Source: Pandoraea horticolens (GTDB lineage: Bacteria; Pseudomonadota; Gammaproteobacteria; Burkholderiales; Burkholderiaceae). Taken from it: a stretch of 64,000 bases of DNA. This document shows, in pieces, positions 1-64,000 of the stretch (position 1 is its first letter; the number at the start of each line of letters is the position of its first letter). The position numbers and the translations under genes are program-made. Under the pieces are notes generated by a model that was not told the DNA's origin, did no database searches, and was given only the letters and a program-made list of their open reading frames with translations. The stretch covers positions 372,001-436,000 of the forward strand of contig NZ_CABPSM010000002.1 in NCBI RefSeq assembly GCF_902459555.1, read 5' to 3'.

Positions 1-1045
1 TCGCGCACAGATCATCGAGCTGCTGCTCGAATTGCAGCGCGACGCCGCTGAGAAGCGCGGCATGGCCGTGCTGCTCATCACGCACGACCTGAATCTGGTG
101 CGGCGGTTCGCGCAACGCGTGGCGGTAATGGAGAAGGGCATGCTCGTGGAGTGCGCCGATACCGAGACGCTCTTTGCGAATCCGCAGCATCCGTACACAA
201 GGAAACTCATCGACAGCCGCCCGCAACGCGAGATTCATCCCGTGCTGCCGATTGCGCCGGTGTTGCTCGAAGCGCGTGGCGTCGCGGTGGATTATCCGAT
301 CTCACAGCCCGGTATGCGCGGCTGGTTCCGGCGCGGGCGGTTCCGGGCGGTGCATCCGGTCGATCTGGCATTGCGTCAGGGAGAGACGCTTGGCGTGGTG
401 GGCGAGTCGGGCTCCGGCAAGTCGACGCTCGCGATGGCGTTGCTCGGGCTTCAGCGCGCGAGCGCCGGACAGATCGAGTTTCAGGGCGAGCCGCTTTCGT
501 CCTATCGTGGCACCGCGCAGCGCACGTTGCGCTCACGCATGCAGATCGTATTTCAAGACCCGTTCGGCTCGCTGTCGCCGCGTATGACCGTCGAGGAGAT
601 TGTGGGGGAGGGGCTCGCGCTGCATCGTCCGCAGCAGACGGAGGACGAGCGGCGCACGCGCGTGGCGGACGTGTTGCGCGAGGTGGGGATCGATGTACGC
701 GCCATGTCGCGTTATCCGCACGAGTTCTCGGGCGGCCAACGGCAGCGGATTGCCATTGCGCGCGCACTCGTCGTCGATCCGCAGATTCTCGTGCTCGACG
801 AACCGACCAGCGCGCTCGACGTCTCGATTCAGCAGCAGGTGCTTCATCTGCTCGCCCAATTGCAGATCAAGTACAACCTGAGCTACCTCTTTATCAGTCA
901 CGATCTGGCGGTAATGCGGGCTATGGCGCACCGCGTTCTGGTGTTTAAGGACGGACATCTGGTGGAGCAGGGGGATACGGAATCCGTATTTTTTGATCCG
1001 CAAAACGATTACACCCGGGAACTGGTCGCGGCGGCCATGTTGTAG
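1..1045 (+). CDS. yejF: Oligopeptide/microcin C-type ABC transporter, fused double ATPase (5' partial)
   Basis: The reading frame is open through the left edge, so the gene starts outside the window. The visible 347 residues hold the end of a first ABC domain (H-loop ITHDLNLV, then the C-terminal HPYTRKLI segment typical of peptide importers) and a complete second ABC domain: Walker A GESGSGKS, signature SGGQRQR, Walker B ILVLDEP and H-loop SHDLAV. Two fused ATPase halves in one chain are typical of YejF, which energises import of oligopeptides through YejABE; DppD/DppF and OppD/OppF are separate chains. The permease genes would lie to the left. The protein acts at the cytoplasmic face of the inner membrane. 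The ATPase call is firm; the YejF name is inferred from the fusion alone. Confidence 0.88.
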   Translation, partial: RAQIIELLLELQRDAAEKRGMAVLLITHDLNLVRRFAQRVAVMEKGMLVECADTETLFANPQHPYTRKLIDSRPQREIHPVLPIAPVLLEARGVAVDYPISQPGMRGWFRRGRFRAVHPVDLALRQGETLGVVGESGSGKSTLAMALLGLQRASAGQIEFQGEPLSSYRGTAQRTLRSRMQIVFQDPFGSLSPRMTVEEIVGEGLALHRPQQTEDERRTRVADVLREVGIDVRAMSRYPHEFSGGQRQRIAIARALVVDPQILVLDEPTSALDVSIQQQVLHLLAQLQIKYNLSYLFISHDLAVMRAMAHRVLVFKDGHLVEQGDTESVFFDPQNDYTRELVAAAML

Positions 1046-1064
1046 GCCCATGACGTAGCAATGA

Positions 1065-1090
1065 AACGTCACGTAACGTCGCGGAACGTC
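1065..1090. repeat. Three AACGTC direct repeats at 10-bp spacing
   Basis: AACGTC occurs at 1065-1070, 1075-1080 and 1085-1090, one per helical turn, and TGACGT (same core, opposite orientation) lies at 1051-1056. The array sits between the ABC ATPase and the promoter of the NlpC/P60 gene. It could be a binding site for a regulator that contacts one DNA face. No regulator is identified. Confidence 0.45.
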
Positions 1091-1161
1091 GGCTAAATCT
1101 CAAAGGCTTGATTGGTAATGAGAATTTTCTGGTTGTATTGATTGTTTTTTTCTATTACCTT

Positions 1162-1190
1162 TTGACATCATGTGACGTTCACATTACTAT
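1162..1190 (+). promoter_or_regulatory. Sigma70 promoter of the NlpC/P60 gene with operator in spacer
   Basis: TTGACA at 1162-1167 and TACTAT at 1185-1190 are separated by exactly 17 nt, a near-consensus housekeeping promoter. The spacer contains the inverted repeat TGTGACGTTCACA (1171-1183), with arms TGTGA and TCACA 3 nt apart. A protein bound there would cover the polymerase site. Expected start of transcription is near 1197, giving a leader of about 160 nt before the ATG at 1357. Confidence 0.7.
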
Positions 1191-1204
1191 CGCCTACCAA
1201 TAAA

Positions 1205-1218
1205 GTTGAATATTCAAC
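1205..1218. promoter_or_regulatory. Perfect 14-bp palindrome just after the predicted start site
   Basis: GTTGAATATTCAAC is its own reverse complement and lies about 8 nt downstream of the predicted +1 of the NlpC/P60 transcript. The position suits a repressor operator; as RNA it could form only a short loopless hairpin. It is not a T-tailed terminator. Confidence 0.5.
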
Positions 1219-1356
1219 GAGTTAACAGGTCAGTTCAGACGACAAGTTCGGCGGTGGGTCTGGCCGGGCGTGACTCGATGGTATTCGACATGGCAGCATC
1301 CTGTTGCACCTGACGAGCTACTCATCGGCCATCCGACACACTCAACCCGGCGACCA

Positions 1357-2067
1357 ATGCAGACGACGACCCCTTCGCGCACCCGCAAGACTCTCCTTCT
1401 CGCGTTCACTGCCGCTGGCCTCGTCACCGCTTCGTTGACAGCGAAGGCTGACGATTACAACAATGGCCCGAGCCCCGCTGCTCGGGCAGCTGCCGCCGCC
1501 ATTCAGGCCGCCAACGCTTCCCAGAACGCCACGACCAACGCTGCCACGGCAGGCATGTCCGATGCCCCGCAGGCGGCTGTCGAAGAGTCGCGCGTGCAAC
1601 GTGCGCAGAAACTGCTCTCGAACGTTACCGACAAGGCATCAGACGTCGTACTTGGCGCGTTGAACTACATCGGCGTGCGCTACAAGTACGGCGGTAACAC
1701 GCCGGATAGCGGTCTGGATTGCAGTGGCTTCGTACGCTATGTGTTCCAGGACACGCTCAATTTCATGCTGCCGCGCCGCTCGGAAGAAATGAGCCAGGTG
1801 GGCGAGCGTATCGCCAAGACCGATCTAAAGCCGGGCGATCTGGTGTTCTTCAACACGATGCGCCGTAGCTTCTCGCACGTTGGCATCTATATTGGCGGCG
1901 ACAAGTTTGTGCACGCTCCGGCCACGGGCGGCAAGATTCGCGTGGAAGACCTGCGTGAGTCGTACTGGTCGGCCCGTTACAACGGCGCTCGCCGCGTCGA
2001 AACGCTCAAAGCCAGCGCCGAACTGACGCGTGTCGAGCAGCTCTTCAAGAACGACCACCCGATGTAA
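1357..2067 (+). CDS. Secreted NlpC/P60 family cell-wall endopeptidase
   Basis: The 236-residue protein starts with a signal peptide (basic TPSRTRKT, then a hydrophobic stretch ending near AKA) and has an Ala/Asn-rich linker before a C-terminal NlpC/P60 domain from about residue 90. The catalytic Cys is in LDCSGFVRYV, the His in FSHVGIYIGG, and the third polar residue lies in the following FVHAP stretch. Family members cut gamma-D-Glu-diaminopimelate or related bonds in peptidoglycan peptides in the periplasm. The frame is open back to 1270, but the start at 1357 is preferred because it places the signal peptide at the N-terminus. It is monocistronic, with its own promoter and a terminator. 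Confidence 0.88.
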   Translation: MQTTTPSRTRKTLLLAFTAAGLVTASLTAKADDYNNGPSPAARAAAAAIQAANASQNATTNAATAGMSDAPQAAVEESRVQRAQKLLSNVTDKASDVVLGALNYIGVRYKYGGNTPDSGLDCSGFVRYVFQDTLNFMLPRRSEEMSQVGERIAKTDLKPGDLVFFNTMRRSFSHVGIYIGGDKFVHAPATGGKIRVEDLRESYWSARYNGARRVETLKASAELTRVEQLFKNDHPM

Positions 2068-2108
2068 GCTGCGGTGTCCGCTGAGTCAGTGGACATCAAC
2101 GCGAATGA

Positions 2109-2133
2109 AAAAGCCGCCCAATGGGCGGCTTTT
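2109..2133. terminator. Bidirectional rho-independent terminator
   Basis: The stem AAAGCCGCCC / GGGCGGCTTT has an AAT loop and is flanked by A- and T-rich tails. It lies between the convergent NlpC/P60 gene and the patatin gene and can serve both strands. Confidence 0.85.
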
Positions 2134-2222
2134 CTTTTGAGGCATCCGGCCCACGATGGGGCTGGTTAGACGCGTTCTGGCAACCCTGGTCCGCGCGTGG
2201 CGGCCCGGCGGGGGCGCCCCCT

Positions 2223-3329
2223 TCAGCGCGAAGCCTGAGGCATGCCGCGCGTAGCGTCCGTCCGTGCGTCGGCCAGCTTACGCTGAATCTCCGGCCATAG
2301 CTTCGCAACGGCTTCCTCTCCGGCGAGAATCGCTCGGTTGCGGCCCTGGAAGTCCGAGGCTGCCATCTTTGCCAGCGACGGGCGAATCACGATGTCGGCG
2401 TTTTTCTCCAGTTCGTACTGCTTGATCGACTGTCCCATGATCGTGAACGTTTGCATGAGGATGTCGAACTGGCCCTGTGTCGCTTGTACGGTCGGATTGG
2501 CCGAGATATCGACCGCAATCACGAAGTCGGCGCCCATCTGCCGGGCATATTCGGCAGGCACCGGGGCGACGAGACCACCGTCGACATAATCGCGAGCGCC
2601 AATGCGTACGGGTTCGAACACGCCCGGCACGCTGCTCGAAGCCCGCACTGCCTGACCGGTGTTGCCGCGACGGAACAGGATGGGCGCGCCGCTCTGCAAG
2701 TCGGTGGCCACAATGCCCAACTGACGCGGCATCTGCTCGATCGGACGGTCCTTGAGGATCTTGTTGACGTAAGACTGCAGCGCTTCACCGCGCAACATGC
2801 CGCGCGAGCGGAAAGGCATAGTCCAGTCGCTGATCGACGCCTCATCCATCGTTGAGGCCAGACGATTGAGCTGAAAGCCGTTCAGCCCGGAGGCATACAT
2901 CGCGCCAACGACGCTGCCCGCGCTGGTGCCAACCACGATGTCTGCGTGAATGCCACGTGCTTCCAATGCCTTGATCACCCCCACATGCGCGAACCCACGG
3001 GCCGCGCCGCCACCGAGCGCCAGGCCAATCTTCAGCGGCCGTACAACCTTGGGCGGAGCGATCGGTGTGGCGGGTACTGCCGGCGCCTGCGCAACCGGCG
3101 GTGTCGAGCTAGTGGGCGTGGCAAGCGCATTGCCCTGCGAGTCGATCGGCGGGGCGCTGGCACACCCGGCCAGCACGGCAGCCATGGCGAGGGCGCTCAG
3201 GGCCGTGCGCGGGGATGTGGTAAGCCGGCGGCGGCGCGCGAGGGCGGGCCGGGGCGAAGACGACATGGCGGGGGCACTGTGGGCGGTCGGCATGAGCGCG
3301 CGACGCAAAACTCGAATCAACGACAACAA
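2223..3329 (-). CDS. Patatin-like phospholipase lipoprotein
   Basis: This is a 368-residue serine hydrolase of the patatin/RssA class. It shows the glycine-rich oxyanion motif GGGAARG, the nucleophile elbow GTSAG and the catalytic Asp in DGGLVAPVP, together a Ser-Asp dyad for lipid acyl hydrolysis. The N-terminus has a lipobox (LAGC) after a hydrophobic segment, so the mature protein should be a lipid-anchored envelope protein. The start shown is TTG, chosen because GGAG lies about 8 nt upstream. ATG codons at 3293 and 3266 would give a more usual signal-peptide length but have no visible ribosome-binding site. Substrate is unknown. Confidence 0.85.
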   Translation of the reverse strand: MLSLIRVLRRALMPTAHSAPAMSSSPRPALARRRRLTTSPRTALSALAMAAVLAGCASAPPIDSQGNALATPTSSTPPVAQAPAVPATPIAPPKVVRPLKIGLALGGGAARGFAHVGVIKALEARGIHADIVVGTSAGSVVGAMYASGLNGFQLNRLASTMDEASISDWTMPFRSRGMLRGEALQSYVNKILKDRPIEQMPRQLGIVATDLQSGAPILFRRGNTGQAVRASSSVPGVFEPVRIGARDYVDGGLVAPVPAEYARQMGADFVIAVDISANPTVQATQGQFDILMQTFTIMGQSIKQYELEKNADIVIRPSLAKMAASDFQGRNRAILAGEEAVAKLWPEIQRKLADARTDATRGMPQASR

Positions 3330-3679
3330 GGGGAAACTCCGGCTAGGCAGGACTGACGTCCGCGGTACCGTTTATCGTGGGGATGAGAGGGCACCGGCGC
3401 GCGTCGACGTGCAATTTTACGGCGATTGGAGCAACGCAGGCGCAATTCGGTTCACTTTTCGAGGGGGACATCAAAGTGCGGGCGCCTGCTAGGGAACCCT
3501 TCGCGCCGTGGCTCGTCTTATCAGCCGCAACACGCGTAGTGTGCTAGCGTCCGTCGGTGCCTTGATGCGCAATCGCGCCAACCGTGTTGGCGACCCCGAC
3601 GCCTCTTCCTCTCGCGGTGGTTATCGCGGTAAATCTCACGCTGCGTCGCATCCTCGTTCCGAATAGTGAATATCGAAAT
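3330..3679. other. Intergenic region without a gene
   Basis: Between the divergent patatin and iron-binding-protein genes no coding frame with plausible composition is seen. The left part should hold the patatin promoter; no clear -35/-10 pair was found. The right edge becomes AT-rich and leads into the Fur-like box. Confidence 0.5.
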
Positions 3680-3700
3680 AAATGAAAATGGGAATCATTT
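3680..3700 (+). promoter_or_regulatory. Fur-like box upstream of the iron-binding protein gene
   Basis: The AT-rich imperfect palindrome has arms AAATGA (3680-3685) and TCATTT (3695-3700) and a GGAATCATTT right half resembling the Fur consensus. It lies 67 bp upstream of a gene for an Fe(III)-binding periplasmic protein, a classic Fur target. Iron repression is inferred from position and gene content. Confidence 0.5.
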
Positions 3701-3766
3701 GTGTTGATGGTCGTTTTTCATTATGCTGTTCCTCTCTATGAAACTACGACTGCGGGAGAATGGCCC

Positions 3767-4822
3767 ATGAAGGCGAAGACGATCGGCAAACTGGCGCGAC
3801 TGATGGTGCTCGGCACCACGATGGCGGCGGCATTCGGCGTGCAAGCAGACACCGCTGGCGTGCTGAACCTGTACTCGGCGCGTCACTATCAGACCGACGA
3901 ACAGCTTTTCGGCACGTTCACCAAGCAGACCGGCATCAAGATCAATCGGATCGAAGCGGACGATGCGGCGTTACTGGAGCGTCTGAAGAGCGAGGGCGCC
4001 AAGAGCCCGGCGGATGTCATCCTGATGGTCGACGCCGCCCGTCTTGCGAAAGCTGACGAAGCGGGGCTGTTCCAGCCGACCAAGTCGGCCATACTCGATG
4101 CACGCATTCCGGCCAAGCTGCACGCCGCGAGCACCAAGGCGGGTACCGACTGGTACGGCTTTTCGACGCGCGCCCGTGTGATCGTCTACAACAAGGACAA
4201 GGTCGACCCGAAGACGGTCCAGACGTACGCGTCGCTCGCCGAGCCGTCGCACAAGGGGCAGGTCTGCACGCGCTCGGGCTCGCATCCGTACATGCTCTCG
4301 CTGGTTGGCGCGCTGATCGCCCGTGAAGGGGCCCAGGCGACGCAGAAGTGGGCCGAGGGCATGGTGGCGAACTTCGCCCGCGCGCCGCGAGGTGGCGACA
4401 CCGATCAGATCAAGGCGGTAGCAACCGGCGAGTGTGGCGTGGCCCTGGCGAACTCGTACTACTACGTGCGCATGGCGCGCTCGGACAAGCCGGAAGACAA
4501 GGCCCTGATGTCGAAGGTCGGCTTCATCTGGCCGGATCAGGCGGGTAAGGGCACCCACGTGAATGTGGCGGGCGCAGGCATTGCCAAGCACGCGCCGAAT
4601 CATGCGAACGCCGTGAAATTCCTCGAGTATCTGGCGAGCGACGAAGCCCAACAATACTTCGCAAATGGTAACAACGAGTGGCCGGCGGTGACGACGACCA
4701 AGGTCGACAATCCGGCGCTTGCCGCGCTTGGCGAATTCAAGGCGGAAGACGTGCCTATCGGCACGATTGCGAAGCATCTGCCGGAAGCGCAGCGCATTCT
4801 GGATCGCGCAGGCTACAAGTAA
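3767..4822 (+). CDS. Periplasmic Fe(III) ABC transporter substrate-binding protein (FbpA/FutA family)
   Basis: The 351-residue protein has a signal peptide (MKAKTIGKLARLMV through FGVQA) and the family opening NLYSARHYQTDEQLF, then a type II periplasmic binding fold. The tyrosine pair in NSYYYVRM near residue 230 matches the iron-ligating tyrosines of FbpA-type ferric-binding proteins. The start at 3767 has GGGAGAA 6 nt upstream; earlier in-frame codons would add a non-signal N-terminus. It should deliver ferric iron to an inner-membrane permease and ATPase, but neither gene is adjacent, so the transporter partners are encoded elsewhere. Confidence 0.87.
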   Translation: MKAKTIGKLARLMVLGTTMAAAFGVQADTAGVLNLYSARHYQTDEQLFGTFTKQTGIKINRIEADDAALLERLKSEGAKSPADVILMVDAARLAKADEAGLFQPTKSAILDARIPAKLHAASTKAGTDWYGFSTRARVIVYNKDKVDPKTVQTYASLAEPSHKGQVCTRSGSHPYMLSLVGALIAREGAQATQKWAEGMVANFARAPRGGDTDQIKAVATGECGVALANSYYYVRMARSDKPEDKALMSKVGFIWPDQAGKGTHVNVAGAGIAKHAPNHANAVKFLEYLASDEAQQYFANGNNEWPAVTTTKVDNPALAALGEFKAEDVPIGTIAKHLPEAQRILDRAGYK

Positions 4823-4883
4823 AGCGACAGGGGGAGCCCCCTCTGTCGCTGACGTGCGCCGTTGGCATGTGCGCCCAAAAAAC

Positions 4884-4916
4884 AAAAGGGCACCAGGAGA
4901 ATTCCGGTGCCCTTTT
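4884..4916. terminator. Bidirectional terminator after the iron-binding protein gene
   Basis: The arms AAAAGGGCACC and GGTGCCCTTTT flank an 11-nt loop. A second GC-rich hairpin lies just upstream at 4826-4853 (AGCGACAG pairing with CTGTCGCT) without a T tract. The site separates two convergent genes. Confidence 0.75.
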
Positions 4917-4978
4917 GGTGTTTACGGTGTTTGCGGGGCTGGCGGCGTTGCCGTTCACCGCCGGCCACGACGACCGGC

Positions 4979-5983
4979 TTAGTCGACTTCTTCTTCGCCC
5001 GGTTGATACATGTGGTAATCGCCCGTGGCGTAGACACCCTTGTAGGGCGTAGGCGACTCGTCTTCGTGATCGATCGGATGCGTCTCGACGATGCGCAGCG
5101 ATTCGCGGACTTGCGGCGGCTCGCATTCTGCGATCAAACGCAGTGCTTCTTCTGCGTCGTCGGCCACCACATCGTAGGTGGTGACGAATTCGGGGGCCGG
5201 GCCATCGGGATCTTCGTCTTCCAGCGGCTCATACCACTGGCCTTCCACGATCAGATGCATCGCGTGGGCAGTGTCCGACTGGGCGTCGCGTGCGGCACGC
5301 AGCGCCCACAGGGCAGCGTCGCTCCACTTGTACAGTTGCACGGCTTCCAGCGCGCTGGCGAGCGCCTTGTCGTTCTCGCCCGACTGCTTGTAGGCAAGCG
5401 ACAGCTCGGCAACGACGTCGGCCATCGAGACGTTGCTGCCTTCGTCGCCGGCTTCGTGCTTGTGCAGCGCCTCGTAGGTGGCGATGGCGGCTTTCGGCTC
5501 GCCTTGCGCATTGAACAGATGCATGCGCAGCGCGATGGCATTTTCGATGAAGGTGCGGCCAGCCTGCGCAAGGTGCGGGCTTTCGAGCACACGATCGAGC
5601 CGCGTTTGCGCCGACGCTAAATTGCCGTGGCGGGCGAGGGCGTTAGCGTGATTGAAGTCGACGATCACGAGGTCTTCATCCGGCGCGCAGTTGCTGGCGG
5701 CCTCGTAGGCCTCGATGGCGGCGGGGAAGCGCCCGAGATCGGAGCGATAGTTGCCGAGCAGTTGCCAGAGCAGCCAGACGCCCGGTGCATGGGCGACGCC
5801 GGCTTCGAGCACGGCCACTGCCTGTTCCATTTCGTCCATATCGGCGTAGGCCATTGCCTGCACCTCATAGGCGCCCGAGTACTGCATCGACTCGAGCCGT
5901 TTGCCGACCTCCAGGGCCGATTCGGGATCGCCGGCTTCAAGGTGGGCAAAAGCTTCCGCCATCAATTCGTCTTGCTCGGACAT
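4979..5983 (-). CDS. Tetratricopeptide-repeat protein
   Basis: The 334-residue protein has no signal peptide or membrane segment and is built from helix-turn-helix units of TPR type: paired motifs such as LLGNYRSDLGRFPAAIEAY and ANALARHGNLASAQTRL recur along its length, and the C-terminus is acidic. A good ribosome-binding site (GAAGGAG) precedes the ATG. TPR arrays are protein-interaction scaffolds; nothing here reveals the partner. It is expressed away from the iron-binding protein gene and is separated from rho by a terminator. Confidence 0.8.
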   Translation of the reverse strand: MSEQDELMAEAFAHLEAGDPESALEVGKRLESMQYSGAYEVQAMAYADMDEMEQAVAVLEAGVAHAPGVWLLWQLLGNYRSDLGRFPAAIEAYEAASNCAPDEDLVIVDFNHANALARHGNLASAQTRLDRVLESPHLAQAGRTFIENAIALRMHLFNAQGEPKAAIATYEALHKHEAGDEGSNVSMADVVAELSLAYKQSGENDKALASALEAVQLYKWSDAALWALRAARDAQSDTAHAMHLIVEGQWYEPLEDEDPDGPAPEFVTTYDVVADDAEEALRLIAECEPPQVRESLRIVETHPIDHEDESPTPYKGVYATGDYHMYQPGEEEVD

Positions 5984-6127
5984 TGCAAATTCTCCTTCGG
6001 GAACAGCTTTAGAGGGAAGGCGTACCGGCGGCCAGTGCGCGGTACCGTCCCATCATATAACAGTCATCGTGACAGCCCGCACCGCTGCGGCATGGGGTGC
6101 GGTGACGCTGAAACGGGGCGAGAAATA

Positions 6128-6138
6128 GGGGGGGGGGG
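6128..6138. repeat. Homopolymer of 11 G
   Basis: An uninterrupted G run sits between the rho terminator and the TPR gene, about 145 bp upstream of the latter's ATG on the opposite strand. Runs of this length are prone to polymerase slippage. A second 11-G run is at 13635-13645. Confidence 0.85.
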
Positions 6139-6164
6139 CGGCGCCGAGAACACGCGCCGTAATG

Positions 6165-6194
6165 AAAAAGCCGCGACAGGTGTCGCGGCTTTTT
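6165..6194. terminator. Rho-independent terminator downstream of rho
   Basis: The 14-nt arms AAAAAGCCGCGACA and TGTCGCGGCTTTTT are separated by GG. On the minus strand the hairpin is followed by a T-rich stretch, 23 bp after the rho stop codon. Confidence 0.85.
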
Positions 6195-6216
6195 CGCTTG
6201 ATGTGCCGGGGTGGAA

Positions 6217-7479
6217 TCAGCCGCCGCGGCGCATCAGGTCGAAGAACTCTGCGTTGTTCTTCGTCTGCTTGATCTTGCCAAGCAGGAATTCCATGGCTTC
6301 GGCCTCGTCCATATCGTAGATGAGCTTGCGCAGCACCCAGATCTTTTGCAGGATTTCCGGCTTGATGAGCAGTTCTTCGCGGCGCGTGCCCGACTTGTTC
6401 AGGTTGATCGCCGGGTAGACGCGTTTTTCCGCGAGGCGGCGCTCGAGGTGCACTTCCATGTTGCCCGTGCCCTTGAATTCTTCGTAGATCACGTCGTCCA
6501 TGCGGCTGCCGGTTTCAATCAGCGCCGTGGCGATGATCGTGAGCGAACCGCCTTCTTCGACGTTACGCGCAGCGCCGAAGAAACGCTTCGGGCGTTGCAG
6601 CGCGTTGGCGTCCACACCGCCGGTGAGCACCTTGCCAGACGCCGGGATTACGGTGTTGTAGGCGCGGGCCAGACGCGTGATCGAGTCGAGCAGAATGATG
6701 ACATCCTGCTTCATTTCGATCAGGCGCTTGGCCTTCTCGATCACCATTTCGGCGACTTGCACGTGACGCGTGGCCGGTTCGTCGAACGTCGAAGCGATCA
6801 CTTCGCCCTTCACTGAGCGCTGCATTTCGGTCACTTCTTCCGGGCGCTCGTCGATGAGCAGCACGAAAAGCTTGGCTTCCGGATGGTTGGTGGCAATCGC
6901 GTGAGCGATGTGTTGCAGCATCACGGTCTTGCCCGACTTCGGCGAGGCCACGAGCAGACCGCGCTGGCCCTTGCCGATCGGGGCAATCATGTCGATGATG
7001 CGGCCCGTCACGTTCTCTTCACCGCGAATGTCGCGCTCAAGCAGCAGCGGCTTGTTCGGGTGCAGCGGCGTGAGGTTCTCGAACATGATCTTATGTTTCG
7101 AGGCCTCGGGCGGGTGGTCGTTGACCTTGTCGACCTTCACGAGCGCGAAATAACGTTCGCCGTCCTTCGGCGTGCGCACTTCCCCTTCGATCGTGTCGCC
7201 GGTATGCAGGTTGAAACGGCGGATCTGCGACGGGCTGATATAGATATCGTCCGTGCTGGCCAGATACGACGTCTCGGGCGAGCGCAGAAAACCGAAGCCG
7301 TCCGGCAGCACCTCGAGCGTACCGTCGCCATAGATGGTTTCGCCGGTCTTTGCGCGCTTCTTCAGAATGGCGAACATCAGCTCCTGCTTGCGAAGGCGGT
7401 TGGCGTTCTCGATCTCGAGGCCATTCGCCATTTCAAGCAGTTCGGAGACGTGCTGGGACTTTAGTTCGGATAAATGCAT
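6217..7479 (-). CDS. rho: Transcription termination factor Rho
   Basis: The 420-residue protein matches Rho in length and order: an N-terminal helical domain starting MHLSELK, an RNA-binding cold-shock-like domain with the RNP motif DGFGFLR near residue 70, and a RecA-like ATPase with P-loop SPKSGKT and the segment [10 protein letters not shown]. The C-terminal R-loop region (EEFKGTGN) is intact. Rho is a hexameric RNA helicase that ends transcription of untranslated RNA. A TTG at 7506 is in frame, but the ATG at 7479 gives the canonical MHLSELK start despite a weak Shine-Dalgarno. A leader of roughly 190 bp separates it from trxA upstream, room for autogenous attenuation as known for rho elsewhere. 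Confidence 0.97.
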
Positions 7480-7669
7480 ACGGAGGTGCCGTCCGTTGGA
7501 CGACAAGTGAAGTATCAGGGAAAAAAGATGAGCGAACGCTCGAAGAACTTTGAGATGCTTTCCGCCGGATTATATAGCAAGCAGCGCGGGGCGCAAGCGC
7601 TGTGCCGTTTGTTGGGCGCCGGGGTGTCGCACGGCGACGACAAAGGCCCCGGCTGCCTTCGGCTCAGGA

Positions 7670-7996
7670 TTACAGATGCTGGTCGAGGAATGCGGTCAGT
7701 TGGCCCTTGGCCAGGGCGCCGACCTTTTGGCCCGCGACGGCGCCGTTCTTGAACAGGATCAGCGTCGGGATGCCGCGGATGCCGAACTTGGCCGGGGTCG
7801 CCTGGTTGTCATCGACATTCATCTTGGCGATCTGCACCTTGTCGCCGTATTCCTTGGCCACGTCTTCCAGGATCGGGGCGATCATCTTGCACGGACCACA
7901 CCATTCCGCCCAGAAGTCGAGAAGGACCGGCTTGTCTGAATTCAAAACGTCCGCATCGAAGCTGGCGTCGGAAATGTGCTTGATTTGTTCGCTCAT
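7670..7996 (-). CDS. trxA: Thioredoxin 1
   Basis: The 108-residue protein has the complete thioredoxin fold, the redox site WCGPC in [16 protein letters not shown], and the cis-proline loop IRGIPTL. It is a cytoplasmic disulfide reductase for ribonucleotide reductase, methionine sulfoxide reductase and others. trxA directly upstream of rho on the same strand is the conserved proteobacterial order. The Shine-Dalgarno before the ATG is weak. Confidence 0.96.
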
Positions 7997-8270
7997 GAGT
8001 AAAGTTGCCTCGTCTGACTATTCGGAAACGTCCGGCGAAAACGGCTCGCTTTCACCGACGCTAGAGATGTCACCCGGTTTCGCCGGGCGTGCATTCTCCA
8101 TATGGAGGCTGCAATCGCGTGCTTCAATAGCGTACGCCAATGCAGTTTGTGCCCATCTTAGCGGAAATCGCAAACGCTTGCGCGCGGTGCCTCACATGCC
8201 GCAACACCGCCGGCGGGCGGTCATGTACGGCGCTCTCGCGGAAATTGAGCTTCTGTTGACGCGTCGACTC
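7997..8270. other. Intergenic region upstream of trxA and the SRP RNA
   Basis: No gene is seen. It holds the divergent start signals for trxA (minus) and the 4.5S RNA (plus). One perfect 12-bp palindrome, CTCCATATGGAG (8096-8107), lies about 100 bp upstream of trxA and may be an operator. A CCGG-TTTCG-CCGG hairpin lies close by at about 8073-8086. Confidence 0.45.
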
Positions 8271-8279
8271 TGGTAGAAT
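8271..8279 (+). promoter_or_regulatory. Extended -10 promoter of the SRP RNA
   Basis: TGGTAGAAT is an extended -10 element (TGn-TAGAAT) placed so that transcription would start at about 8285, the first paired base of the 4.5S RNA. No good -35 hexamer lies at the standard distance. The same nonamer occurs at 8565-8573 upstream of dnaX. Confidence 0.6.
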
Positions 8280-8284
8280 TCGTT

Positions 8285-8377
8285 CCTGACGGGCCTCCTC
8301 GCATGGTGGCGCGGCCAATCTGGTCAGGTCGGGAACGAAGCAGCCACAGCCGTTTTCTACCAGTGCCGAGGGTCAGG
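8285..8377 (+). ncRNA. ffs: Signal recognition particle RNA (4.5S, bacterial small type)
   Basis: The conserved Ffh-binding core is recognisable as GGTCAGGTCGGGAACGAAGC followed by AGCCACAGCCG, corresponding to the symmetric and asymmetric loops of helix 8. The 5' end CCTGAC pairs with GTCAGG at the 3' end, and CCTCG pairs with CGAGG inside it, giving the single long hairpin of about 93-98 nt. It acts with Ffh in co-translational targeting to the membrane. Its place directly upstream of dnaX is the usual arrangement. Ends are estimated from pairing. Confidence 0.93.
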
Positions 8378-8677
8378 CTCGTCACCTACCTCCTTGTTTT
8401 ATCGGTGTTCTTCGCGCGTTCTGCGCAATTTCTTCTCTCGCTTGGCGCTGTCGTCTATCGTCCCCATTGTGTATGGACGTGACGCTATTCCCGTTGCCTG
8501 CGGATGCTTACCGACGATCAATATCCTCACTGTTTCACCGCGTATCGCGTGGGCCGGATGGGCTTGGTAGAATCGCGCAACATTTTTTTCTATCGCGCCG
8601 ATAGCCTGCTGGATTTAGCTGGCCGCGGACGTCTGATCGGGCGTTGACATCGGTGCTGAAGCACACCGCCGAACTGT
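8378..8677. other. Intergenic region between SRP RNA and dnaX
   Basis: About 300 bp without a coding frame of credible composition. It holds a second TGGTAGAAT extended -10 at 8565-8573, a possible dnaX promoter, and a T-rich tract after it (8583-8590). Nothing else is recognised. Confidence 0.45.
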
Positions 8678-8688
8678 TACAATTTGGC
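8678..8688 (+). promoter_or_regulatory. -10-like TACAAT directly before the dnaX ATG (leaderless candidate)
   Basis: TACAAT (8678-8683) ends 5 nt before the ATG of dnaX, and no Shine-Dalgarno is present. If used, transcription would start at or next to the A of ATG. The same arrangement is seen for surE and for the histidine kinase gene. No consensus -35 is visible. Confidence 0.4.
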
Positions 8689-10575
8689 ATGACCTATCAA
8701 GTACTCGCGCGCAAATGGCGCCCCAAAGGCTTCTCGACCCTGGTGGGCCAGGAGCATGTCGTGCGTGCGTTGACGCACGCGCTCGAGCAACAGCGTCTGC
8801 ATCACGCCTATCTGTTTACCGGCACGCGCGGCGTCGGCAAGACCACGCTCTCGCGCATTCTGGCCAAGGCGCTCAATTGCGAGACGGGGATTACGGCGCA
8901 GCCGTGCGGTGTTTGCAAGGCATGCCGTGCCATCGACGAGGGGCGCTTCGTCGACTACGTTGAAATGGACGCGGCGTCGAATCGCGGTGTCGACGAGATG
9001 ACGTCGCTGCTCGAGAAGGCCGTCTATGCGCCGGCGGACGCGCGCTTCAAGGTCTACATGATCGACGAAGTGCACATGCTGACGGGCCACGCGTTCAACG
9101 CGATGCTCAAGACGCTGGAAGAGCCGCCCGCGCACGTCAAATTCATTCTGGCGACGACCGATCCGCAGAAGATTCCCGTCACCGTTCTGTCGCGCTGCCT
9201 GCAATTCAATCTGAAGCAGATGCCGGCTGGGCACATCGTGTCGCATCTGACGAATATCCTTGGCGAGGAAGGTATCGAGAGCGAGCCGCAGGCGTTGCGC
9301 CTGCTCGCCAAAGCGGCGGGCGGCAGCATGCGCGACGCGTTGTCGCTCACCGACCAGGCCATCGCCTACGCGGCGGGCCCGCTGAGCGAGACCGCCGTGC
9401 GAGGCATGCTCGGCGCGATCGATCAGAGCGTGCTCGTGCGTTTGCTCGATGCCCTTAAGGACGAGTCGCGTACAGACCTGCTGGCCGTTGCCGACGAAAT
9501 GGCCGAGCGCAGCTTCTCGTTTGCCGCTGGATTGCAGGATCTCGGCAGCTTGCTGCACAAAATTGCATTGGCGCAATACGCACCGCAGGCGGTCTCCGAC
9601 GACTGGCCCGAAGCGTCCGACGTGCGACGTCTGGCCGAAGCGTTGTCTCCCGAAGCCGTGCAGCTCTATTACCAGATCGCTACGCGGGCACGCGGCGAAC
9701 TGGGTCTCGCCCCCGACGAATACACCGGTTTTTCGATGGCGCTGCTGCGTATGGCAGCGTTTACGCCGTTGCTCGCGGGCGGCACGCTTGCCGAGCCGCC
9801 GACGCCGCAATCGGCTGGCGTCGCGCGCGCCGCCGCACCGTCGCGTGCGCCGGCGAGTGAGCCGACTCGCCCGTCTGCAGCATCTGCTCCCGCCGCTCCG
9901 GCGGCGCAGCCCGAAGCACGTCGCGTCCCGGCTGCTCGCACCAGTGCGCCGACCGACGGTGCGCCGATGTCGCCCGCCCGTGCTGCGCTCGCGGCACTCA
10001 ATGCGGGGCGTAAGGGCACGCCAGGGCGTACGGGGGGCGGTGCTGCCAACGCGAATCGCGGCAGCGCCTCGCGTGCGTCGGACGATGCGCCGGCCGGCGC
10101 CGATCCAGAGCCCGAGCCTGCTGGATCTGCGGCGCCACCGCCCGCACCTGCCGCGCTGCAGCGAGCCTGCGTCTACCGGGAAGCAGACGGCGTTGCACCG
10201 GTCTTTACCGGTGAATGGCCGGCGTTGGCTGCCGAACTCCCGGCGCGAGGTCTCGCACAGCAACTGGCCTTCCAGAGCGAACTGACCGAAGTGGCAGGGC
10301 GTGCGTTCCATCTGCGCGTGCCGTTGCGTCAATTGGCGGATGCGGCCACGACCGACAAGCTGCGTCAGGTGCTCACCGAGCACTTCGGTACCGAGGTGCA
10401 ATTGCAGGTCGAACTCGGGCAAGTGGGTACGACGGCGGCGTCGCTCGCGGCAGAAGCGGCCGCCGCGCGTCAACGGGCGGCGGAACAGGCGATTGCCGAC
10501 GATCCGCTGGTGCGCGAATTGATCGACGAATTCGACGCGCAGATCCTGCCAGGCAGCATTCGCCCGGTACAATAA
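8689..10575 (+). CDS. dnaX: DNA polymerase III subunits gamma/tau
   Basis: The 628-residue protein begins with the family signature [12 protein letters not shown]. An AAA+ ATPase domain spans about residues 1-370, with Walker [10 protein letters not shown] near residue 45, a four-Cys zinc module (CETG...CGVCKAC) after it, and DEVHML as Walker B. A long Ala/Pro/Arg-rich linker (about 375-500) leads to a C-terminal tau-specific domain that contacts the polymerase core and helicase. It loads the sliding clamp at the fork. The in-frame codon at 8644 would add 15 residues absent from the family, so 8689 is preferred. It is followed by ybaB and recR. Confidence 0.96.
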
Positions 10576-10676
10576 GCAAATTCGCTTTTGCGAAACGGCA
10601 CGGTTTTTTGAATTTTCCTCCCAAACGCGCGTTACATACGCTGCATGCCCCTCATACGATTTACTCAGGAGTCAAG

Positions 10677-11003
10677 ATGCTGAAAGGAAACATCGCGGGT
10701 CTGATGAAACAGGCTCAGCAAATGCAGGAAAACATGAAGAAGGCGCAGGAACAGTTGGCCCAGATCGAAGTCGAGGGTCAGTCTGGCGCCGGTCTGGTCA
10801 AGGTGGTGATGACGTGCAAGAACGACGTACGTCGCGTGACCATCGATCCGAGCCTGCTGGCGGACGACAAGGACATGCTCGAAGACCTGGTGGCGGCTGC
10901 GTTCAACGACGCCGTGCGCAAGGCTGAAGCGACCGCGCAGGAAAAGATGGGTGGCCTGACCGCCGGTCTGCCGCTGCCGCCGGGCTTCAAGATGCCGTTC
11001 TGA
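10677..11003 (+). CDS. ybaB: Nucleoid-associated protein, YbaB/EbfC family
   Basis: The 108-residue protein starts [20 protein letters not shown], with the helical dimerisation arm of the family, then the small alpha/beta core, ending PPGFKMPF. It forms dimers that bind DNA with little sequence specificity. AGGAG lies 7 nt before the ATG. Its location between dnaX and recR is the widely conserved recombination and replication cluster. Confidence 0.95.
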
Positions 11004-11037
11004 GCATCGCTCGCCAGTTCCCAGAGAAAGACGACGC

Positions 11038-11634
11038 ATGCCCCAGCTCTCGAGCCTGCAGGAACTCGTCGACGCCTTGCGCGCGTTGCCGGGTGTCGGT
11101 CCGAAGTCCGCGCAGCGCATCGCTTACCATCTGCTGCAACGCGACCGCAAAGGCGCGGTACGGCTGGGCGAAGCGCTGGTGCATGCCTCCGAGCAGATCC
11201 GCCATTGCGCGCGCTGCAACACGTTTTCCGAAGTTGAAGTCTGCGAGACGTGCCTCGATCCCGAGCGCGATACGAGCCTGTTATGTGTGGTGGAAACGCC
11301 CGCCGATCAGAACATGCTCGAGCAGACGATGACCTTCAAGGGGCTGTATTTCGTGCTCATGGGCCATCTCTCGCCGCTCGACGGCGTGGGGCCGGGCGAA
11401 ATACATTTCGAGCCGTTGATTCGCCGCGCCACCGACGGCGTGGTCAAGGAAGTGGTGCTCGCCACCAACTTCACCAACGAAGGCGAAGCCACCGCCCACT
11501 ACCTCGGACAGATGCTTAAAGCCCGCGGTCTGCGCGTGAGCCGACTGGCGCGAGGCGTGCCCGTTGGAGGCGAACTGGAGTATGTGGACGCCGGCACCAT
11601 CGCCCGCGCAGTCCTCGACCGGCATACGCTCTGA
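11038..11634 (+). CDS. recR: Recombination protein RecR
   Basis: The 198-residue protein has the helix-hairpin-helix [20 protein letters not shown], a four-Cys zinc finger (CARCNTF...CETC), a Toprim domain starting [16 protein letters not shown], and the terminal Walker-like region [12 protein letters not shown]. RecR works with RecF/RecO to load RecA at gaps. It lies 34 bp downstream of ybaB, so it is probably co-transcribed with it. Confidence 0.97.
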
Positions 11635-11884
11635 GCATGGCGCGGACGTGACGCCGCCTGTACTTGCGCGTAGGTACTGGTACCAGTCATCCAATCGGAT
11701 TAGCTGTTTTTCGCTATACCCTGCGCCGACCCGTGTCTTCTAGACTGAACCTGCCGACTTGAGGACCCAGTTGCAAAGGGAACACCATAACTCTCGAGCG
11801 GCGTGGGGCCGTATACCTGTTGTGCAGATCCGGTCGAAGACCAAAAAACTGTACGCAGGCACTGCTTAGGCAGGGAGTTAAGGT
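11635..11884. other. Intergenic region upstream of the sigma54 activator, with a 12-bp palindrome
   Basis: No gene is seen in 250 bp. A perfect palindrome ACTGGTACCAGT lies at 11676-11687, about 200 bp upstream of the activator gene, and could be an operator. No T-tailed terminator for the recR operon was found. Confidence 0.45.
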
Positions 11885-13243
11885 ATGGCTAACGATACCG
11901 GGCGCACCCTGATTTACGCCTCCCGAAAGCATAACGATGGCTTGCTGTCGTTTCTGGGGGAGCAAGGCTGGCAAGTCGTGCCGGCCAAGAGCGCCAGCGA
12001 CGTCGGGCGCATTCTGAATCCGGGGGTCACCAGTGCGGCACTCATTGACCTGGCGAGCGGTTATAGCGACCGCGAGATGGGGGCGTTCGAGTCCTGCATG
12101 CAACCTGCCACTGTCGGTTGGGTAGCGGCCACGAATCCCGAGCAACTCACGACAACAGCCATTCGTCGGCTGATTCGCGATTACTGCTTCGATTATGTCA
12201 ATGTCCCGTGTACGAACGATCAGCTCGCGCATTCGATCGGTCATGCGTGGGGCATGGCGTCGCTCTCGGAAGTGCCGACCTTCACGCCGCAAGTTGGCGG
12301 CGATCAGGAGATGGTCGGAACGTGCGAGGCGATGCAGCAACTCTTTCGCACTATTCGCAAGGTCGCCAATACCGACGCTCCCGTGTTCATCTCGGGCGAG
12401 TCGGGCACGGGCAAGGAACTGACTGCGGTGGCTATCCACGAGCGCTCATTGCGCGCGAAGGGGCCATTCGTGGCGATCAATTGCGGGGCGATTCCCCCGC
12501 ACCTGATGCAGTCCGAACTATTCGGCTACGAGCGCGGCGCCTTTACCGGCGCGAATGCGCGCAAGATCGGCCGGGTCGAGGCTGCCAACGGCGGCACGCT
12601 GTTGCTCGACGAAATCGGCGATCTGCCGTTCGAGAGCCAGGCGAGTCTGTTGCGTTTCCTGCAGCAGGGCGCGATCGAGCGTCTGGGCGGTCACGAGGTG
12701 ATTCCGGTCAATGTGCGCATCATCTCCGCAACGCACGTCGATCTGGAGGAAGCCGTCAAGGAAGGCCGTTTCCGCATGGATCTGTACCACCGCCTGTGCG
12801 TGCTGCGCGTGGAGGAACCGCCGCTGCGCGCTCGCGGACAGGACATCGAGATTCTGGCGCACCATGTGCTGCAACGCTTCAAAGGCGATAACCATCGCAA
12901 GATCCGCGGCTTCACGCAGTGCGCAGTGCAAGCGATGTACGAATATCACTGGCCGGGCAACGTGCGCGAGTTGATCAACCGCGTGCGCCGCGCCATCGTG
13001 ATGGCCGACAGCCGAACGATCTCGGCGAAAGACCTTGATTTGCTGCCGTGGGTACCGACTTTGGTGCGCACGTTGGAAGAAATTCGCGCGGAGGCCGAGC
13101 GAACGGCCATCGAGCAGGCATTGCTGCGCCACTGTCACCGGCTGACGGACGTGGCAGCAGAGTTGGGCATTTCACGCATTACCCTCTATCGGCTCATGTG
13201 CCGGTACGGGCTGCGTGGCGACGAATCGGGCGTGCCGGCCTGA
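11885..13243 (+). CDS. Sigma54-dependent transcriptional activator, VpsR/FleQ class
   Basis: The 452-residue protein has three parts. Residues 1-125 resemble a receiver but show no clear phospho-acceptor pocket. Residues about 143-370 form an AAA+ domain with Walker A GESGTGKE (from residue 171), the sigma54-contact loop GAFTGA (from 218) and Walker [11 protein letters not shown]. The C-terminus is a Fis-type helix-turn-helix ([20 protein letters not shown]). GAFTGA marks it as an activator of sigma54 polymerase. VpsR and FleQ are c-di-GMP-responsive regulators of biofilm matrix; that ligand is only inferred here, and the FleQ-type LFRS motif is not evident. It faces the amyloid-like operon, which starts at a -24/-12 promoter, and is its likely regulator. 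Confidence 0.88.
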
Positions 13244-13265
13244 TATCTTCTGGCGAAGAGAGGGC

Positions 13266-13302
13266 GGCCGTCCTGTGATGAGCAGGGCGGTCGTTTCTTT
13301 TT
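13266..13302 (+). terminator. Terminator of the sigma54 activator gene
   Basis: The 10-nt arms GGCCGTCCTG and CAGGGCGGTC pair with two G-U pairs around a 7-nt loop and are followed by GTTTCTTTTT. The site lies 23 bp after the stop codon. Confidence 0.75.
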
Positions 13303-13944
13303 GGGCTCCTGAGTATCGCCATGTCGAATCGTCCGAAAGCGCCGAAAATCATCGATATTCTCCCTGCTGTCCTCGCGTTTCACGATTTCTGCCATCGCCA
13401 ATAACGACGGGCGATTCGAGCGATTCCCGTGGCGTTCCCAACGTGCCGTTCCCATACGCATTGCGTTGTTTCACTCATCGAGCGAACGCCTCCCGAGATG
13501 TCACGCGTGCCTGGAGGGGATGGGGCATCGGGCCTCTCTCCCGACGCCGTCACGAGGCGATGTGCTGTGGCTTCGTCGTGCCGCGAAACCGGTACCGAGG
13601 GCTGTCCCGCGAACACATCAAAGATGAAACGTCCGGGGGGGGGGGCGCACGCCGTCGTGCCACGCACGATCCCATGTGACGGCGCCATATCGTTATGCCG
13701 CTGCCCAGCAATTTCGTCGCAAATCCGTCACGCGAAACCCTTGTAAGCCGGGCCTCTTCGGTCCCCGTCGCTGGAGACGTCAATATCGTTCGCGGTTCGG
13801 AATATCTGGCGATCGCGCGATGGCGCTGACATTCACGGTCAGACGCAAGCTACGTATCAATGCTGAAACGTTTTCGCACACACGCCCTCGCATGCCCTCC
13901 GGTCGAAGAAATTAACGCCAATATTTTCAATTACTTAAGGCGGG
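13303..13944. other. Long intergenic region upstream of the amyloid-like operon
   Basis: About 640 bp with no credible gene; short frames across it are rich in Arg/Cys/Pro and look spurious. It holds an 11-G homopolymer (13635-13645), a perfect palindrome ATCGCGCGAT (13812-13821) about 145 bp upstream of the -12 element where activator sites for sigma54 promoters usually lie, and an IHF-like sequence TTTCAATTACTTA (13925-13937, one mismatch) next to the promoter. The last 60 bp are AT-rich. Confidence 0.5.
13635..13645. repeat. Homopolymer of 11 G upstream of the amyloid-like operon
   Basis: An uninterrupted G run lies 300 bp upstream of the sigma54 promoter, in the only long non-coding stretch between the activator gene and the operon. 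Its length equals the run at 6128-6138. Confidence 0.85.
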
Positions 13945-13960
13945 TGGCACGGAAGTCGCT
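13945..13960 (+). promoter_or_regulatory. Sigma54 (-24/-12) promoter of the amyloid-like operon
   Basis: TGGCACGGAAGTCGCT matches the sigma54 consensus TGGCACG-N4-TTGCW with one mismatch (TCGC for TTGC); the invariant GG and GC are 10 nt apart. The start of transcription would be near 13971, about 20 nt before the first ATG. A sigma54 activator gene ends 700 bp upstream. Confidence 0.8.
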
Positions 13961-13989
13961 TTATTGAGCCGGGCAAGGAGGGCTTAGCG

Positions 13990-14541
13990 ATGCGAATTCT
14001 CACCACCGAAATGCAGTACCACGTACGACAAAGCGTCAGCGTGTTGAGCGCAGTCGTCGTCGTGACGCTCGGTCTGTGCGCGGTACCGGCGCACGCTCAG
14101 GACGTTTCGCGCTCGCCGCTCATGCATGTCGCGATGCTCACCGGCTCGATGGTGCCGGCATCGTTTGGCACGACGGTGCGTCCGGTCACGCCGGTCTCCG
14201 ACGCCGACGCCGTGACACCGGTCGCTGCGCAGCCGCCCGTGGACGAAGCCGCGGCTGTCGCGAGCAGCGACGACTCGGGCAACGTCGCCGACGGCAAGCG
14301 TATGAGCGAAGCTGGCATGCCGCTCGCCGCCGCCCGCATCGACGACGAACAACTTGGGAGCCAGCGCGGCCGCAATCTGCAAGGCGGCGCGATGGTCAAT
14401 TCACCCGGAATGGCACTCGCCAACGGCGTTACGTTGTGGGACGAACTGCCCGGCGCCGTGACGCCGACGCCGCGCCCGCAACAACTGTCGAATGGCGTGA
14501 ACAACGTTCAGGTGACACGTGTGATCTACACGACGCGGTGA
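13990..14541 (+). CDS. Exported protein with LWDE motif, first gene of the amyloid-like operon
   Basis: The 183-residue protein has a signal peptide ending AHAQ near residue 37 and a mature part rich in Ala, Val, Asp and Pro without predicted domains. Near the C-terminus is NGVTLWDELPG followed by a Pro-rich TPTPRPQQ, and a very similar NNVRLWDEV plus Pro-rich tail occurs in the protein encoded at 20225-20680. AAGGAGG 8 nt before the ATG supports this start. No function is recognised. Its place first behind the sigma54 promoter suggests a secreted accessory, chaperone or surface factor of the amyloid-like system. Confidence 0.75.
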   Translation: MRILTTEMQYHVRQSVSVLSAVVVVTLGLCAVPAHAQDVSRSPLMHVAMLTGSMVPASFGTTVRPVTPVSDADAVTPVAAQPPVDEAAAVASSDDSGNVADGKRMSEAGMPLAAARIDDEQLGSQRGRNLQGGAMVNSPGMALANGVTLWDELPGAVTPTPRPQQLSNGVNNVQVTRVIYTTR

Positions 14542-14546
14542 ACAAG

Positions 14547-15053
14547 ATGACCCCAATTTCCATGACCCATGCCGGACGTCTGCTCGCCACGATGATCGTG
14601 GCGCTGACACCGGCGATGCTGCCCGGACGTGCACATGCCGAACCGGCGACGCCCGGCGATATCGTGGTCGAGCGCAGCATTGGCCCCGAGATCGCGTACC
14701 GCGGTCTGCCGCGCGTCGAGAACCCCATCGCCGTCTCGGTGCCTGCCTTCCCGACGGGGCCCTTCAATACCGCCATGGGGGCCGTCAATCAGGTCACCGA
14801 TGGTGAATTGACAGGGCGCGGCAATGCGGGGCTCGTGACGAGTGCGGTGCAATCCGGCATCAACCCGGTGATGGGCGTGCTCGTGGGCAATGCCCGTGGG
14901 GGTAACGCGCTCAATACCTCCAACGGTGTCGGCGGCGGGTTCGGTGCCGGGGCCGGCGGTGGTGTCGGCAGCATCGGCACACTCGTGCCGTCGGTGATCA
15001 GCTCGGCGTTGGCGCCGCTCACCAGCATCGGTGCAGCAGGAGCGGCGAAATGA
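14547..15053 (+). CDS. Exported glycine-rich protein in FapA-like position
   Basis: The 168-residue protein has a signal peptide ending GRAHA near residue 31, a middle with TDGELTGRGNAGL, and a long Gly/Ala/Ser-rich C-terminal half (GGGFGAGAGGGVGS near residues 130-143). It begins 5 nt after the preceding stop, and its own stop overlaps the next start (ATGA), so it is translationally coupled. In Pseudomonas the gene before fapB is fapA, a regulator of fibre composition; no sequence likeness to FapA can be claimed, so the equivalence is positional. An alternative is a minor fibre subunit. Confidence 0.7.
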   Translation: MTPISMTHAGRLLATMIVALTPAMLPGRAHAEPATPGDIVVERSIGPEIAYRGLPRVENPIAVSVPAFPTGPFNTAMGAVNQVTDGELTGRGNAGLVTSAVQSGINPVMGVLVGNARGGNALNTSNGVGGGFGAGAGGGVGSIGTLVPSVISSALAPLTSIGAAGAAK

Positions 15054-15700
15054 GCGCACATCGCGGGTTGCGCGGCGCGCGGCGCGGTCTCCCTCTGGCC
15101 GTCGCGGTGGTACTGGCGACGTTTGCCGGGGTGTCGTCGGCGCAGGACCTATGGATTGTGAACGGCGAACTGGCCGGCACGCACGCCACGATCGAGAACG
15201 GTGCGGCGGTGGGCGTGACCGGAGCGCTGGGGGTGAACCAGGCGGCGGGCGTCAATAACGCTCAGGCCAACAGCGCCGTGATTGCAAACGGCGGCGGGCT
15301 GACGGTCGGTGCGTCGAGCACTCATCAACAAGCCCTCGTCACATCGACGACCGGCGCTGCCAGCGCCGCGATTCAAGGCAACGCATTTTCAGGCACCTCG
15401 GGGCTGACGCAAGTCAACCAGGCGAGCGGTGCCGGCAATCTTCAACGCAACGCGACCGTCATTGTGACTGGCGATGCGTCTGGAGTGGTGAGCGTATCGG
15501 ATACGGCACTATCCGCTGCGATCTCCAAGGGTGGCCCGGCTGGGCGCGACAACCTCAACGATCGGTTCCGCACGGCGTCGATATCCAGTGACGCTTTTCG
15601 CGGGGCGAGCGGTGTGGTCCAAGTCAACCAGTCGGCTGGGATAGGCAATGTAACCGCAAATGTTTTTGTGCTCCGTCCCCCGGCGGGCACATCTTTTTAA
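15050..15700 (+). CDS. FapB-like amyloid subunit (minor/nucleator candidate)
   Basis: The 216-residue exported protein has a signal peptide ending VSSAQ near residue 27. It carries three imperfect repeats near residues 58-78, 116-139 and 185-208 (for example ALGVNQAAGVNNAQAN and VVQVNQSAGIGNVTAN), pattern V-N-Q-[AS]-[AS]-G-x-x-N-x-x-x-N, separated by Ser/Thr/Ala-rich linkers. Such Gln/Asn/Gly repeats are the amyloid core units of FapB and FapC and also recall curlin repeats. No cysteine is seen. It overlaps the upstream gene by 4 nt and precedes the larger repeat protein, as fapB precedes fapC. Subunit role is inferred; nucleation is by analogy. Confidence 0.75.
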   Translation: MSAHRGLRGARRGLPLAVAVVLATFAGVSSAQDLWIVNGELAGTHATIENGAAVGVTGALGVNQAAGVNNAQANSAVIANGGGLTVGASSTHQQALVTSTTGAASAAIQGNAFSGTSGLTQVNQASGAGNLQRNATVIVTGDASGVVSVSDTALSAAISKGGPAGRDNLNDRFRTASISSDAFRGASGVVQVNQSAGIGNVTANVFVLRPPAGTSF

Positions 15701-15730
15701 CTGGGTAACTCTCTCGTCAAGGAGATGGTC

Positions 15731-16906
15731 ATGAAAACGAAAGCAATTGCAGCGGCTGCACTGCTGGTAGCAACGGGTAGCGCCCTGGCGTCGCCCAATC
15801 ACCAGCAATATAGCTTCTCGTTCATCGGCAACGAGACCAACGTTCTGAATCTGGTCGGCATTTTCGGGCTGATCGGCATCAGGGGCTGCGTCACGGTGGA
15901 TAACACCGGCAACGCCGTCGTGCAAAGCAATCAGAGCGTAGATGTATACGGCGTGAATCTGAAGGGGCCGCTGCTTGGCAACTTTGTGACGGGCAAGGTC
16001 ACGTATGGCGTCGACTCGAAGACGACGACGATTTCGGATCACGGCAGCTCTTATTTGCTGGCAAGCAAGACGACCACGCACTACGACAACTCCACGTCGT
16101 GGGTGAACGCCAGCGCGGACGGCCACCTGAACACGAGCAAATCGTTCCAGGCCGGAGCCGTGTTTTTCCACTTCCCGCATGGCTTCTTCGCATCAGGCTT
16201 CCTGAACACGCAGAAGAGCTTCGATGCAGCGTTCCATGCCGTATTGAACCACGGCAATAAATCGGTCGAGAGCGATACGATTGCCGCCGCCGCGCTGTGG
16301 GGTTTCACCAACACGTTCGCGAAGTCCAGCGTATGGACCAAGGGCGCGATTACGTACCACTTCAACACGGCGCAGTACCAGACGATGGGTGCAACGCTGG
16401 GTGCTGGTGCGCTGGCTAACGCCAACGGCAATATCGGTGTGAACGTGGCAGCGGGTGCCGACAATGCGCAGGCCAACAACGTCGCGATCGCTTCGCTCAA
16501 TGCTCAGCCGGTGTATGCCTCGGCTCAGGTGTTCGCGAATCAGTCGTCGAAGGGCTCGGCCAGCATCTCGCATTTCTATGTCAACTCCAGCGTGGGTGAT
16601 GGTGCGCTCGCCGGTGCGACCGGGAACGTGGGGGTGAACGTGGCGGCGGGTGTTGGCAACGTGCAGGAGAACGGTCTGGCCGCAGCAGTCTCGCAAGGCG
16701 GCAGCGGCTGGCACAAGGGCGGTGCCGCCAACTCGACGGCGCAAACCGACCAATCGGCAAGCATGAAGGCCTCGGGTGACTTCATCGCCAACGCTTCGCT
16801 GGGTAAGGGCGCACTCGCCTTTGCCAGCGGCAACGTCGGTGTGAACGTGGCTTCAGGTATCGGCAACGTGCAGGCCAACAACCTCGCCATCTCGGCAATC
16901 AAGTGA
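15731..16906 (+). CDS. FapC-like major amyloid subunit candidate
   Basis: The 391-residue exported protein has a signal peptide ending SALAS near residue 20. The N-terminal half (about 25-215) is a Ser/Thr/Phe/His-containing region without recognised fold. The C-terminal half has three clear repeats near residues 220-252, 286-318 and 355-391, consensus GALA-x-x-x-GN-[IV]-GVNVA-[AS]-G-x-x-N-x-Q-x-NN, 66-69 residues apart, the last at the C-terminus. FapC of Pseudomonas is the main fibre protein with three repeats and a C-terminal CxxC; here the only Cys is near residue 57 and no CxxC exists. The start at 15731 has AAGGAG 6 nt upstream; the ATG at 15725 overlaps that site. A terminator follows at once. 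Confidence 0.78.
   Translation: MKTKAIAAAALLVATGSALASPNHQQYSFSFIGNETNVLNLVGIFGLIGIRGCVTVDNTGNAVVQSNQSVDVYGVNLKGPLLGNFVTGKVTYGVDSKTTTISDHGSSYLLASKTTTHYDNSTSWVNASADGHLNTSKSFQAGAVFFHFPHGFFASGFLNTQKSFDAAFHAVLNHGNKSVESDTIAAAALWGFTNTFAKSSVWTKGAITYHFNTAQYQTMGATLGAGALANANGNIGVNVAAGADNAQANNVAIASLNAQPVYASAQVFANQSSKGSASISHFYVNSSVGDGALAGATGNVGVNVAAGVGNVQENGLAAAVSQGGSGWHKGGAANSTAQTDQSASMKASGDFIANASLGKGALAFASGNVGVNVASGIGNVQANNLAISAIK
16390..16903 (+). repeat. Three amyloid-type repeat units in the FapC-like gene
   Basis: Units begin near 16390, 16588 and 16795. Each encodes GALA, then GN[IV]GVNVA[AS]G and N-x-Q-x-N. DNA identity between units is high in the GVNVA core (GGTGTGAACGTGGC and close variants), so the array may have arisen by duplication. 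Units are 198-207 bp apart. Confidence 0.8.
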
Positions 16907-16913
16907 TGCCACT

Positions 16914-16945
16914 AACCGGTCCGGGAATTCCCGGACCGGTTTTTT
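16914..16945 (+). terminator. Intra-operon terminator/attenuator after the FapC-like gene
   Basis: The perfect 12-nt arms AACCGGTCCGGG and CCCGGACCGGTT, with an AATT centre, are followed by TTTT. The hairpin starts 7 bp after the FapC-like stop and ends just before the FapD-like gene, so it should reduce read-through to the processing and export genes or stabilise the subunit mRNA. Confidence 0.85.
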
Positions 16946-16958
16946 CATGAGGTGTGTC

Positions 16959-17669
16959 ATGAGAGATGTGCGTCGTGCCGCGGTAAGAATCGCTACGGTT
17001 TGCGCTCTGGCGTGCGCAAGCGTGGCCGGGCACGCGCAGTACGCATCGGTGAATCTCGAGTCTTCGACGGGTGTACCGGCGGTCAAGAAGATGCGCTCGT
17101 TCAAATCGATGCACTACGTGAATCTGGTCCAGCAGGAATACGACTTCAGTTGCGGATCGGCGGCCCTGGCAACACTGCTGCGTTATGGCTACGGGATCGA
17201 TATTCCGGAGCCGGAAATGATCCAGAAAATGATGGTGTTTTCCAATCCGGAAACGGTCATCAAAAATGGCTTCTCGATGCTCGACATGAAGAAATTTGTG
17301 GAGACGCTTGGACTCGAGGGCCGCGGTTTCAAAGTTGACGTGAATGCGCTTTACGACCTGAAGATCCCGGTTATCGCGCTGATCGACGTCAACGGCTATC
17401 AGCATTTTGTGGTCATCAAGGCAGCGAAGGACGGACGCGTGTTCGTATCCGATCCGGCGCTCGGCAATCGCATCATCGAGCAAGCTGATTTTGCCAAGCA
17501 ATGGAACGGCTTGGTGTTGGCGGTCATCGGCAAGCCGTTTATGGAGGATTCACCGCTGCTCAAAGGAAACGAATCCCTGGCAGTCAAGCTGCGCGACAGT
17601 GCGCTGGCGACCGGGACGTCACCGACCCCGATGGTGGATTTCGGCATCATCCGGGCGGACCTGTTTTGA
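16959..17669 (+). CDS. Secreted C39-family cysteine peptidase (FapD-like)
   Basis: The 236-residue protein has a signal peptide (RRAAVRIATVCALA through AGHAQ) and a peptidase C39-like domain from about residue 55. Catalytic residues are visible: Cys65 in YDFSCGSAAL, His149 in YQHFVVIKA and Asp165 in SDPALGN. Stand-alone, exported C39 proteins with this motif set are the FapD type, needed for Fap secretion in Pseudomonas; bacteriocin C39 domains instead sit on ABC exporters. The start at 16959 has AGGTG just upstream; the ATG at 16947 would add four residues. It lies downstream of a terminator hairpin, so its level may be below that of the subunits. Confidence 0.85.
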   Translation: MRDVRRAAVRIATVCALACASVAGHAQYASVNLESSTGVPAVKKMRSFKSMHYVNLVQQEYDFSCGSAALATLLRYGYGIDIPEPEMIQKMMVFSNPETVIKNGFSMLDMKKFVETLGLEGRGFKVDVNALYDLKIPVIALIDVNGYQHFVVIKAAKDGRVFVSDPALGNRIIEQADFAKQWNGLVLAVIGKPFMEDSPLLKGNESLAVKLRDSALATGTSPTPMVDFGIIRADLF

Positions 17670-17681
17670 GATCAGACCATC

Positions 17682-18443
17682 ATGAACCGATATGTTCCGA
17701 TGCTGGCAATCCCGCTGTTTGCGAGCGCCCTGCCGGCATTTGCATCGAGCGTGGTGCCCGAGACGTGGACGCCCGTGAGCGACGAAGTGCTCGCGCACGC
17801 GACCGGCAAGTACGCGCAACAAAACATGATCACCGGCTTTCAACTCGTGATGCAGTCGCAATGGCAAATGCCGACCGGGGCGAGCCTGGCGGCCACCGGC
17901 GTGCTCAGCGTCAGCCAAGGGAGTTCCGGCTTCCAGGTGCAGACCGGTGCAGCCACTGGCATCGTCCCCGGCTTCGTAAGCGCAACCACGCCGATCACGC
18001 AAGTCGTAGGGGGGGGAATGAGCGTGTTCGTGAATGGCGTCGCTCAGATTACGCAAGTTGCGGGAGATGCAAACAATGCGCTGAACAAAGCCACAATTCA
18101 GTTCGGCCCTGGGGTATTGATTGCCACGCTGGTACCGGTCAGCGGGCAGGGCGCGAACAGTTCCAGCACGACGGTGGGCAACTTGAGCGCGAGCGTGGCC
18201 ATTACATCCGCAGGCATGCAGATCTCGCTCAATACGCCGAACGGCAATCTCGGTCAGAGCGTGGGCGGCGGTGCCGGTGCGGCGATGAACCAGATCATGC
18301 AGGTCGCGCAGGTCGCGGGTAACGCTCAGCAGGTCATGAACACGATGCAATTGAACCTGCAGACGAGTCCGCTCACGTCGAACGTGCTGCGTCAGGTCGG
18401 TATTCAGAACGCAATGGCGAACATGGTCGCCCTGCGCCGATGA
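17682..18443 (+). CDS. FapE-like exported protein
   Basis: The 253-residue protein has a signal peptide ending PAFASS near residue 22, then WTPVSDEVLAHATGKY and FQLVMQSQWQM, a pattern of the kind seen at the mature start of FapE-like proteins. The rest is rich in Gln, Asn, Gly, Val and Ser. It lies between the FapD-like and FapF-like genes, as fapE does. FapE is a minor, extracellular component in Pseudomonas. Codons near residues 110-112 contain eight consecutive G (18009-18016), so slippage would truncate the protein. Spacing to the upstream gene is 12 bp. Identification is by position and general composition. Confidence 0.68.
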   Translation: MNRYVPMLAIPLFASALPAFASSVVPETWTPVSDEVLAHATGKYAQQNMITGFQLVMQSQWQMPTGASLAATGVLSVSQGSSGFQVQTGAATGIVPGFVSATTPITQVVGGGMSVFVNGVAQITQVAGDANNALNKATIQFGPGVLIATLVPVSGQGANSSSTTVGNLSASVAITSAGMQISLNTPNGNLGQSVGGGAGAAMNQIMQVAQVAGNAQQVMNTMQLNLQTSPLTSNVLRQVGIQNAMANMVALRR

Positions 18444-18749
18444 AGTGAAGAGCAAGTGGAGTAACGGCGTCGCGCTGCCGTGTGTGCACGGGGCGACGCC
18501 GGCAGCAGTGTCCGGCAATGCAAGTCGTCGCCGGACACCATGAAAACTAGAAGTGGGGCGTCGCCGCAGCAACATCCGCGGCGCAAAGAAGGTGATGTCG
18601 GCAGGGCCCGGGCATGACATATCGAGGTGGATGGCAACGGGTCTCGCACGCATCACCCCGCAGTCGAGCAGCAAGGACAACGTTGTTGGTAATACACGTT
18701 TGTTGGATTGCGCGCGGACGCCTGTCCGCACTTTTACCCGGGGGGGATC
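18444..18749. other. Non-coding gap inside the amyloid-like operon, with inverted repeat
   Basis: About 300 bp without a credible gene separate the FapE-like and FapF-like genes. It contains GTGTCCGGC (18508-18516) and its complement GCCGGACAC (18530-18538), a 9-bp stem with a 13-nt loop and no T tract. It may be a processing site, an RNA structure, or the leader of a separate promoter for the outer-membrane channel. The gap ends in seven G that serve as ribosome-binding site. Confidence 0.5.
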
Positions 18750-20081
18750 ATGAACACTCACCGCTTTTTTCCCGTTGCCGCTATTCCGTTGGGGGTACTG
18801 CTTTTCACGCTATCGGCCCAGGCTCAGGAGCATACGAACCCATCGCCGGACGACCGTCTGCAAATGCTGATGGACATGGTCGACCGGCAGCAGCGGGAAA
18901 TTTCTTCTCTGAAACAGCGCCTCACCGACATTGAGATGGCGCAACGCGGTCGCGGTCTGACCGCGTGGGACACTGCGCAGATTGCGCAGGTCTCGCCCGG
19001 TGATGGTTCGGCTGCGGGCTCTGCAGGTACCCCCGGCGGCGGCGCTGCCGGGGCTGCGGGCCCGACAACGGCCACGCCGATCGGCGAGACGCAGCAGATG
19101 CAAAAGAGCGAGAGCGACTCGCAGCGCACGCCGGCCGAAGAGGCGGTGGTGCAGGCGCAACATGCGCCGCTGTTCGACCGCAAGCTCACTATCGACGCCG
19201 GTATCAGTTACAGCTACTACGACCGTCGCCAACTCGTGTTGAGCGGTTTTCTCGCCCTCGACGCCATCTTCCTCGGTCAGTTGAACCTCGGCCAGACCAA
19301 GGCCAATGTGTGGACGTTCGACGTCAACACGCGCTACGGAATCAACGACCGGCTGAGTGTGGCGTTCGACGTGCCGTACCTCTATCGCAATTCCGATTTC
19401 ATTTCGGGTGGGGTGGGCGGTGCGGCGTCGTCGATCAGCGACATCAGCAAGAATTCGGCGAACATCGGCGACGTCAATGCGTCCCTGTACTACCAGATCG
19501 TCAAGGAGAACGCGAACTGGCCCGATATCGTAGCGTCGTTGCGGGTGACCGCGCCGACCGGCACGTCGCCGTTCGGCATCAAGCTCGGCACGCCCGATCC
19601 GACCAACAACAACCTGACGACGCCCTCGCGTCTGCCCACGGGTAACGGGATATGGGCGGTCACGGCCGGCCTGTCGTTCTTGCGCACCTACGATCCGATC
19701 GTGCTGTTCGCCAACGTGGCGTACACGTACAACGTGGCTCGCACGTTCAACGACATCTCGACCATCGAAGGCACGACGCAGCCCGCGAAGGTCAAGCTGG
19801 GCGACATCATTCAGGTTGGCGCGGGGATGGCGCTGGCGCTCAACGACAAGACCGCATTGTCGATCTCATACTCGACGGCGATCTCGCGTGCGACCAAGAC
19901 GGCCACGCCAGGTAGCGCCTGGACCACGGTGGCGGGCAGCACGACGAACGCGGCATCGCTCAACTTCGGCATCAACTACGCGATCAACAAGCACTGGACC
20001 GTGAATGGTTATGTCAACGCAGGCATGTCGCCGGACGCACCGAACTATGTCGTCGGCCTGCGCTTCCCGTACACGTTCTGA
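18750..20081 (+). CDS. Outer-membrane amyloid exporter, coiled-coil plus beta-barrel (FapF-like)
   Basis: The 443-residue protein has a signal peptide ending SAQAQ near residue 26, then a heptad-type coiled coil near residues 32-68 (DRLQMLMDMVDRQQREISSL), a Gly/Ala/Pro linker near 84-115, and from about 145 a C-terminal region of alternating beta strands ending in LRFPYTF, the terminal Phe being the signature of outer-membrane barrels. This matches FapF, a trimeric barrel with an N-terminal helical plug through which amyloid subunits leave the cell. The start at 18750 follows GGGGGGG; an in-frame upstream start gives no signal peptide. It is the last gene of the presumed operon. Confidence 0.83.
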   Translation: MNTHRFFPVAAIPLGVLLFTLSAQAQEHTNPSPDDRLQMLMDMVDRQQREISSLKQRLTDIEMAQRGRGLTAWDTAQIAQVSPGDGSAAGSAGTPGGGAAGAAGPTTATPIGETQQMQKSESDSQRTPAEEAVVQAQHAPLFDRKLTIDAGISYSYYDRRQLVLSGFLALDAIFLGQLNLGQTKANVWTFDVNTRYGINDRLSVAFDVPYLYRNSDFISGGVGGAASSISDISKNSANIGDVNASLYYQIVKENANWPDIVASLRVTAPTGTSPFGIKLGTPDPTNNNLTTPSRLPTGNGIWAVTAGLSFLRTYDPIVLFANVAYTYNVARTFNDISTIEGTTQPAKVKLGDIIQVGAGMALALNDKTALSISYSTAISRATKTATPGSAWTTVAGSTTNAASLNFGINYAINKHWTVNGYVNAGMSPDAPNYVVGLRFPYTF

Positions 20082-20090
20082 TGGATGCCT

Positions 20091-20107
20091 TCGGCGCATA
20101 GCGCCGA
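20091..20107. terminator. Short hairpin after the FapF-like gene
   Basis: TCGGCGC and GCGCCGA flank ATA, 9 bp after the FapF-like stop. There is no T tract, so it is at best a weak or rho-assisted terminator or mRNA end stabiliser between convergent genes. Confidence 0.4.
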
Positions 20108-20224
20108 GCAGAAGTAGATTGCGCAAAGCGTGCTGCGCGTCGCCTTGATCGGGGACGCGCAGCAATACGAGCTAAAGGGGAGGGAGCGGGTTTTGGAGGT
20201 ATCGCGGTGCTACCGGCCCATCGG

Positions 20225-20680
20225 TCAACGTGCGATACCGACAGGTACGCGGCCGACGTTGGCATTGCCTTTCAGGCTCGTCGTCTGCAATCCCGATGCG
20301 AGGGACGGCGGCGAGTTGGGTGAGTTGGCCGAGTAGGCCGACGCCGTCACCGCCGGGTGTGGCTGGGCGGGAAAAGTCGCTGATGCCTGAGTTGGCTTGG
20401 GTGCCGGTGCTGGGGGAATCACTTCGTCCCACAGACGAACGTTGTTGGCGGTGGTTGTGGTGGCGTTGACGGGGGCGACGACGACCGGTGCCGTGCCGGA
20501 CAGATTGGCGACGACACTTTGCTGCAGGTTCGCCGCGCGAGTGCTGGCGAGCAGCATGTCGCTCACGGCGACCGGGACACCGGCAATGCCGGTAATGTCG
20601 GCCTGCGCAGCACTCGCAAAGCACGCAGCTGCCAAGCTGAACGTGGCACTGCGCATCGTCTTGACGGTGATCTTGAACAT
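20225..20680 (-). CDS. Second LWDE-motif exported protein, flanking the amyloid-like operon
   Basis: The 151-residue protein has a signal peptide (MFKITVKTMRSATFSL through AAQAD), then an Ala/Val/Asn-rich segment, the motif NNVRLWDEV, and a Pro-rich tail APAPKPTQ. The protein encoded at 13990-14541 has the corresponding NGVTLWDEL and TPTPRPQQ, so the two are likely paralogues bracketing the operon. The frame extends upstream to 21106 without a signal peptide; 20680 is preferred, with a G-rich stretch and GGAGG upstream. A TAGAAT -10 candidate lies at 20727-20732 (complement). Function is unknown. Confidence 0.7.
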   Translation of the reverse strand: MFKITVKTMRSATFSLAAACFASAAQADITGIAGVPVAVSDMLLASTRAANLQQSVVANLSGTAPVVVAPVNATTTTANNVRLWDEVIPPAPAPKPTQASATFPAQPHPAVTASAYSANSPNSPPSLASGLQTTSLKGNANVGRVPVGIAR

Positions 20681-21074
20681 AGCGTGCCCCCCGGCCTCCG
20701 CGTGCTGTCCTCCCAGCACTGCTTGTATTCTATTGCGCGATTTGAGAAAAGAAAGGGAAAAAAGTAATAGCGGAATTTCCGAAAATTGAGTAAATAATTT
20801 ACGCAGATTGCGGTTTGTCGCGCTGAGGCAACAATGATCGGCATTCCCGAGAGGGGATCCCGCCGCCATGCGGGCTTCGCGCGTAAACTTGGCCGAAAGC
20901 GAGGTGACGCCTGATGCATAAAATATGACGAACACTTGAGGGTTTCCTCGGTTTTCGTCCTGGCAACGGGGATGATTATCATTCCTGAGCTGGCAAATTA
21001 GGTAGGCAGCGGGTGTGACAAGAAAAGCGGGGGACGGCAGTACCACGGTGCTGACCGGAACGACAGGGGAAACC
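20681..21074. other. AT-rich divergent regulatory region
   Basis: About 390 bp between the divergent LWDE gene and the LuxR-type regulator. The stretch 20735-20810 is strikingly AT-rich against the GC-rich surroundings, as expected for curved DNA or H-NS-family binding. A palindrome ATGATTATCAT lies at 20972-20982, resembling part of a Fur-type operator. No additional gene is seen. Confidence 0.55.
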
Positions 21075-21800
21075 ATGCGTGTGCTGGTCGTAGGTGAGGC
21101 TGCCACCTGGCTGAGCGGCCTGCAAGTCGCGTTGCAGACCGAAGCGAACGCGACACCGCCGGTCTTGCGTCATGTCGACGATGTGACGGTGCAGGACTGG
21201 CTCTGGTTACGCGAATTGCCTTCGCGGCGCGCGCTCGTACTCGAAGAATCGGTGGCCCGTACACCGGCTGTTGACTCCCTCTGCACGATGGCGGCCGAAT
21301 GTGTGCCGCCGGTGCCCGTCATCGTCGTCGGCGATGCGGGTTTTCCCGATGAGATCATTCGCTGGCTGCAGGCGGGCGTTGCCGCATGTCTGCCTTGGCC
21401 GAATTCGGTCGCACGAATTCGTTCGGTCTTCGATCTTGCGTTCTCGGGCGGGCGATTCGTGCCGGAAGAAGCGCTTTCGGCGTTACTTGTGCTCTGGCGG
21501 CAGGAGGCCATGGGAGAGGCGTTGCCGCTCTCGCGTTTGCCGGTGTTCCCGCTGGGGGGCGACAAGGCGACGCAACTGGCCGAATCGGCGCTGCTCGGCA
21601 TCTCCCAGCGGCAGTACGAAATTCTCGCGCTGCTCTCGCGCGGGTTATCCATCAAGACGATCTGCCAGCAACTGGTGATTTCCGAGGGGACCGCCAAGAC
21701 GCATGTCTCTGCCCTATACCGGCGCCTCGGCGCGCGCAATCGCGGCGAGGCAATTTATATTGCGGCGCAGCGCGGCGCGCGTCATCTGTTCGAAACATGA
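21075..21800 (+). CDS. LuxR-type response regulator with degenerate receiver
   Basis: The 241-residue protein has an N-terminal receiver-like domain (about 1-120) and a C-terminal LuxR/GerE helix-turn-helix (about 175-235; ISQRQYEILALLSRGL through KTHVSALYRRL). The receiver lacks the usual acidic pair after strand 1 (VLVVGEAATW in place of a VDD-type sequence), and the acceptor region reads ALVLEES, with Glu where Asp is expected. It probably works without phosphorylation. GGGGAA precedes the ATG; the in-frame start at 21015 adds 20 residues outside the fold. No histidine kinase gene is adjacent. Location suggests control of the divergent LWDE gene and perhaps the operon. Confidence 0.82.
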   Translation: MRVLVVGEAATWLSGLQVALQTEANATPPVLRHVDDVTVQDWLWLRELPSRRALVLEESVARTPAVDSLCTMAAECVPPVPVIVVGDAGFPDEIIRWLQAGVAACLPWPNSVARIRSVFDLAFSGGRFVPEEALSALLVLWRQEAMGEALPLSRLPVFPLGGDKATQLAESALLGISQRQYEILALLSRGLSIKTICQQLVISEGTAKTHVSALYRRLGARNRGEAIYIAAQRGARHLFET

Positions 21801-22000
21801 GATATCGCCAAAGCACCGTTCGATCGGACTTCGGAGCGATTTGACTCGGAACTTTCCAGGATTTGCTGCGAGGTTATTGGCCGATAGCCGAGTGTCGAAT
21901 TACTATACGAACTTCATTTGCCACCCATTCGTACAGGCGTTGCCCTCGGGCGGCGTCGCGAAGTCGAGGGTGATGGCCGTCGCAAGGCACAGGAGTCTAC

Positions 22001-23329
22001 GTGTTGTCCAAGTCGTCCAAGCCGTTTGAATCTGCATTGCCGCAAGGTCCTGCCACGGCGTCTACGGCATCCGCCGCCGGCACGTCTCCCGAATCTTCCG
22101 CCTCGCCTGCTGCCAGTGGCGCCGGCCTGCCAGCGCGTGGCGCGCTCGCCGGCGTGAAAGTCCTTGAACTTGGCACGCTCATCGCTGGCCCGTTTGCCGC
22201 GCGCATGTTGGGCGAGTTCGGGGCCGAAGTCATCAAAATCGAAGATCCGCAGCATGGCGATCCGCTGCGCAAGTGGCGCAAAATGCACCCCGATGCGGGA
22301 GGCACGTCGCTCTGGTGGGCGGTGCAGGCTCGCAACAAGAAATCGGTGACGATCAACCTCAAATCCCCCGAGGGGCAGGAGATCGTACGTAAGCTCGCCG
22401 CACAGGCCGACATCGTGGTCGAGAATTTCCGTCCCGGCCTGCTCGAGCGGTTCGGGTTGGGGTATGAGCAACTGTCGGCCGAGAATCCGGGGCTGGTCAT
22501 GGTGCGCCTGTCGGGATATGGGCAGACGGGGCCGTATCGCGACAGGCCCGGTTTTGGCGCGATTGCCGAGTCGATGGGCGGGCTGCGTCACATTACGGGC
22601 TATCCCGATCTGCCGCCGCCGCGCATCGGGATCTCCATTGGCGATTCCATCGCGGCATTGCACGGCGTGATTGGCGCGATGATGGCGCTGCATCACCGCA
22701 ACGTGAACGGCGGGCGAGGTCAGGTGGTCGACGTCGCACTGTATGAGGCCGTCTTCAACCTGATGGAAAGCGTGGTGCCGGAATACAGCGTGGCCGGCAT
22801 GGTGCGAGAACGAACGGGTGCGTCGCTGCCCGGCATCGTGCCTTCGAACACCTATCCTTGCGCCGACGGCATGATCGTCGTGGGGGGCAACAGCGACCCG
22901 ATCTTCAAGCGCCTGATGCACGCCGTCGGCCGGTCCGATCTGGCGGAAGATCCCGCGCTGGCGCACAACGACGGCCGTGTGCCGCGCACGCAGGAAATCG
23001 ACGAGGCGATCGGCCACTGGACGCGCGGGCGCTCCATCGATGAAGCGCTGGCCGTGTTGCAAGGTGCGGATGTGCCCGCGAGCCGTATCTACACCGTGGC
23101 CGACATGTTCAAGGACCCGCAGTTCATCGCGCGTCAGATGATCCAGCGACACACGTTTCCGGATGGCACCCCTATCGATTTGCCCAACGTCGCGCCGAAG
23201 CTATCGGACACGCCCGGCCAGACACAATGGCTCGGCCCGGCACTTGGCGCTCACACGGACGAGGTGCTTGGCCAACTGGGTTATGATGCCGGGCAAATCA
23301 AGGCGCTGCGCGAGGGTGGCGTCATCTGA
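22001..23329 (+). CDS. Class III (CaiB/BaiF) CoA-transferase
   Basis: The 442-residue protein has the family opening GVKVLELGTLIAGPFAARMLGEFGAEVIKIE (split here as GVKVLELGTLIAGP and AEVIKIEDP), then NKKSVTINLKS, ADIVVENFRPG and SGYGQTGPY, all hallmarks of family III CoA-transferases. It moves CoA between acyl-CoA and a free carboxylic acid. About 40 Ser/Ala/Pro-rich residues precede the domain. The start is GTG with AGGAG 6 nt upstream. The following ABC transporter genes on the same strand suggest that the imported substrate is a carboxylate activated by this enzyme; the substrate is unknown. Confidence 0.88.
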   Translation: MLSKSSKPFESALPQGPATASTASAAGTSPESSASPAASGAGLPARGALAGVKVLELGTLIAGPFAARMLGEFGAEVIKIEDPQHGDPLRKWRKMHPDAGGTSLWWAVQARNKKSVTINLKSPEGQEIVRKLAAQADIVVENFRPGLLERFGLGYEQLSAENPGLVMVRLSGYGQTGPYRDRPGFGAIAESMGGLRHITGYPDLPPPRIGISIGDSIAALHGVIGAMMALHHRNVNGGRGQVVDVALYEAVFNLMESVVPEYSVAGMVRERTGASLPGIVPSNTYPCADGMIVVGGNSDPIFKRLMHAVGRSDLAEDPALAHNDGRVPRTQEIDEAIGHWTRGRSIDEALAVLQGADVPASRIYTVADMFKDPQFIARQMIQRHTFPDGTPIDLPNVAPKLSDTPGQTQWLGPALGAHTDEVLGQLGYDAGQIKALREGGVI

Positions 23330-23436
23330 ATTGACGCGATTGCGCGCAGTATCACGGGGCGTGGCGCTCGCCGCGATCCGCGAATAATAAGCACGTCAGA
23401 CGAAGAAAGAACGCTGCAACCACGGAGACCAACACT

Positions 23437-24468
23437 ATGCAAAGACGTCAGTTCGTCACGGCACTGGCCGCCACTGGCCTGATCGGCACGGGCATTCGCC
23501 CCGGCTTCGCCCAGGGTAAGCTCGAAAAGACCAAGGTCGCGATTGCCGTCGGCGGCAAGAATCTGTTCTATTACCTGCCGCTTACGATTGCCGAACGTCT
23601 GAACTATTTCAAGGACGAAGGGCTCGACGTCGAGATTTCCGACTTCGCTGGCGGCTCGAAGGCGCTGCAAGCCCTCGTGGGTGGTAGCGCCGATGTGGTA
23701 TCGGGCGCTTACGAACATACGATCCTGTTGCAGGCGAAAAATCAATACATCCGGGCGTTTGTCTTGCCGGGACGTGCGCCGCAGATCGTCTTCGGCGTGT
23801 CGAACAAGACCATGCCGAACTACAAGTCGCTGGCCGACCTGCGCGGCAAGAAGATCGGCGTGACGGCGCCGGGTTCGTCGACGAACATCATGGCGAACTT
23901 CGTGCTTGCCAAGGGCGGTGTCAAGCCCAATGAGGTAGCGTTCGTCGGTGTCGGTGCGTCGTCCGGTGCGCTTGCTGCAATTCGCTCGGGCAATATCGAC
24001 GCCATCGTCAATCTCGATCCGGTTATCACCATGCTGGAGCGCGACAAGGAAATTCGCGTGATCTCGGACACGCGTACGCTCAAGGAAACGGTGTCGGTGT
24101 TCGGCGGAAACATGCCGGCGGGGTGTCTGTACACGAACGAATCATTCATTCAGAAGAATCCGAACACGACGCAGGCGCTCACCAATGCCATGGTGCGTGC
24201 GCTGCGCTGGCTTCAGACAGCAGGGCCGTCGGACCTCATCAAGACGGTGCCCGACGCTTATCTGCTCGGTGACCGCGCACTGTACCTCGATGCGTGGAGC
24301 CGCGTGAAAGAAGCCATTTCGCCGGACGGCCTGATTCCTGCGGATGGCCCGGCGACCGCGCTGCGCACGTTGCAGGCGTTTGACGCGACGGTCAAGGGTA
24401 AGTCGATCGACTTGTCGAAGACGTTCACGAACGAGTTCACCAAGAAGGCCGATGCCAAGTACAAATGA
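23437..24468 (+). CDS. ABC transporter substrate-binding protein (NMT1/SsuA type)
   Basis: The 343-residue protein begins MQRRQFVTALAATGLIG, a twin-arginine-like or Sec signal peptide, cleaved near GFAQG. The mature part is the NMT1/TauA/SsuA periplasmic fold: LPLTIAERLNYFKDEGLDVE, then GSADVVSGAYEHTI, and LRGKKIGVTAPGSSTN. Family members bind sulfonates, nitrate, thiamine precursors or aromatic acids. GGAG lies upstream of the ATG. Its stop overlaps the ATPase start (ATGATGA), so the two are coupled. Confidence 0.87.
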   Translation: MQRRQFVTALAATGLIGTGIRPGFAQGKLEKTKVAIAVGGKNLFYYLPLTIAERLNYFKDEGLDVEISDFAGGSKALQALVGGSADVVSGAYEHTILLQAKNQYIRAFVLPGRAPQIVFGVSNKTMPNYKSLADLRGKKIGVTAPGSSTNIMANFVLAKGGVKPNEVAFVGVGASSGALAAIRSGNIDAIVNLDPVITMLERDKEIRVISDTRTLKETVSVFGGNMPAGCLYTNESFIQKNPNTTQALTNAMVRALRWLQTAGPSDLIKTVPDAYLLGDRALYLDAWSRVKEAISPDGLIPADGPATALRTLQAFDATVKGKSIDLSKTFTNEFTKKADAKYK

Positions 24469-25280
24469 TGACTGCGCCGGCTCTTAGTTTCGACAGTATT
24501 TCGTGTACGTTCGTCGCGCGAGACGATCGCTCTAAGCGTTACACAGCAGTGGCCGATACCTCGCTCGATATTGCGCCGGGCGAGTTCGTCTCGGTCGTTG
24601 GCCCGACGGGGTGTGGCAAATCGACGTTGCTCAACGTCGCTGCCGGGCTGTTGGCGCCATCGTCAGGCACCGTCAAGGTGTTTGGCGAAACGCTCAAAGG
24701 CATCAATTCGCGCGCCGGCTATATGTTTCAGGCTGAAGCATTGATGCCTTGGCGTAACGCCATCGATAACGTGAGCGCAGGTCTCGAATTTCGAGGCGTG
24801 ACGTCCGAGAAGGCCTCGGTGCGCGCAAACGAGTGGCTCAAGCGTGTGGGGTTGGGCGGGTTCGGTGATCGTTATCCGCACCAACTCTCGGGCGGCATGC
24901 GCAAGCGTGTCGCCATGGCGCAGACGCTGATTCTCGATCCGGACATCATTTTGATGGACGAACCGTTCTCGGCACTCGATATCCAGACGCGTCAACTCAT
25001 GGAAAACGAGTTGCTCGAGTTATGGGCTGCCAAGCGCCGTGCGGTGCTGTTCATCACCCACGATCTGGATGAAGCGATCGCGCTATCGGACCGTGTCGTG
25101 GTGCTTGCGGCAGGGCCGGGCACACATCCCATCGGGGAATTCCGGATCGATCTGCCGCGTCCGCGAGACGTGGCGGAAATTCGGAATCATCCGCGCTTCA
25201 CCGAACTGCACGCCCAGATATGGGACGTGTTGCGCGAAGAAGTGCTTAAGGGTTACGCACAACAGTTGAAGGCCGTATGA
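24465..25280 (+). CDS. ABC transporter ATP-binding protein (NitT/TauT family)
   Basis: The 271-residue ATPase has Walker A GPTGCGKST, Q-loop MFQAEALMPW, signature LSGGMRKR, Walker B IILMDEPFSALD and H-loop ITHDLDEAI. It matches SsuB/TauB-type ATPases. It overlaps the binding-protein gene by 4 nt and is followed, after 162 bp, by the permease gene. Confidence 0.92.
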   Translation: MMTAPALSFDSISCTFVARDDRSKRYTAVADTSLDIAPGEFVSVVGPTGCGKSTLLNVAAGLLAPSSGTVKVFGETLKGINSRAGYMFQAEALMPWRNAIDNVSAGLEFRGVTSEKASVRANEWLKRVGLGGFGDRYPHQLSGGMRKRVAMAQTLILDPDIILMDEPFSALDIQTRQLMENELLELWAAKRRAVLFITHDLDEAIALSDRVVVLAAGPGTHPIGEFRIDLPRPRDVAEIRNHPRFTELHAQIWDVLREEVLKGYAQQLKAV

Positions 25281-25442
25281 ATCGTCATGTGTGATATCTC
25301 AGGGCTTGTGATAGGTGCGTGCGGCTGGGTGCGCTGGCTGGACTGGATGGAATGGTTCAATTTGCCGGACGGCTTTGGCTTGTTCGATTGGCCCATCTGA
25401 TTCGCCTGGTGGCTTGTTTGATATTCCCGGAATTCGTTCGTC
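25281..25442. other. Gap inside the ABC operon with a Trp-rich short frame
   Basis: The 162 bp between ATPase and permease genes contain a 37-codon frame (25287-25400) starting ATG with a weak ribosome-binding site. Its product has Trp at positions 14, 17, 20 and 23 and again at 35 (WVRWLDWMEW). It may be a leader peptide or chance. No terminator is seen. Confidence 0.35.
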
Positions 25443-26261
25443 ATGCGTAATCGTTCGTTCATGCGCCACCTGCGTTTGTGGCAGTGGCTGCTGTTAGTTG
25501 TGGGTTTTCTCGTCTGGTACGTTCTCACGAGCCCGACGCTGTTGCCCGCGTTCTATTTCGACAGCCCCGACAAGGCGGCTTTTTTCTTCGGTGAGCCGCA
25601 GAAGGTGCTGCTCCAGATCTGGCAATGGTTCGTCAGTGGCGAGATCTATCTTCATCTCGGCGTCACGCTGCTAGAGACGGTGCTCGCCTTCGCGATCGGT
25701 ACCGTGTTCGGGTTGGCAGTGGGGCTTTGGCTGGCACTCTCGCCAAGTGCGGGGGCGCTGCTCGATCCGTACATCAAGGCGGCCAACTCGATGCCTCGCG
25801 TCATCCTCGCGCCGATCTTCGGCGTGTGGTTCGGGCTGGGTATCTGGTCGAAAGTGGCATTGGGCGTGACGCTGGTGTTCTTCATCGTGTTCTTCAACGT
25901 CTATCAGGGCGTGAAGGAGGTGAGCCCGGTCGTGCTGGCGAATGCGCGCATGCTGGGGGCGAACCAGCGTCAGTTGTTGCGTCGCGTGTACCTGCCGAGC
26001 GCTACCAGTTGGGTGTTCTCCAGTCTGCACAACTCCGTTGGACTGGCGTTCGTCGGGGCCGTGGTCGGGGAGTACCTCGGCTCGGCGCGCGGTGTGGGTT
26101 ATCTGATCTTGCAAGCGGAAGGAACCTTTGACATCAACGCGGTCATCGCGGGGGTGCTGATCCTGACAGCGTTTGCGCTCGTGCTCGATGGACTGGTGGG
26201 GGTGGTTGAGCGGCGTTTGCTTGTCTGGCAGCCGCAAGCCGGCGAGACCGAGAAGATGTAA
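25443..26261 (+). CDS. ABC transporter permease (NitT/TauT family)
   Basis: The 272-residue protein has about six hydrophobic segments, the first at residues 12-26, and the EAA-type cytoplasmic loop [20 protein letters not shown] that docks the ATPase, followed by [23 protein letters not shown]. It is the SsuC/TauC class of inner-membrane permease and completes the importer started by the two upstream genes. Confidence 0.9.
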
Positions 26262-26421
26262 CGGCGTGTCGGGCCGTTCGGCGGACGCGGTTTCGCCGCC
26301 GGCGGCCATGACCGATTGGCGGCAAACTTGTGGCAGGACCGTGGCAAACTGTCGACGCCGTGCCGTGGCGAAGACGCGACCGATGCCGCTATGGCGTCAT
26401 ATCCGAGCACCTTTCCTCGGT

Positions 26422-26433
26422 TACAATTGCCGC
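26422..26433 (+). promoter_or_regulatory. -10-like TACAAT directly before the surE ATG (leaderless candidate)
   Basis: TACAAT (26422-26427) is followed by six bases and then the surE ATG at 26434; no Shine-Dalgarno is present. Transcription from this element would begin at the start codon. Confidence 0.4.
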
Positions 26434-27195
26434 ATGCGAATCCTGCTCAGCAACGACGATGGGTATCAGGCGCCAGGTCTGGCCGCGCTATATGAGGCGC
26501 TGGCACCGCTTGGCGACATTACCGTGGTGGCGCCCGAACAGAACTGTAGTGGTGCGTCCAATTCTCTGACCCTGCAACGACCGCTTTCGGTGTTCAAGGC
26601 GGGCAACGGCTTTACGTTCATCAACGGTACGCCGACCGACTGTGTGCACGTGGCGCTGACCGGGTTGCTCGACGAGCGGCCCGATATCGTGGTCTCCGGT
26701 ATCAACAACGGCCAGAACATGGGCGAAGACACGTTGTACTCCGGTACCGTGGCAGCGGCCACCGAGGGTTTTCTCTTTGGCGTTCCTTCGTTCGCGTTCT
26801 CGCAAGTCAACAAAGGCTGGGATCATCTGGAAAGCGCAGCGCGCGTAGCGCGCGAGATTGTCGAGCGTTATATGGAGCGGCCGCTGGGGGCCCCCTTCCT
26901 TTTGAACGTCAATATCCCCAATTTGCCGTACGACCACCTGAAAGGTTCGCTCGCGACGCGTCTTGGGAAGAGACACCAATCGCAGCCAGTGATCCGTCAG
27001 GAGAACCCACGCGGCGAAACGATTTACTGGATCGGTCCGGCCGGCGATGCTCGCGATAGCAGCGAAGGCACGGATTTCCATGCCGTGGCGCACGATTACG
27101 TCTCGGTCACCCCCTTGCAACTGGATCTCACGCATACCGCACGACTTGGCGTCGTGCACGATTGGCTGGCCAGCGCAGGGGTGGCCCAACGATGA
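26434..27195 (+). CDS. surE: 5'/3'-nucleotidase SurE
   Basis: The 253-residue protein has the metal-binding DD in [12 protein letters not shown], the NCSGASNS loop, and [20 protein letters not shown]. SurE is a cytosolic phosphatase for nucleoside monophosphates and short polyphosphate, linked to stationary-phase survival. The frame runs upstream to 26173, but the family starts at [10 protein letters not shown], so 26434 is used. It overlaps pcm by 4 nt (ATGA) and heads the conserved surE-pcm-nlpD-rpoS block. Confidence 0.96.
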
Positions 27196-28340
27196 CGACA
27201 TCGCCGAAGCGTTTTCCTCTTCCTCTTGCCGAAGTCATGACGCGCCGGCAACGCAAGGCACCGGTGCTCGACAAGGCGTCGCGGGCCAGTCCCGCTGGTG
27301 CACCGCCCGCCGCGATGACGCGGGGAACTGCGCCTGCGAACCAGGGAAATGGAAAACCGACGGCGAACGGAAGTGCTTCCGCCGCGACGCATAACAGCCT
27401 GCGAGCTGCTTCCACGCCGCTGGCGGGGGCTTCGGCCCGGCCCGGCGGCGCGCACGCGCCGCACTCGGTCGTACCGAAAGGACTTGCAAGACCGGCGTCG
27501 GCACCGCATGCTCAGCCAGCATCGCATATCGCGAAAGGCGCTCCTCGGCCTGCCGCCAAGGTGTCGGGCGCGGGTGTCGCTCAGAAGGGGAGTGCGCCGG
27601 GTGCGAAGAGCGCGGTGCGCAGTGCGATGCCTGGGAAGGTTTCGACTGGCGGCACAGCCCGCGTAGGCACATCGACCCTTGGCAGTTTGCCCGATGGCAT
27701 CGGGCTGACGTCGGATCGGGTGCGGGCGCGAATGGCTGAACGCGTGGCGGCGTCGGGCGTCAAACACCCGGGCGTGCTGGCGGCGCTGGCGACGGTGCCG
27801 CGTCATGGGTTCGTCGACGCGGCGCTTGCTAATCAGGCTTATGAAGACGCCGCGTTGCCGATCGGGCACGGACAGACCATTTCGAAGCCGTCGGTCGTCG
27901 GGCGCATGATCGAATTGCTGCTTGGCGGAGGGCGTCCGCTGGAGAAGGTGCTGGAAATCGGCACGGGTTGCGGCTATCAGGCGGCGGTGTTGTCATGCGT
28001 GGCACGCGACGTCTATTCAATTGAGCGCGTTCGTCCACTGCATGAGCGGGCAAAGGCCAATCTGCGGCCCTTGCGGGTGCCCAATATTCGCCTGCACTAC
28101 GGCGATGGGCGGTTGGGCCTGCCGGCCGTCGCGCCTTTCGACGGCATCGTCATCGCGGCTGCCGGACTGGAAATTCCGGACGCGCTGATCGATCAACTTG
28201 CCGTCGGCGCACGTCTTATCGCCCCGGTGGGTGGTGAGCAACAGATTTTGACCCTCATCGAGCGCATCGGTGCGCGCCAATGGCGCGAGACGCAGCTTGA
28301 TAGGGTGTTATTCGTCCCCTTAAAATCGGGCATCATTTAA
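27192..28340 (+). CDS. pcm: Protein-L-isoaspartate O-methyltransferase with long N-terminal extension
   Basis: The C-terminal 215 residues or so are a complete Pcm: [15 protein letters not shown], the substrate loop [22 protein letters not shown] motif [16 protein letters not shown], and GDGRLGLP. It repairs isoaspartyl damage in proteins by SAM-dependent methylation. Before it come about 165 residues of low-complexity Ala/Pro/Lys/Gly/Ser sequence without recognised fold, so the protein (382 residues) is nearly twice the usual 208-220. Translation is coupled to surE by the ATGA overlap, which supports the long form. The role of the extension is unknown. Confidence 0.92.
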
Positions 28341-28371
28341 GCCCGTCGGGCCTATTCTGCGGAGGATTTGA

Positions 28372-29208
28372 GTGAATTTGCGAGCGGGTTTCCAACAACG
28401 CGTCGCCAGTGTCCTGTTGCTGAGCATGCTGGCAGCGTGTGCATCGCGACAAGTCGGGGCGCCGGTCGTCGACCGTACCGTAGGCGGTACGACGACCGAC
28501 AGCAATGTGCCGGGCACCGCGCCCGTCATTGACAACACACCGGTGCCGGCCGGGTATTATCGCGTCAAACCGGGGGATCGTCTCTATCGCATCGCGCTGG
28601 AGAACGGTCAGAACTATCGCGACATCGCGCGCTGGAACAATATTCAAAACCCGGACCAGATTGAAGTCGGTCAGGTACTGCGTGTGAAGCCGCCGGCAGG
28701 CGACACAGGTGCGCCTGTGCCGGCACCCGTGGCCAGCACGCCGCCGTCCGCGAGCAGCAATCCGGCGTCGGTGCCGCCCGCTGTGGTGACGCCGCCGGCC
28801 AGTTCGTCGGCATCGGCGGCACCGTCTGCCGTGTCGAGTGGCGAGTTGCAGCTTTCGTGGCCGGCCAAGGGCAGTGTCGTGGGTCGTTTCGACGATTCGA
28901 AGAATAAAGGCCTGAACATCGCTGGCAGCACCGGCGATCCCGTCTATGCGGCGGGCGCGGGTAAAGTGGTGTACTCGGGAGCTGGCCTGCGTGGCTATGG
29001 CAACCTTGTCATCATCAAACACGATGCCACCTTCTTGACGGCGTATGCGCACAACCGCACACTGTTGGTCAAGGAAGGCGACTCCGTGACGCGGGGTCAG
29101 AAAATTGCCGAAATGGGTAACTCGGATGCAGATCGTGTCATGCTGCACTTCGAGGTGCGCCGTGACGGCAAGCCTGTGGATCCGATGAAGTATTTGCCGC
29201 CTCAATAA
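28372..29208 (+). CDS. nlpD: Lipoprotein NlpD, LysM-LytM murein hydrolase activator
   Basis: The 278-residue lipoprotein has a lipobox (LAAC) at about residues 20-23, a LysM domain (YYRVKPGDRLYRIALENGQN) near 62-107 that binds glycan, a Ser/Ala/Pro linker, and a C-terminal LytM/M23 domain. In the LytM part the zinc-ligand motif is replaced (GLNIAGSTGDP instead of H-x-G-x-D), so it should be an amidase activator, not an enzyme, as E. coli NlpD is for AmiC. The start is GTG with GGAGG 6 nt upstream. rpoS follows 15 bp later; in enterobacteria a main rpoS promoter lies within nlpD. Confidence 0.94.
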   Translation: MNLRAGFQQRVASVLLLSMLAACASRQVGAPVVDRTVGGTTTDSNVPGTAPVIDNTPVPAGYYRVKPGDRLYRIALENGQNYRDIARWNNIQNPDQIEVGQVLRVKPPAGDTGAPVPAPVASTPPSASSNPASVPPAVVTPPASSSASAAPSAVSSGELQLSWPAKGSVVGRFDDSKNKGLNIAGSTGDPVYAAGAGKVVYSGAGLRGYGNLVIIKHDATFLTAYAHNRTLLVKEGDSVTRGQKIAEMGNSDADRVMLHFEVRRDGKPVDPMKYLPPQ

Positions 29209-29223
29209 ACTAGGCAGGGTCGA

Positions 29224-30321
29224 ATGCTCAAGAGAAAGCGTCGTACTTCGCAAGAGGAAGACCTCGCTGCCCCGGAGACCGATCAGGACGTTGACGATCG
29301 GCAATCCCGGCAGGACGAGGACGTGGACGACGCTTTCGACGAGCGCGAGGCGGAGGAGGAGGACGCCTCGCCGTCCGACACCGCCGAGGAGGGGGGAAGC
29401 ACTGCCGCCACCGGCCGCAAGCGCAAAGCTGCCGACGGCGACGACTTCGGCACCGTGTTGCAAGCCGAACTCACCGCCGACACCGTCCAGCACTATCTCA
29501 ATCGCATCAGTATCAAGCCGCTGCTGACGCCCACCGAGGAGCTCGATTTCTCCACGCGTGCGCAGGCGGGCGAGTTTGCTGCGCGCCAGGTCATGATCGA
29601 GCGCAATCTGCGCCTCGTTGTGAGCATTGCCAAGGGCTATCTCAATCGCGGAGTGCCGTTGCTCGATCTGATCGAGGAGGGCAACCTCGGCCTGATGCAC
29701 GCCATCGAAAAATTCGACCCAGGGCGCGGTTTCCGTTTTTCGACGTATGCCACGTGGTGGATTCGCCAGAGCATCGAACGCGCCATCATGAATCAGGCGC
29801 GCACGGTACGCTTGCCGGTGCATGTCATTCGCGAACTCAATCAGGTGCTGCGCGCAAAGCGTCACCTTGAAAAGAGTGCGGCGTATGTCGACGGCGGTGA
29901 GCAACGGGATGCGCGCATCGAGGATATTGCCGATCTCACCGGCAAGACACCCGAGGAGATCACCGACATCCTCGCGCTCAACGAGCACGTGGCGTCGCTG
30001 GACGCACCGCTGGAAATCGATCCCGGCAGCAGTCTGCTCGACCTGCTTTCTGACGATCATAGCCAGGCCCCCGAGCAGGAGGTGCAGCATCGCGAGCTGG
30101 AAGACCTCATGCGCCTGTGGCTCTCGCGACTGTCCACCAAACATCGTTATGTCATCGAGCGCCGGTTTGGCCTCAATCGCGTGGAACCTGCCACGCTCGA
30201 GGAACTTGCCGACGAGATGGGGTTGACCCGCGAGCGCGTGCGTCAGATCCAGCAGGAGGCGCTCGTCAAACTCAAGCGCTATTTCGCGTCGAACGGTGTT
30301 CGTAAGGACGCCGTGCTCTGA
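29224..30321 (+). CDS. rpoS: RNA polymerase sigma factor RpoS
   Basis: The 365-residue sigma70-family protein has region 1.2 with [10 protein letters not shown], region 2 with [22 protein letters not shown] and [18 protein letters not shown], and region 4 with the helix-turn-helix [20 protein letters not shown]. Its N-terminus is acidic and about 70 residues long before region 1.2, longer than in E. coli. Location after nlpD identifies it as the general stress sigma factor rather than RpoD or RpoH. Confidence 0.96.
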
Positions 30322-30417
30322 TCGACGTAGGCCTGTCCTGTCCCGAGTTGAATGCGTGCGGGCGGGGCGGCGATATCGAATTGCGATGCTCGCTATTTCT
30401 TTTTTTCGATTTTCATC

Positions 30418-31194
30418 ATGCCATCTCCCGTACTCGTCTTCGACATTGAAACGATTCCCGACGTCGACGGCTTGCGCAAGCTCGAGCCGGCGTATGCCGG
30501 GCTTTCCGACGACGCCGTTGCCGAAGCCGCCTTCGCCGCGCGCCGTGAAAAGGTCGGGCACGACTTCCTGCCTCTTCACCTGCATCGCGTCGCCGCCATC
30601 TCGTGCGTGTTCCGCGATCGCGACGGGTTTCGCGTGAAGTCGCTAGGTACACTTGACGATGGCGAGGGGGCGCTCGTCTCGGGCTTCTATCGCACCATCG
30701 AAAAATACGCGCCGCAAATCGTATCGTGGAATGGCGGTGGCTTCGATCTGCCGGTGTTGCATTACCGCGCGATGATTCACGGCATTGCCGCCCCCCGTTA
30801 TTGGGACATGGGCGAAGACGATCGCGAGTTCAAGTGGAATAACTACATCAGCCGCTATCACCAGCGCCATCTGGATTTGATGGACCTGCTGGCGATGTAT
30901 CAGGCGCGCGCGAATGCACCGCTCGACGATCTCGCCAAGCTGTGCGGATTCCCCGGCAAGCTCGGGATGGACGGCAGTAAGGTCTGGGAGGCCTATCGCG
31001 GTGGCAAGCTCGAAGAGATTCGCAACTATTGCGAGACCGACGTCGTTAATACGTACCTCGTCTACTGTCGTTATCAATTGATGCGCGGTGGTTTGCGTCA
31101 GGTCGAGTACGATCAGGAAATCGAATTCGTAAAACGCTCGCTCGAGCAGGAAGCGGCGCCGCACTGGAAGGAATATCTCGCCGCTTGGGCGTGA
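30418..31194 (+). CDS. Predicted 3'-5' exonuclease, DEDD family
   Basis: The 258-residue protein has ExoI motif VLVFDIETIPD, ExoII region IVSWNGGGFDLPVLHYRA and ExoIII-type IRNYCETDVVNTY, giving the acidic residues of a DnaQ-fold exonuclease. It corresponds to the DNA_pol_B_exo2 (WlaX-like) family of stand-alone proofreading-like exonucleases. The start at 30418 directly precedes PSPVLVFDIE; the longer frame from 30352 adds unrelated residues. Substrate and process are unknown; it lies between rpoS and rlmD on the same strand. Confidence 0.83.
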   Translation: MPSPVLVFDIETIPDVDGLRKLEPAYAGLSDDAVAEAAFAARREKVGHDFLPLHLHRVAAISCVFRDRDGFRVKSLGTLDDGEGALVSGFYRTIEKYAPQIVSWNGGGFDLPVLHYRAMIHGIAAPRYWDMGEDDREFKWNNYISRYHQRHLDLMDLLAMYQARANAPLDDLAKLCGFPGKLGMDGSKVWEAYRGGKLEEIRNYCETDVVNTYLVYCRYQLMRGGLRQVEYDQEIEFVKRSLEQEAAPHWKEYLAAWA

Positions 31195-31302
31195 TGCCAT
31201 TCATTTGCGACAAATTAGGCAGGATCGCCTCACGAGTGCTGCATGAGTAGCGGGCGAATCGATTAAAATGCCGGGTTTGCTGTCGCATATGAGAATGAAG
31301 AC

Positions 31303-32832
31303 GTGACCCGCTCCTCCCGAAACTCCTCGCGCAACCGGCCCAGCGCCGAGCCCGGCATCATCGATATCGAATCGCTCGACATGGAGGCGCGCGGTGTCGG
31401 CCGCACCGCACCCGAGGGAGAGCCAGGTACGCCGGACTTTAAGCCCGGCAAAGTGATTTTCGTCGAAGGCGCGCTGCCGGGCGAACGCGTCACGTATCTC
31501 AGCTATCGGCGCAAGCCCAAGTTCGAGCAGGCGGAAGCCATCAATGTGCTGCGCGCAAGTTCGATGCGTGCCAAGCCGCAATGCCCGCATTTCGGCAAGT
31601 GCGGGGGGTGCTCGATGCAGCATCTCGAACCGCGTGCGCAAATCGCCATTAAGCAACGGGTGCTCGAAGATAATCTGGCGCGTCTTGGTAAGGTGAAGGC
31701 TGAAGCCATACTTCGCCCGATTCAGGGGCCAGATTGGGGTTACCGATTCCGTGCACGTCTGACGGTGCGCTATGTGCCGAAGAAGGGCGGTGTCCTCATC
31801 GGGTTCCACGAGCGCAAGAGCAGCTATGTGGCCGACATGGACTCGTGCGAAGTGCTGCCGCGTCATGTGTCGGATATGCTTGTGCCGCTACGGCGTCTGG
31901 TCGAATCGCTATCGATTCGCGAGCGTTTGCCGCAGATCGAGTTGGCGATTGGTGCGGACGTGACAGCACTGGTGTTGCGTATTCTCGAACCTCTCACGCC
32001 GGCGGATGAAGACACGCTGCGCGCATTTGCAGACGCGAATCGCGTGCAATTCTGGGTGCAGACGAAGGGGCCGGACACTGCGGTACCTTTCTATCCGCTT
32101 GAGCCGGAGTTGCACTACACGCTGCCGGAGTACCAGATCCGGATGCCATTCAAGCCTACCGACTTCACGCAGGTCAATCACCAGATCAACCGCGTTCTGG
32201 TGCATCGTGCGCTGCGATTGCTCGCGCCGGAGCCGCATGAACGCGTGCTTGATCTGTTCTGCGGTCTGGGCAACTTCACGCTGCCCCTGGCGCGTCGTGC
32301 CGGGTCGGTTGTGGGGATCGAGGGCAGTACCGCGCTGACCGAACGCGCGCTCGCCAACGCGCAGCGCAATGGCGTGGCGGACCGCACCGAATTCGCTTGC
32401 CGCAATCTGTTCGATATCACGGCAGACGATATTCGTGCCTTGGGCGCTTTTGATCGTTACTTGATCGATCCGCCGCGAGAGGGCGCTCTGGCGGTATCGA
32501 AGGCGTTGGCCGAACTGGCGCAGCAGGGGTACGAAGGTCTGCCCAAGCGCATCGTCTACGTTTCATGCAGTCCTGCGACGCTCGCTAGAGATGCTGGTCT
32601 TCTTGTGCATGAAGCAGGATATCGTTTGACGCTGGCCGGTGTGGTGAATATGTTCCCGCACACCTCGCACGTCGAGTCGATGGCGGTTTTCGAGCACGAG
32701 AGCATCGGTCAGCCCTGGGTGCCGCGCGTGCGGGTGTCGGAACCCGACGTCGCTGCGCATCAGGCAGATGAAGGTCTTGAGGCGATTGCCGGGGCTACCG
32801 GTGGTGATGGCGTGATTCACGAAGACGCCTGA
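31303..32832 (+). CDS. rlmD: 23S rRNA (uracil(1939)-C(5))-methyltransferase RlmD
   Basis: The 509-residue protein has an N-terminal TRAM domain (about 15-80), an iron-sulfur motif [15 protein letters not shown] near residue 90-105, a SAM-binding [13 protein letters not shown], and the catalytic Cys in [13 protein letters not shown]. These are the RumA/RlmD features for m5U1939 formation. The start used is GTG at 31303. The C-terminus carries about 30 acidic residues beyond the catalytic fold. Confidence 0.93.
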
Positions 32833-32947
32833 CCGCATTGCGTGATTGGCCGCCGACTGCGCGAAACGAGGTGCGGCCGGTTGCCTGAGGTGCCGGGTAG
32901 GCAGGGCCGCGAGGCGAGGTGAGCCGGAAAAATGCGCCGCGTAAAGA

Positions 32948-32975
32948 AAAAGCCAGTCCCTCGGGACTGGCTTTT
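32948..32975. terminator. Bidirectional terminator between rlmD and the Bax-inhibitor-like gene
   Basis: Arms AAAAGCCAGTCCC and GGGACTGGCTTTT flank TC. It serves the convergent genes on both sides. Confidence 0.88.
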
Positions 32976-33025
32976 CTGCGTCTACCCGGTGATGCGTTGA
33001 TGCCCGCACCACCACAACGCGTGCG

Positions 33026-33727
33026 TCAGTTGCGGTTGCCGCCCAGCACGCCGAGGATGGCGAGCAGGTTGGTAAAGATGTTGTACAGGTCGAGATAAAT
33101 CGCGAGCGTTGCCGTGACATAGTTCGTCTCGCCGCCGTTCACGACGCGCTGCACGTCGAACAGGATGTATGCCGAGAAGATGGCGATGGCGAGGACCGAG
33201 ACCGTCAACATCAGCGCCGGCAGTTGCAGCCAGATGTTGGCAACCGAAGCCAGCAGGATCACGAGCACGCCCATGAACAGCCATTTGCCCAGGCCACTGA
33301 AGTCGCGCTTGCTGACCGTGGCGACCGTTGCCATCACGCCGAAAATCACGGCGGTTCCACCGAACGCCAGCATGATCAGCGATGCGCCGTTCGAGAAACC
33401 GAGCACGAAGCTCAGCAGACGCGTAAGCATGAGGCCCATGAAGAACGTGAAGCCCAGCAGCAACGCCACGCCCACGCCGCTATTCTTGAAGCGCTCGATG
33501 GCGAACATGAAGCCGAAAGCGATGGCAAGAAATGCGATCACGCTGACCATCGGGCTGCCCGCGAACAGCGAGAAACCGTAATTCACACCCAGCCAAGCCC
33601 CGGCAATCGTCGGCAGCATCGACAGCGCGAGCAGCCAGTACGTATTGCGCAGTACCTTGTTGCGCACCTGAACGGTTGTGGCGCCTTGCGTCCCACCGTA
33701 GCCGAAACGTTGGAAATCCTGATTCAT
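33026..33727 (-). CDS. Bax inhibitor-1/YccA family membrane protein
   Basis: The 233-residue protein has a short polar N-terminus and seven hydrophobic segments (for example YWLLALSMLPTIAGAWLGV and VALLLGFTFFMGLMLTRLL), with the conserved C-terminal ALAIYLDLYNIFTNLLAILG. The family includes YccA, which modulates the membrane protease FtsH in E. coli, and YbhL. FtsH regulators HflK and HflC are encoded at 45-47 kb, but there is no direct link. GGAG lies about 11 nt before the ATG. Confidence 0.9.
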   Translation of the reverse strand: MNQDFQRFGYGGTQGATTVQVRNKVLRNTYWLLALSMLPTIAGAWLGVNYGFSLFAGSPMVSVIAFLAIAFGFMFAIERFKNSGVGVALLLGFTFFMGLMLTRLLSFVLGFSNGASLIMLAFGGTAVIFGVMATVATVSKRDFSGLGKWLFMGVLVILLASVANIWLQLPALMLTVSVLAIAIFSAYILFDVQRVVNGGETNYVTATLAIYLDLYNIFTNLLAILGVLGGNRN

Positions 33728-34134
33728 ATATTGTATTCTCCGTGGTCATTGTGCCCGCCGGCGGGGCCGGCAAGCGCCTCTTGACGCTTACGATGACCGG
33801 CTCTCGCGCCGGTAAATCCCCCGCAGCCGTTGGTCTGGCTTGTCGTAGAAGTCAAAGGATACCGAAAGACTCCCGGGAAAGCGCTCAGACGATTCTCGAA
33901 ATCTCAGGGCGAATGCCTGAATTTCAATCCGCCGGCACGCCATCCGACCTTCCCATTTGGGTAAGGTGCCGGAATCACACCCTTACGTCAACTTCTCGAA
34001 AAGCCGGATCGTCCCGGCCGTCCTGCGTTTGAGCGGTATGCACACCGTAGGTTCCATCACCATCATAACAGCCTTCGTGCTACAATTACGGGTTCATGTT
34101 GGTTATATAACTGCTTAATTTTTTGGAGTTTTTC
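33728..34134. other. Intergenic region upstream of ndk
   Basis: About 400 bp with no gene. The ndk-proximal 60 bp are AT-rich with TACAAT (34081-34086), a perfect palindrome GTTATATAAC (34102-34111) and TTTTTTGGAG leading into the start codon. No consensus -35 was found. The left half should hold the divergent promoter of the Bax-inhibitor-like gene. Confidence 0.45.
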
Positions 34135-34560
34135 ATGGCAGTCGAACGCACTTTGTCGATTATCAAGCCCGATGCCGTTGCCAAGAACGTGATCGGCCAG
34201 ATTTATAGCCGTTTCGAAGGCGCAGGCCTGAAGATCGCTGCTGCCAAGCTGGTGCACCTGTCGCGCGCCGAAGCCGAGCAATTCTACGCTGTGCACAAGG
34301 AGCGCCCGTTCTTCAAGGATCTGGTCGACTTCATGATCTCCGGTCCGGTGATGATTCAGGTGCTGGAAGGTGAGAACGCCATCGCGAAGAACCGCGAACT
34401 GATGGGCGCTACCGATCCGAAGAAGGCTGAGAAGGGCACGATCCGCGCCGATTTCGCCGACAGCATCGACGCGAACGCCGTGCATGGTTCGGATGCCGCC
34501 GAAACGGCTGCTGTCGAAGTGGCGTTCTTCTTCGCCGGCCTGAACGTCTACGCGCGTTAA
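34135..34560 (+). CDS. ndk: Nucleoside diphosphate kinase
   Basis: The 141-residue protein starts [18 protein letters not shown], has the active-site His in [12 protein letters not shown] and the Kpn loop, and ends in [11 protein letters not shown]. It balances nucleoside triphosphate pools. GGAG before the ATG at 34135 decides this start over an in-frame TTG at 34123. ndk upstream of rlmN is the conserved order. Confidence 0.97.
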
Positions 34561-34619
34561 TACGCGTTTAGCCGCTCAATCGCAGGAAGATACCGAAGGG
34601 ATGTTGACGGACCAGGGCC

Positions 34620-35741
34620 ATGACCAACCTTACGAATCTGCTTGATTTCGATCCGGACGGTCTGGCCGCCTATTGCGGCACGCTCGGCGAGAAGCCGTTT
34701 CGCGCTCGCCAGCTCCAGCGCTGGATCCACCAGATGGGTGCCGTCGATTTCGACGGCATGACCGATCTTGCGAAGTCGCTGCGCGAAAAGTTGCACACGC
34801 GTGCGACCATTGCCGCGCCGGCGGCCATCACCGATCATGTGTCGACCGATGGCACGCGCAAATGGCTGTTGGACGTAGGTAACGGCAATGCCGTCGAGAC
34901 CGTCTACATTCCCGAAGAGACGCGTGGCACGCTTTGCGTTTCATCGCAGGCGGGCTGCGCCGTCAACTGCCGGTTCTGTTCGACCGGCAAGCAGGGTTTC
35001 TCGCGCAATCTGTCGCTTGGCGAAATCATCGGTCAATTGTGGATGGCCGAGTTTGCGTTGCGCCGCGACCTTGGGCGCGAGGGCAAGAACGAACGCGTCA
35101 TCACCAATGTGGTGATGATGGGCATGGGCGAGCCGCTGCTCAATTTCGACAATGTCGTGGGTGCAATGCGCCTGATGCTCGACGATAACGCCTATGGGTT
35201 GTCGCGTCGCCGCGTCACGCTGTCGACCTCGGGTGTCGTGCCGATGATGGATCGCCTGGGGCAGGAACTCCCCGTGGCGCTGGCTGTGTCGCTGCATGCG
35301 CCCAACGACGCACTGCGCGATGTGCTCGTGCCGCTCAACAAGAAATATCCGTTACGCGAACTAATGGGCGCGTGCGAGCGTTACCTGGAGGTGGCGCCGC
35401 GCGATTTCATCACGTTCGAGTACTGCATGCTCGACGGTGTGAACGACACTGAGGCGCATGCACGCGAGCTTGTCGCCCTGACGCGCGACGTGCCGTGCAA
35501 ATTCAATCTGATTCCGTTCAACCCGTTTCCCGAATCCGGCCTGTTGCGCTCGAAAGACCCGCAGATCAAGCGCTTCGCGCAAATTCTGCTCGACGCAGGA
35601 CTCGTGACCACCGTGCGCAAGACGCGCGGCGACGACATCGATGCGGCATGCGGTCAGCTCGCCGGAGAGGTGCAGGATCGCACGCGGCTTGCGCAGCGCG
35701 GCAAATTCGGGAAAATCGCGGTCGAGGTGCGTACCGTATGA
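34620..35741 (+). CDS. rlmN: Dual-specificity rRNA/tRNA methyltransferase RlmN
   Basis: The 373-residue radical SAM enzyme has the cluster motif [11 protein letters not shown], the GMGEPLLN motif, and the conserved Cys near the C-terminus (AACGQLAGE) required for C2 methylation of adenosine 2503 in 23S rRNA and A37 in tRNAs. The family length is 370-380. It lies 59 bp after ndk. Confidence 0.96.
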
Positions 35742-36002
35742 GGTTGCGCATGAGCGTGCGCGGACCGTGGCGAGGGCCGTCGGCCCCGCACGCGCCATGC
35801 CGTCCGTCGGATCAGTCTCGCACTACAGCATTCCTTGCGCGGGGGGCGTATCGTGTCCCGCGCGATTCCGTCAGTTCCTCGCCGAATCGTCCGATGCGCC
35901 GTGCAGATCTTCACGCCGCGCGCACGGGAGGTGATGCAGTGGAGCTGTCGCCAGCATATCCTCAGCCGCTGTGGGCGGCTGTTTACGAACGGGGGCGTAT
36001 CG
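35742..36002. other. Gap between rlmN and rodZ where pilW/pilF is often found
   Basis: In many proteobacteria a TPR lipoprotein gene (pilF/pilW) lies between rlmN and rodZ. Here 261 bp hold no TPR or lipobox-encoding frame; the longest frame is Arg/Pro-rich and looks non-coding. The gene may have been lost or moved. Confidence 0.45.
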
Positions 36003-37079
36003 ATGGATAACCAGAATCAGGCGGATGCCGGCGGGCAAGCCGGGGCCGAGGGCCAAGGATTGCCGCAGGGAGCGACCGTCGGATGGACTGAGCTGGGGGC
36101 GCAGGTGGGTGCGCAACTGGCCGCATTGCGCGAGCAGCGCGGCATGTCGATCGAAGACGTGTCGGCGCGCCTGAAAGTCTCGGTGCAAAAGCTCAAGCGT
36201 CTTGAAGCCGGCGAGTGGGATGCCTTGCCGGAAATGCCGTTTATTCTGGGTGTCGTGCGCAGCTACGCACGCATGCTCGGGGCCGATCCGGACCCGATGA
36301 TCGAGCCGCTGCGCCGTTTTGGCCGCTCCGCGCCCGTCGATATTCCGCAACCCCCAACGGGCCAGCCGAGTATTCCGAAGAGCCCGGTGCGCTTCCGCTC
36401 GCCGGTTGCCGCGTCGCAGGCCAAATGGCCTTGGGCATTGGCTGCGCTCGTCGTGATCGCCGGCGCTGCCTGGTATTTCGGCAATGCACACAAGCCGGGA
36501 CGTGGTTCCACCGAACCGGCAGAGTTGGCCAGCGCTGTATCGGCACAGGGAGCGACGGACGTTGCCGAACCGGCCAGTCAACCGGTGGTGGCCGATGCCA
36601 ATGGCACGCCGCCCGGCGCAGATGGTACGAATAGCGTCAATACCGGTAATACCGAAGGCACGGTCAATAATGCATCGGCCAGCGCTGCCGTAGCGGGCCC
36701 GGGTCTGATTGCGGCTACCGATCCGACGCATGTGGTTGCCGGGCTGGCGGGCGCCAGCGCTGCGGCCGCGCCCGTGGCGCCGGCGCCTACGCCGGGAACC
36801 TCGGCCGATGGCAAGGCGTCCAGCCCGGGTGTGTCGGGTAATGGCAAGATTGCGTTGCGCCTGAAGGCGGATAGCTGGGTCGAAGTGCGTTCGAAGGACG
36901 GCAAGGTGCTGTTCTCCCAGTTGATGCGCGCAGGCGCCGAACAGGTAATTACGGGCGATGCGCCGCTCAAGGTCGTTGTGGGTAACGTCGCGGGCGTCGA
37001 GTCGCTGGAATTCAACGGTCAACCGGTCGAGATCAAGTCCCGCAACGCGGGCAACGTGGCGCGTCTGACGCTCCAGTAA
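36003..37079 (+). CDS. rodZ: RodZ-like protein, HTH-TM-DUF4115
   Basis: The 358-residue protein has a cytoplasmic helix-turn-helix (LAALREQRGMSIEDVSARLK near 38-60), a single membrane segment (WPWALAALVVIAGAAWYFG near 142-160), an Ala/Gly/Pro/Thr-rich periplasmic linker and a C-terminal beta domain (KIALRLKADSWVEVRSKDGK). This is the RodZ layout that couples MreB filaments to the elongasome. The upstream extension from 35835 is non-conserved in composition, so the ATG at 36003 is used. It is followed by ispG 18 bp later. Confidence 0.87.
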   Translation: MDNQNQADAGGQAGAEGQGLPQGATVGWTELGAQVGAQLAALREQRGMSIEDVSARLKVSVQKLKRLEAGEWDALPEMPFILGVVRSYARMLGADPDPMIEPLRRFGRSAPVDIPQPPTGQPSIPKSPVRFRSPVAASQAKWPWALAALVVIAGAAWYFGNAHKPGRGSTEPAELASAVSAQGATDVAEPASQPVVADANGTPPGADGTNSVNTGNTEGTVNNASASAAVAGPGLIAATDPTHVVAGLAGASAAAAPVAPAPTPGTSADGKASSPGVSGNGKIALRLKADSWVEVRSKDGKVLFSQLMRAGAEQVITGDAPLKVVVGNVAGVESLEFNGQPVEIKSRNAGNVARLTLQ

Positions 37080-37097
37080 GACCGAAAGAGGGTAATC

Positions 37098-38378
37098 ATG
37101 GCTTCTGTAGAATGCATGCCGATCATCGGCGGTCCGGCACCCCGCCGTCAGTCGCGCAAGGTCGAGATTCGCTGGGGTGGGCAACTGGTGACGGTCGGTG
37201 GCGACTCGCCGATTCGCGTGCAATCGATGACCAACACCGATACGGAAGACGTGATCGGTACGGCCATTCAGGTCAAGGAGCTGGCCCAAGCAGGCTCCGA
37301 GCTGGTTCGCATCACCGTGAATACGCCGGAAGCCGCCGCCGCGGTGCCGGCGATTCGCGACCAACTCGACCGCATGGGCGTGATGGTGCCGCTGGTCGGC
37401 GACTTTCACTACAACGGCCATAAGCTGCTTGCCGACTATCCGGATTGCGCCGACGCGCTGTCGAAGTACCGCATCAACCCGGGTAACGTAGGGCAAGGCG
37501 CCAAACGTGATACGCAGTTCGCGCAAATGATCGAAATGGCGATCAAGTACGACAAGCCTGTGCGTATCGGTGTGAACTGGGGCAGCCTGGATCAGTCGCT
37601 GCTCGCGCGCATCATGGACGAGAACGCGGCGCGTGCGACGCCCTGGGACGCACAGAGCGTGATGTACGAAGCCCTTATCACGTCGGCGCTGGAGTCGGCG
37701 GAACTGGCGCAACGCGTGGGTTTGTCGGCTAACAAGATTTTGCTCTCCTGCAAGGTGAGTGCGGTGCAGGACCTGATCGCTGTTTATCGCGAACTGGCCA
37801 AGCGTTGCGACTACGCCCTACATCTGGGGCTGACCGAAGCCGGCATGGGGTCGAAGGGTATCGTGGCGTCGACGGCCGCACTGTCGGTGCTGCTGCAGGA
37901 AGGGATTGGCGACACGATCCGTATTTCGCTGACGCCGGAGCCGGGGGGCGCGCGTACCGGCGAGGTCGTGGTGGCGCAGGAAATCCTGCAGACGATGGGT
38001 CTGCGCGCGTTTGCGCCGATGGTCATCGCCTGCCCTGGGTGCGGCCGCACGACGAGTACGGTGTTCCAGGAACTGGCCTCGAATATTCAGGCATATCTGC
38101 GTGAACAAATGCCGATATGGAAGGCTCAATATCCGGGCGTCGAGAACATGAACGTCGCGGTGATGGGGTGTATCGTGAACGGCCCCGGAGAGTCGAAGCA
38201 CGCGAACATCGGCATCAGCTTGCCGGGTTCGGGCGAATCGCCGGCGGCGCCGGTGTTCGTCGATGGTGAAAAGGTGCGCACGCTGCGCGGCGATCGTATC
38301 GCCGAAGAATTCCAGCAGATCGTCGACGAGTACGTGAAGACCCGCTACGGTCAGGCCGAAGGGGCGGTCGCCGCATAA
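37098..38378 (+). CDS. ispG: 4-hydroxy-3-methylbut-2-enyl diphosphate synthase
   Basis: The 426-residue protein has the TIM-barrel start [17 protein letters not shown], and the cluster ligands in CPGCGRTTS and [11 protein letters not shown]. It converts MEcPP to HMBPP in the MEP isoprenoid pathway using a [4Fe-4S] cluster. rodZ-ispG-hisS is the conserved order. Confidence 0.96.
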
Positions 38379-38401
38379 GCAGGCAGGACACACAAGAGAA
38401 T

Positions 38402-39778
38402 ATGACTGACGCAAAGAAGAAGCGCCCCGCCAAACTGGCCGGGGTCAAAGGCATGAATGACATTCTTCCGCAGGACGAAGCCCTGTGGGAGTTCTTCGAG
38501 GAATCGGTGCGCGCCATGTTGCGTGCGTACGGCTATCAGCAGATCCGTACGCCGATTCTCGAGCACACGCAGTTGTTCACGCGCGGTATCGGGGAAGTGA
38601 CCGATATCGTCGAGAAGGAGATGTACAGCTTCACCGATTCGCTCAACGGCGAGCAATTGACGATGCGCCCGGAGGGCACCGCGGCCGCAGTGCGTGCGAC
38701 GCTCGAACACAATCTGCTGTACGGCGGGCCGAAGCGTCTGTGGTACTTCGGCCCGATGTTCCGTCACGAGAAGCCGCAGCGCGGCCGCTATCGCCAGTTC
38801 CATCAGGTGGGCGTTGAAGCGCTCGGTCTCGCCGGCCCGGATGCGGACGTCGAAATCATTCTGATGTGCCAGCGCCTGTGGGACGATCTCGGACTGACCG
38901 GCATTCATCTGCAACTGAACTCGCTGGGGCAGGGCGAAGAGCGTGCGCGTCATCGTGCCGATCTGGTCGCGTATCTCGAGAAGCATGTCGACTTGCTCGA
39001 TGAAGATGGCAAGCGCCGTCTCTACACGAACCCGCTGCGCGTGCTCGATACGAAGAACCCGGCGATGCAGGAGATGGTCGAAGGGGCACCGAAGCTCATC
39101 GACTACCTCGGTGAGGACTCGATTAAGCATTTCGAAGGCGTGCAGTCGTTGCTCAAGGCGAACAACATTCCGTTCACGATCAATCCGCGTCTGGTGCGCG
39201 GGCTGGATTACTACAATCTGACCGTGTTCGAGTGGGTGACCGACAAGCTGGGTGCACAGGGCACGGTTGCCGGTGGCGGCCGTTACGATCCGCTGGTCGA
39301 GCAACTGGGTGGCGATGCCACGCCGGCGTGCGGCTGGGCCATGGGGGTTGAGCGCATTCTCGAATTGCTGCGCGAAGACGATCTCGTGCCACAGGCCGAA
39401 GGCGCCGACGTGTACGTCGTGCATCAGGGTGACGCGGCTGTCGCGCCTGCGCTGATCGCGGCCGAACGTATGCGTGATGCCGGTTTGAACGTCGTATTCC
39501 ATTGCAGCCCGGATGGGAAGGGCAGCAGCTTCAAGTCGCAAATGAAGCGTGCGGACGCGAGCGGTGCGAACTTCGCAGTGATCATCGGCGAGAACGAAGT
39601 GGCTTCGGGCACTGTAGTGGTCAAGCACCTGCGTGCCGCCGATCAGGCGAACAATCAGACGAGCGTGGCGTTCGACGGCCTCGCGGAGCATCTGATCGAT
39701 ACGATCGTCGCCAGTGCCGACGAAAGTGTGAACGAAAGCCTGGCCGATGTCGGCGCGGGTAACGAAACCCTTCATTAA
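38402..39778 (+). CDS. hisS: Histidyl-tRNA synthetase
   Basis: The 458-residue class II synthetase has motif 1 around [16 protein letters not shown], motif 2 [16 protein letters not shown], the histidine-specific [12 protein letters not shown], and motif 3 [10 protein letters not shown], followed by an anticodon-binding domain (about 350-430). A Lys-rich [10 protein letters not shown] start is typical. The last 30 residues extend beyond the E. coli enzyme. Confidence 0.96.
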
Positions 39779-39810
39779 TTCAAGACGCCAGACACGGAGA
39801 GCACCGGCGA

Positions 39811-40440
39811 ATGAGCAGCTATCACGAGGAACAGGAACAGATCGAGAACGTAAAGGCCTGGTGGAAGCAGTACGGCAATTACGTTATCTGGACGCTGGTC
39901 GTCATCATGCTGGCCTATGGTGGCTGGAACCTTTGGCGCTATTACGACCGCAAGCAGACGGTCGAGGCTGGCGTACTGTATGGCGAGCTGGAGAATGCCA
40001 TCGACGCGAAGGACAAGGCGAAGGTGGCCCGTATCGCGTCGGACATGGAAAGCAAGTTCAGCGGCACGCCGTACGCGCAGATGACGGCCATGCTCGCGGC
40101 CAAGTCGCTCGCGGATGCGGGGGATGCTGCGGGTTCGAAGGCGCAACTGCAGTGGGCGGTGTCGAACGCGAAGGACGACGAGTACAAGCAACTTGCCAAG
40201 CTGCGTCTGGCCGGTGTGCTGCTCGACGAGAAAGCGTACGACGAAGCGCTCAAGCTGCTCGACAATCCGCCCGCACCTTACGCCGGTCTGTTCGCCGATC
40301 GCCGTGGCGATGTGCTGGTCGCGCAGAGCAAGGTGGCCGATGCGCGTACCGCGTACAAGCTGGCGCTCGAAAAGCTCGACAAGCAGGATTCGGGCATGCG
40401 CCAGTTCGTTCAGTTCAAGCTCGACGCGCTGGGGGCCTGA
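39811..40440 (+). CDS. yfgM: YfgM-like tetratricopeptide membrane protein
   Basis: The 209-residue protein has one membrane segment (GNYVIWTLVVIMLAYGGWNL near residues 24-43) and a TPR-like helical periplasmic domain. YfgM is an ancillary subunit of the SecYEG translocon in E. coli, passing clients to periplasmic chaperones. Its place between hisS and bamB is conserved. Confidence 0.88.
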   Translation: MSSYHEEQEQIENVKAWWKQYGNYVIWTLVVIMLAYGGWNLWRYYDRKQTVEAGVLYGELENAIDAKDKAKVARIASDMESKFSGTPYAQMTAMLAAKSLADAGDAAGSKAQLQWAVSNAKDDEYKQLAKLRLAGVLLDEKAYDEALKLLDNPPAPYAGLFADRRGDVLVAQSKVADARTAYKLALEKLDKQDSGMRQFVQFKLDALGA

Positions 40441-40497
40441 CGCGCGTTTGGCACTCCGTTGGCAAGTATTACCCTCCCATAACGCATAACCGGGTAC

Positions 40498-41724
40498 ATG
40501 ATGATCTTTAACGACTTCCGTCGATCGATGCCGCAAACGATGGCCATGTCACAGTCCGCGCAGGCGGCGTCGACGCGCCGTGGCATTTTCAAGCGCGCGG
40601 GCAGTGCCGTGCTGACGCTGGCCGTGCTGGGTACGCTGGGTGGTTGCGGAATCTTCGGCGGCAAGCCGGCGCACGAACCGACGCCGCTCACGGAGATCAA
40701 GCAGGCGTTGACCGTCAAGCAGATCTGGACAGCCAGCGTTGGCAAGGCCGGCGCTTACAGCTTCGCACCGGTCGCGGTGGGCAACGCCGTGTTCGCCGCA
40801 GGCGCGAACGGCAGTATCGTGCGCGTGGATGCGGATACGGGGGCATCGACCTGGTCGGCCAAGGCGGATACGAACATCACCGCCGGTCCGGGCAGCGACG
40901 GCGAGACGACCGTCGTCGCCACGCACAAGGGCGATGTGATCGCGTTCGATCACGACGGCAAGCAGTCCTGGAAGGCTAACGCCGGTAGCGAGGTGCTCAC
41001 GGCGCCGCTGGTCGGTCGCGGCATCGTTGTCGTGCGTGCGATCAACAATCGCGTGACGGCGTTCGATTCGGGTACGGGCTCGGTGCGTTGGTCGTATTCG
41101 CAGCCTTCGTCGACGCTCACGCTGCGTACCGGCACGGGCATGACGTTCGTGGGTGACCGTGCGGTCGTGACGGGCTTCCCGGGCGGCAAGATGGTGGCGC
41201 TCGACGCCAGTACTGGCAACCCGCTGTGGATCACGCCGCTGTCGTACCCGAAGGGGGTGACGGAAGTGGAGCGCGTGAACGACGTGACCGGCTCGCCGGT
41301 CGTGTTCGGCCGTCAGGTGTGCGGTGCGACGTTCCAGGGTCGTGTGGGCTGTGCCGATGTGCAGACCGGCAATGGCCTGTGGGCGCGCGATTTCTCGTCG
41401 CCGAACGGTGTGACGCAGGATGAGCGTGTGGTGGCGGCAGTGAACACCGACGGCGCCGTCTACGCCTTCAGCGCTGCCGATGGCAGTACACTGTGGCAGA
41501 ACGACAAGCTCAAGTACCGCGACCTGTCGGCGCCGTTGGCGCTCGGCCGCGTGGTGGTGGTGGGCGACAAGCAGGGCTATCTGCATTTCCTGTCGCGTGA
41601 CAACGGTGAGCTTCTGGCTCGCGTCAAACTGAGCGGTGCGATCGGTGCGCAACCGATCCTTGCCGGCCAGACGCTGGTTGTGCAAACGCGCGACGGCAAC
41701 ATCTACGGCTTCCGTCCGGAATAA
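40498..41724 (+). CDS. bamB: Outer-membrane assembly lipoprotein BamB
   Basis: The 408-residue protein has a lipobox (LGGC near residue 43) and eight PQQ-type beta-propeller blades, recognisable by repeats such as VDADTGASTWSAK, LDASTGNPLWI and FSAADGSTLWQN. It is a periplasmic scaffold of the BAM complex for barrel insertion, which would include the FapF-like channel encoded upstream. Several ATG codons (40498, 40528, 40540) could start it; the shortest gives the most usual signal length, and no ribosome-binding site decides. Confidence 0.92.
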   Translation: MMIFNDFRRSMPQTMAMSQSAQAASTRRGIFKRAGSAVLTLAVLGTLGGCGIFGGKPAHEPTPLTEIKQALTVKQIWTASVGKAGAYSFAPVAVGNAVFAAGANGSIVRVDADTGASTWSAKADTNITAGPGSDGETTVVATHKGDVIAFDHDGKQSWKANAGSEVLTAPLVGRGIVVVRAINNRVTAFDSGTGSVRWSYSQPSSTLTLRTGTGMTFVGDRAVVTGFPGGKMVALDASTGNPLWITPLSYPKGVTEVERVNDVTGSPVVFGRQVCGATFQGRVGCADVQTGNGLWARDFSSPNGVTQDERVVAAVNTDGAVYAFSAADGSTLWQNDKLKYRDLSAPLALGRVVVVGDKQGYLHFLSRDNGELLARVKLSGAIGAQPILAGQTLVVQTRDGNIYGFRPE

Positions 41725-41759
41725 CCGGTTACCGGCAGCACCCGGGCATTTTCCGGGAA

Positions 41760-41791
41760 CGGCCGGCAGCGCGCCGGCCGTCTTCGTTTTT
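41760..41791 (+). terminator. Terminator between bamB and der
   Basis: The arms CGGCCGGC and GCCGGCCG enclose a 5-nt loop and are followed by TCTTCGTTTTT. It lies 35 bp after bamB and 12 bp before der, so der may partly rely on read-through or its own promoter. Confidence 0.75.
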
Positions 41792-41802
41792 AGGGCTTAT
41801 TC

Positions 41803-43140
41803 ATGAAACCCGTGATCGCGCTCGTAGGGCGCCCCAACGTCGGCAAATCGACGCTATTCAACCGTTTGACCCGCTCGCGCGACGCGCTCGTCGCCGACAT
41901 GCCCGGGCTCACGCGCGACCGTCACTATGGCGAGGGGCGCGTTGGCGAGCATCCGTACCTGCTGATCGACACCGGTGGCTTCGAACCTGTGGCCAAGGAA
42001 GGCATCTTCCACGAAATGGCCAAGCAGACGCGTCAGGCCGTGGTCGAGGCCGACGTGGTGATCTATATCGTGGACGGGCGTCAGGGCCTCACGCCGCACG
42101 ATCAGATCATTGCCGATTATCTGCGCAAGACGGGGCGCAAGATCATGCTCGTGGTCAATAAGGCCGAAGGCATGAAGTATTCGTCGGTCGCGAACGATTT
42201 CTACGAACTCGGTCTGGGCGACCCGCTCGCCATCTCGGCCGCGCATGGCGACGGTGTGAAGGAAGTCATTGACGAAGCCATCGCGCCGTTTTACGCGAAT
42301 CAGGACGAGAGCGAAGAGGACAAGCAGAACGACGGGCGCGTGAAGATCGCCATCGTCGGACGTCCGAACGTTGGCAAATCGACGTTGGTCAATACGCTCC
42401 TCGGTGAAGAGCGCGTGATCGCATACGATATGCCGGGCACCACGCGCGACTCGATTCATATCGAATTCGAGCGTCAGGGACGCAAATACACGCTGATCGA
42501 TACCGCTGGTCTGCGCCGTCGCGGCAAGGTTTTCGAGGCTGTCGAGAAGTTCTCGGTTGTGAAAACGCTGCAATCGATCGCCGATGCGAACGTCGTGATC
42601 CTCATGCTGGATGCCCGTCAGGACATCTCGGACCAGGACGCACATATCGCCGGTTTTATCGTCGAATCGGGGCGTGCGCTGGTCGTTGGCGTGAACAAGT
42701 GGGATGGACTGGACGAGTACACCCGTGAGCAGACCAAGCAGGAATTGGAGCGAAAGCTCAAGTTCCTCTCTTTTGCGAACTTTCACTTTGTTTCGGCCGC
42801 GAAGGCCACGGGCATTGGCCCGCTGATGCGCTCGGTGGACGAGGCGTACGCTGCGGCGATGAGCAAACTGCCGACGCCGAAGCTCACCAAAGCCCTCATC
42901 GAGGCGGTGGAGCATCAGCAACCGCGGCGTTCGGGGTTCTCCCGTCCGAAGCTGCGCTACGCCCACCAAGGGGGCTCGAATCCGCCGATCATCGTCATTC
43001 ACGGGAATAGTCTCGATGGGGTGACCGATACCTATCGGCGTTACCTCGAGAACCGTTTCCGCGAAACTTTTAAGTTGAAGGGCACTCCATTACGCATAGA
43101 GTTCCGGAACAGCGCGAACCCTTACGCCAAGGGCGAGTGA
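41803..43140 (+). CDS. der: Ribosome biogenesis GTPase Der
   Basis: The 445-residue protein has two tandem G domains, each with GRPNVGKST (residues 8 and about 186), DTGG or DTAG switch motifs, and NKAEG or NKWD for guanine, then a KH-like domain. Der (EngA) matures the 50S subunit. The length and order match the family. Confidence 0.97.
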
Positions 43141-43159
43141 AAGCCAGTCCAGGGCGGGG

Positions 43160-43193
43160 TTTTGCTGGCGACGCTAGCAAAATCAGCTATAGT
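43160..43193 (+). promoter_or_regulatory. hfq promoter region with inverted repeat
   Basis: A TATAGT -10 lies at 43188-43193. Just upstream, the 7-nt arms TTTTGCT (43160-43166) and AGCAAAA (43176-43182) flank 9 nt, overlapping where the -35 would be. The repeat could be an operator or a terminator for der. The transcript leader would be about 65 nt. Confidence 0.45.
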
Positions 43194-43266
43194 GTGGAAG
43201 TCAGGGTGGGAAGCGCGCACACGCCTTGGCTTACGGTCATTTGCTAAAAATACAATGGAGTAACTT

Positions 43267-43503
43267 ATGAGCAACAAAGGGCAACTTTTACAAGACCCGT
43301 TTCTGAACGCCTTGCGTAAGGAGCATGTTCCCGTCTCGATCTATCTGGTCAACGGTATCAAGCTGCAGGGAAACATCGAGTCGTTCGACCAGTATGTCGT
43401 CCTGCTGCGCAACACGGTTACCCAAATGGTCTATAAGCATGCCATTTCGACGGTCGTACCTGCGCGTCCGGTGAATTTCCATCCGGAAGCCGAGCAGTCC
43501 TGA
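43267..43503 (+). CDS. hfq: RNA chaperone Hfq
   Basis: The 78-residue protein has Sm1 ([20 protein letters not shown]) and Sm2 (YKHAIST) motifs. It forms a hexameric ring that pairs small RNAs with mRNAs. The C-terminal tail is short compared with E. coli. It heads hfq-hflX-hflK-hflC. Confidence 0.98.
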
Positions 43504-43510
43504 TTCAGGC

Positions 43511-43545
43511 TCGCCCGACCGGGAGTCTCTCCGGCCGGGCGAATT
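43511..43545 (+). terminator. Hairpin between hfq and hflX
   Basis: Arms TCGCCCGACCGG and CCGGCCGGGCGA pair with one mismatch around an 8-nt loop and are followed by ATTTCTCTT. It probably terminates part of hfq transcription and lowers hflX expression. Confidence 0.6.
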
Positions 43546-43566
43546 TCTCTTCCCCATCGCCCACTC

Positions 43567-44772
43567 TTGTCCAACAGCCCCAACACCCATCCCCAGCGTA
43601 GCTTGACGATCAACGCCGCGCTCGTCGGCATCGATTTCGGCAAACTCGATTTCGAAGCCAGCCTCCAGGAACTCGACCTTCTGACGCAATCTGCAGGCGC
43701 CACGCCTGTCGTGACCATTACCGGTCGCCGTCACAGCCCGGATGCAAAGCTCTTCATCGGCAGTGGTAAAGCCGAAGAGCTGCGTGTCGCTATCGAAGAG
43801 TACGACGTCGAACTGGTCATTTTCAATCACGCCCTGACGCCCGGGCAGCAGCGTAACCTCGAACACCTGCTGCAGCGTCGCGTGGTCGATCGTACCAGCC
43901 TGATCCTCGATATCTTTGCCCAACGTGCCAAGAGTCATGAGGGCAAGCTGCAGGTCGAACTCGCGCAGTTGCGGTACCTGTCCACGCGCCTGGTGCGCGC
44001 CTGGACTCACTTGGAACGTCAGAAGGGCGGTATTGGTTTGCGCGGACCGGGTGAAACGCAGTTGGAAACCGACCGCCGACTGCTCGGCGATCGCGTGAAG
44101 TCGCTCGAGGTTCGCCTCGAGAAGCTCCGGCGCCAGCACGACACGCAACGTCGCGCGCGCCAGCGCAGCGGCACCGTGTCGATTTCGCTGGTGGGCTATA
44201 CGAATGCGGGCAAGTCCACGCTGTTCAACGCGATGACGAAGGCCAACGCCTACGCCGCAGATCAGTTGTTTGCCACGCTCGATACCACGTCCCGCCGTGT
44301 TTATCTTGGCGATGTCGGGAACATCGTGCTGTCTGACACTGTCGGATTCATCCGCGAGCTGCCGCACCAATTGGTTGCGGCATTCCGGGCGACGCTTGAG
44401 GAGACGGTACACGCCGACATGCTGCTGCATGTGGTGGACGCCTCGAGTCAGGTACGCCAGGAGCAGATGGCCGAGGTCAACGCCGTTTTGGCGGAGATCG
44501 ATGCGGCCGACATCCCGCAGATTCTCGTCTGGAACAAGATCGACGCGGTGCCGGAACTGGCCGCACAAGGGCCGAGAATCGAACGGGATGAAGCCGGGCG
44601 CATTACGCGAGTCTTTTTGAGCGCGCGCACCGGCCAGGGCCTCGACCTGCTGCGTGAGGCCATTAGCGAGGCGGTTGTGGCCGGCACTGCTGGGTTACAA
44701 TCGCAGATCGAAGCGCCCGATGTCCGGCTCATCGACCGTTGGGGCGATGTGCCGCGCGCAGAAGACAGATAA
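43567..44772 (+). CDS. hflX: GTPase HflX
   Basis: The 401-residue protein has the Gly-rich RGPGETQLETDRR segment, P-loop GYTNAGKSTLFN, DTVGFIREL switch and NKID motif. HflX splits stalled 70S ribosomes, notably under heat stress. The start shown is TTG with no clear Shine-Dalgarno directly after the hfq hairpin; the exact start is uncertain but the body is firm. Confidence 0.92.
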   Translation: MSNSPNTHPQRSLTINAALVGIDFGKLDFEASLQELDLLTQSAGATPVVTITGRRHSPDAKLFIGSGKAEELRVAIEEYDVELVIFNHALTPGQQRNLEHLLQRRVVDRTSLILDIFAQRAKSHEGKLQVELAQLRYLSTRLVRAWTHLERQKGGIGLRGPGETQLETDRRLLGDRVKSLEVRLEKLRRQHDTQRRARQRSGTVSISLVGYTNAGKSTLFNAMTKANAYAADQLFATLDTTSRRVYLGDVGNIVLSDTVGFIRELPHQLVAAFRATLEETVHADMLLHVVDASSQVRQEQMAEVNAVLAEIDAADIPQILVWNKIDAVPELAAQGPRIERDEAGRITRVFLSARTGQGLDLLREAISEAVVAGTAGLQSQIEAPDVRLIDRWGDVPRAEDR

Positions 44773-45007
44773 CACGAGACGTCACGCCGTGAAGGGTGGC
44801 TGCCACGGGGACACCGGCAGCACACGACACGGGTGACGAACTGGCAAGAGACTAGACGGAGGCCGGGCAAGGCCACCGATTGGCACACCAGAGATTCGGG
44901 AACCACGCGCGAACCGGCAGCATGCGCGCTCCGAAGTGAGGCGCGCCGGTCGCAACGCCAAGACCGCTTCAGTCACCATGCTTCTACCTATGCTTCCAAG
45001 AGCTTTG

Positions 45008-46345
45008 ATGCGACGAGTTGGCTTGATATTCTCCCTGAACGACCCGCGCTGGGGGCGGGATGGCGGCGATGCGCCGTCCGGCAATCAGGAGCCGAACCGC
45101 CCCGATCGTGCGAACAATCCGAATTCGCAGGATCCGAAGGAGCCGCAGCGCGGACCGCAAGGCCCGCAGCAGGATGGCCCCCCCGATCTCGACGAACTCT
45201 GGCGCGATTTCAATCGGCGTCTTAACCGTATCTTCGGCCGCAAGGGCGGCGGAGGTGGCAACAACGGCGGCTCGAGCAATTTCTCCGGTGGCTCGCGCGG
45301 ATCGAGTATTGGCGCCGGCGTCGTTATCGCGCTGGCATTCCTGATCTGGCTGGCCACCGGCGTCTTCATCGTCCAGGAAGGTCAGGTCGGCGTCGTTACG
45401 CAATTTGGCAAATACAAGTACACGACGACTTCGGGGATTCAATGGCGCCTGCCGTACCCGTTCCAATCGGTCGAGATCGTCAACATGTCGCAGATCCGTT
45501 CGGTCGAAATCGGCCGCTCGAATACGATTCGCGATACCGATCTGAAGGATTCGTCGATGCTCACGGGCGATGAAAACATCATCGACGTGCGCTTTGCCGT
45601 GCAGTACCGTATCAAGGATGCGACCGAATTCCTGTTCAATAACGTGGACGCCGAATCGTCGGTGAATTTGGCGGCGCAAACGGCGGTTCGCGAGATCGTC
45701 GGTAAGAGCAAGATGGACTTTGTGCTCTACGCCGGTCGCGAGGAGATCGCGAACGACCTGGTCACTTCGATCCAGCGCATTCTTGACGACTACAAGACCG
45801 GCATTCTGGTGACGAGCGTGACGATGCAAAGCGTGCAGCCGCCTGAGCAGGTGCAGGCCGCTTTCGACGATGCCGTGAAGGCCGGGCAGGATCTGGAGCG
45901 CGCGAAGAATGAAGCGCAGGCCTATGCCAATAACGTGATTCCGCGTGCCAAGGGTACGGCGTCGCGCCTGACGGAAGAGGCTGCCGGCTACAAGGCGCGT
46001 GTCGTGTCGCAGGCGCAGGGCGATGCCGATCGCTTCAAGCTGGTGCAGGAAGCCTATGCCAAGGCGCCGGGCGTTATTCGCGAACGGATGTACCTGGACA
46101 CGATGCAGCAGATCTACTCGCGTACCACGAAGATCATGGTGGATTCGAAGAACAACAGTCTGTTGTACCTGCCGTTGGACAAGATCATGGAGCGCACCCG
46201 CAGTGGCGATGCGTCGCCGCCGGCACCGGCCTCCGGTGTAGCCGGGAACGCGGCCACGGGATCGTCTGCTGCTGACGACAGCACGGATGCTGACCATGAT
46301 CGATCGCGCGCGGCATTGCGCAACCGCGACCGCGATTCACGCTAA
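45008..46345 (+). CDS. hflK: FtsH protease regulator HflK
   Basis: The protein (445 residues from this start) begins with FSLNDPRWGRDGG and a Gly/Pro/Asn-rich cytoplasmic tail, then one membrane segment (GVVIALAFLIWLATGVFIV) and an SPFH/band 7 domain starting QEGQVGVVTQFGKY. With HflC it forms a large periplasmic assembly around FtsH. Start codons at 44936, 44978 and 44990 are also in frame; 45008 was chosen for AAGAG upstream and for family-like length. Confidence 0.92.
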   Translation: MRRVGLIFSLNDPRWGRDGGDAPSGNQEPNRPDRANNPNSQDPKEPQRGPQGPQQDGPPDLDELWRDFNRRLNRIFGRKGGGGGNNGGSSNFSGGSRGSSIGAGVVIALAFLIWLATGVFIVQEGQVGVVTQFGKYKYTTTSGIQWRLPYPFQSVEIVNMSQIRSVEIGRSNTIRDTDLKDSSMLTGDENIIDVRFAVQYRIKDATEFLFNNVDAESSVNLAAQTAVREIVGKSKMDFVLYAGREEIANDLVTSIQRILDDYKTGILVTSVTMQSVQPPEQVQAAFDDAVKAGQDLERAKNEAQAYANNVIPRAKGTASRLTEEAAGYKARVVSQAQGDADRFKLVQEAYAKAPGVIRERMYLDTMQQIYSRTTKIMVDSKNNSLLYLPLDKIMERTRSGDASPPAPASGVAGNAATGSSAADDSTDADHDRSRAALRNRDRDSR

Positions 46346-46357
46346 GGGGATAAGCGC

Positions 46358-47257
46358 ATGAACCGTATTGGAACCGTAATTGTTGCGCTGATCGTTCTGT
46401 TGATCGTGCTTGCCTCGACGATGTTCGTGGTGGATCAGCGCCGTTTTGCCGTGGTGTTTTCGCTGGGCGAGATCCGCGACGTATATAGCCAGCCTGGCCT
46501 GAAATTCAAGTTGCCGCCGCCGCTCCAGACCGTGTTGTATCTGGACAAGCGCATCATGACCATCGATAACCCGGAGCCGGAGCGATTCATCACGGCCGAG
46601 AAGAAGAACCTGATCGTCGACTCGTATGTGAAATGGCGTATCGTCGACCCGCGCAAGTTCTACGTGAGCTTCAAGGGTGAGAGCCGTCTTGCTCAGGATA
46701 GATTGACGCAGCAGATTCGCTCGGCATTGCAGGAAGCGTTCACCAAGCGCACGGTGACGGAAGTGGTGTCGTCGCAGCGTGAGCAGGTGATGCAGTGGGT
46801 CAAGCAGAAGGTCGGCGAAGATGCTGCGCAAGTGGGCATCGAGATTGTCGACGTGCGGATGCGCCGGGTGGATCTGGCCGCTGGCATCAGCGATTCGGTC
46901 TATAGCCGGATGGCTGCCGAGCGTAAGCGCGTGGCGAACGAGCTGCGTTCGACCGGGGCTGCCGAGGCCGAGCAGATTCGTGCCGACGCCGACCGTCAGC
47001 GTGACGTGGTGGTGGCGGAAGCCTATGCCAAGGCCCAGCAGGTTAAGGGCGAGGGCGATGCCACAGCGGCGGGTATTTACGCGCAGGCATTTGGCCGTGA
47101 TCCGCAGTTCGCGCAGTTCTACCAGAGCCTGGAAGCGTACAAGGCGACGTTCCGTGACAAGGCGGACGTCATCATTGCCGACCCGAACAGTGATTTCTTC
47201 CGATTTATGCGCAGTTCCGGTGGTGCTGGCGCGTCGAGCGGAAAAGCGGGAAAATAA
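46358..47257 (+). CDS. hflC: FtsH protease regulator HflC
   Basis: The 299-residue protein has an N-terminal membrane segment (TVIVALIVLLIVLASTMFVV) and an SPFH domain with VDQRRFAVVFSLGEI, then a helical C-terminal region rich in Ala and Gln. It pairs with HflK encoded 12 bp upstream. AGGGGA precedes the ATG. Confidence 0.95.
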   Translation: MNRIGTVIVALIVLLIVLASTMFVVDQRRFAVVFSLGEIRDVYSQPGLKFKLPPPLQTVLYLDKRIMTIDNPEPERFITAEKKNLIVDSYVKWRIVDPRKFYVSFKGESRLAQDRLTQQIRSALQEAFTKRTVTEVVSSQREQVMQWVKQKVGEDAAQVGIEIVDVRMRRVDLAAGISDSVYSRMAAERKRVANELRSTGAAEAEQIRADADRQRDVVVAEAYAKAQQVKGEGDATAAGIYAQAFGRDPQFAQFYQSLEAYKATFRDKADVIIADPNSDFFRFMRSSGGAGASSGKAGK

Positions 47258-47279
47258 CGCCTTTGACATCCGAGTAGCT

Positions 47280-47315
47280 GCCACCGCCCGCGTCAAACGC
47301 GGGCGGTGGCGTTTT
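47280..47315 (+). terminator. Strong terminator after hflC
   Basis: Perfect 13-nt arms GCCACCGCCCGCG and CGCGGGCGGTGGC enclose TCAAA and are followed by GTTTT. It lies 22 bp after hflC and 15 bp before the small DUF2065 gene. Confidence 0.85.
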
Positions 47316-47329
47316 GGCCGAGTCCCCCT

Positions 47330-47521
47330 GTGACCAGCAGCACGATAATTCTCGCTTTGGCCCTCATGCTGATCGTCGAGGGGTTGTTTCCGTTTGTCGC
47401 GCCGGAACGGTGGCGGCAAAGTTTTCGTAAAATAACGGAAATGCCGTCCGGCCAGATTCGCTTCTTCGGCCTGGCCGCCGTCTCGTTGGGGCTGATTCTG
47501 ATGTTGCTGGCCGACCACTAA
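47330..47521 (+). CDS. Small membrane protein, DUF2065 (YjeT-like)
   Basis: The 63-residue protein starts with GTG and has two hydrophobic segments ([20 protein letters not shown] and [20 protein letters not shown]) with the conserved link [20 protein letters not shown]. It matches the YjeT/DUF2065 family that lies between hflC and purA in many proteobacteria. Function is unknown. The strong terminator just upstream means its expression depends on read-through or on an unseen promoter. Confidence 0.85.
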
Positions 47522-47559
47522 AAGGCGCTTCCCTGCGCCGCCTGAGTACCGAAATACCC

Positions 47560-48720
47560 ATGCCGAACTGGCTCCTTCCCGAAAATATCGCCGACGTGCT
47601 GCCGTCCGAGGCGCGCAAGATCGAAGATCTGCGCCGACTCATGCTCGATCGCTTCCGCACCTACGGGTACGAACTCGTAATGCCGCCGATGCTTGAGTAC
47701 GTCGAGTCGCTGCTGACCGGCACCGGCCACGACCTCGATCTGCGCACGTTCAAGCTCGTTGACCAGCTCTCGGGCCGTACGATGGGCCTGCGCGCCGACA
47801 TCACCCCGCAGATCGCCCGTATCGATGCCCACTTGCTTAATCGCAAGGGCGTGACGCGTCTGTGCTACGCGGGGAGCGTTCTGTTTACGCGTCCACGCAA
47901 TCTGCTGGCAACGCGCGAACCGTTCCAGATCGGCGCTGAAATCTTCGGACATAGCGGGCTGGAAGCCGATCTCGAGATTCAGGAACTGTTGCTCTACTGC
48001 CTGCAACTTGCCGGCCTGAAGCAGATTCGGATCGATTTGTGCCATGCCGGCGTTCTGGAGGCGCTGATTGAGCGCGTGCCGGCTGCCGAGGCTATCGAGA
48101 GCCAGTTGTTCGGTGCTCTCGCGACCAAGGATGTGCCGCAACTCGAAGCGTTGACCCGTGACTTGCCTGTGCGCCTTCGCGATGAACTGCTCGTGTTGAC
48201 CACGTTGTATGGTGAGCCGTCCGAGACACTCGTCCGCGCCCGCAAGGTGCTGCCGGATCTGCCCGGTGTGAAGGCCGCATTGGACGATCTGGCCTATCTG
48301 GCGGCGTCGCAGAACAAGGATGGCCCGGCGGTGTTGTCCATCGATCTGGCCGATCTGCGAGGCTATCAGTACCACAGTGGCGTGATGTTCGCCGCGTATG
48401 TCGACGGTATTCCCAATGCGATTGCGCGCGGTGGACGCTACGACAAGGTGGGGCAGGCGTTCGGGCGAGACCGTCCGGCGACCGGTTTTTCACTTGATTT
48501 GCGTGAATTGGCGGCAATTTCGCCGGTTGAAGCACGCAGTAACGCAATCTTGGCGCCGGCGGATGACGTCCCTGGGTTGCGCGCCAAGATCGAGAGTCTG
48601 CGAGATGCGGGCGAGGTCGTTATCCGCATGCTGCCGGGGCACGATCAGGATTTCGAGGAGTTCACGGGGGACCGTGTGCTTGTCGAGAAAAATGGCCAGT
48701 GGGTTGTGACGCCCCGGTGA
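47560..48720 (+). CDS. hisZ: ATP phosphoribosyltransferase regulatory subunit HisZ
   Basis: The 386-residue protein is a HisS-like class II fold without the anticodon domain: [23 protein letters not shown], then [15 protein letters not shown] and [13 protein letters not shown]. It lacks the full synthetase signature and serves as the regulatory subunit of short-form HisG. Location before purA is common in betaproteobacteria. Confidence 0.93.
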
Positions 48721-48764
48721 ACTTCGCTGAAAAAAGCGGCACTAGCGCCCGTCAACACGGGTAG

Positions 48765-50135
<1,371 letters not shown>

Positions 50136-50162
50136 AATACCGTAGGACTGGCAAGGCATACC

Positions 50163-50699
50163 ATGAATTTGCCCCAAAACGACGATAAGAACCTCTGGGT
50201 CTCGTGGGAAGAGTACCATCGACTGATCGAACGCTTGGCGCTCAAGGTCTACGAGTCCAACTGGAAGTTCGACAAGATCCTGTGTCTGGCCCGTGGTGGT
50301 TTGCGTGTAGGCGATCAGCTTGCGCGCATCTACGACGTGCCGCTCGCGATTCTGGCGACCAGTTCGTATCGTGAAGCCGAAGGCACTGTTCGTGGCGATC
50401 TCGACATCGCGCAGTACATCACCATCACGCGCGGCGAGCTGGAAGGCCGTGTGTTGCTGGTCGACGATCTGGTCGATTCGGGGGTGACGCTCGAACGCGT
50501 TGGCAAGCACCTCAAGGAGCGTTTCCCGAAGGTGACCGATGTGCGCTCCGCAGTGCTGTGGCACAAGGCCTGTTCGAAGGTGGCTCCGGATTACGCGGTC
50601 GAATTCCTGGCAACGAATCCCTGGATTCACCAGCCCTTCGAGGAATACGACACGCTGCGTCCGCACAACTTGTCTGCGTGGATCAAGCGCGGCACCTAA
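50163..50699 (+). CDS. Purine phosphoribosyltransferase
   Basis: The 178-residue type I phosphoribosyltransferase has the PRPP loop VLLVDDLVDSGVT and an upstream FDKILCLARGGLRVGDQLA. The domain order suits hypoxanthine/xanthine-guanine phosphoribosyltransferases. It follows purA by 27 bp, consistent with purine salvage; base preference cannot be told from the sequence. Confidence 0.87.
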   Translation: MNLPQNDDKNLWVSWEEYHRLIERLALKVYESNWKFDKILCLARGGLRVGDQLARIYDVPLAILATSSYREAEGTVRGDLDIAQYITITRGELEGRVLLVDDLVDSGVTLERVGKHLKERFPKVTDVRSAVLWHKACSKVAPDYAVEFLATNPWIHQPFEEYDTLRPHNLSAWIKRGT

Positions 50700-50965
50700 G
50701 CGATATTGGTAAGGCCGGGTGTGCTGAGAGGCGTAGTTCGGTGGGGAAATCCAACAAACAGGCGGTGACATCGGAAGATGCCCCGCCTGTATTGTTTTGT
50801 GCGTCCGTTTCCGAGTTTTTGCCGTCGATTAGACATGCGATGGTGCGGCAAGGTTATTTGGCGGGCAATCTCCCCTCTGCTCGAAGCTTCAGTGGTTCGG
50901 GGGGCGTGATTTCATACGATATCAATCACGACCTGCGCAGATTCCTCGACTGCGGTTCCGTCACG
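50700..50965. other. Intergenic region upstream of the Cys-rich secreted protein
   Basis: No convincing gene or promoter is seen in these 266 bp. The frame of the next gene stays open across it, but the sequence before the ATG at 50966 lacks a signal peptide. Confidence 0.4.
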
Positions 50966-51598
50966 ATGAAGTGGTTTGACCACTATTCTGCGATTTTTTC
51001 TACATGTCTTCTTGGCGTGATGGCATTGACTGGCACGCCAAGTCTTGCCGCGTCTGCCGTGGCGGGAGTGCGTACGGCAAACGGGCTTCGATATGTCTAT
51101 GTGACCAACCAGACATCGATGGCCAAGGCCAAACTGGCCGTGTTGGACCGGTGTAGAACCCAACTCGCTTCCGGCAGCCGGGGAGGGCAATGCGAGGTGC
51201 TGATGGCCGGGAACGGGCCCGCTTACTGGGCGGTTGTGCGTGCAAGTAACGGGGAGGTCGGCGTCGCGCTCGGCGATACCCAGACATCTGCCGTTCAGGA
51301 TGCATTTGTCGTTTGTCAGCGCGGAGGCGAATGCTCTGTCGATAACGCGTACATCTGGTTCGATAACGGCCAGCGTCCAGGCAAGCGTTTGCCACCGCCT
51401 CCTGCGGCTCAGGCGCCGCCCGTGCAGTGCAAGATTCCCACGGGGCAGGTCGTACGCATGCAGACGCGATGTATCAACGGCGAGTGCATCCGGACGTACG
51501 AGAACGGGTGCACGGTTCGCTTCCAGGCTGCACGCTGCCTGGACCCGGAGACGAACAGCTACGTGTGGCGACCGAACGGTTGCGGCGATGGGGGCTGA
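50966..51598 (+). CDS. Secreted Cys-rich protein with DUF4189-like domain
   Basis: The 210-residue protein has a signal peptide (FSTCLLGVMALTGTPSLAAS) and a region from about 45 to 135 with YWAVVRASNGEVGVALGDT, then AFVVCQRGGECSV, resembling DUF4189. After a Pro-rich linker (PPPPAAQAPP) comes a C-terminal module with six cysteines (for example RCINGECIRTYENGC). Cysteines total about ten, suggesting disulfide bonds in the periplasm or outside. No function is known for the family. The domain call is tentative; the export signal is clear. Confidence 0.68.
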   Translation: MKWFDHYSAIFSTCLLGVMALTGTPSLAASAVAGVRTANGLRYVYVTNQTSMAKAKLAVLDRCRTQLASGSRGGQCEVLMAGNGPAYWAVVRASNGEVGVALGDTQTSAVQDAFVVCQRGGECSVDNAYIWFDNGQRPGKRLPPPPAAQAPPVQCKIPTGQVVRMQTRCINGECIRTYENGCTVRFQAARCLDPETNSYVWRPNGCGDGG

Positions 51599-51664
51599 TG
51601 GTTCGGCATGTTGTGGGGATCGTCCGGTGCGTGATGTGTTGTTCCGTGCATCCCGCCATCAACG

Positions 51665-51692
51665 AAAATGGGCGCCCGAAGGCGCCCATTTT
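51665..51692. terminator. Bidirectional terminator
   Basis: Arms AAAATGGGCGCC and GGCGCCCATTTT flank the tetraloop CGAA. It serves the Cys-rich protein gene and the convergent oligopeptidase gene. Confidence 0.9.
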
Positions 51693-51715
51693 TCATTGAA
51701 GACTCCCGTTGGGCG

Positions 51716-53794
51716 TCAGCTTGCCGACATGCCGCTGTGACGCAGCAGGGCATCAACTTGCGGCGCGCGGCCCCGGAACGCGATAAACGACGCCATTGCT
51801 TCGCGGCTACCACCCACCGCGAGAATTTCATCGCGATAGCGGGCGCCCGTCGCCGTGTCGAGTACCGACCCGCTCACCTGCGCGGCCTCTTCAAACGCCG
51901 CGTACACGTCGGCAGACAGCACCTCGGCCCACTTGTAACTGTAGTAGCCGGCCGCATAGCCCCCCGCAAAGACGTGGCTGAATGTATTCGGCCAACGCGA
52001 GAACTCTGCTTGCGGCGTGACGTGCAGCCGATCGTTGATGCGTTTCGAAAGCGCCAGCACCGATTCGTTGCCACGCGGATCGAAGTCGTAATGCAGGTGC
52101 ATGTCGAAGTCGGAGAAGACCAACTGGCGCAGCATCATCAGGCCGCTCTGGAAATTGCGCGCTGCGATCATCTTGTCGAACAGCGTGCGTGGCAACGGCG
52201 CGCCTGTGTCGACGTGCGCCGTCATGTGTTCCAGCACATCCCATTCCCAGCAGAAGTTCTCCATGAACTGAGACGGCAATTCGACGGCATCCCACTCGAC
52301 GCCATTGATGCCCGCCACGCCAGCATCTTCTACTTGCGTGAGCATGTGATGCAGGCCGTGTCCGAATTCATGGAACAGCGTGATGACGTCGTCGTGCGGC
52401 AGCAGCGCAGGCTTGTCGCCAACGGGGGCTGGGAAGTTGCACACGAGGTAGGCCACCGGCGTTTGCAACTCGCCATCGTGCAGGCGCTTGCGGGTTCGGG
52501 CGCTGTCCATCCATGCACCACCGCGTTTGCCTTCGCGGGCGAACAGGTCCATGTAGAACTGCGCGACCAGTTCGCCATCGCGCTCGATGCGGAAGAAGCG
52601 CACATCCGGATGCCAGGTTTCGGCATCTTGCGGACGAATCGTGACACCGAACAGCGTGCCAGCGACGCGGAACAGACCGTCAAGCACCTTGGGCAACGGG
52701 AAATATTGGCGGACTTCCGTTTCCGAGAAGGCGTAGCGTTGCTGGCGCAGCTTTTCCGACACGTAGGCTGTGTCCCACGGCTGCAACTTATCGATGCCAA
52801 GCGAGGCGGCGGCAAACGCTTGCAGTTCTTCCCAATCCTTTTCGGCGTACGGACGCGCGCGTCGGGCGAGGTCTTCGAGGAACTCAAGGACTTGCGCGGG
52901 CGATTCGGCCATCTTGGGTTCGAGCGATACCTCGGCATAGTTCTTGAAGCCGAGCATGTGGGCTTCTTCGCGGCGCAGAGAGAGTTGTTCGATAACGATC
53001 TCAGTGTTGTCCCAACTGGCTTCGCCGTCGCCGAATTGCGGGCCAAGTTCTGATGCGCGCGTGATGTTGGCGCGATATAACTTCTCGCGAAGCGCACGAT
53101 TGTCCGCGTATTGCAGCACCGGGAAGTACGACGGGAAGTGCAGTGTGAATTTCCAGCCTTCGAGGCCGTCGCGTTCCGCTGCGGCGCGCGCAGCGGCCTT
53201 GTCGTCGTCAGGTACGCCGGAAAGCGCTTGCTCGTCGGTCACGACAAGCGAGAACTTATTCGTGGCGTCGAGCACGTGGTCCGAAAAGCTCTTGGCCAGA
53301 TATGCCTGCCGTTCCTGAATTTCGGCGAATCGCGGTTTCTGATCTTCGGGAAGTTCGGCGCCGCCCAGGCGGAAACCGCGCATCTCGTTGTCGAGAATCT
53401 TCTTGCGCGCTGGCGACAGACCTGCGAATTCCGAGCCTGCAGCGATGGCCTTGTACTTTTCGAACAGCGCCAGATTCTGACCGACGCTCGCCGAGAATTC
53501 GGTGACGCGCGGCAGGTTTTCGCTGTACGCCGCACGCAGCTCCGGTGTATCGGCGACCGCGTTCAGGTGCCCGACGATTTCCCAGGCACGGCCCAGGCCT
53601 TCGGTACCGTCTTCCACGGCGTCGAGAATGTCGGCCCAGGTCGCCGGCGTAGACGGGGCCGCCGCCCGGTCGACCGCCGCGCGCGCTTGCTCCAGCAATA
53701 CGTCAACGGCGGGTGTCACGTGTTCGGGGCGGATCTCGGCGAAACGCGGGAGTCCTTCGATATCGAGCAGAGGATTGGTTTGCGGCGTATTCAT
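51716..53794 (-). CDS. prlC: Oligopeptidase A (M3 metallopeptidase)
   Basis: The 692-residue protein has the zinc motif HEFGH in TLFHEFGHGLHHML with a downstream Glu, plus the M3 C-terminal catalytic fold, and starts MNTPQTNPLLDIEGLPRF as PrlC does. It degrades short peptides and cleaved signal peptides in the cytoplasm. An in-frame GTG at 53809 would add five residues; neither start has a good ribosome-binding site. Confidence 0.94.
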   Translation of the reverse strand: MNTPQTNPLLDIEGLPRFAEIRPEHVTPAVDVLLEQARAAVDRAAAPSTPATWADILDAVEDGTEGLGRAWEIVGHLNAVADTPELRAAYSENLPRVTEFSASVGQNLALFEKYKAIAAGSEFAGLSPARKKILDNEMRGFRLGGAELPEDQKPRFAEIQERQAYLAKSFSDHVLDATNKFSLVVTDEQALSGVPDDDKAAARAAAERDGLEGWKFTLHFPSYFPVLQYADNRALREKLYRANITRASELGPQFGDGEASWDNTEIVIEQLSLRREEAHMLGFKNYAEVSLEPKMAESPAQVLEFLEDLARRARPYAEKDWEELQAFAAASLGIDKLQPWDTAYVSEKLRQQRYAFSETEVRQYFPLPKVLDGLFRVAGTLFGVTIRPQDAETWHPDVRFFRIERDGELVAQFYMDLFAREGKRGGAWMDSARTRKRLHDGELQTPVAYLVCNFPAPVGDKPALLPHDDVITLFHEFGHGLHHMLTQVEDAGVAGINGVEWDAVELPSQFMENFCWEWDVLEHMTAHVDTGAPLPRTLFDKMIAARNFQSGLMMLRQLVFSDFDMHLHYDFDPRGNESVLALSKRINDRLHVTPQAEFSRWPNTFSHVFAGGYAAGYYSYKWAEVLSADVYAAFEEAAQVSGSVLDTATGARYRDEILAVGGSREAMASFIAFRGRAPQVDALLRHSGMSAS

Positions 53795-54068
53795 GCGTTC
53801 GGTGTCCACTTGAAGGGGCTTACAAGGAGTGTGGGGGCATCCAGTCGAATTTTCCAGTCGTTTTTTTCAACTGGCACGATTGAGATGACTGATGGGGAAC
53901 CGCCTGAAACCCCCTGTCGGGCATGCGTTCGCCGGGTTTTGCTGGGTTGATGGAGGCGGCGGCTGACGACGGTACCGATACGCGATACAGGCAGGATTTT
54001 CGGGACATTCTGACCCAGGCATCGGCCCTTTCGCCGAGGGCATTGGCGCCGGGCCTAGACAAACAACG
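53795..54068. other. Intergenic region between prlC and folD
   Basis: No gene is recognised here. It should carry the prlC promoter, but no clear elements were found. The end joins the folD terminator. Confidence 0.4.
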
Positions 54069-54102
54069 AGGGCGCAGCCGGCCTGTCGGTCGGCTGCGCC
54101 CT
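54069..54102 (-). terminator. Terminator of folD
   Basis: Arms AGGGCGCAGCCG and CGGCTGCGCCCT enclose a 10-nt loop; on the minus strand they are followed by CGTTGTTTG. It lies 35 bp after the folD stop. Confidence 0.65.
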
Positions 54103-54137
54103 GCGAGCAGTGCGGAACTGCCGGAACTGCCCGACGC

Positions 54138-54992
54138 TCAGGCGCCGAGCGCGCGCTCGGCTGCCTCGATGGTATTCACGAGGAGCATGGTGATTGTCAT
54201 CGGACCGACACCACCCGGCACCGGCGTGATGAAGCCGGCGACATCCTTGACGCCATTGAAATCGACGTCGCCGCACAGCTTGCCTGCGTCATCGCGGTTC
54301 ATCCCAACGTCGATCACGGCCGCACCCGGCTTGACCATGTCGGCCGTGACGATGTTGCGCTTGCCTACGGCGGCGACGATCACGTCGGCGTTGCGGGTGT
54401 GAGCGGCCAGATCGCGCGTTTTGCTATTGCAGATCGTGACGGTGGCGCCCGCCTGAAGCAGCATCATGGCCATCGGCTTGCCAACGATGTTCGATGCACC
54501 GATCACCACGGCCACCGCCCCACGCAGCGGGAAATCCACCGATTCCAGCATTTTCATGCAGCCATACGGCGTGCAGGGGCGGAACAGGGGCGCGCCGGTC
54601 ATCAGGGCGCCGGCATTCGATACGTGAAAGCCGTCGACATCCTTTCCCGGGGCGATGGCCTCGAGCACCTTGTGGCTGTCGATATGCTTCGGCAGGGGGA
54701 GTTGCACGAGGATGCCGTTGATCTTCGGATCGCGGTTGAGTTCGTCGATGCGGGCGAGCAGGGCACTCTCTGTCAGGTCGGCCGGGTAGCGGTCGAGCGA
54801 CGAATGCAGGCCGTTGTCTTCGCAAGCCTTGACCTTATTACGTACGTAGACCTGGCTGGCGGGGTCCTCACCGACCAGAACCACGGCAAGACCGGGCTGA
54901 TGGCCGCGGGCGGTGAGGGCGGCGGCGCGCGTGGCAACTTCGGCGCGAATGCGTTTGGCGAGGGCGTTGCCGTCGATGAGGGTGGCGGTCAT
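54138..54992 (-). CDS. folD: Bifunctional methylenetetrahydrofolate dehydrogenase/cyclohydrolase
   Basis: The 284-residue protein has [13 protein letters not shown] with the catalytic Lys, [20 protein letters not shown] and the NADP motif [16 protein letters not shown]. It interconverts methylene-, methenyl- and formyl-THF in one-carbon metabolism. Confidence 0.97.
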
Positions 54993-55324
54993 GATGCGTG
55001 GGTATCGTATGAAGGAAGGGGGCTGGCCTATAGGGCCGGATACGGCAGCGATAGTCAGGCGGGTGACAGACGCAAAGACCGTATTATAACGGCGCGCCGG
55101 AACGGGCGGGAGGGGGCGAGTTACCTCGGACCAGGCATTGACGGGCTTTGCCTTTGGCCGTCATTCGACCGCCTGGGAAGCGAAGTGCTTCGTCGGACTG
55201 GCGTCGCTCGATGCTGATGGCGAGCAACGCCATGCGGATGCGGCCGGAAGACAATCCGGCCGCTAATCCGGCGCCCCGTCGGTGGGTCGACGCGGCGCAA
55301 TGCATACGTCAGTCTACGATGCGG
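54993..55324. other. Intergenic region between folD and the response regulator
   Basis: About 330 bp without a gene. A short inverted repeat GCGAAGTGCTTCGT lies near 55182 without a T tract. Nothing else is seen. Confidence 0.4.
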
Positions 55325-55969
55325 TTAAGGGCGAGGTGACCCGCTTGAGCGTTTGGAGAGTGCAAGGCGGAGCAAGTCGGCGACGGTATTGACGTTGAGC
55401 TTCTCCATGATGTTGGCGCGGTGTGCCTCGACCGTTTTGATGCTGATGCCAAGATCATCGGCAATCTGCTTGTTCAGGCGGCCGGCAATAATGCGCTCCA
55501 GCACCTGATGTTCGCGGCTCGTGAGCTTCGAAAGCAGGTCTTCGGCGGCTTGCTGCTCACGTTGGCTGCTCGCGTCTTGCCGGGCCTTCGAAAGCATTCG
55601 TTCGACTTGAGCGCGGAGTTCCGCTTCGTCAAAAGGCTTTTCGATGAAATCCATCGCGCCTTTTTTCATCGTGTCGACCGCCATCGGCACGTCGCCGTGG
55701 CCCGTCACGAAGATGATCGGAATGTTGAACCGGTTTTCAACCAGTTTTTCCTGTAGCTCCAGCCCGCTCATGCCGGGCATGCGAACGTCGAGAATCAGGC
55801 AGCCCACCTGATGTCCGTTGTAGTGCGAAAGAAATTCCTCTGCGCTTGCAAAGCCTCGCACATGGTAGCCATTGGCCTCGAGAAGCCAGCGAAGCGAGTC
55901 ACGGACCGCTTCGTCGTCATCGACAACGAAGACGGTTTCTTGGTCAGTATTGGTGTTGGGTGTCGTCAT
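55325..55969 (-). CDS. FixJ-type response regulator
   Basis: The 214-residue protein has a full receiver: acidic VDDDEA, phospho-acceptor Asp in LILDVRMPGMSG, Thr in FVTGHGD and Lys in EKPFDE. The LuxR-type helix-turn-helix follows (LTSREHQVLERIIAGRLNKQIADDLGIS). It matches the FixJ/TodT/TtrR class. The start at 55969 has GGAGG upstream and overlaps the kinase stop by 4 nt, so kinase and regulator are coupled. It is encoded divergently from aceE and may regulate that promoter region, but no target is proven. Confidence 0.93.
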   Translation of the reverse strand: MTTPNTNTDQETVFVVDDDEAVRDSLRWLLEANGYHVRGFASAEEFLSHYNGHQVGCLILDVRMPGMSGLELQEKLVENRFNIPIIFVTGHGDVPMAVDTMKKGAMDFIEKPFDEAELRAQVERMLSKARQDASSQREQQAAEDLLSKLTSREHQVLERIIAGRLNKQIADDLGISIKTVEAHRANIMEKLNVNTVADLLRLALSKRSSGSPRP

Positions 55970-58449
55970 AGTCCTCCCCCGGATCCGGATGTCGTATCGC
56001 CTTCTAACGGTAACAGAATACAAAATGTACAACCATTCCGCACGCCATTGATTTCATTGTTTTCTACCCAAAGACGGCCGTGGTGCGATTCAATGATCGA
56101 ACGGCAGATGTTCAGGCCCATGCCCATGCCGTCCGACTTAGTGCTAAAAAAAGGTTCAAACAATCGTTCGATCGTCGCTTCGTCGACGCCGGGCCCGTGA
56201 TCCGAGACCTGGAATTCGACCGATTTGTCGCGACGTTCCACATGCAGACGCACCGTGGAGTCACGTCGCTGGCCCGGCGGCGGCGTGTAACCGTGCATCG
56301 CCTCGGCGGCATTCTTGAGCAGGTTCACGATCACCTGTTCGATGAGGACCGGATCGACGTTGATCTGCGGCAAACCCGCAGGCAACTCGGTGACGATGCG
56401 AATGCGGCGTTTGCGCGCCTCGATCTCGGCGAGGCCCACGGCGTCCGCCACGATCTCATAAATCGATGACGGTTGGCGCTTCGGTTCGCTGCGTTTTACG
56501 AATGCCCGGATCCGCTTGATGATCATGCCCGCGCGAACCGCCTGCTGGGATGTTTTCTCCAGGGCGGGCAATAACGTTTCCGGCGAGGTGCGGCCGGCAC
56601 GGACGAGGGCCGCGGTGCCCATGCAGTAGTTATTGATGGCGGCGAGCGGCTGGTTCAGTTCGTGGGCGAGCGACGAGGCCATCTCTCCCATCGTCGTCAG
56701 ACGTCCCGTGAACTGCAGGCGCTCTTCTTCCTGACGGGCCAATTCTTCCGCATGACGCCGCGCCGTAATATCGGTCGCCACTTGTAACTGTGCCAGATGG
56801 CCGTCTACCCACTGAATATATTGACGTCGGACTTCGAACCATTTCTGGTGCGTCGGCAGATAGATTTCCTGCGTCTCGGCGGCCGTGTCCGTAAGCGAGG
56901 CAGCAGGCAATCCGGCAAACGCGTCGACCATGTCGATGTGATCGAGCGAGGCCGGTGAGAGTTCGCCACCGCCCGACAACTCCAGATGGCCTTCAGGGCG
57001 CGTGCCGAACAATTGGCGGTAGTAGCGGTTCGCAAACAGCAACTCGGCCTTGTCGACGGCGAGCACGGACACCGACGCGTCAAGGCTTTCGAGCACTGTC
57101 GTAAATCGCTCGTGGGCTGCGGCGAGTTCCTCACGTGCCCGCTTCGGTTCGCTGATGTCGGTCAGCGAGGACATCCAGCCTGTCTGGCGGCCATGCGCAT
57201 CCACGAGCGGTGAGACGAACATGCGCGCGTAGAAGATGGTGCCGTCCTTGCGCTGCACACGAATTTCGAACCCGTGCGATGGGGCCTTGCCGCGCAGCGT
57301 CATGTCAATGCGACGCTGCATCTCGTGGATGTCGTCCTTGGGCCAGTAAGGATAGGGCGGTGCCCGGTTCATGAGGTCTTGCTCATCCCACCCCGTCATC
57401 CGGCAGAACGCCGGGTTCACATAAGTGATATGGCCTTGAAGATCGAGCACCCGCATGCCGATCACGATGGAATTTTCCATCGCTCGCCGGAACGACGTCT
57501 CGTTGAACAGCGCCTGTTGGGCCTCGAACCGTTGGCGCGTATGCCGCCAGAGGCTCCAGAGACTCCAGAGGACGAAGCAGGACAATCCGGCAATCAACCA
57601 GACCAGCGTGTTGTTGACGAAATTGCCGACCGCCGGATACGAATAGATCCGTACGGCGAGGCTATGACCGGGCGGGTCGAGCAGCAACTCGTACGAGACG
57701 TCGCGCGGCAGGGGCGGCCGTGTCGATGTCGTCGCCAACTCGTTGTTGTGGGTGTCAATGAAGGACACTTTGAATTTGTCGCCGAGCTCTTGCGGCAATT
57801 CGTGAATCAGCAGGCCTTCGACGGAATACACGGCGCTGATCGTGCCGAGGAACTCGCGCTCGCGCAGCACGGGGACCTGAACGACGATGTAGCTTGCGCC
57901 GGACGCGTCGTAGATCAACGTGGAATAGGCCGAGCGGCGCGAATCGCGGGCGGCACGAAATGCGACCAGGAGCTCGTCCTCCATCGGATGCTGAGCCGAT
58001 CCCTGCAAACGCGAAACGAAAGGCGAGTCGGCCGGCACCGCCCACTTCGGGCGTTGCGACGCATCGAGCCAGTTCATGAAGACGATGTCCGCATGATTCT
58101 GCATCAGTTCGCTCGCCGTATTCTGAAAGTGCGCAATGTCCTGCGGCTTTGCCGCCGTATCGCGGGCAAGCGAACTGATCTGGTCCTGAATGGCCAGCAT
58201 ATTGAGGCGGATCTGCTGCTGTGCCCAGGCCACATTCCGATACAGCGTGTCTTGTTGCTGCTCCGTCTCCCGCCGATTCAGGCTCCACAGGATCAAACTC
58301 ATCACCACGAGGAAGATCACAATGGAGACCAGCGGGACCAGCAGGTAGTAATGCGATTCCGCGAACCCTTGCAACCAGCGGTTGGAGCGGGCAGGCGTGG
58401 TGGCAGACCGGGACGGCGGAGCGGAGTTGGCAAGGCGTGGCGAAAGCAT
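55966..58449 (-). CDS. Membrane PAS-domain sensor histidine kinase (FixL/DctB-like)
   Basis: The 827-residue kinase has two membrane segments (YYLLVPLVSIVIFLVVMSLI near 35-57 and a second near 310-330) bounding a periplasmic sensor of about 250 residues. Cytoplasmic parts are a PAS domain (ITYVNPAFCRMTGWDEQDL), a second PAS-like domain, HisKA with the phospho-His in SLAHELNQPLAAINNY, and an ATPase with LLKNAAEAM and GMGMGL. The in-frame 5' extension to 58605 lacks features; the ATG at 58449 is preceded by TACAAT and six bases, with no Shine-Dalgarno. The signal is unknown; cache-type periplasmic domains of this size often bind carboxylates. Confidence 0.9.
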   Translation of the reverse strand: MLSPRLANSAPPSRSATTPARSNRWLQGFAESHYYLLVPLVSIVIFLVVMSLILWSLNRRETEQQQDTLYRNVAWAQQQIRLNMLAIQDQISSLARDTAAKPQDIAHFQNTASELMQNHADIVFMNWLDASQRPKWAVPADSPFVSRLQGSAQHPMEDELLVAFRAARDSRRSAYSTLIYDASGASYIVVQVPVLREREFLGTISAVYSVEGLLIHELPQELGDKFKVSFIDTHNNELATTSTRPPLPRDVSYELLLDPPGHSLAVRIYSYPAVGNFVNNTLVWLIAGLSCFVLWSLWSLWRHTRQRFEAQQALFNETSFRRAMENSIVIGMRVLDLQGHITYVNPAFCRMTGWDEQDLMNRAPPYPYWPKDDIHEMQRRIDMTLRGKAPSHGFEIRVQRKDGTIFYARMFVSPLVDAHGRQTGWMSSLTDISEPKRAREELAAAHERFTTVLESLDASVSVLAVDKAELLFANRYYRQLFGTRPEGHLELSGGGELSPASLDHIDMVDAFAGLPAASLTDTAAETQEIYLPTHQKWFEVRRQYIQWVDGHLAQLQVATDITARRHAEELARQEEERLQFTGRLTTMGEMASSLAHELNQPLAAINNYCMGTAALVRAGRTSPETLLPALEKTSQQAVRAGMIIKRIRAFVKRSEPKRQPSSIYEIVADAVGLAEIEARKRRIRIVTELPAGLPQINVDPVLIEQVIVNLLKNAAEAMHGYTPPPGQRRDSTVRLHVERRDKSVEFQVSDHGPGVDEATIERLFEPFFSTKSDGMGMGLNICRSIIESHHGRLWVENNEINGVRNGCTFCILLPLEGDTTSGSGGGL

Positions 58450-58455
58450 GGCGAG

Positions 58456-58461
58456 ATTGTA
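58456..58461 (-). promoter_or_regulatory. -10-like TACAAT before the kinase ATG (leaderless candidate)
   Basis: On the minus strand TACAAT is followed by CTCGCC and then the ATG at 58449. Spacing equals that at surE. No ribosome-binding site is present. Confidence 0.4.
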
Positions 58462-58645
58462 GCGCAGGCGGGCCGGTTTCCCTCTGTCGCTACCTGTTAA
58501 GGATGGCTTTTCGGAAGGGTCCGATGTTTTCGGTAAGACGCCAGCGCAAAGTGCAACTGAGACCGATCGGTACGCTTTCAAATCGTGGTGTGATAGTGCC
58601 AGCAACTCTTTGATTTTATGTGCACCGCAACAGAATTCCGTATTA
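58462..58645. other. Divergent intergenic region between the kinase gene and aceE
   Basis: The shared upstream region of the two-component genes (minus) and the pyruvate dehydrogenase operon (plus). No gene is seen. AT content rises towards the aceE promoter. Confidence 0.4.
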
Positions 58646-58673
58646 TGAAATTTGCTATCGTAATCTGAAATTT
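58646..58673 (+). repeat. Two TGAAATTT direct repeats upstream of the aceE promoter
   Basis: TGAAATTT occurs at 58646-58653 and 58666-58673, exactly 20 bp (two helical turns) apart, ending 3 bp before the -35. The placement suits activator binding. Confidence 0.5.
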
Positions 58674-58676
58674 CGC

Positions 58677-58706
58677 TTGCGAAGGCAGGAATATCCTTCG
58701 TACAAT
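58677..58706 (+). promoter_or_regulatory. Candidate aceE promoter
   Basis: TTGCGA (58677-58682) and TACAAT (58701-58706) are 18 nt apart. The leader would be about 78 nt to the aceE ATG and contains a run of six A after CCGGT. Confidence 0.5.
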
Positions 58707-58791
58707 GCCCCGGTAAAAAAGCCGGTGGGCCCGTCCATGAAGCGGGTATCGACCGTTACGCCAACCCGCTAACGACAGACAAGGAGACACC

Positions 58792-61479
<2,688 letters not shown>

Positions 61480-61576
61480 AGGCCGCTTCGCGCGGTGTGT
61501 GCGACCGTCAGCCGCCCTTGGGCGGCAGGCGGGCACACGCCGCACGTCAAGCGCAGCCTCGAGGAGACTGTGGAAA

Positions 61577-63214
61577 ATGAGTCAAGTGATCGAAGTGAAA
61601 GTCCCGGATATCGGTGACTTCAAGGACTTGCCCGTCATCGACGTGCTGGTCAAGGCGGGCGACAAGATCGATGCCGAGCAGGCCCTGATCACGCTGGAGT
61701 CGGACAAGGCCACCATGGACGTGCCCAGCCCGGCCGCCGGTACCATCAAAGCGTTGAGCTTGAAGGTCGGCGATGAAGTATCCGAGGGGTCGCTGATTCT
61801 GACGCTCGAGACAGCGAACGGCTCGGCCGTACAGGCAAACGGTGCCGCCGCCCCCGCGCCGGCACCTGCCCCGCAAGCCGCTGCACCGGCACCGGCCGCC
61901 AGCGGCGGTACGAGCATGATCGACGTGAAGGTGCCGGACATTGGTGGTTACGACGATGTGCCCGTGATCGACGTGTTGGTCAAGGTAGGGGACACCGTGA
62001 CGACCGAGCAATCGCTGGTCACGCTGGAATCCGACAAGGCATCGATGGACGTGCCGAGCCCGGCAGCAGGTGTCGTCAAGGAACTGAAGATCAAGGTTGG
62101 CGACAAGGTGTCGGAAGGCACGTTGATCGTTGTGCTCGAAGGTGCTGCCGCGGCGGCTCCGGCCAAGGCCGCAGCACCGGCACCCGCCTCCGCTCCGGCT
62201 GCCCAGAGCGCAGCACCGGTAGCGCCGGCTCCCGCCGCTGCTCCGGCGCCTGCCGCCGGGCCGGCGGTTGCTGCCGCAGCAGGCAATCAGCCGATCAGCC
62301 ACGCCAGCCCATCGGTGCGCAAGTTCGCCCGTGAACTGGGTGTGGACATTACGCAAGTGAAGGGCACGGGTCCGAAGGGCCGCGTGGTCGTTGACGATGT
62401 GCGCAACTTCGTCAAGAGCGCACTCTCGGGCAACCGTCCGGCGGCTGCGGGTGCAGCGTCGGCAGGGGGAGGCGAGCTGAATCTTCTGCCGTGGCCGAAG
62501 GTCGACTTCTCGAAGTTCGGTCCGGTCGAGCCGAAGGCACTTTCGCGTATCAAGAAGATTTCGGGCGCGAACCTGCATCGCAACTGGGTCATGATCCCGC
62601 ACGTCACGAACAACGACGAAGCGGATATCGGCGAACTCGAAGCCTTCCGCGTGCAGTTGAACAAGGAAAACGAAAAGGCCGGCGTCAAGGTGACGATGCT
62701 TGCCTTCGTTATCAAGGCCTGCGTCCTGGCCCTGAAGAAGTTCCCGACGTTCAACGCGAGCCTTGACGGCGACAACCTCGTCTTCAAGCAGTACTTCCAT
62801 ATCGGCTTCGCGGCGGACACACCCAACGGTCTCGTTGTGCCCGTCGTTCGCGATGCCGACAAGAAGGGGGTGTTCGAGATCGCACGTGAGACCTCGGAAC
62901 TGGCCAAGCTCGCTCGCGAAGGCAAGCTCAAGCCGGATCAAATGCAGGGCGGTTGCTTCTCGATCTCGTCGCTCGGCGGTATCGGGGGCACGACCTTCAC
63001 GCCGATCATCAACGCGCCGGAAGTGGCGATTCTGGGCTTGTCGCGTTCGTATCAGAAGCCGGTGTGGGACGAGCGCAAGCAGCAGTTCCTGCCGCAACTG
63101 ACGCTGCCGCTGTCGTTGTCCTACGATCACCGCGTGATCGACGGCGCCGAAGCCGCACGCTTTAACGCCTACCTGGGCCAACTGTTGCAGGACTTCCGTC
63201 GCGCAATGCTGTAA
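61577..63214 (+). CDS. aceF: Pyruvate dehydrogenase E2, dihydrolipoyl acetyltransferase
   Basis: The 545-residue protein has two lipoyl domains (lipoyl Lys in ESDKATMDVP near residue 42 and ESDKASMDVP near 157), Ala/Pro-rich hinges, a peripheral subunit-binding domain (ASPSVRKFARELGVDI near 245) and a catalytic core ending with the active site DHRVIDGAEAARF. E. coli has three lipoyl domains, many betaproteobacteria two. The start at 61577 has GAGGAG upstream. Confidence 0.96.
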   Translation: MSQVIEVKVPDIGDFKDLPVIDVLVKAGDKIDAEQALITLESDKATMDVPSPAAGTIKALSLKVGDEVSEGSLILTLETANGSAVQANGAAAPAPAPAPQAAAPAPAASGGTSMIDVKVPDIGGYDDVPVIDVLVKVGDTVTTEQSLVTLESDKASMDVPSPAAGVVKELKIKVGDKVSEGTLIVVLEGAAAAAPAKAAAPAPASAPAAQSAAPVAPAPAAAPAPAAGPAVAAAAGNQPISHASPSVRKFARELGVDITQVKGTGPKGRVVVDDVRNFVKSALSGNRPAAAGAASAGGGELNLLPWPKVDFSKFGPVEPKALSRIKKISGANLHRNWVMIPHVTNNDEADIGELEAFRVQLNKENEKAGVKVTMLAFVIKACVLALKKFPTFNASLDGDNLVFKQYFHIGFAADTPNGLVVPVVRDADKKGVFEIARETSELAKLAREGKLKPDQMQGGCFSISSLGGIGGTTFTPIINAPEVAILGLSRSYQKPVWDERKQQFLPQLTLPLSLSYDHRVIDGAEAARFNAYLGQLLQDFRRAML

Positions 63215-63296
63215 CAGGCGGCCGCCGCCGGTGGCGCATAAGCGCAAACCGGCGGCGCGCGCGGATAGCTTCAGGATCTGGACGGGGAGGGGCATC

Positions 63297-63878
63297 ATGA
63301 CCACCGTGGTAGTCGTCAAGAAGGCAGGCGAGATCGCCATTGCTGCCGATTCGCTCGTGACGTTCGGCGACACAAGACTCTCGCAATCGTACGAGGAGAA
63401 TCGGAAGGTTTTTCTCGTGGGCGATTCCTATGTCGGACTGGCCGGCACGACCGCGCACTTTCCGGTCATGCGCGCCATTCTTTCTGGCATGGCAGACGAG
63501 TGCCGTCTGCACTCTCGTGACGAAGTGTTCCGCACGTTCTGTCGCGTCCATCAGAAGCTCAAGGAAGAGTATTTCCTCAACACGAAGGAAGAGGAGGACG
63601 ATCCGTACGAGTCGTCGCAGATCACCAGCGTGATCGCGAATCCGACTGGCATTTACGGGGTCTATTCCTACCGGGAAGTGTTTGTTTTCGATCGGTTCTG
63701 GGGGATCGGTTCGGGGCGCAACTTCGCGCTCGGTGCCATGTATGCCCTCTACGACCAGGATCTGAGCGCTAGCGCCATCGCCGAAGCGGGCGTGAAGGCG
63801 GGGGCGGAGTTCGACAAGAGTTCCGCCGGCCCGTTTCAGGTGCATGCGTTTCCGATCGATACCACCATCAAGTCATAA
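63297..63878 (+). CDS. Beta-proteobacterial proteasome homologue (BPH), HslV-like Ntn hydrolase
   Basis: The 193-residue protein starts MTTVVVVKKAGEIAIAADS, parallel to HslV: after Met removal Thr1 is the nucleophile, Asp17 is conserved, a Lys follows near position 36 (ENRKVF), and IGSGRNFALGAMYALY matches the SGG helix region. It lacks the HslU gene as neighbour and is shorter than Anbu. BPH is a known stand-alone proteasome-like family in some betaproteobacteria. The gene lies between aceF and lpdA, an unusual home for a protease. The start at 63297 is chosen because Thr must be at position 2; the frame from 63231 would bury it. Confidence 0.8.
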   Translation: MTTVVVVKKAGEIAIAADSLVTFGDTRLSQSYEENRKVFLVGDSYVGLAGTTAHFPVMRAILSGMADECRLHSRDEVFRTFCRVHQKLKEEYFLNTKEEEDDPYESSQITSVIANPTGIYGVYSYREVFVFDRFWGIGSGRNFALGAMYALYDQDLSASAIAEAGVKAGAEFDKSSAGPFQVHAFPIDTTIKS

Positions 63879-63898
63879 ATGCGACAGGGAGACCCCGC

Positions 63899-64000
63899 AT
63901 GAGTCTCATCGAAGTCAAGGTGCCGGACATCGGCGCAGAGGGCGTGGACGTCATCGAAGTGATGATCAAGCCGGGCGACAAGATCGCCAAGGAAGCGTCG
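63899..64000 (+). CDS. lpdA: Dihydrolipoamide dehydrogenase (E3), N-terminal lipoyl domain (3' partial)
   Basis: The window ends after 34 codons. The visible protein starts MSLIEVKVPDIGAEGVDVIE, the start of a lipoyl domain very like those in the E2 gene upstream. E3 proteins with an N-terminal lipoyl domain are typical of the pyruvate dehydrogenase operon in Ralstonia and Neisseria relatives. AGGGAGA precedes the ATG. The flavoprotein part lies outside, so E3 is inferred from context. Confidence 0.75.
   Translation, partial: MSLIEVKVPDIGAEGVDVIEVMIKPGDKIAKEAS

What the first reader, a model, noticed from the sequence alone, without database searches (positions are those of the whole stretch)
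13945..20081. Divergent Fap-like functional amyloid secretion operon
Seven co-directional exported proteins are encoded in a row. Seen: Gln/Asn/Gly repeat proteins at 15050 and 15731, an exported C39-type peptidase with Cys65/His149/Asp165, a FapE-like protein, and a coiled-coil plus beta-barrel protein ending in Phe. Known: Pseudomonas fapABCDEF has this content and order, with FapD a C39-type peptidase and FapF the outer-membrane channel. Inference: this is a functional amyloid system with two extra genes, placed between recR and housekeeping metabolism. The subunits look diverged enough that simple annotation would call most of them hypothetical.
Basis: partly seen in the sequence, partly recalled or inferred. 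Interest (0 to 1): 0.88.

Follow-up and report, generated by a model that had tools for sequence, protein, structure and literature searches.

The report
Bacterial amyloid operon with extra gene
This is a real version of the operon that bacteria use to build Fap amyloid fibres for biofilms; it carries a conserved seventh gene that has no family model, and that gene's product shares with FapE a short motif that looks like the missing cutting site for the system's essential protease.

Summary

Two things go beyond that. (1) The first gene, X (13990-14541), is a conserved seventh component without a Pfam or NCBIfam model. It follows a sigma-54 site in 29 of 29 other genus loci and occurs in 43 of 107 fap loci elsewhere. 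(2) X and FapE share a C39 leader motif in the textbook register: L(-12)..E(-8)L(-7)....G(-2), then R/K or G. L/M(-7), G(-2) and R/K(-1) hold in 183 of 183 FapE entries (178 distinct). A matrix trained on FapE of other families ranks FapE first and X second of 566 window ORFs. Sister FapD/FapF cassettes carry true RGG leaders.

Best reading: FapD cuts FapE and X at this site before FapF exports them. This answers, in testable form, what FapD cuts. Cleavage itself is not shown.

The parts
11885..13243 (+). sigma-54 activator (EBP) with VpsR-type N-terminal domain, likely activator of the operon
   Evidence: Pfam Sigma54_activat 8.2e-69, VpsR 5e-22; kept in 29 of 29 other genus loci; role inferred from position
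13945..13959 (+). sigma-54 -24/-12 promoter TGGCAC-N5-TCGC, 45 nt before the ATG of X
   Evidence: 9 of 10 consensus bases; same site 44-45 nt before X in 29 of 29 other genus loci (28 at 9/10, one at 8/10); 5 sites of >=9/10 in 128,000 window positions
13990..14541 (+). gene X, proposed fapX: exported 183-aa protein with C39-type leader motif, LWDE box and a tail like half a Fap repeat
   Evidence: no Pfam or NCBIfam hit at E<=1; six relatives gave only two chance-level hits, E 0.067 and 0.92; found in 29 of 29 other genus loci and 43 of 107 other fap loci
14338..14373 (+). leader motif of X, IDDEQLGSQRGR (residues 117-128), predicted FapD site after Arg128
   Evidence: rank 2 of 566 window ORFs with a matrix trained on FapE only; 93% mean identity among 27 genus sequences against 59% in the preceding linker
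14547..15053 (+). fapA-like chaperone gene, diverged
   Evidence: NF058617 E 1.2e-5, NF058556 2.3e-3; orthologues
15050..15700 (+). fapB, minor subunit/nucleator, three repeats
   Evidence: NF058557 E 1.2e-24; repeats
15731..16906 (+). fapC, major amyloid subunit, three C-terminal repeats after a ~230-aa N-terminal region
   Evidence: NF058558 E 4.4e-19; repeats
16947..17669 (+). fapD, periplasmic C39 cysteine peptidase (Cys69, His153, Asp169)
17682..18443 (+). fapE, fibre-associated subunit and main proposed FapD substrate
   Evidence: NF058559 E 1.4e-18
17775..17810 (+). leader motif of FapE, VSDEVLAHATGK (residues 32-43), predicted FapD site after Lys43
   Evidence: rank 1 of 566 window ORFs; 183 of 183 FapE entries (178 distinct) keep L/M(-7), G(-2) and R/K(-1); predicted helix 34-45 at low confidence, strands from 48
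18750..20081 (+). fapF, outer-membrane channel, N-terminal coiled coil by eye
   Evidence: NF058560 E 1.5e-111; PDB 5o65 FapF E 3.5e-78 over residues 143-443
18921..18956 (+). leader-like stretch after the FapF coiled coil, LTDIEMAQRGRG, one residue short of the register (weak)
   Evidence: 12-column score 5.5 in genus orthologues; score of 7 or more in 9 of 9 X-less Burkholderiaceae FapF
20225..20680 (-). gene Y, likely paralogue of X, converging on fapF; LWDE box kept, leader site degenerate (Ala in place of Gly -2)
   Evidence: found in 29 of 29 other genus loci; X-position genes in L069 and L080 are best found by the Y model; motif rank 211 of 566
21075..21800 (+). LuxR-type regulator with likeness to CsgD next to the cluster (role unknown)
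   Evidence: GerE 9.5e-13; CsgD model 6.3e-10, below cut-off

Best explanation
This is a diverged but complete Fap functional-amyloid operon, probably of a Pandoraea species, driven from a sigma-54 promoter and led by a seventh gene, X. All products go to the periplasm by Sec. FapD, a free periplasmic C39 peptidase, recognises FapE and X by a leader helix of the same kind that C39 domains of bacteriocin exporters read, and cuts after RG[K/R/G]. The cut frees FapE and X for passage through FapF with FapB and FapC; FapE, and on this reading X, become minor parts of the fibre base or cap. Shown by sequence: operon identity, conservation of X, promoter site, catalytic triad and C39 fold, shared leader motif in the C39 register. 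Inferred: that FapD cuts there, that X is exported, and what X does in the fibre. My confidence by step: Fap operon 0.97, FapD acts on this motif in FapE 0.8 and in X 0.7, X is exported or fibre-associated 0.4.
For: Six Fap models in order; FapF to PDB 5o65; FapD fold, with the 13 best entries all C39 domains of PCAT1, ComA or LahT, some solved with leader or substrate bound. Published C39 consensus L(-12)xxxE(-8)L(-7)xxxxG(-2)G(-1) (PMC6959990, passages), with -12, -7 and -4 important in LahT (PMC6363468, passages). FapE keeps L/I/V/M(-12) in 179, L/M(-7) in 183, G(-2) in 183 and R/K(-1) in 183 of 183 entries (178 distinct, 16 training loci included). In Pseudomonadaceae the motif lies soon after the signal peptide (by eye) and FapE is rank 1 in 32 of 32 loci. 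X, not used in training, is rank 1 for 26 and <=3 for 40 of 44 genes outside the genus; with matrix columns permuted, 0 of 60 trials reach the observed mean rank on a 12-locus subset. Strict motif: FapE 129 of 135, X 52 of 73, unlabelled ORFs 16 of 12,551. Sister cassettes with FapD and FapF relatives: both small neighbours carry ....L...RGG in 13 of 13 loci, and the channel has ....[LM]...[RK][GA][GAT] after its coiled coil in 13 of 13, RGG in five. FapD is needed, with its Cys, for FapC secretion, and FapE lacks N-terminal peptides in mass spectrometry (PMC5557850 section 8).
Against: No cleavage was measured. FapE never has a small residue at -1 (0 of 183), while C39 domains cut after Gly-Gly, Gly-Ala or Gly-Ser through a narrow pocket (PMC6363468, passages). 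The published mass spectrometry puts missing FapE peptides at the first ~70 residues; the predicted cut is nearer residue 40-50. FapF of Fap operons mostly lacks the motif (strict form in 9 of 129, one of these a chance place inside a barrel), although FapF has been proposed as a target. Y has only a degenerate site. Four of the 44 X genes rank 7 to 29. Of seven plasmid-borne C39 loci the matrix finds a neighbour as top ORF in four only; Acinetobacter Fil proteins do not score. X was not seen in the Pseudomonas-type and Stenotrophomonas loci held, so it is not essential to Fap in general.
Confidence: 0.72

Rival explanations
1. The shared motif is a docking helix: FapD binds FapE and X there, as substrate-tethering C39-like domains do, but the essential cut lies elsewhere, for instance in the FapF linker.
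For: C39-like domains without cleavage are known (stated in PMC5557850 section 8); R/K at -1 in 183 of 183 FapE entries is unusual for C39 cutting; a FapF cut has been proposed (PMC5557850, PMC12822426, passages).
Against: FapD keeps Cys/His/Asp in 36 of 36 and its Cys is needed (PMC5557850); sister cassettes have true RGG at the same place; FapE shows no N-terminal peptides (PMC5557850).
Confidence: 0.15
2. X is a periplasmic regulator or competitor of FapD or FapE rather than an exported fibre part: its leader occupies FapD, and the LWDE tail binds another component.
For: X is usually first in the operon and would be made first; Y looks like a paralogue with a spoiled site that could act as a decoy; 18 of 73 X tails lack any Fap-repeat-like residues by simple pattern.
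Against: 41 of 73 X tails hold a G..N.Q half-repeat like the ends of FapB/FapC; leader and tail are conserved together in the genus, 93% and 91%.
Confidence: 0.3
3. The motif is not a protease site but a worn copy of the start of a Fap repeat, whose first residues (VGDGALAGATGN) fall in a similar spacing.
For: FapC repeats share D(-10), L(-7), G(-2) with it (sequence).
Against: Strict motif in 0 of 135 FapB and 0 of 133 FapC; in FapE it is not followed by the repeat; in sister cassettes it occurs with GG in proteins that the FapB and FapC models miss in 12 of 13 loci.
Confidence: 0.05
4. The locus is not Fap but an unrelated adhesin or Fil-type pilus operon.
For: FapD and FapF also hit FilB (5.6e-37) and FilC (1.2e-13) models.
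Against: Fap models score far better (FapF 1.5e-111, FapD 1e-59), FapB/FapC repeats and FapE are present, order is canonical.
Confidence: 0.02

Closest known systems
Fap functional amyloid system of Pseudomonas (fapABCDEF)
   Same: All six genes, order, three repeats in FapB and FapC, catalytic FapD, FapF barrel; sigma-54 control is recalled for Pseudomonas, not looked up
   Different: All proteins below NCBIfam cut-offs; one more gene (X) in front, a likely paralogue Y behind, a VpsR-type activator next door; FapA barely recognisable
Fap operons of Burkholderia, Ralstonia and Pandoraea named in PMC3792158 and PMC6173800
   Same: Same system, same family of bacteria; PMC6173800 names Pandoraea among Fap carriers (passage)
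   Different: Those surveys and the GTDB v226 screen (PMC12822426, passages) look for the six known genes; gene X and the leader motif are not in the parts I saw
C39 peptidase domains of PCAT exporters (PCAT1, LahT, ComA) and their double-glycine leaders
   Different: FapD is free and periplasmic, without transporter (PMC5557850); -1 is Lys/Arg in FapE, mixed in X
Fil system of Acinetobacter and FapD/FapF-only cassettes of Burkholderiaceae
   Same: C39 peptidase next to a FapF-like barrel
   Different: No FapE; cassettes have two other small RGG proteins; Fil proteins score low on the motif

Membership tests
Fap functional amyloid operon | fapA/B/C/D/E/F homologues in one operon in this order | tested here: met
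   (six models in order; FapA weak), for FapA orthologues
[quoted passage not shown]
   published as near-universal (PMC12822426, passages)
Fap functional amyloid operon | FapD: exported C39 peptidase with intact Cys/His/Asp | tested here: met
   export judged by eye
Fap functional amyloid operon | FapF: 12-stranded barrel channel with coiled coil | tested here: met
   sequence match to 5o65; the window protein was not modelled and its coiled coil was judged by eye
Fap functional amyloid operon | score over curated NCBIfam cut-offs | tested here: not met
   all six below cut-off (FapF 373 of 700 bits); 0 of 398 family genomes reach it for FapF, while 43 of 148 Pseudomonadaceae reach it for FapE, so the cut-offs seem set for Pseudomonas
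Fap functional amyloid operon | amyloid fibres made in vivo | not testable with these tools
   needs fibre purification
C39 double-glycine leader (in FapE and X) | hydrophobic -12, Leu/Met -7, Gly -2 in register | tested here: met
   FapE 179/183, 183/183, 183/183; X 72/73, 73/73, 73/73 (best-scoring 12-mer of each protein, so somewhat favoured)
C39 double-glycine leader (in FapE and X) | Gly, Ala or Ser at -1 | tested here: not met
   FapE 0 of 183; X 14 of 73; the cassettes' small proteins have Gly
C39 double-glycine leader (in FapE and X) | cleaved by the cognate C39 peptidase | not testable with these tools
   needs N-terminal sequencing or in vitro cutting

The most novel reading that the evidence does not exclude
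FapD plus FapF is the core of a general export route across the outer membrane: cargo reaches the periplasm by Sec, carries a C39-type leader, is cut by a free periplasmic C39 peptidase, and leaves through a FapF-type channel. Fap amyloids are one user; the FapD/FapF-only cassettes, in which both small proteins bear an RGG leader and the channel a related site, are another. In Fap the route has drifted to a basic residue at the cut, and X (fapX) is a second leader-bearing cargo that caps or starts the fibre.
Probability: 0.4. Interest if true: 0.85.

Novelty: new variant of a known kind. Interest (0 to 1): 0.64.

Why it matters
FapD's protease activity is essential for Fap fibre secretion in the published assay, yet its target was called unclear in 2017 and undetermined in 2018, and FapD was only 'thought' to process FapE and FapF in 2025 (PMC5557850, PMC6173800, PMC12822426). 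A motif fixed at three positions in 183 of 183 FapE entries gives a single bond to test in the established assay, and a handle for finding other substrates. A conserved seventh operon gene outside Pseudomonas means that the six-gene picture taken from Pseudomonas is incomplete for many Fap bacteria.

Tried and rejected
Y as a FapD substrate: rank 211 of 566 in the window and 3 to 81 in the other genus loci; left as a likely paralogue with a worn site. FapF of Fap operons as a general substrate: strict motif in 9 of 129; eight of these are X-less Burkholderiaceae and one (L191) is a chance place inside the barrel; the ninth X-less Burkholderiaceae FapF (L070) and L122 reach a score of 7 but fail the strict form. 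FapA and FapB: partial likeness by eye only, strict motif in 1 of 90 and 0 of 135; published mass spectrometry indicates FapA to FapD unprocessed (PMC5557850), so rejected. Library models for leaders: X relatives and cassette proteins gave no leader family in NCBIfam or Pfam at E<=10; short models may be insensitive. FapE fold search: no Foldseek match at E<=0.001 in PDB with a model of middling confidence (pLDDT 73), so nothing concluded. FapD of Fap operons against FapD of cassettes: 8 positions differ cleanly, among them 126 R/D, but none is an obvious partner for a basic -1 residue. Plasmid carriage: no near DNA match in the plasmid set. L127 was dropped from the X count as a false LWDE hit. 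My notebook count of 20 X loci among 28 Burkholderiaceae was wrong; it is 19.

Limits. X outside the genus was sought by an LWDE pattern, so X genes without it would be missed, and five of the 79 named loci hold under 2,500 nt before fapD and could not show it. The 28 Burkholderiaceae loci were picked by me for genus spread from the list; the 79 named loci are the best 80 of at least 570 by likeness to one FapD. The training motifs were cut out by the pattern [RT]G[RK][YF], and FapE ranks are partly circular; five pairs of FapE entries are identical, two of them training loci repeated among the named (L109/L126, L111/L151). X and the cassettes are the independent tests. The pN/pS figures leave out three divergent genus loci.
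Full report

WHERE IT IS. The assembly's genus has 32 genomes here, own included, one of only 1.2 Mb; with size and G+C this points to Pandoraea (inference; no record name was seen). FapF occurs in 31 of 32. In 29 of 29 other genus loci fetched, recR - activator - X - A - B - C - D - E - F - Y(reverse) - LuxR are all present at the matching places. FapF relatives at E<=1e-30 are found in 184 of 398 genomes of the family, 9 of 25 genera; this count includes the FapD/FapF cassettes described below.

GENE X. The first gene (13990-14541) has no Pfam or NCBIfam hit at E<=1; six relatives gave only two chance-level hits, E 0.067 and 0.92. A sigma-54 site TGGCAC-N5-TCGC lies 45 nt before its start in the window; the same site lies 44-45 nt before X in all 29 other genus loci (28 at 9 of 10 bases, one at 8). 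Outside the genus, 34 of 44 X genes have a site of at least 9/10 between 300 nt before and 180 nt into the open frame, against 5 such sites in 128,000 window positions. X is therefore very likely the head of the fap transcript. With an LWDE pattern, X is found in 19 of 28 Burkholderiaceae fap loci outside the genus and 24 of 79 named loci from a FapD scan (one further hit, L127, dropped). It precedes the other fap genes in 41 of these 43 loci; in L121 and L122 a FapC-like gene comes before it. The named ones include Halomonas, Methylotenera, Methylophaga, Amphritea, Pelagibius and Bryobacterales. A Halomonas locus with two tandem fap operons has an X in front of each (L155). X was not found in the Pseudomonas-type (L156, L180) or Stenotrophomonas loci held. 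X has a signal-like start, a variable linker, a leader motif, then [VI][IT]LWDE and a short tail. In the genus (27 sequences) the linker is 59% identical, the motif 93% and the tail 91%. In 41 of 73 X the tail holds G..N.Q, like the end of a Fap repeat; 14 have QGN/QSN and 18 neither.

THE SHARED MOTIF. X has LDDQTLSRQRGG in several relatives and IDDEQLGSQRGR in the window; window FapE has VSDEVLAHATGK. C39 domains read leaders of the form L(-12)xxxE(-8)L(-7)xxxxG(-2)G(-1) (PMC6959990, passages seen), and LahT needs -12, -7 and -4 (PMC6363468, passages seen). I trained a matrix on 16 FapE from other families of the class; all 16 contain RG[RK][YF], by which the motifs were cut out. In the window it ranks FapE first and X second of 566 ORFs; Y is 211th. 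In 78 of 78 named loci with FapE, FapE is the top ORF (two of these FapE are identical to training ones), and in 32 of 32 Pseudomonadaceae loci, where ELKDQELAQLRG[RK]Y and the like follow the signal peptide closely. Two of the 32 repeat named loci. Over 183 FapE entries (178 distinct, 16 of them training), L/M(-7), G(-2) and R/K(-1) hold in 183 and L/I/V/M(-12) in 179. X was not in the training set: outside the genus it ranks first for 26 and within three for 40 of 44 genes, leaving FapE aside; the other four rank 7, 9, 12 and 29. On a 12-locus subset, none of 60 column-permuted matrices does as well. A strict pattern hits 129 of 135 FapE, 52 of 73 X, 9 of 129 FapF, 0 of 135 FapB, 0 of 133 FapC, 1 of 90 FapA and 16 of 12,551 unlabelled ORFs.

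AN INDEPENDENT SYSTEM. Thirteen loci (L058, L092-L103) have FapD and FapF relatives but no FapA, FapC or FapE by my models; one, L058, has a weak FapB match at 3e-4. Each has two further small exported proteins by FapD and FapF. Both carry ....L...RGG in 13 of 13. The channel has ....[LM]...[RK][GA][GAT] after its coiled coil in 13 of 13: RGG in five, RGA in five, RGT in two, RAT in one. Of seven plasmid-borne C39 loci tried, the matrix gives a neighbour of the peptidase as top ORF in four; two more have RGG leaders that I see by eye but that score low, and Indioceanicola is weak. Acinetobacter Fil proteins do not score. PMC6173800 had noted fapD-fapF pairs in five further phyla (section 6).

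HOW IT LIKELY WORKS. Sec exports all parts. FapD docks on the leader helix of FapE and X and cuts after RG[K/R/G]; the freed proteins pass FapF with FapB and FapC. A 2017 study found FapD and its Cys necessary for FapC secretion and FapE without N-terminal peptides, and wrote that Fap proteins lack canonical C39 sequences (PMC5557850, sections 6 part 1 and 8 and passages). The present motif fits all but the -1 position, which is always basic in FapE. In the FapE model the motif forms a helix (34-45, low confidence) just before the first strand. A VpsR-type sigma-54 activator upstream suggests control by cyclic-di-GMP (recalled for VpsR; inference).

WHAT IS KNOWN AND NEW. Fap in Burkholderia and Ralstonia is in PMC3792158 (Results and Discussion, first parts read) and Pandoraea is named in PMC6173800 (passage). 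A 2025 screen reports that over 90% of 1602 clusters are fapABCDEF or fapBCDEF (PMC12822426, passages). My searches of the open-licence library listed no paper that I could see describing gene X or a FapE leader; I opened only nine papers, most of them in passages, most subscription papers and all supplements are outside my reach, and Supplementary Fig. 18 of PMC5557850 on GG motifs in FapE was not seen.

VERDICT. The operon is an ordinary, well-kept Fap system of a known kind. The seventh gene and the C39-type leader shared by FapE and X are the news, and they make FapD's target directly testable. Cleavage, export of X and fibres remain unshown.

Noticed in passing
20225-20680 (-): Gene Y, a likely paralogue of X on the other strand behind fapF in 29 of 29 other genus loci; keeps LWDE but in the window has Ala in place of Gly(-2). 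Evolves somewhat faster than X (median pN/pS 0.47 against 0.39). Possible decoy or regulator.
   Followed up: partly
L058, L092-L103: FapD/FapF cassettes in Burkholderiaceae in which both small exported proteins carry RGG leaders and the channel a related site; three small proteins tried have no Pfam or NCBIfam model.
   Followed up: partly
L064-L068, L070, L071, L079, L086: In the nine Burkholderiaceae fap loci without X, FapF itself carries the leader motif after the coiled coil (score 7 or more in 9 of 9, strict form in 8), while no X-bearing Burkholderiaceae FapF listed reaches that score. X and a FapF site may replace each other.
   Followed up: partly
FapD residues 125, 126, 174, 195 (16947 numbering): Positions that differ cleanly between FapD of Fap operons (G, R, N, G) and of RGG cassettes (A, D, T, H), candidates for cut-site preference.
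   Followed up: no
18444-18749: A 306-nt gap between fapE and fapF, unlike the tight spacing of the other genes; fapF may have its own promoter or an attenuator. One of 29 genus loci has a 10/10 sigma-54 site 245 nt before fapF; the window has none better than 6/10.
   Followed up: no
21075-21800: LuxR-type regulator with likeness to CsgD next to the fap cluster in 29 of 29 other genus loci.
   Followed up: no
15731-16420: FapC has a ~230-residue N-terminal region before the first repeat with no family match.
   Followed up: no
L155: Halomonas locus with two tandem fap operons, each led by its own X.
   Followed up: no
L200:4726-5565: Acinetobacter FilA has MDDAALSAATGQ right after its signal peptide, which by eye fits L(-7) and G(-2) though it scores low; Fil may use a more distant form of the site.
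   Followed up: no
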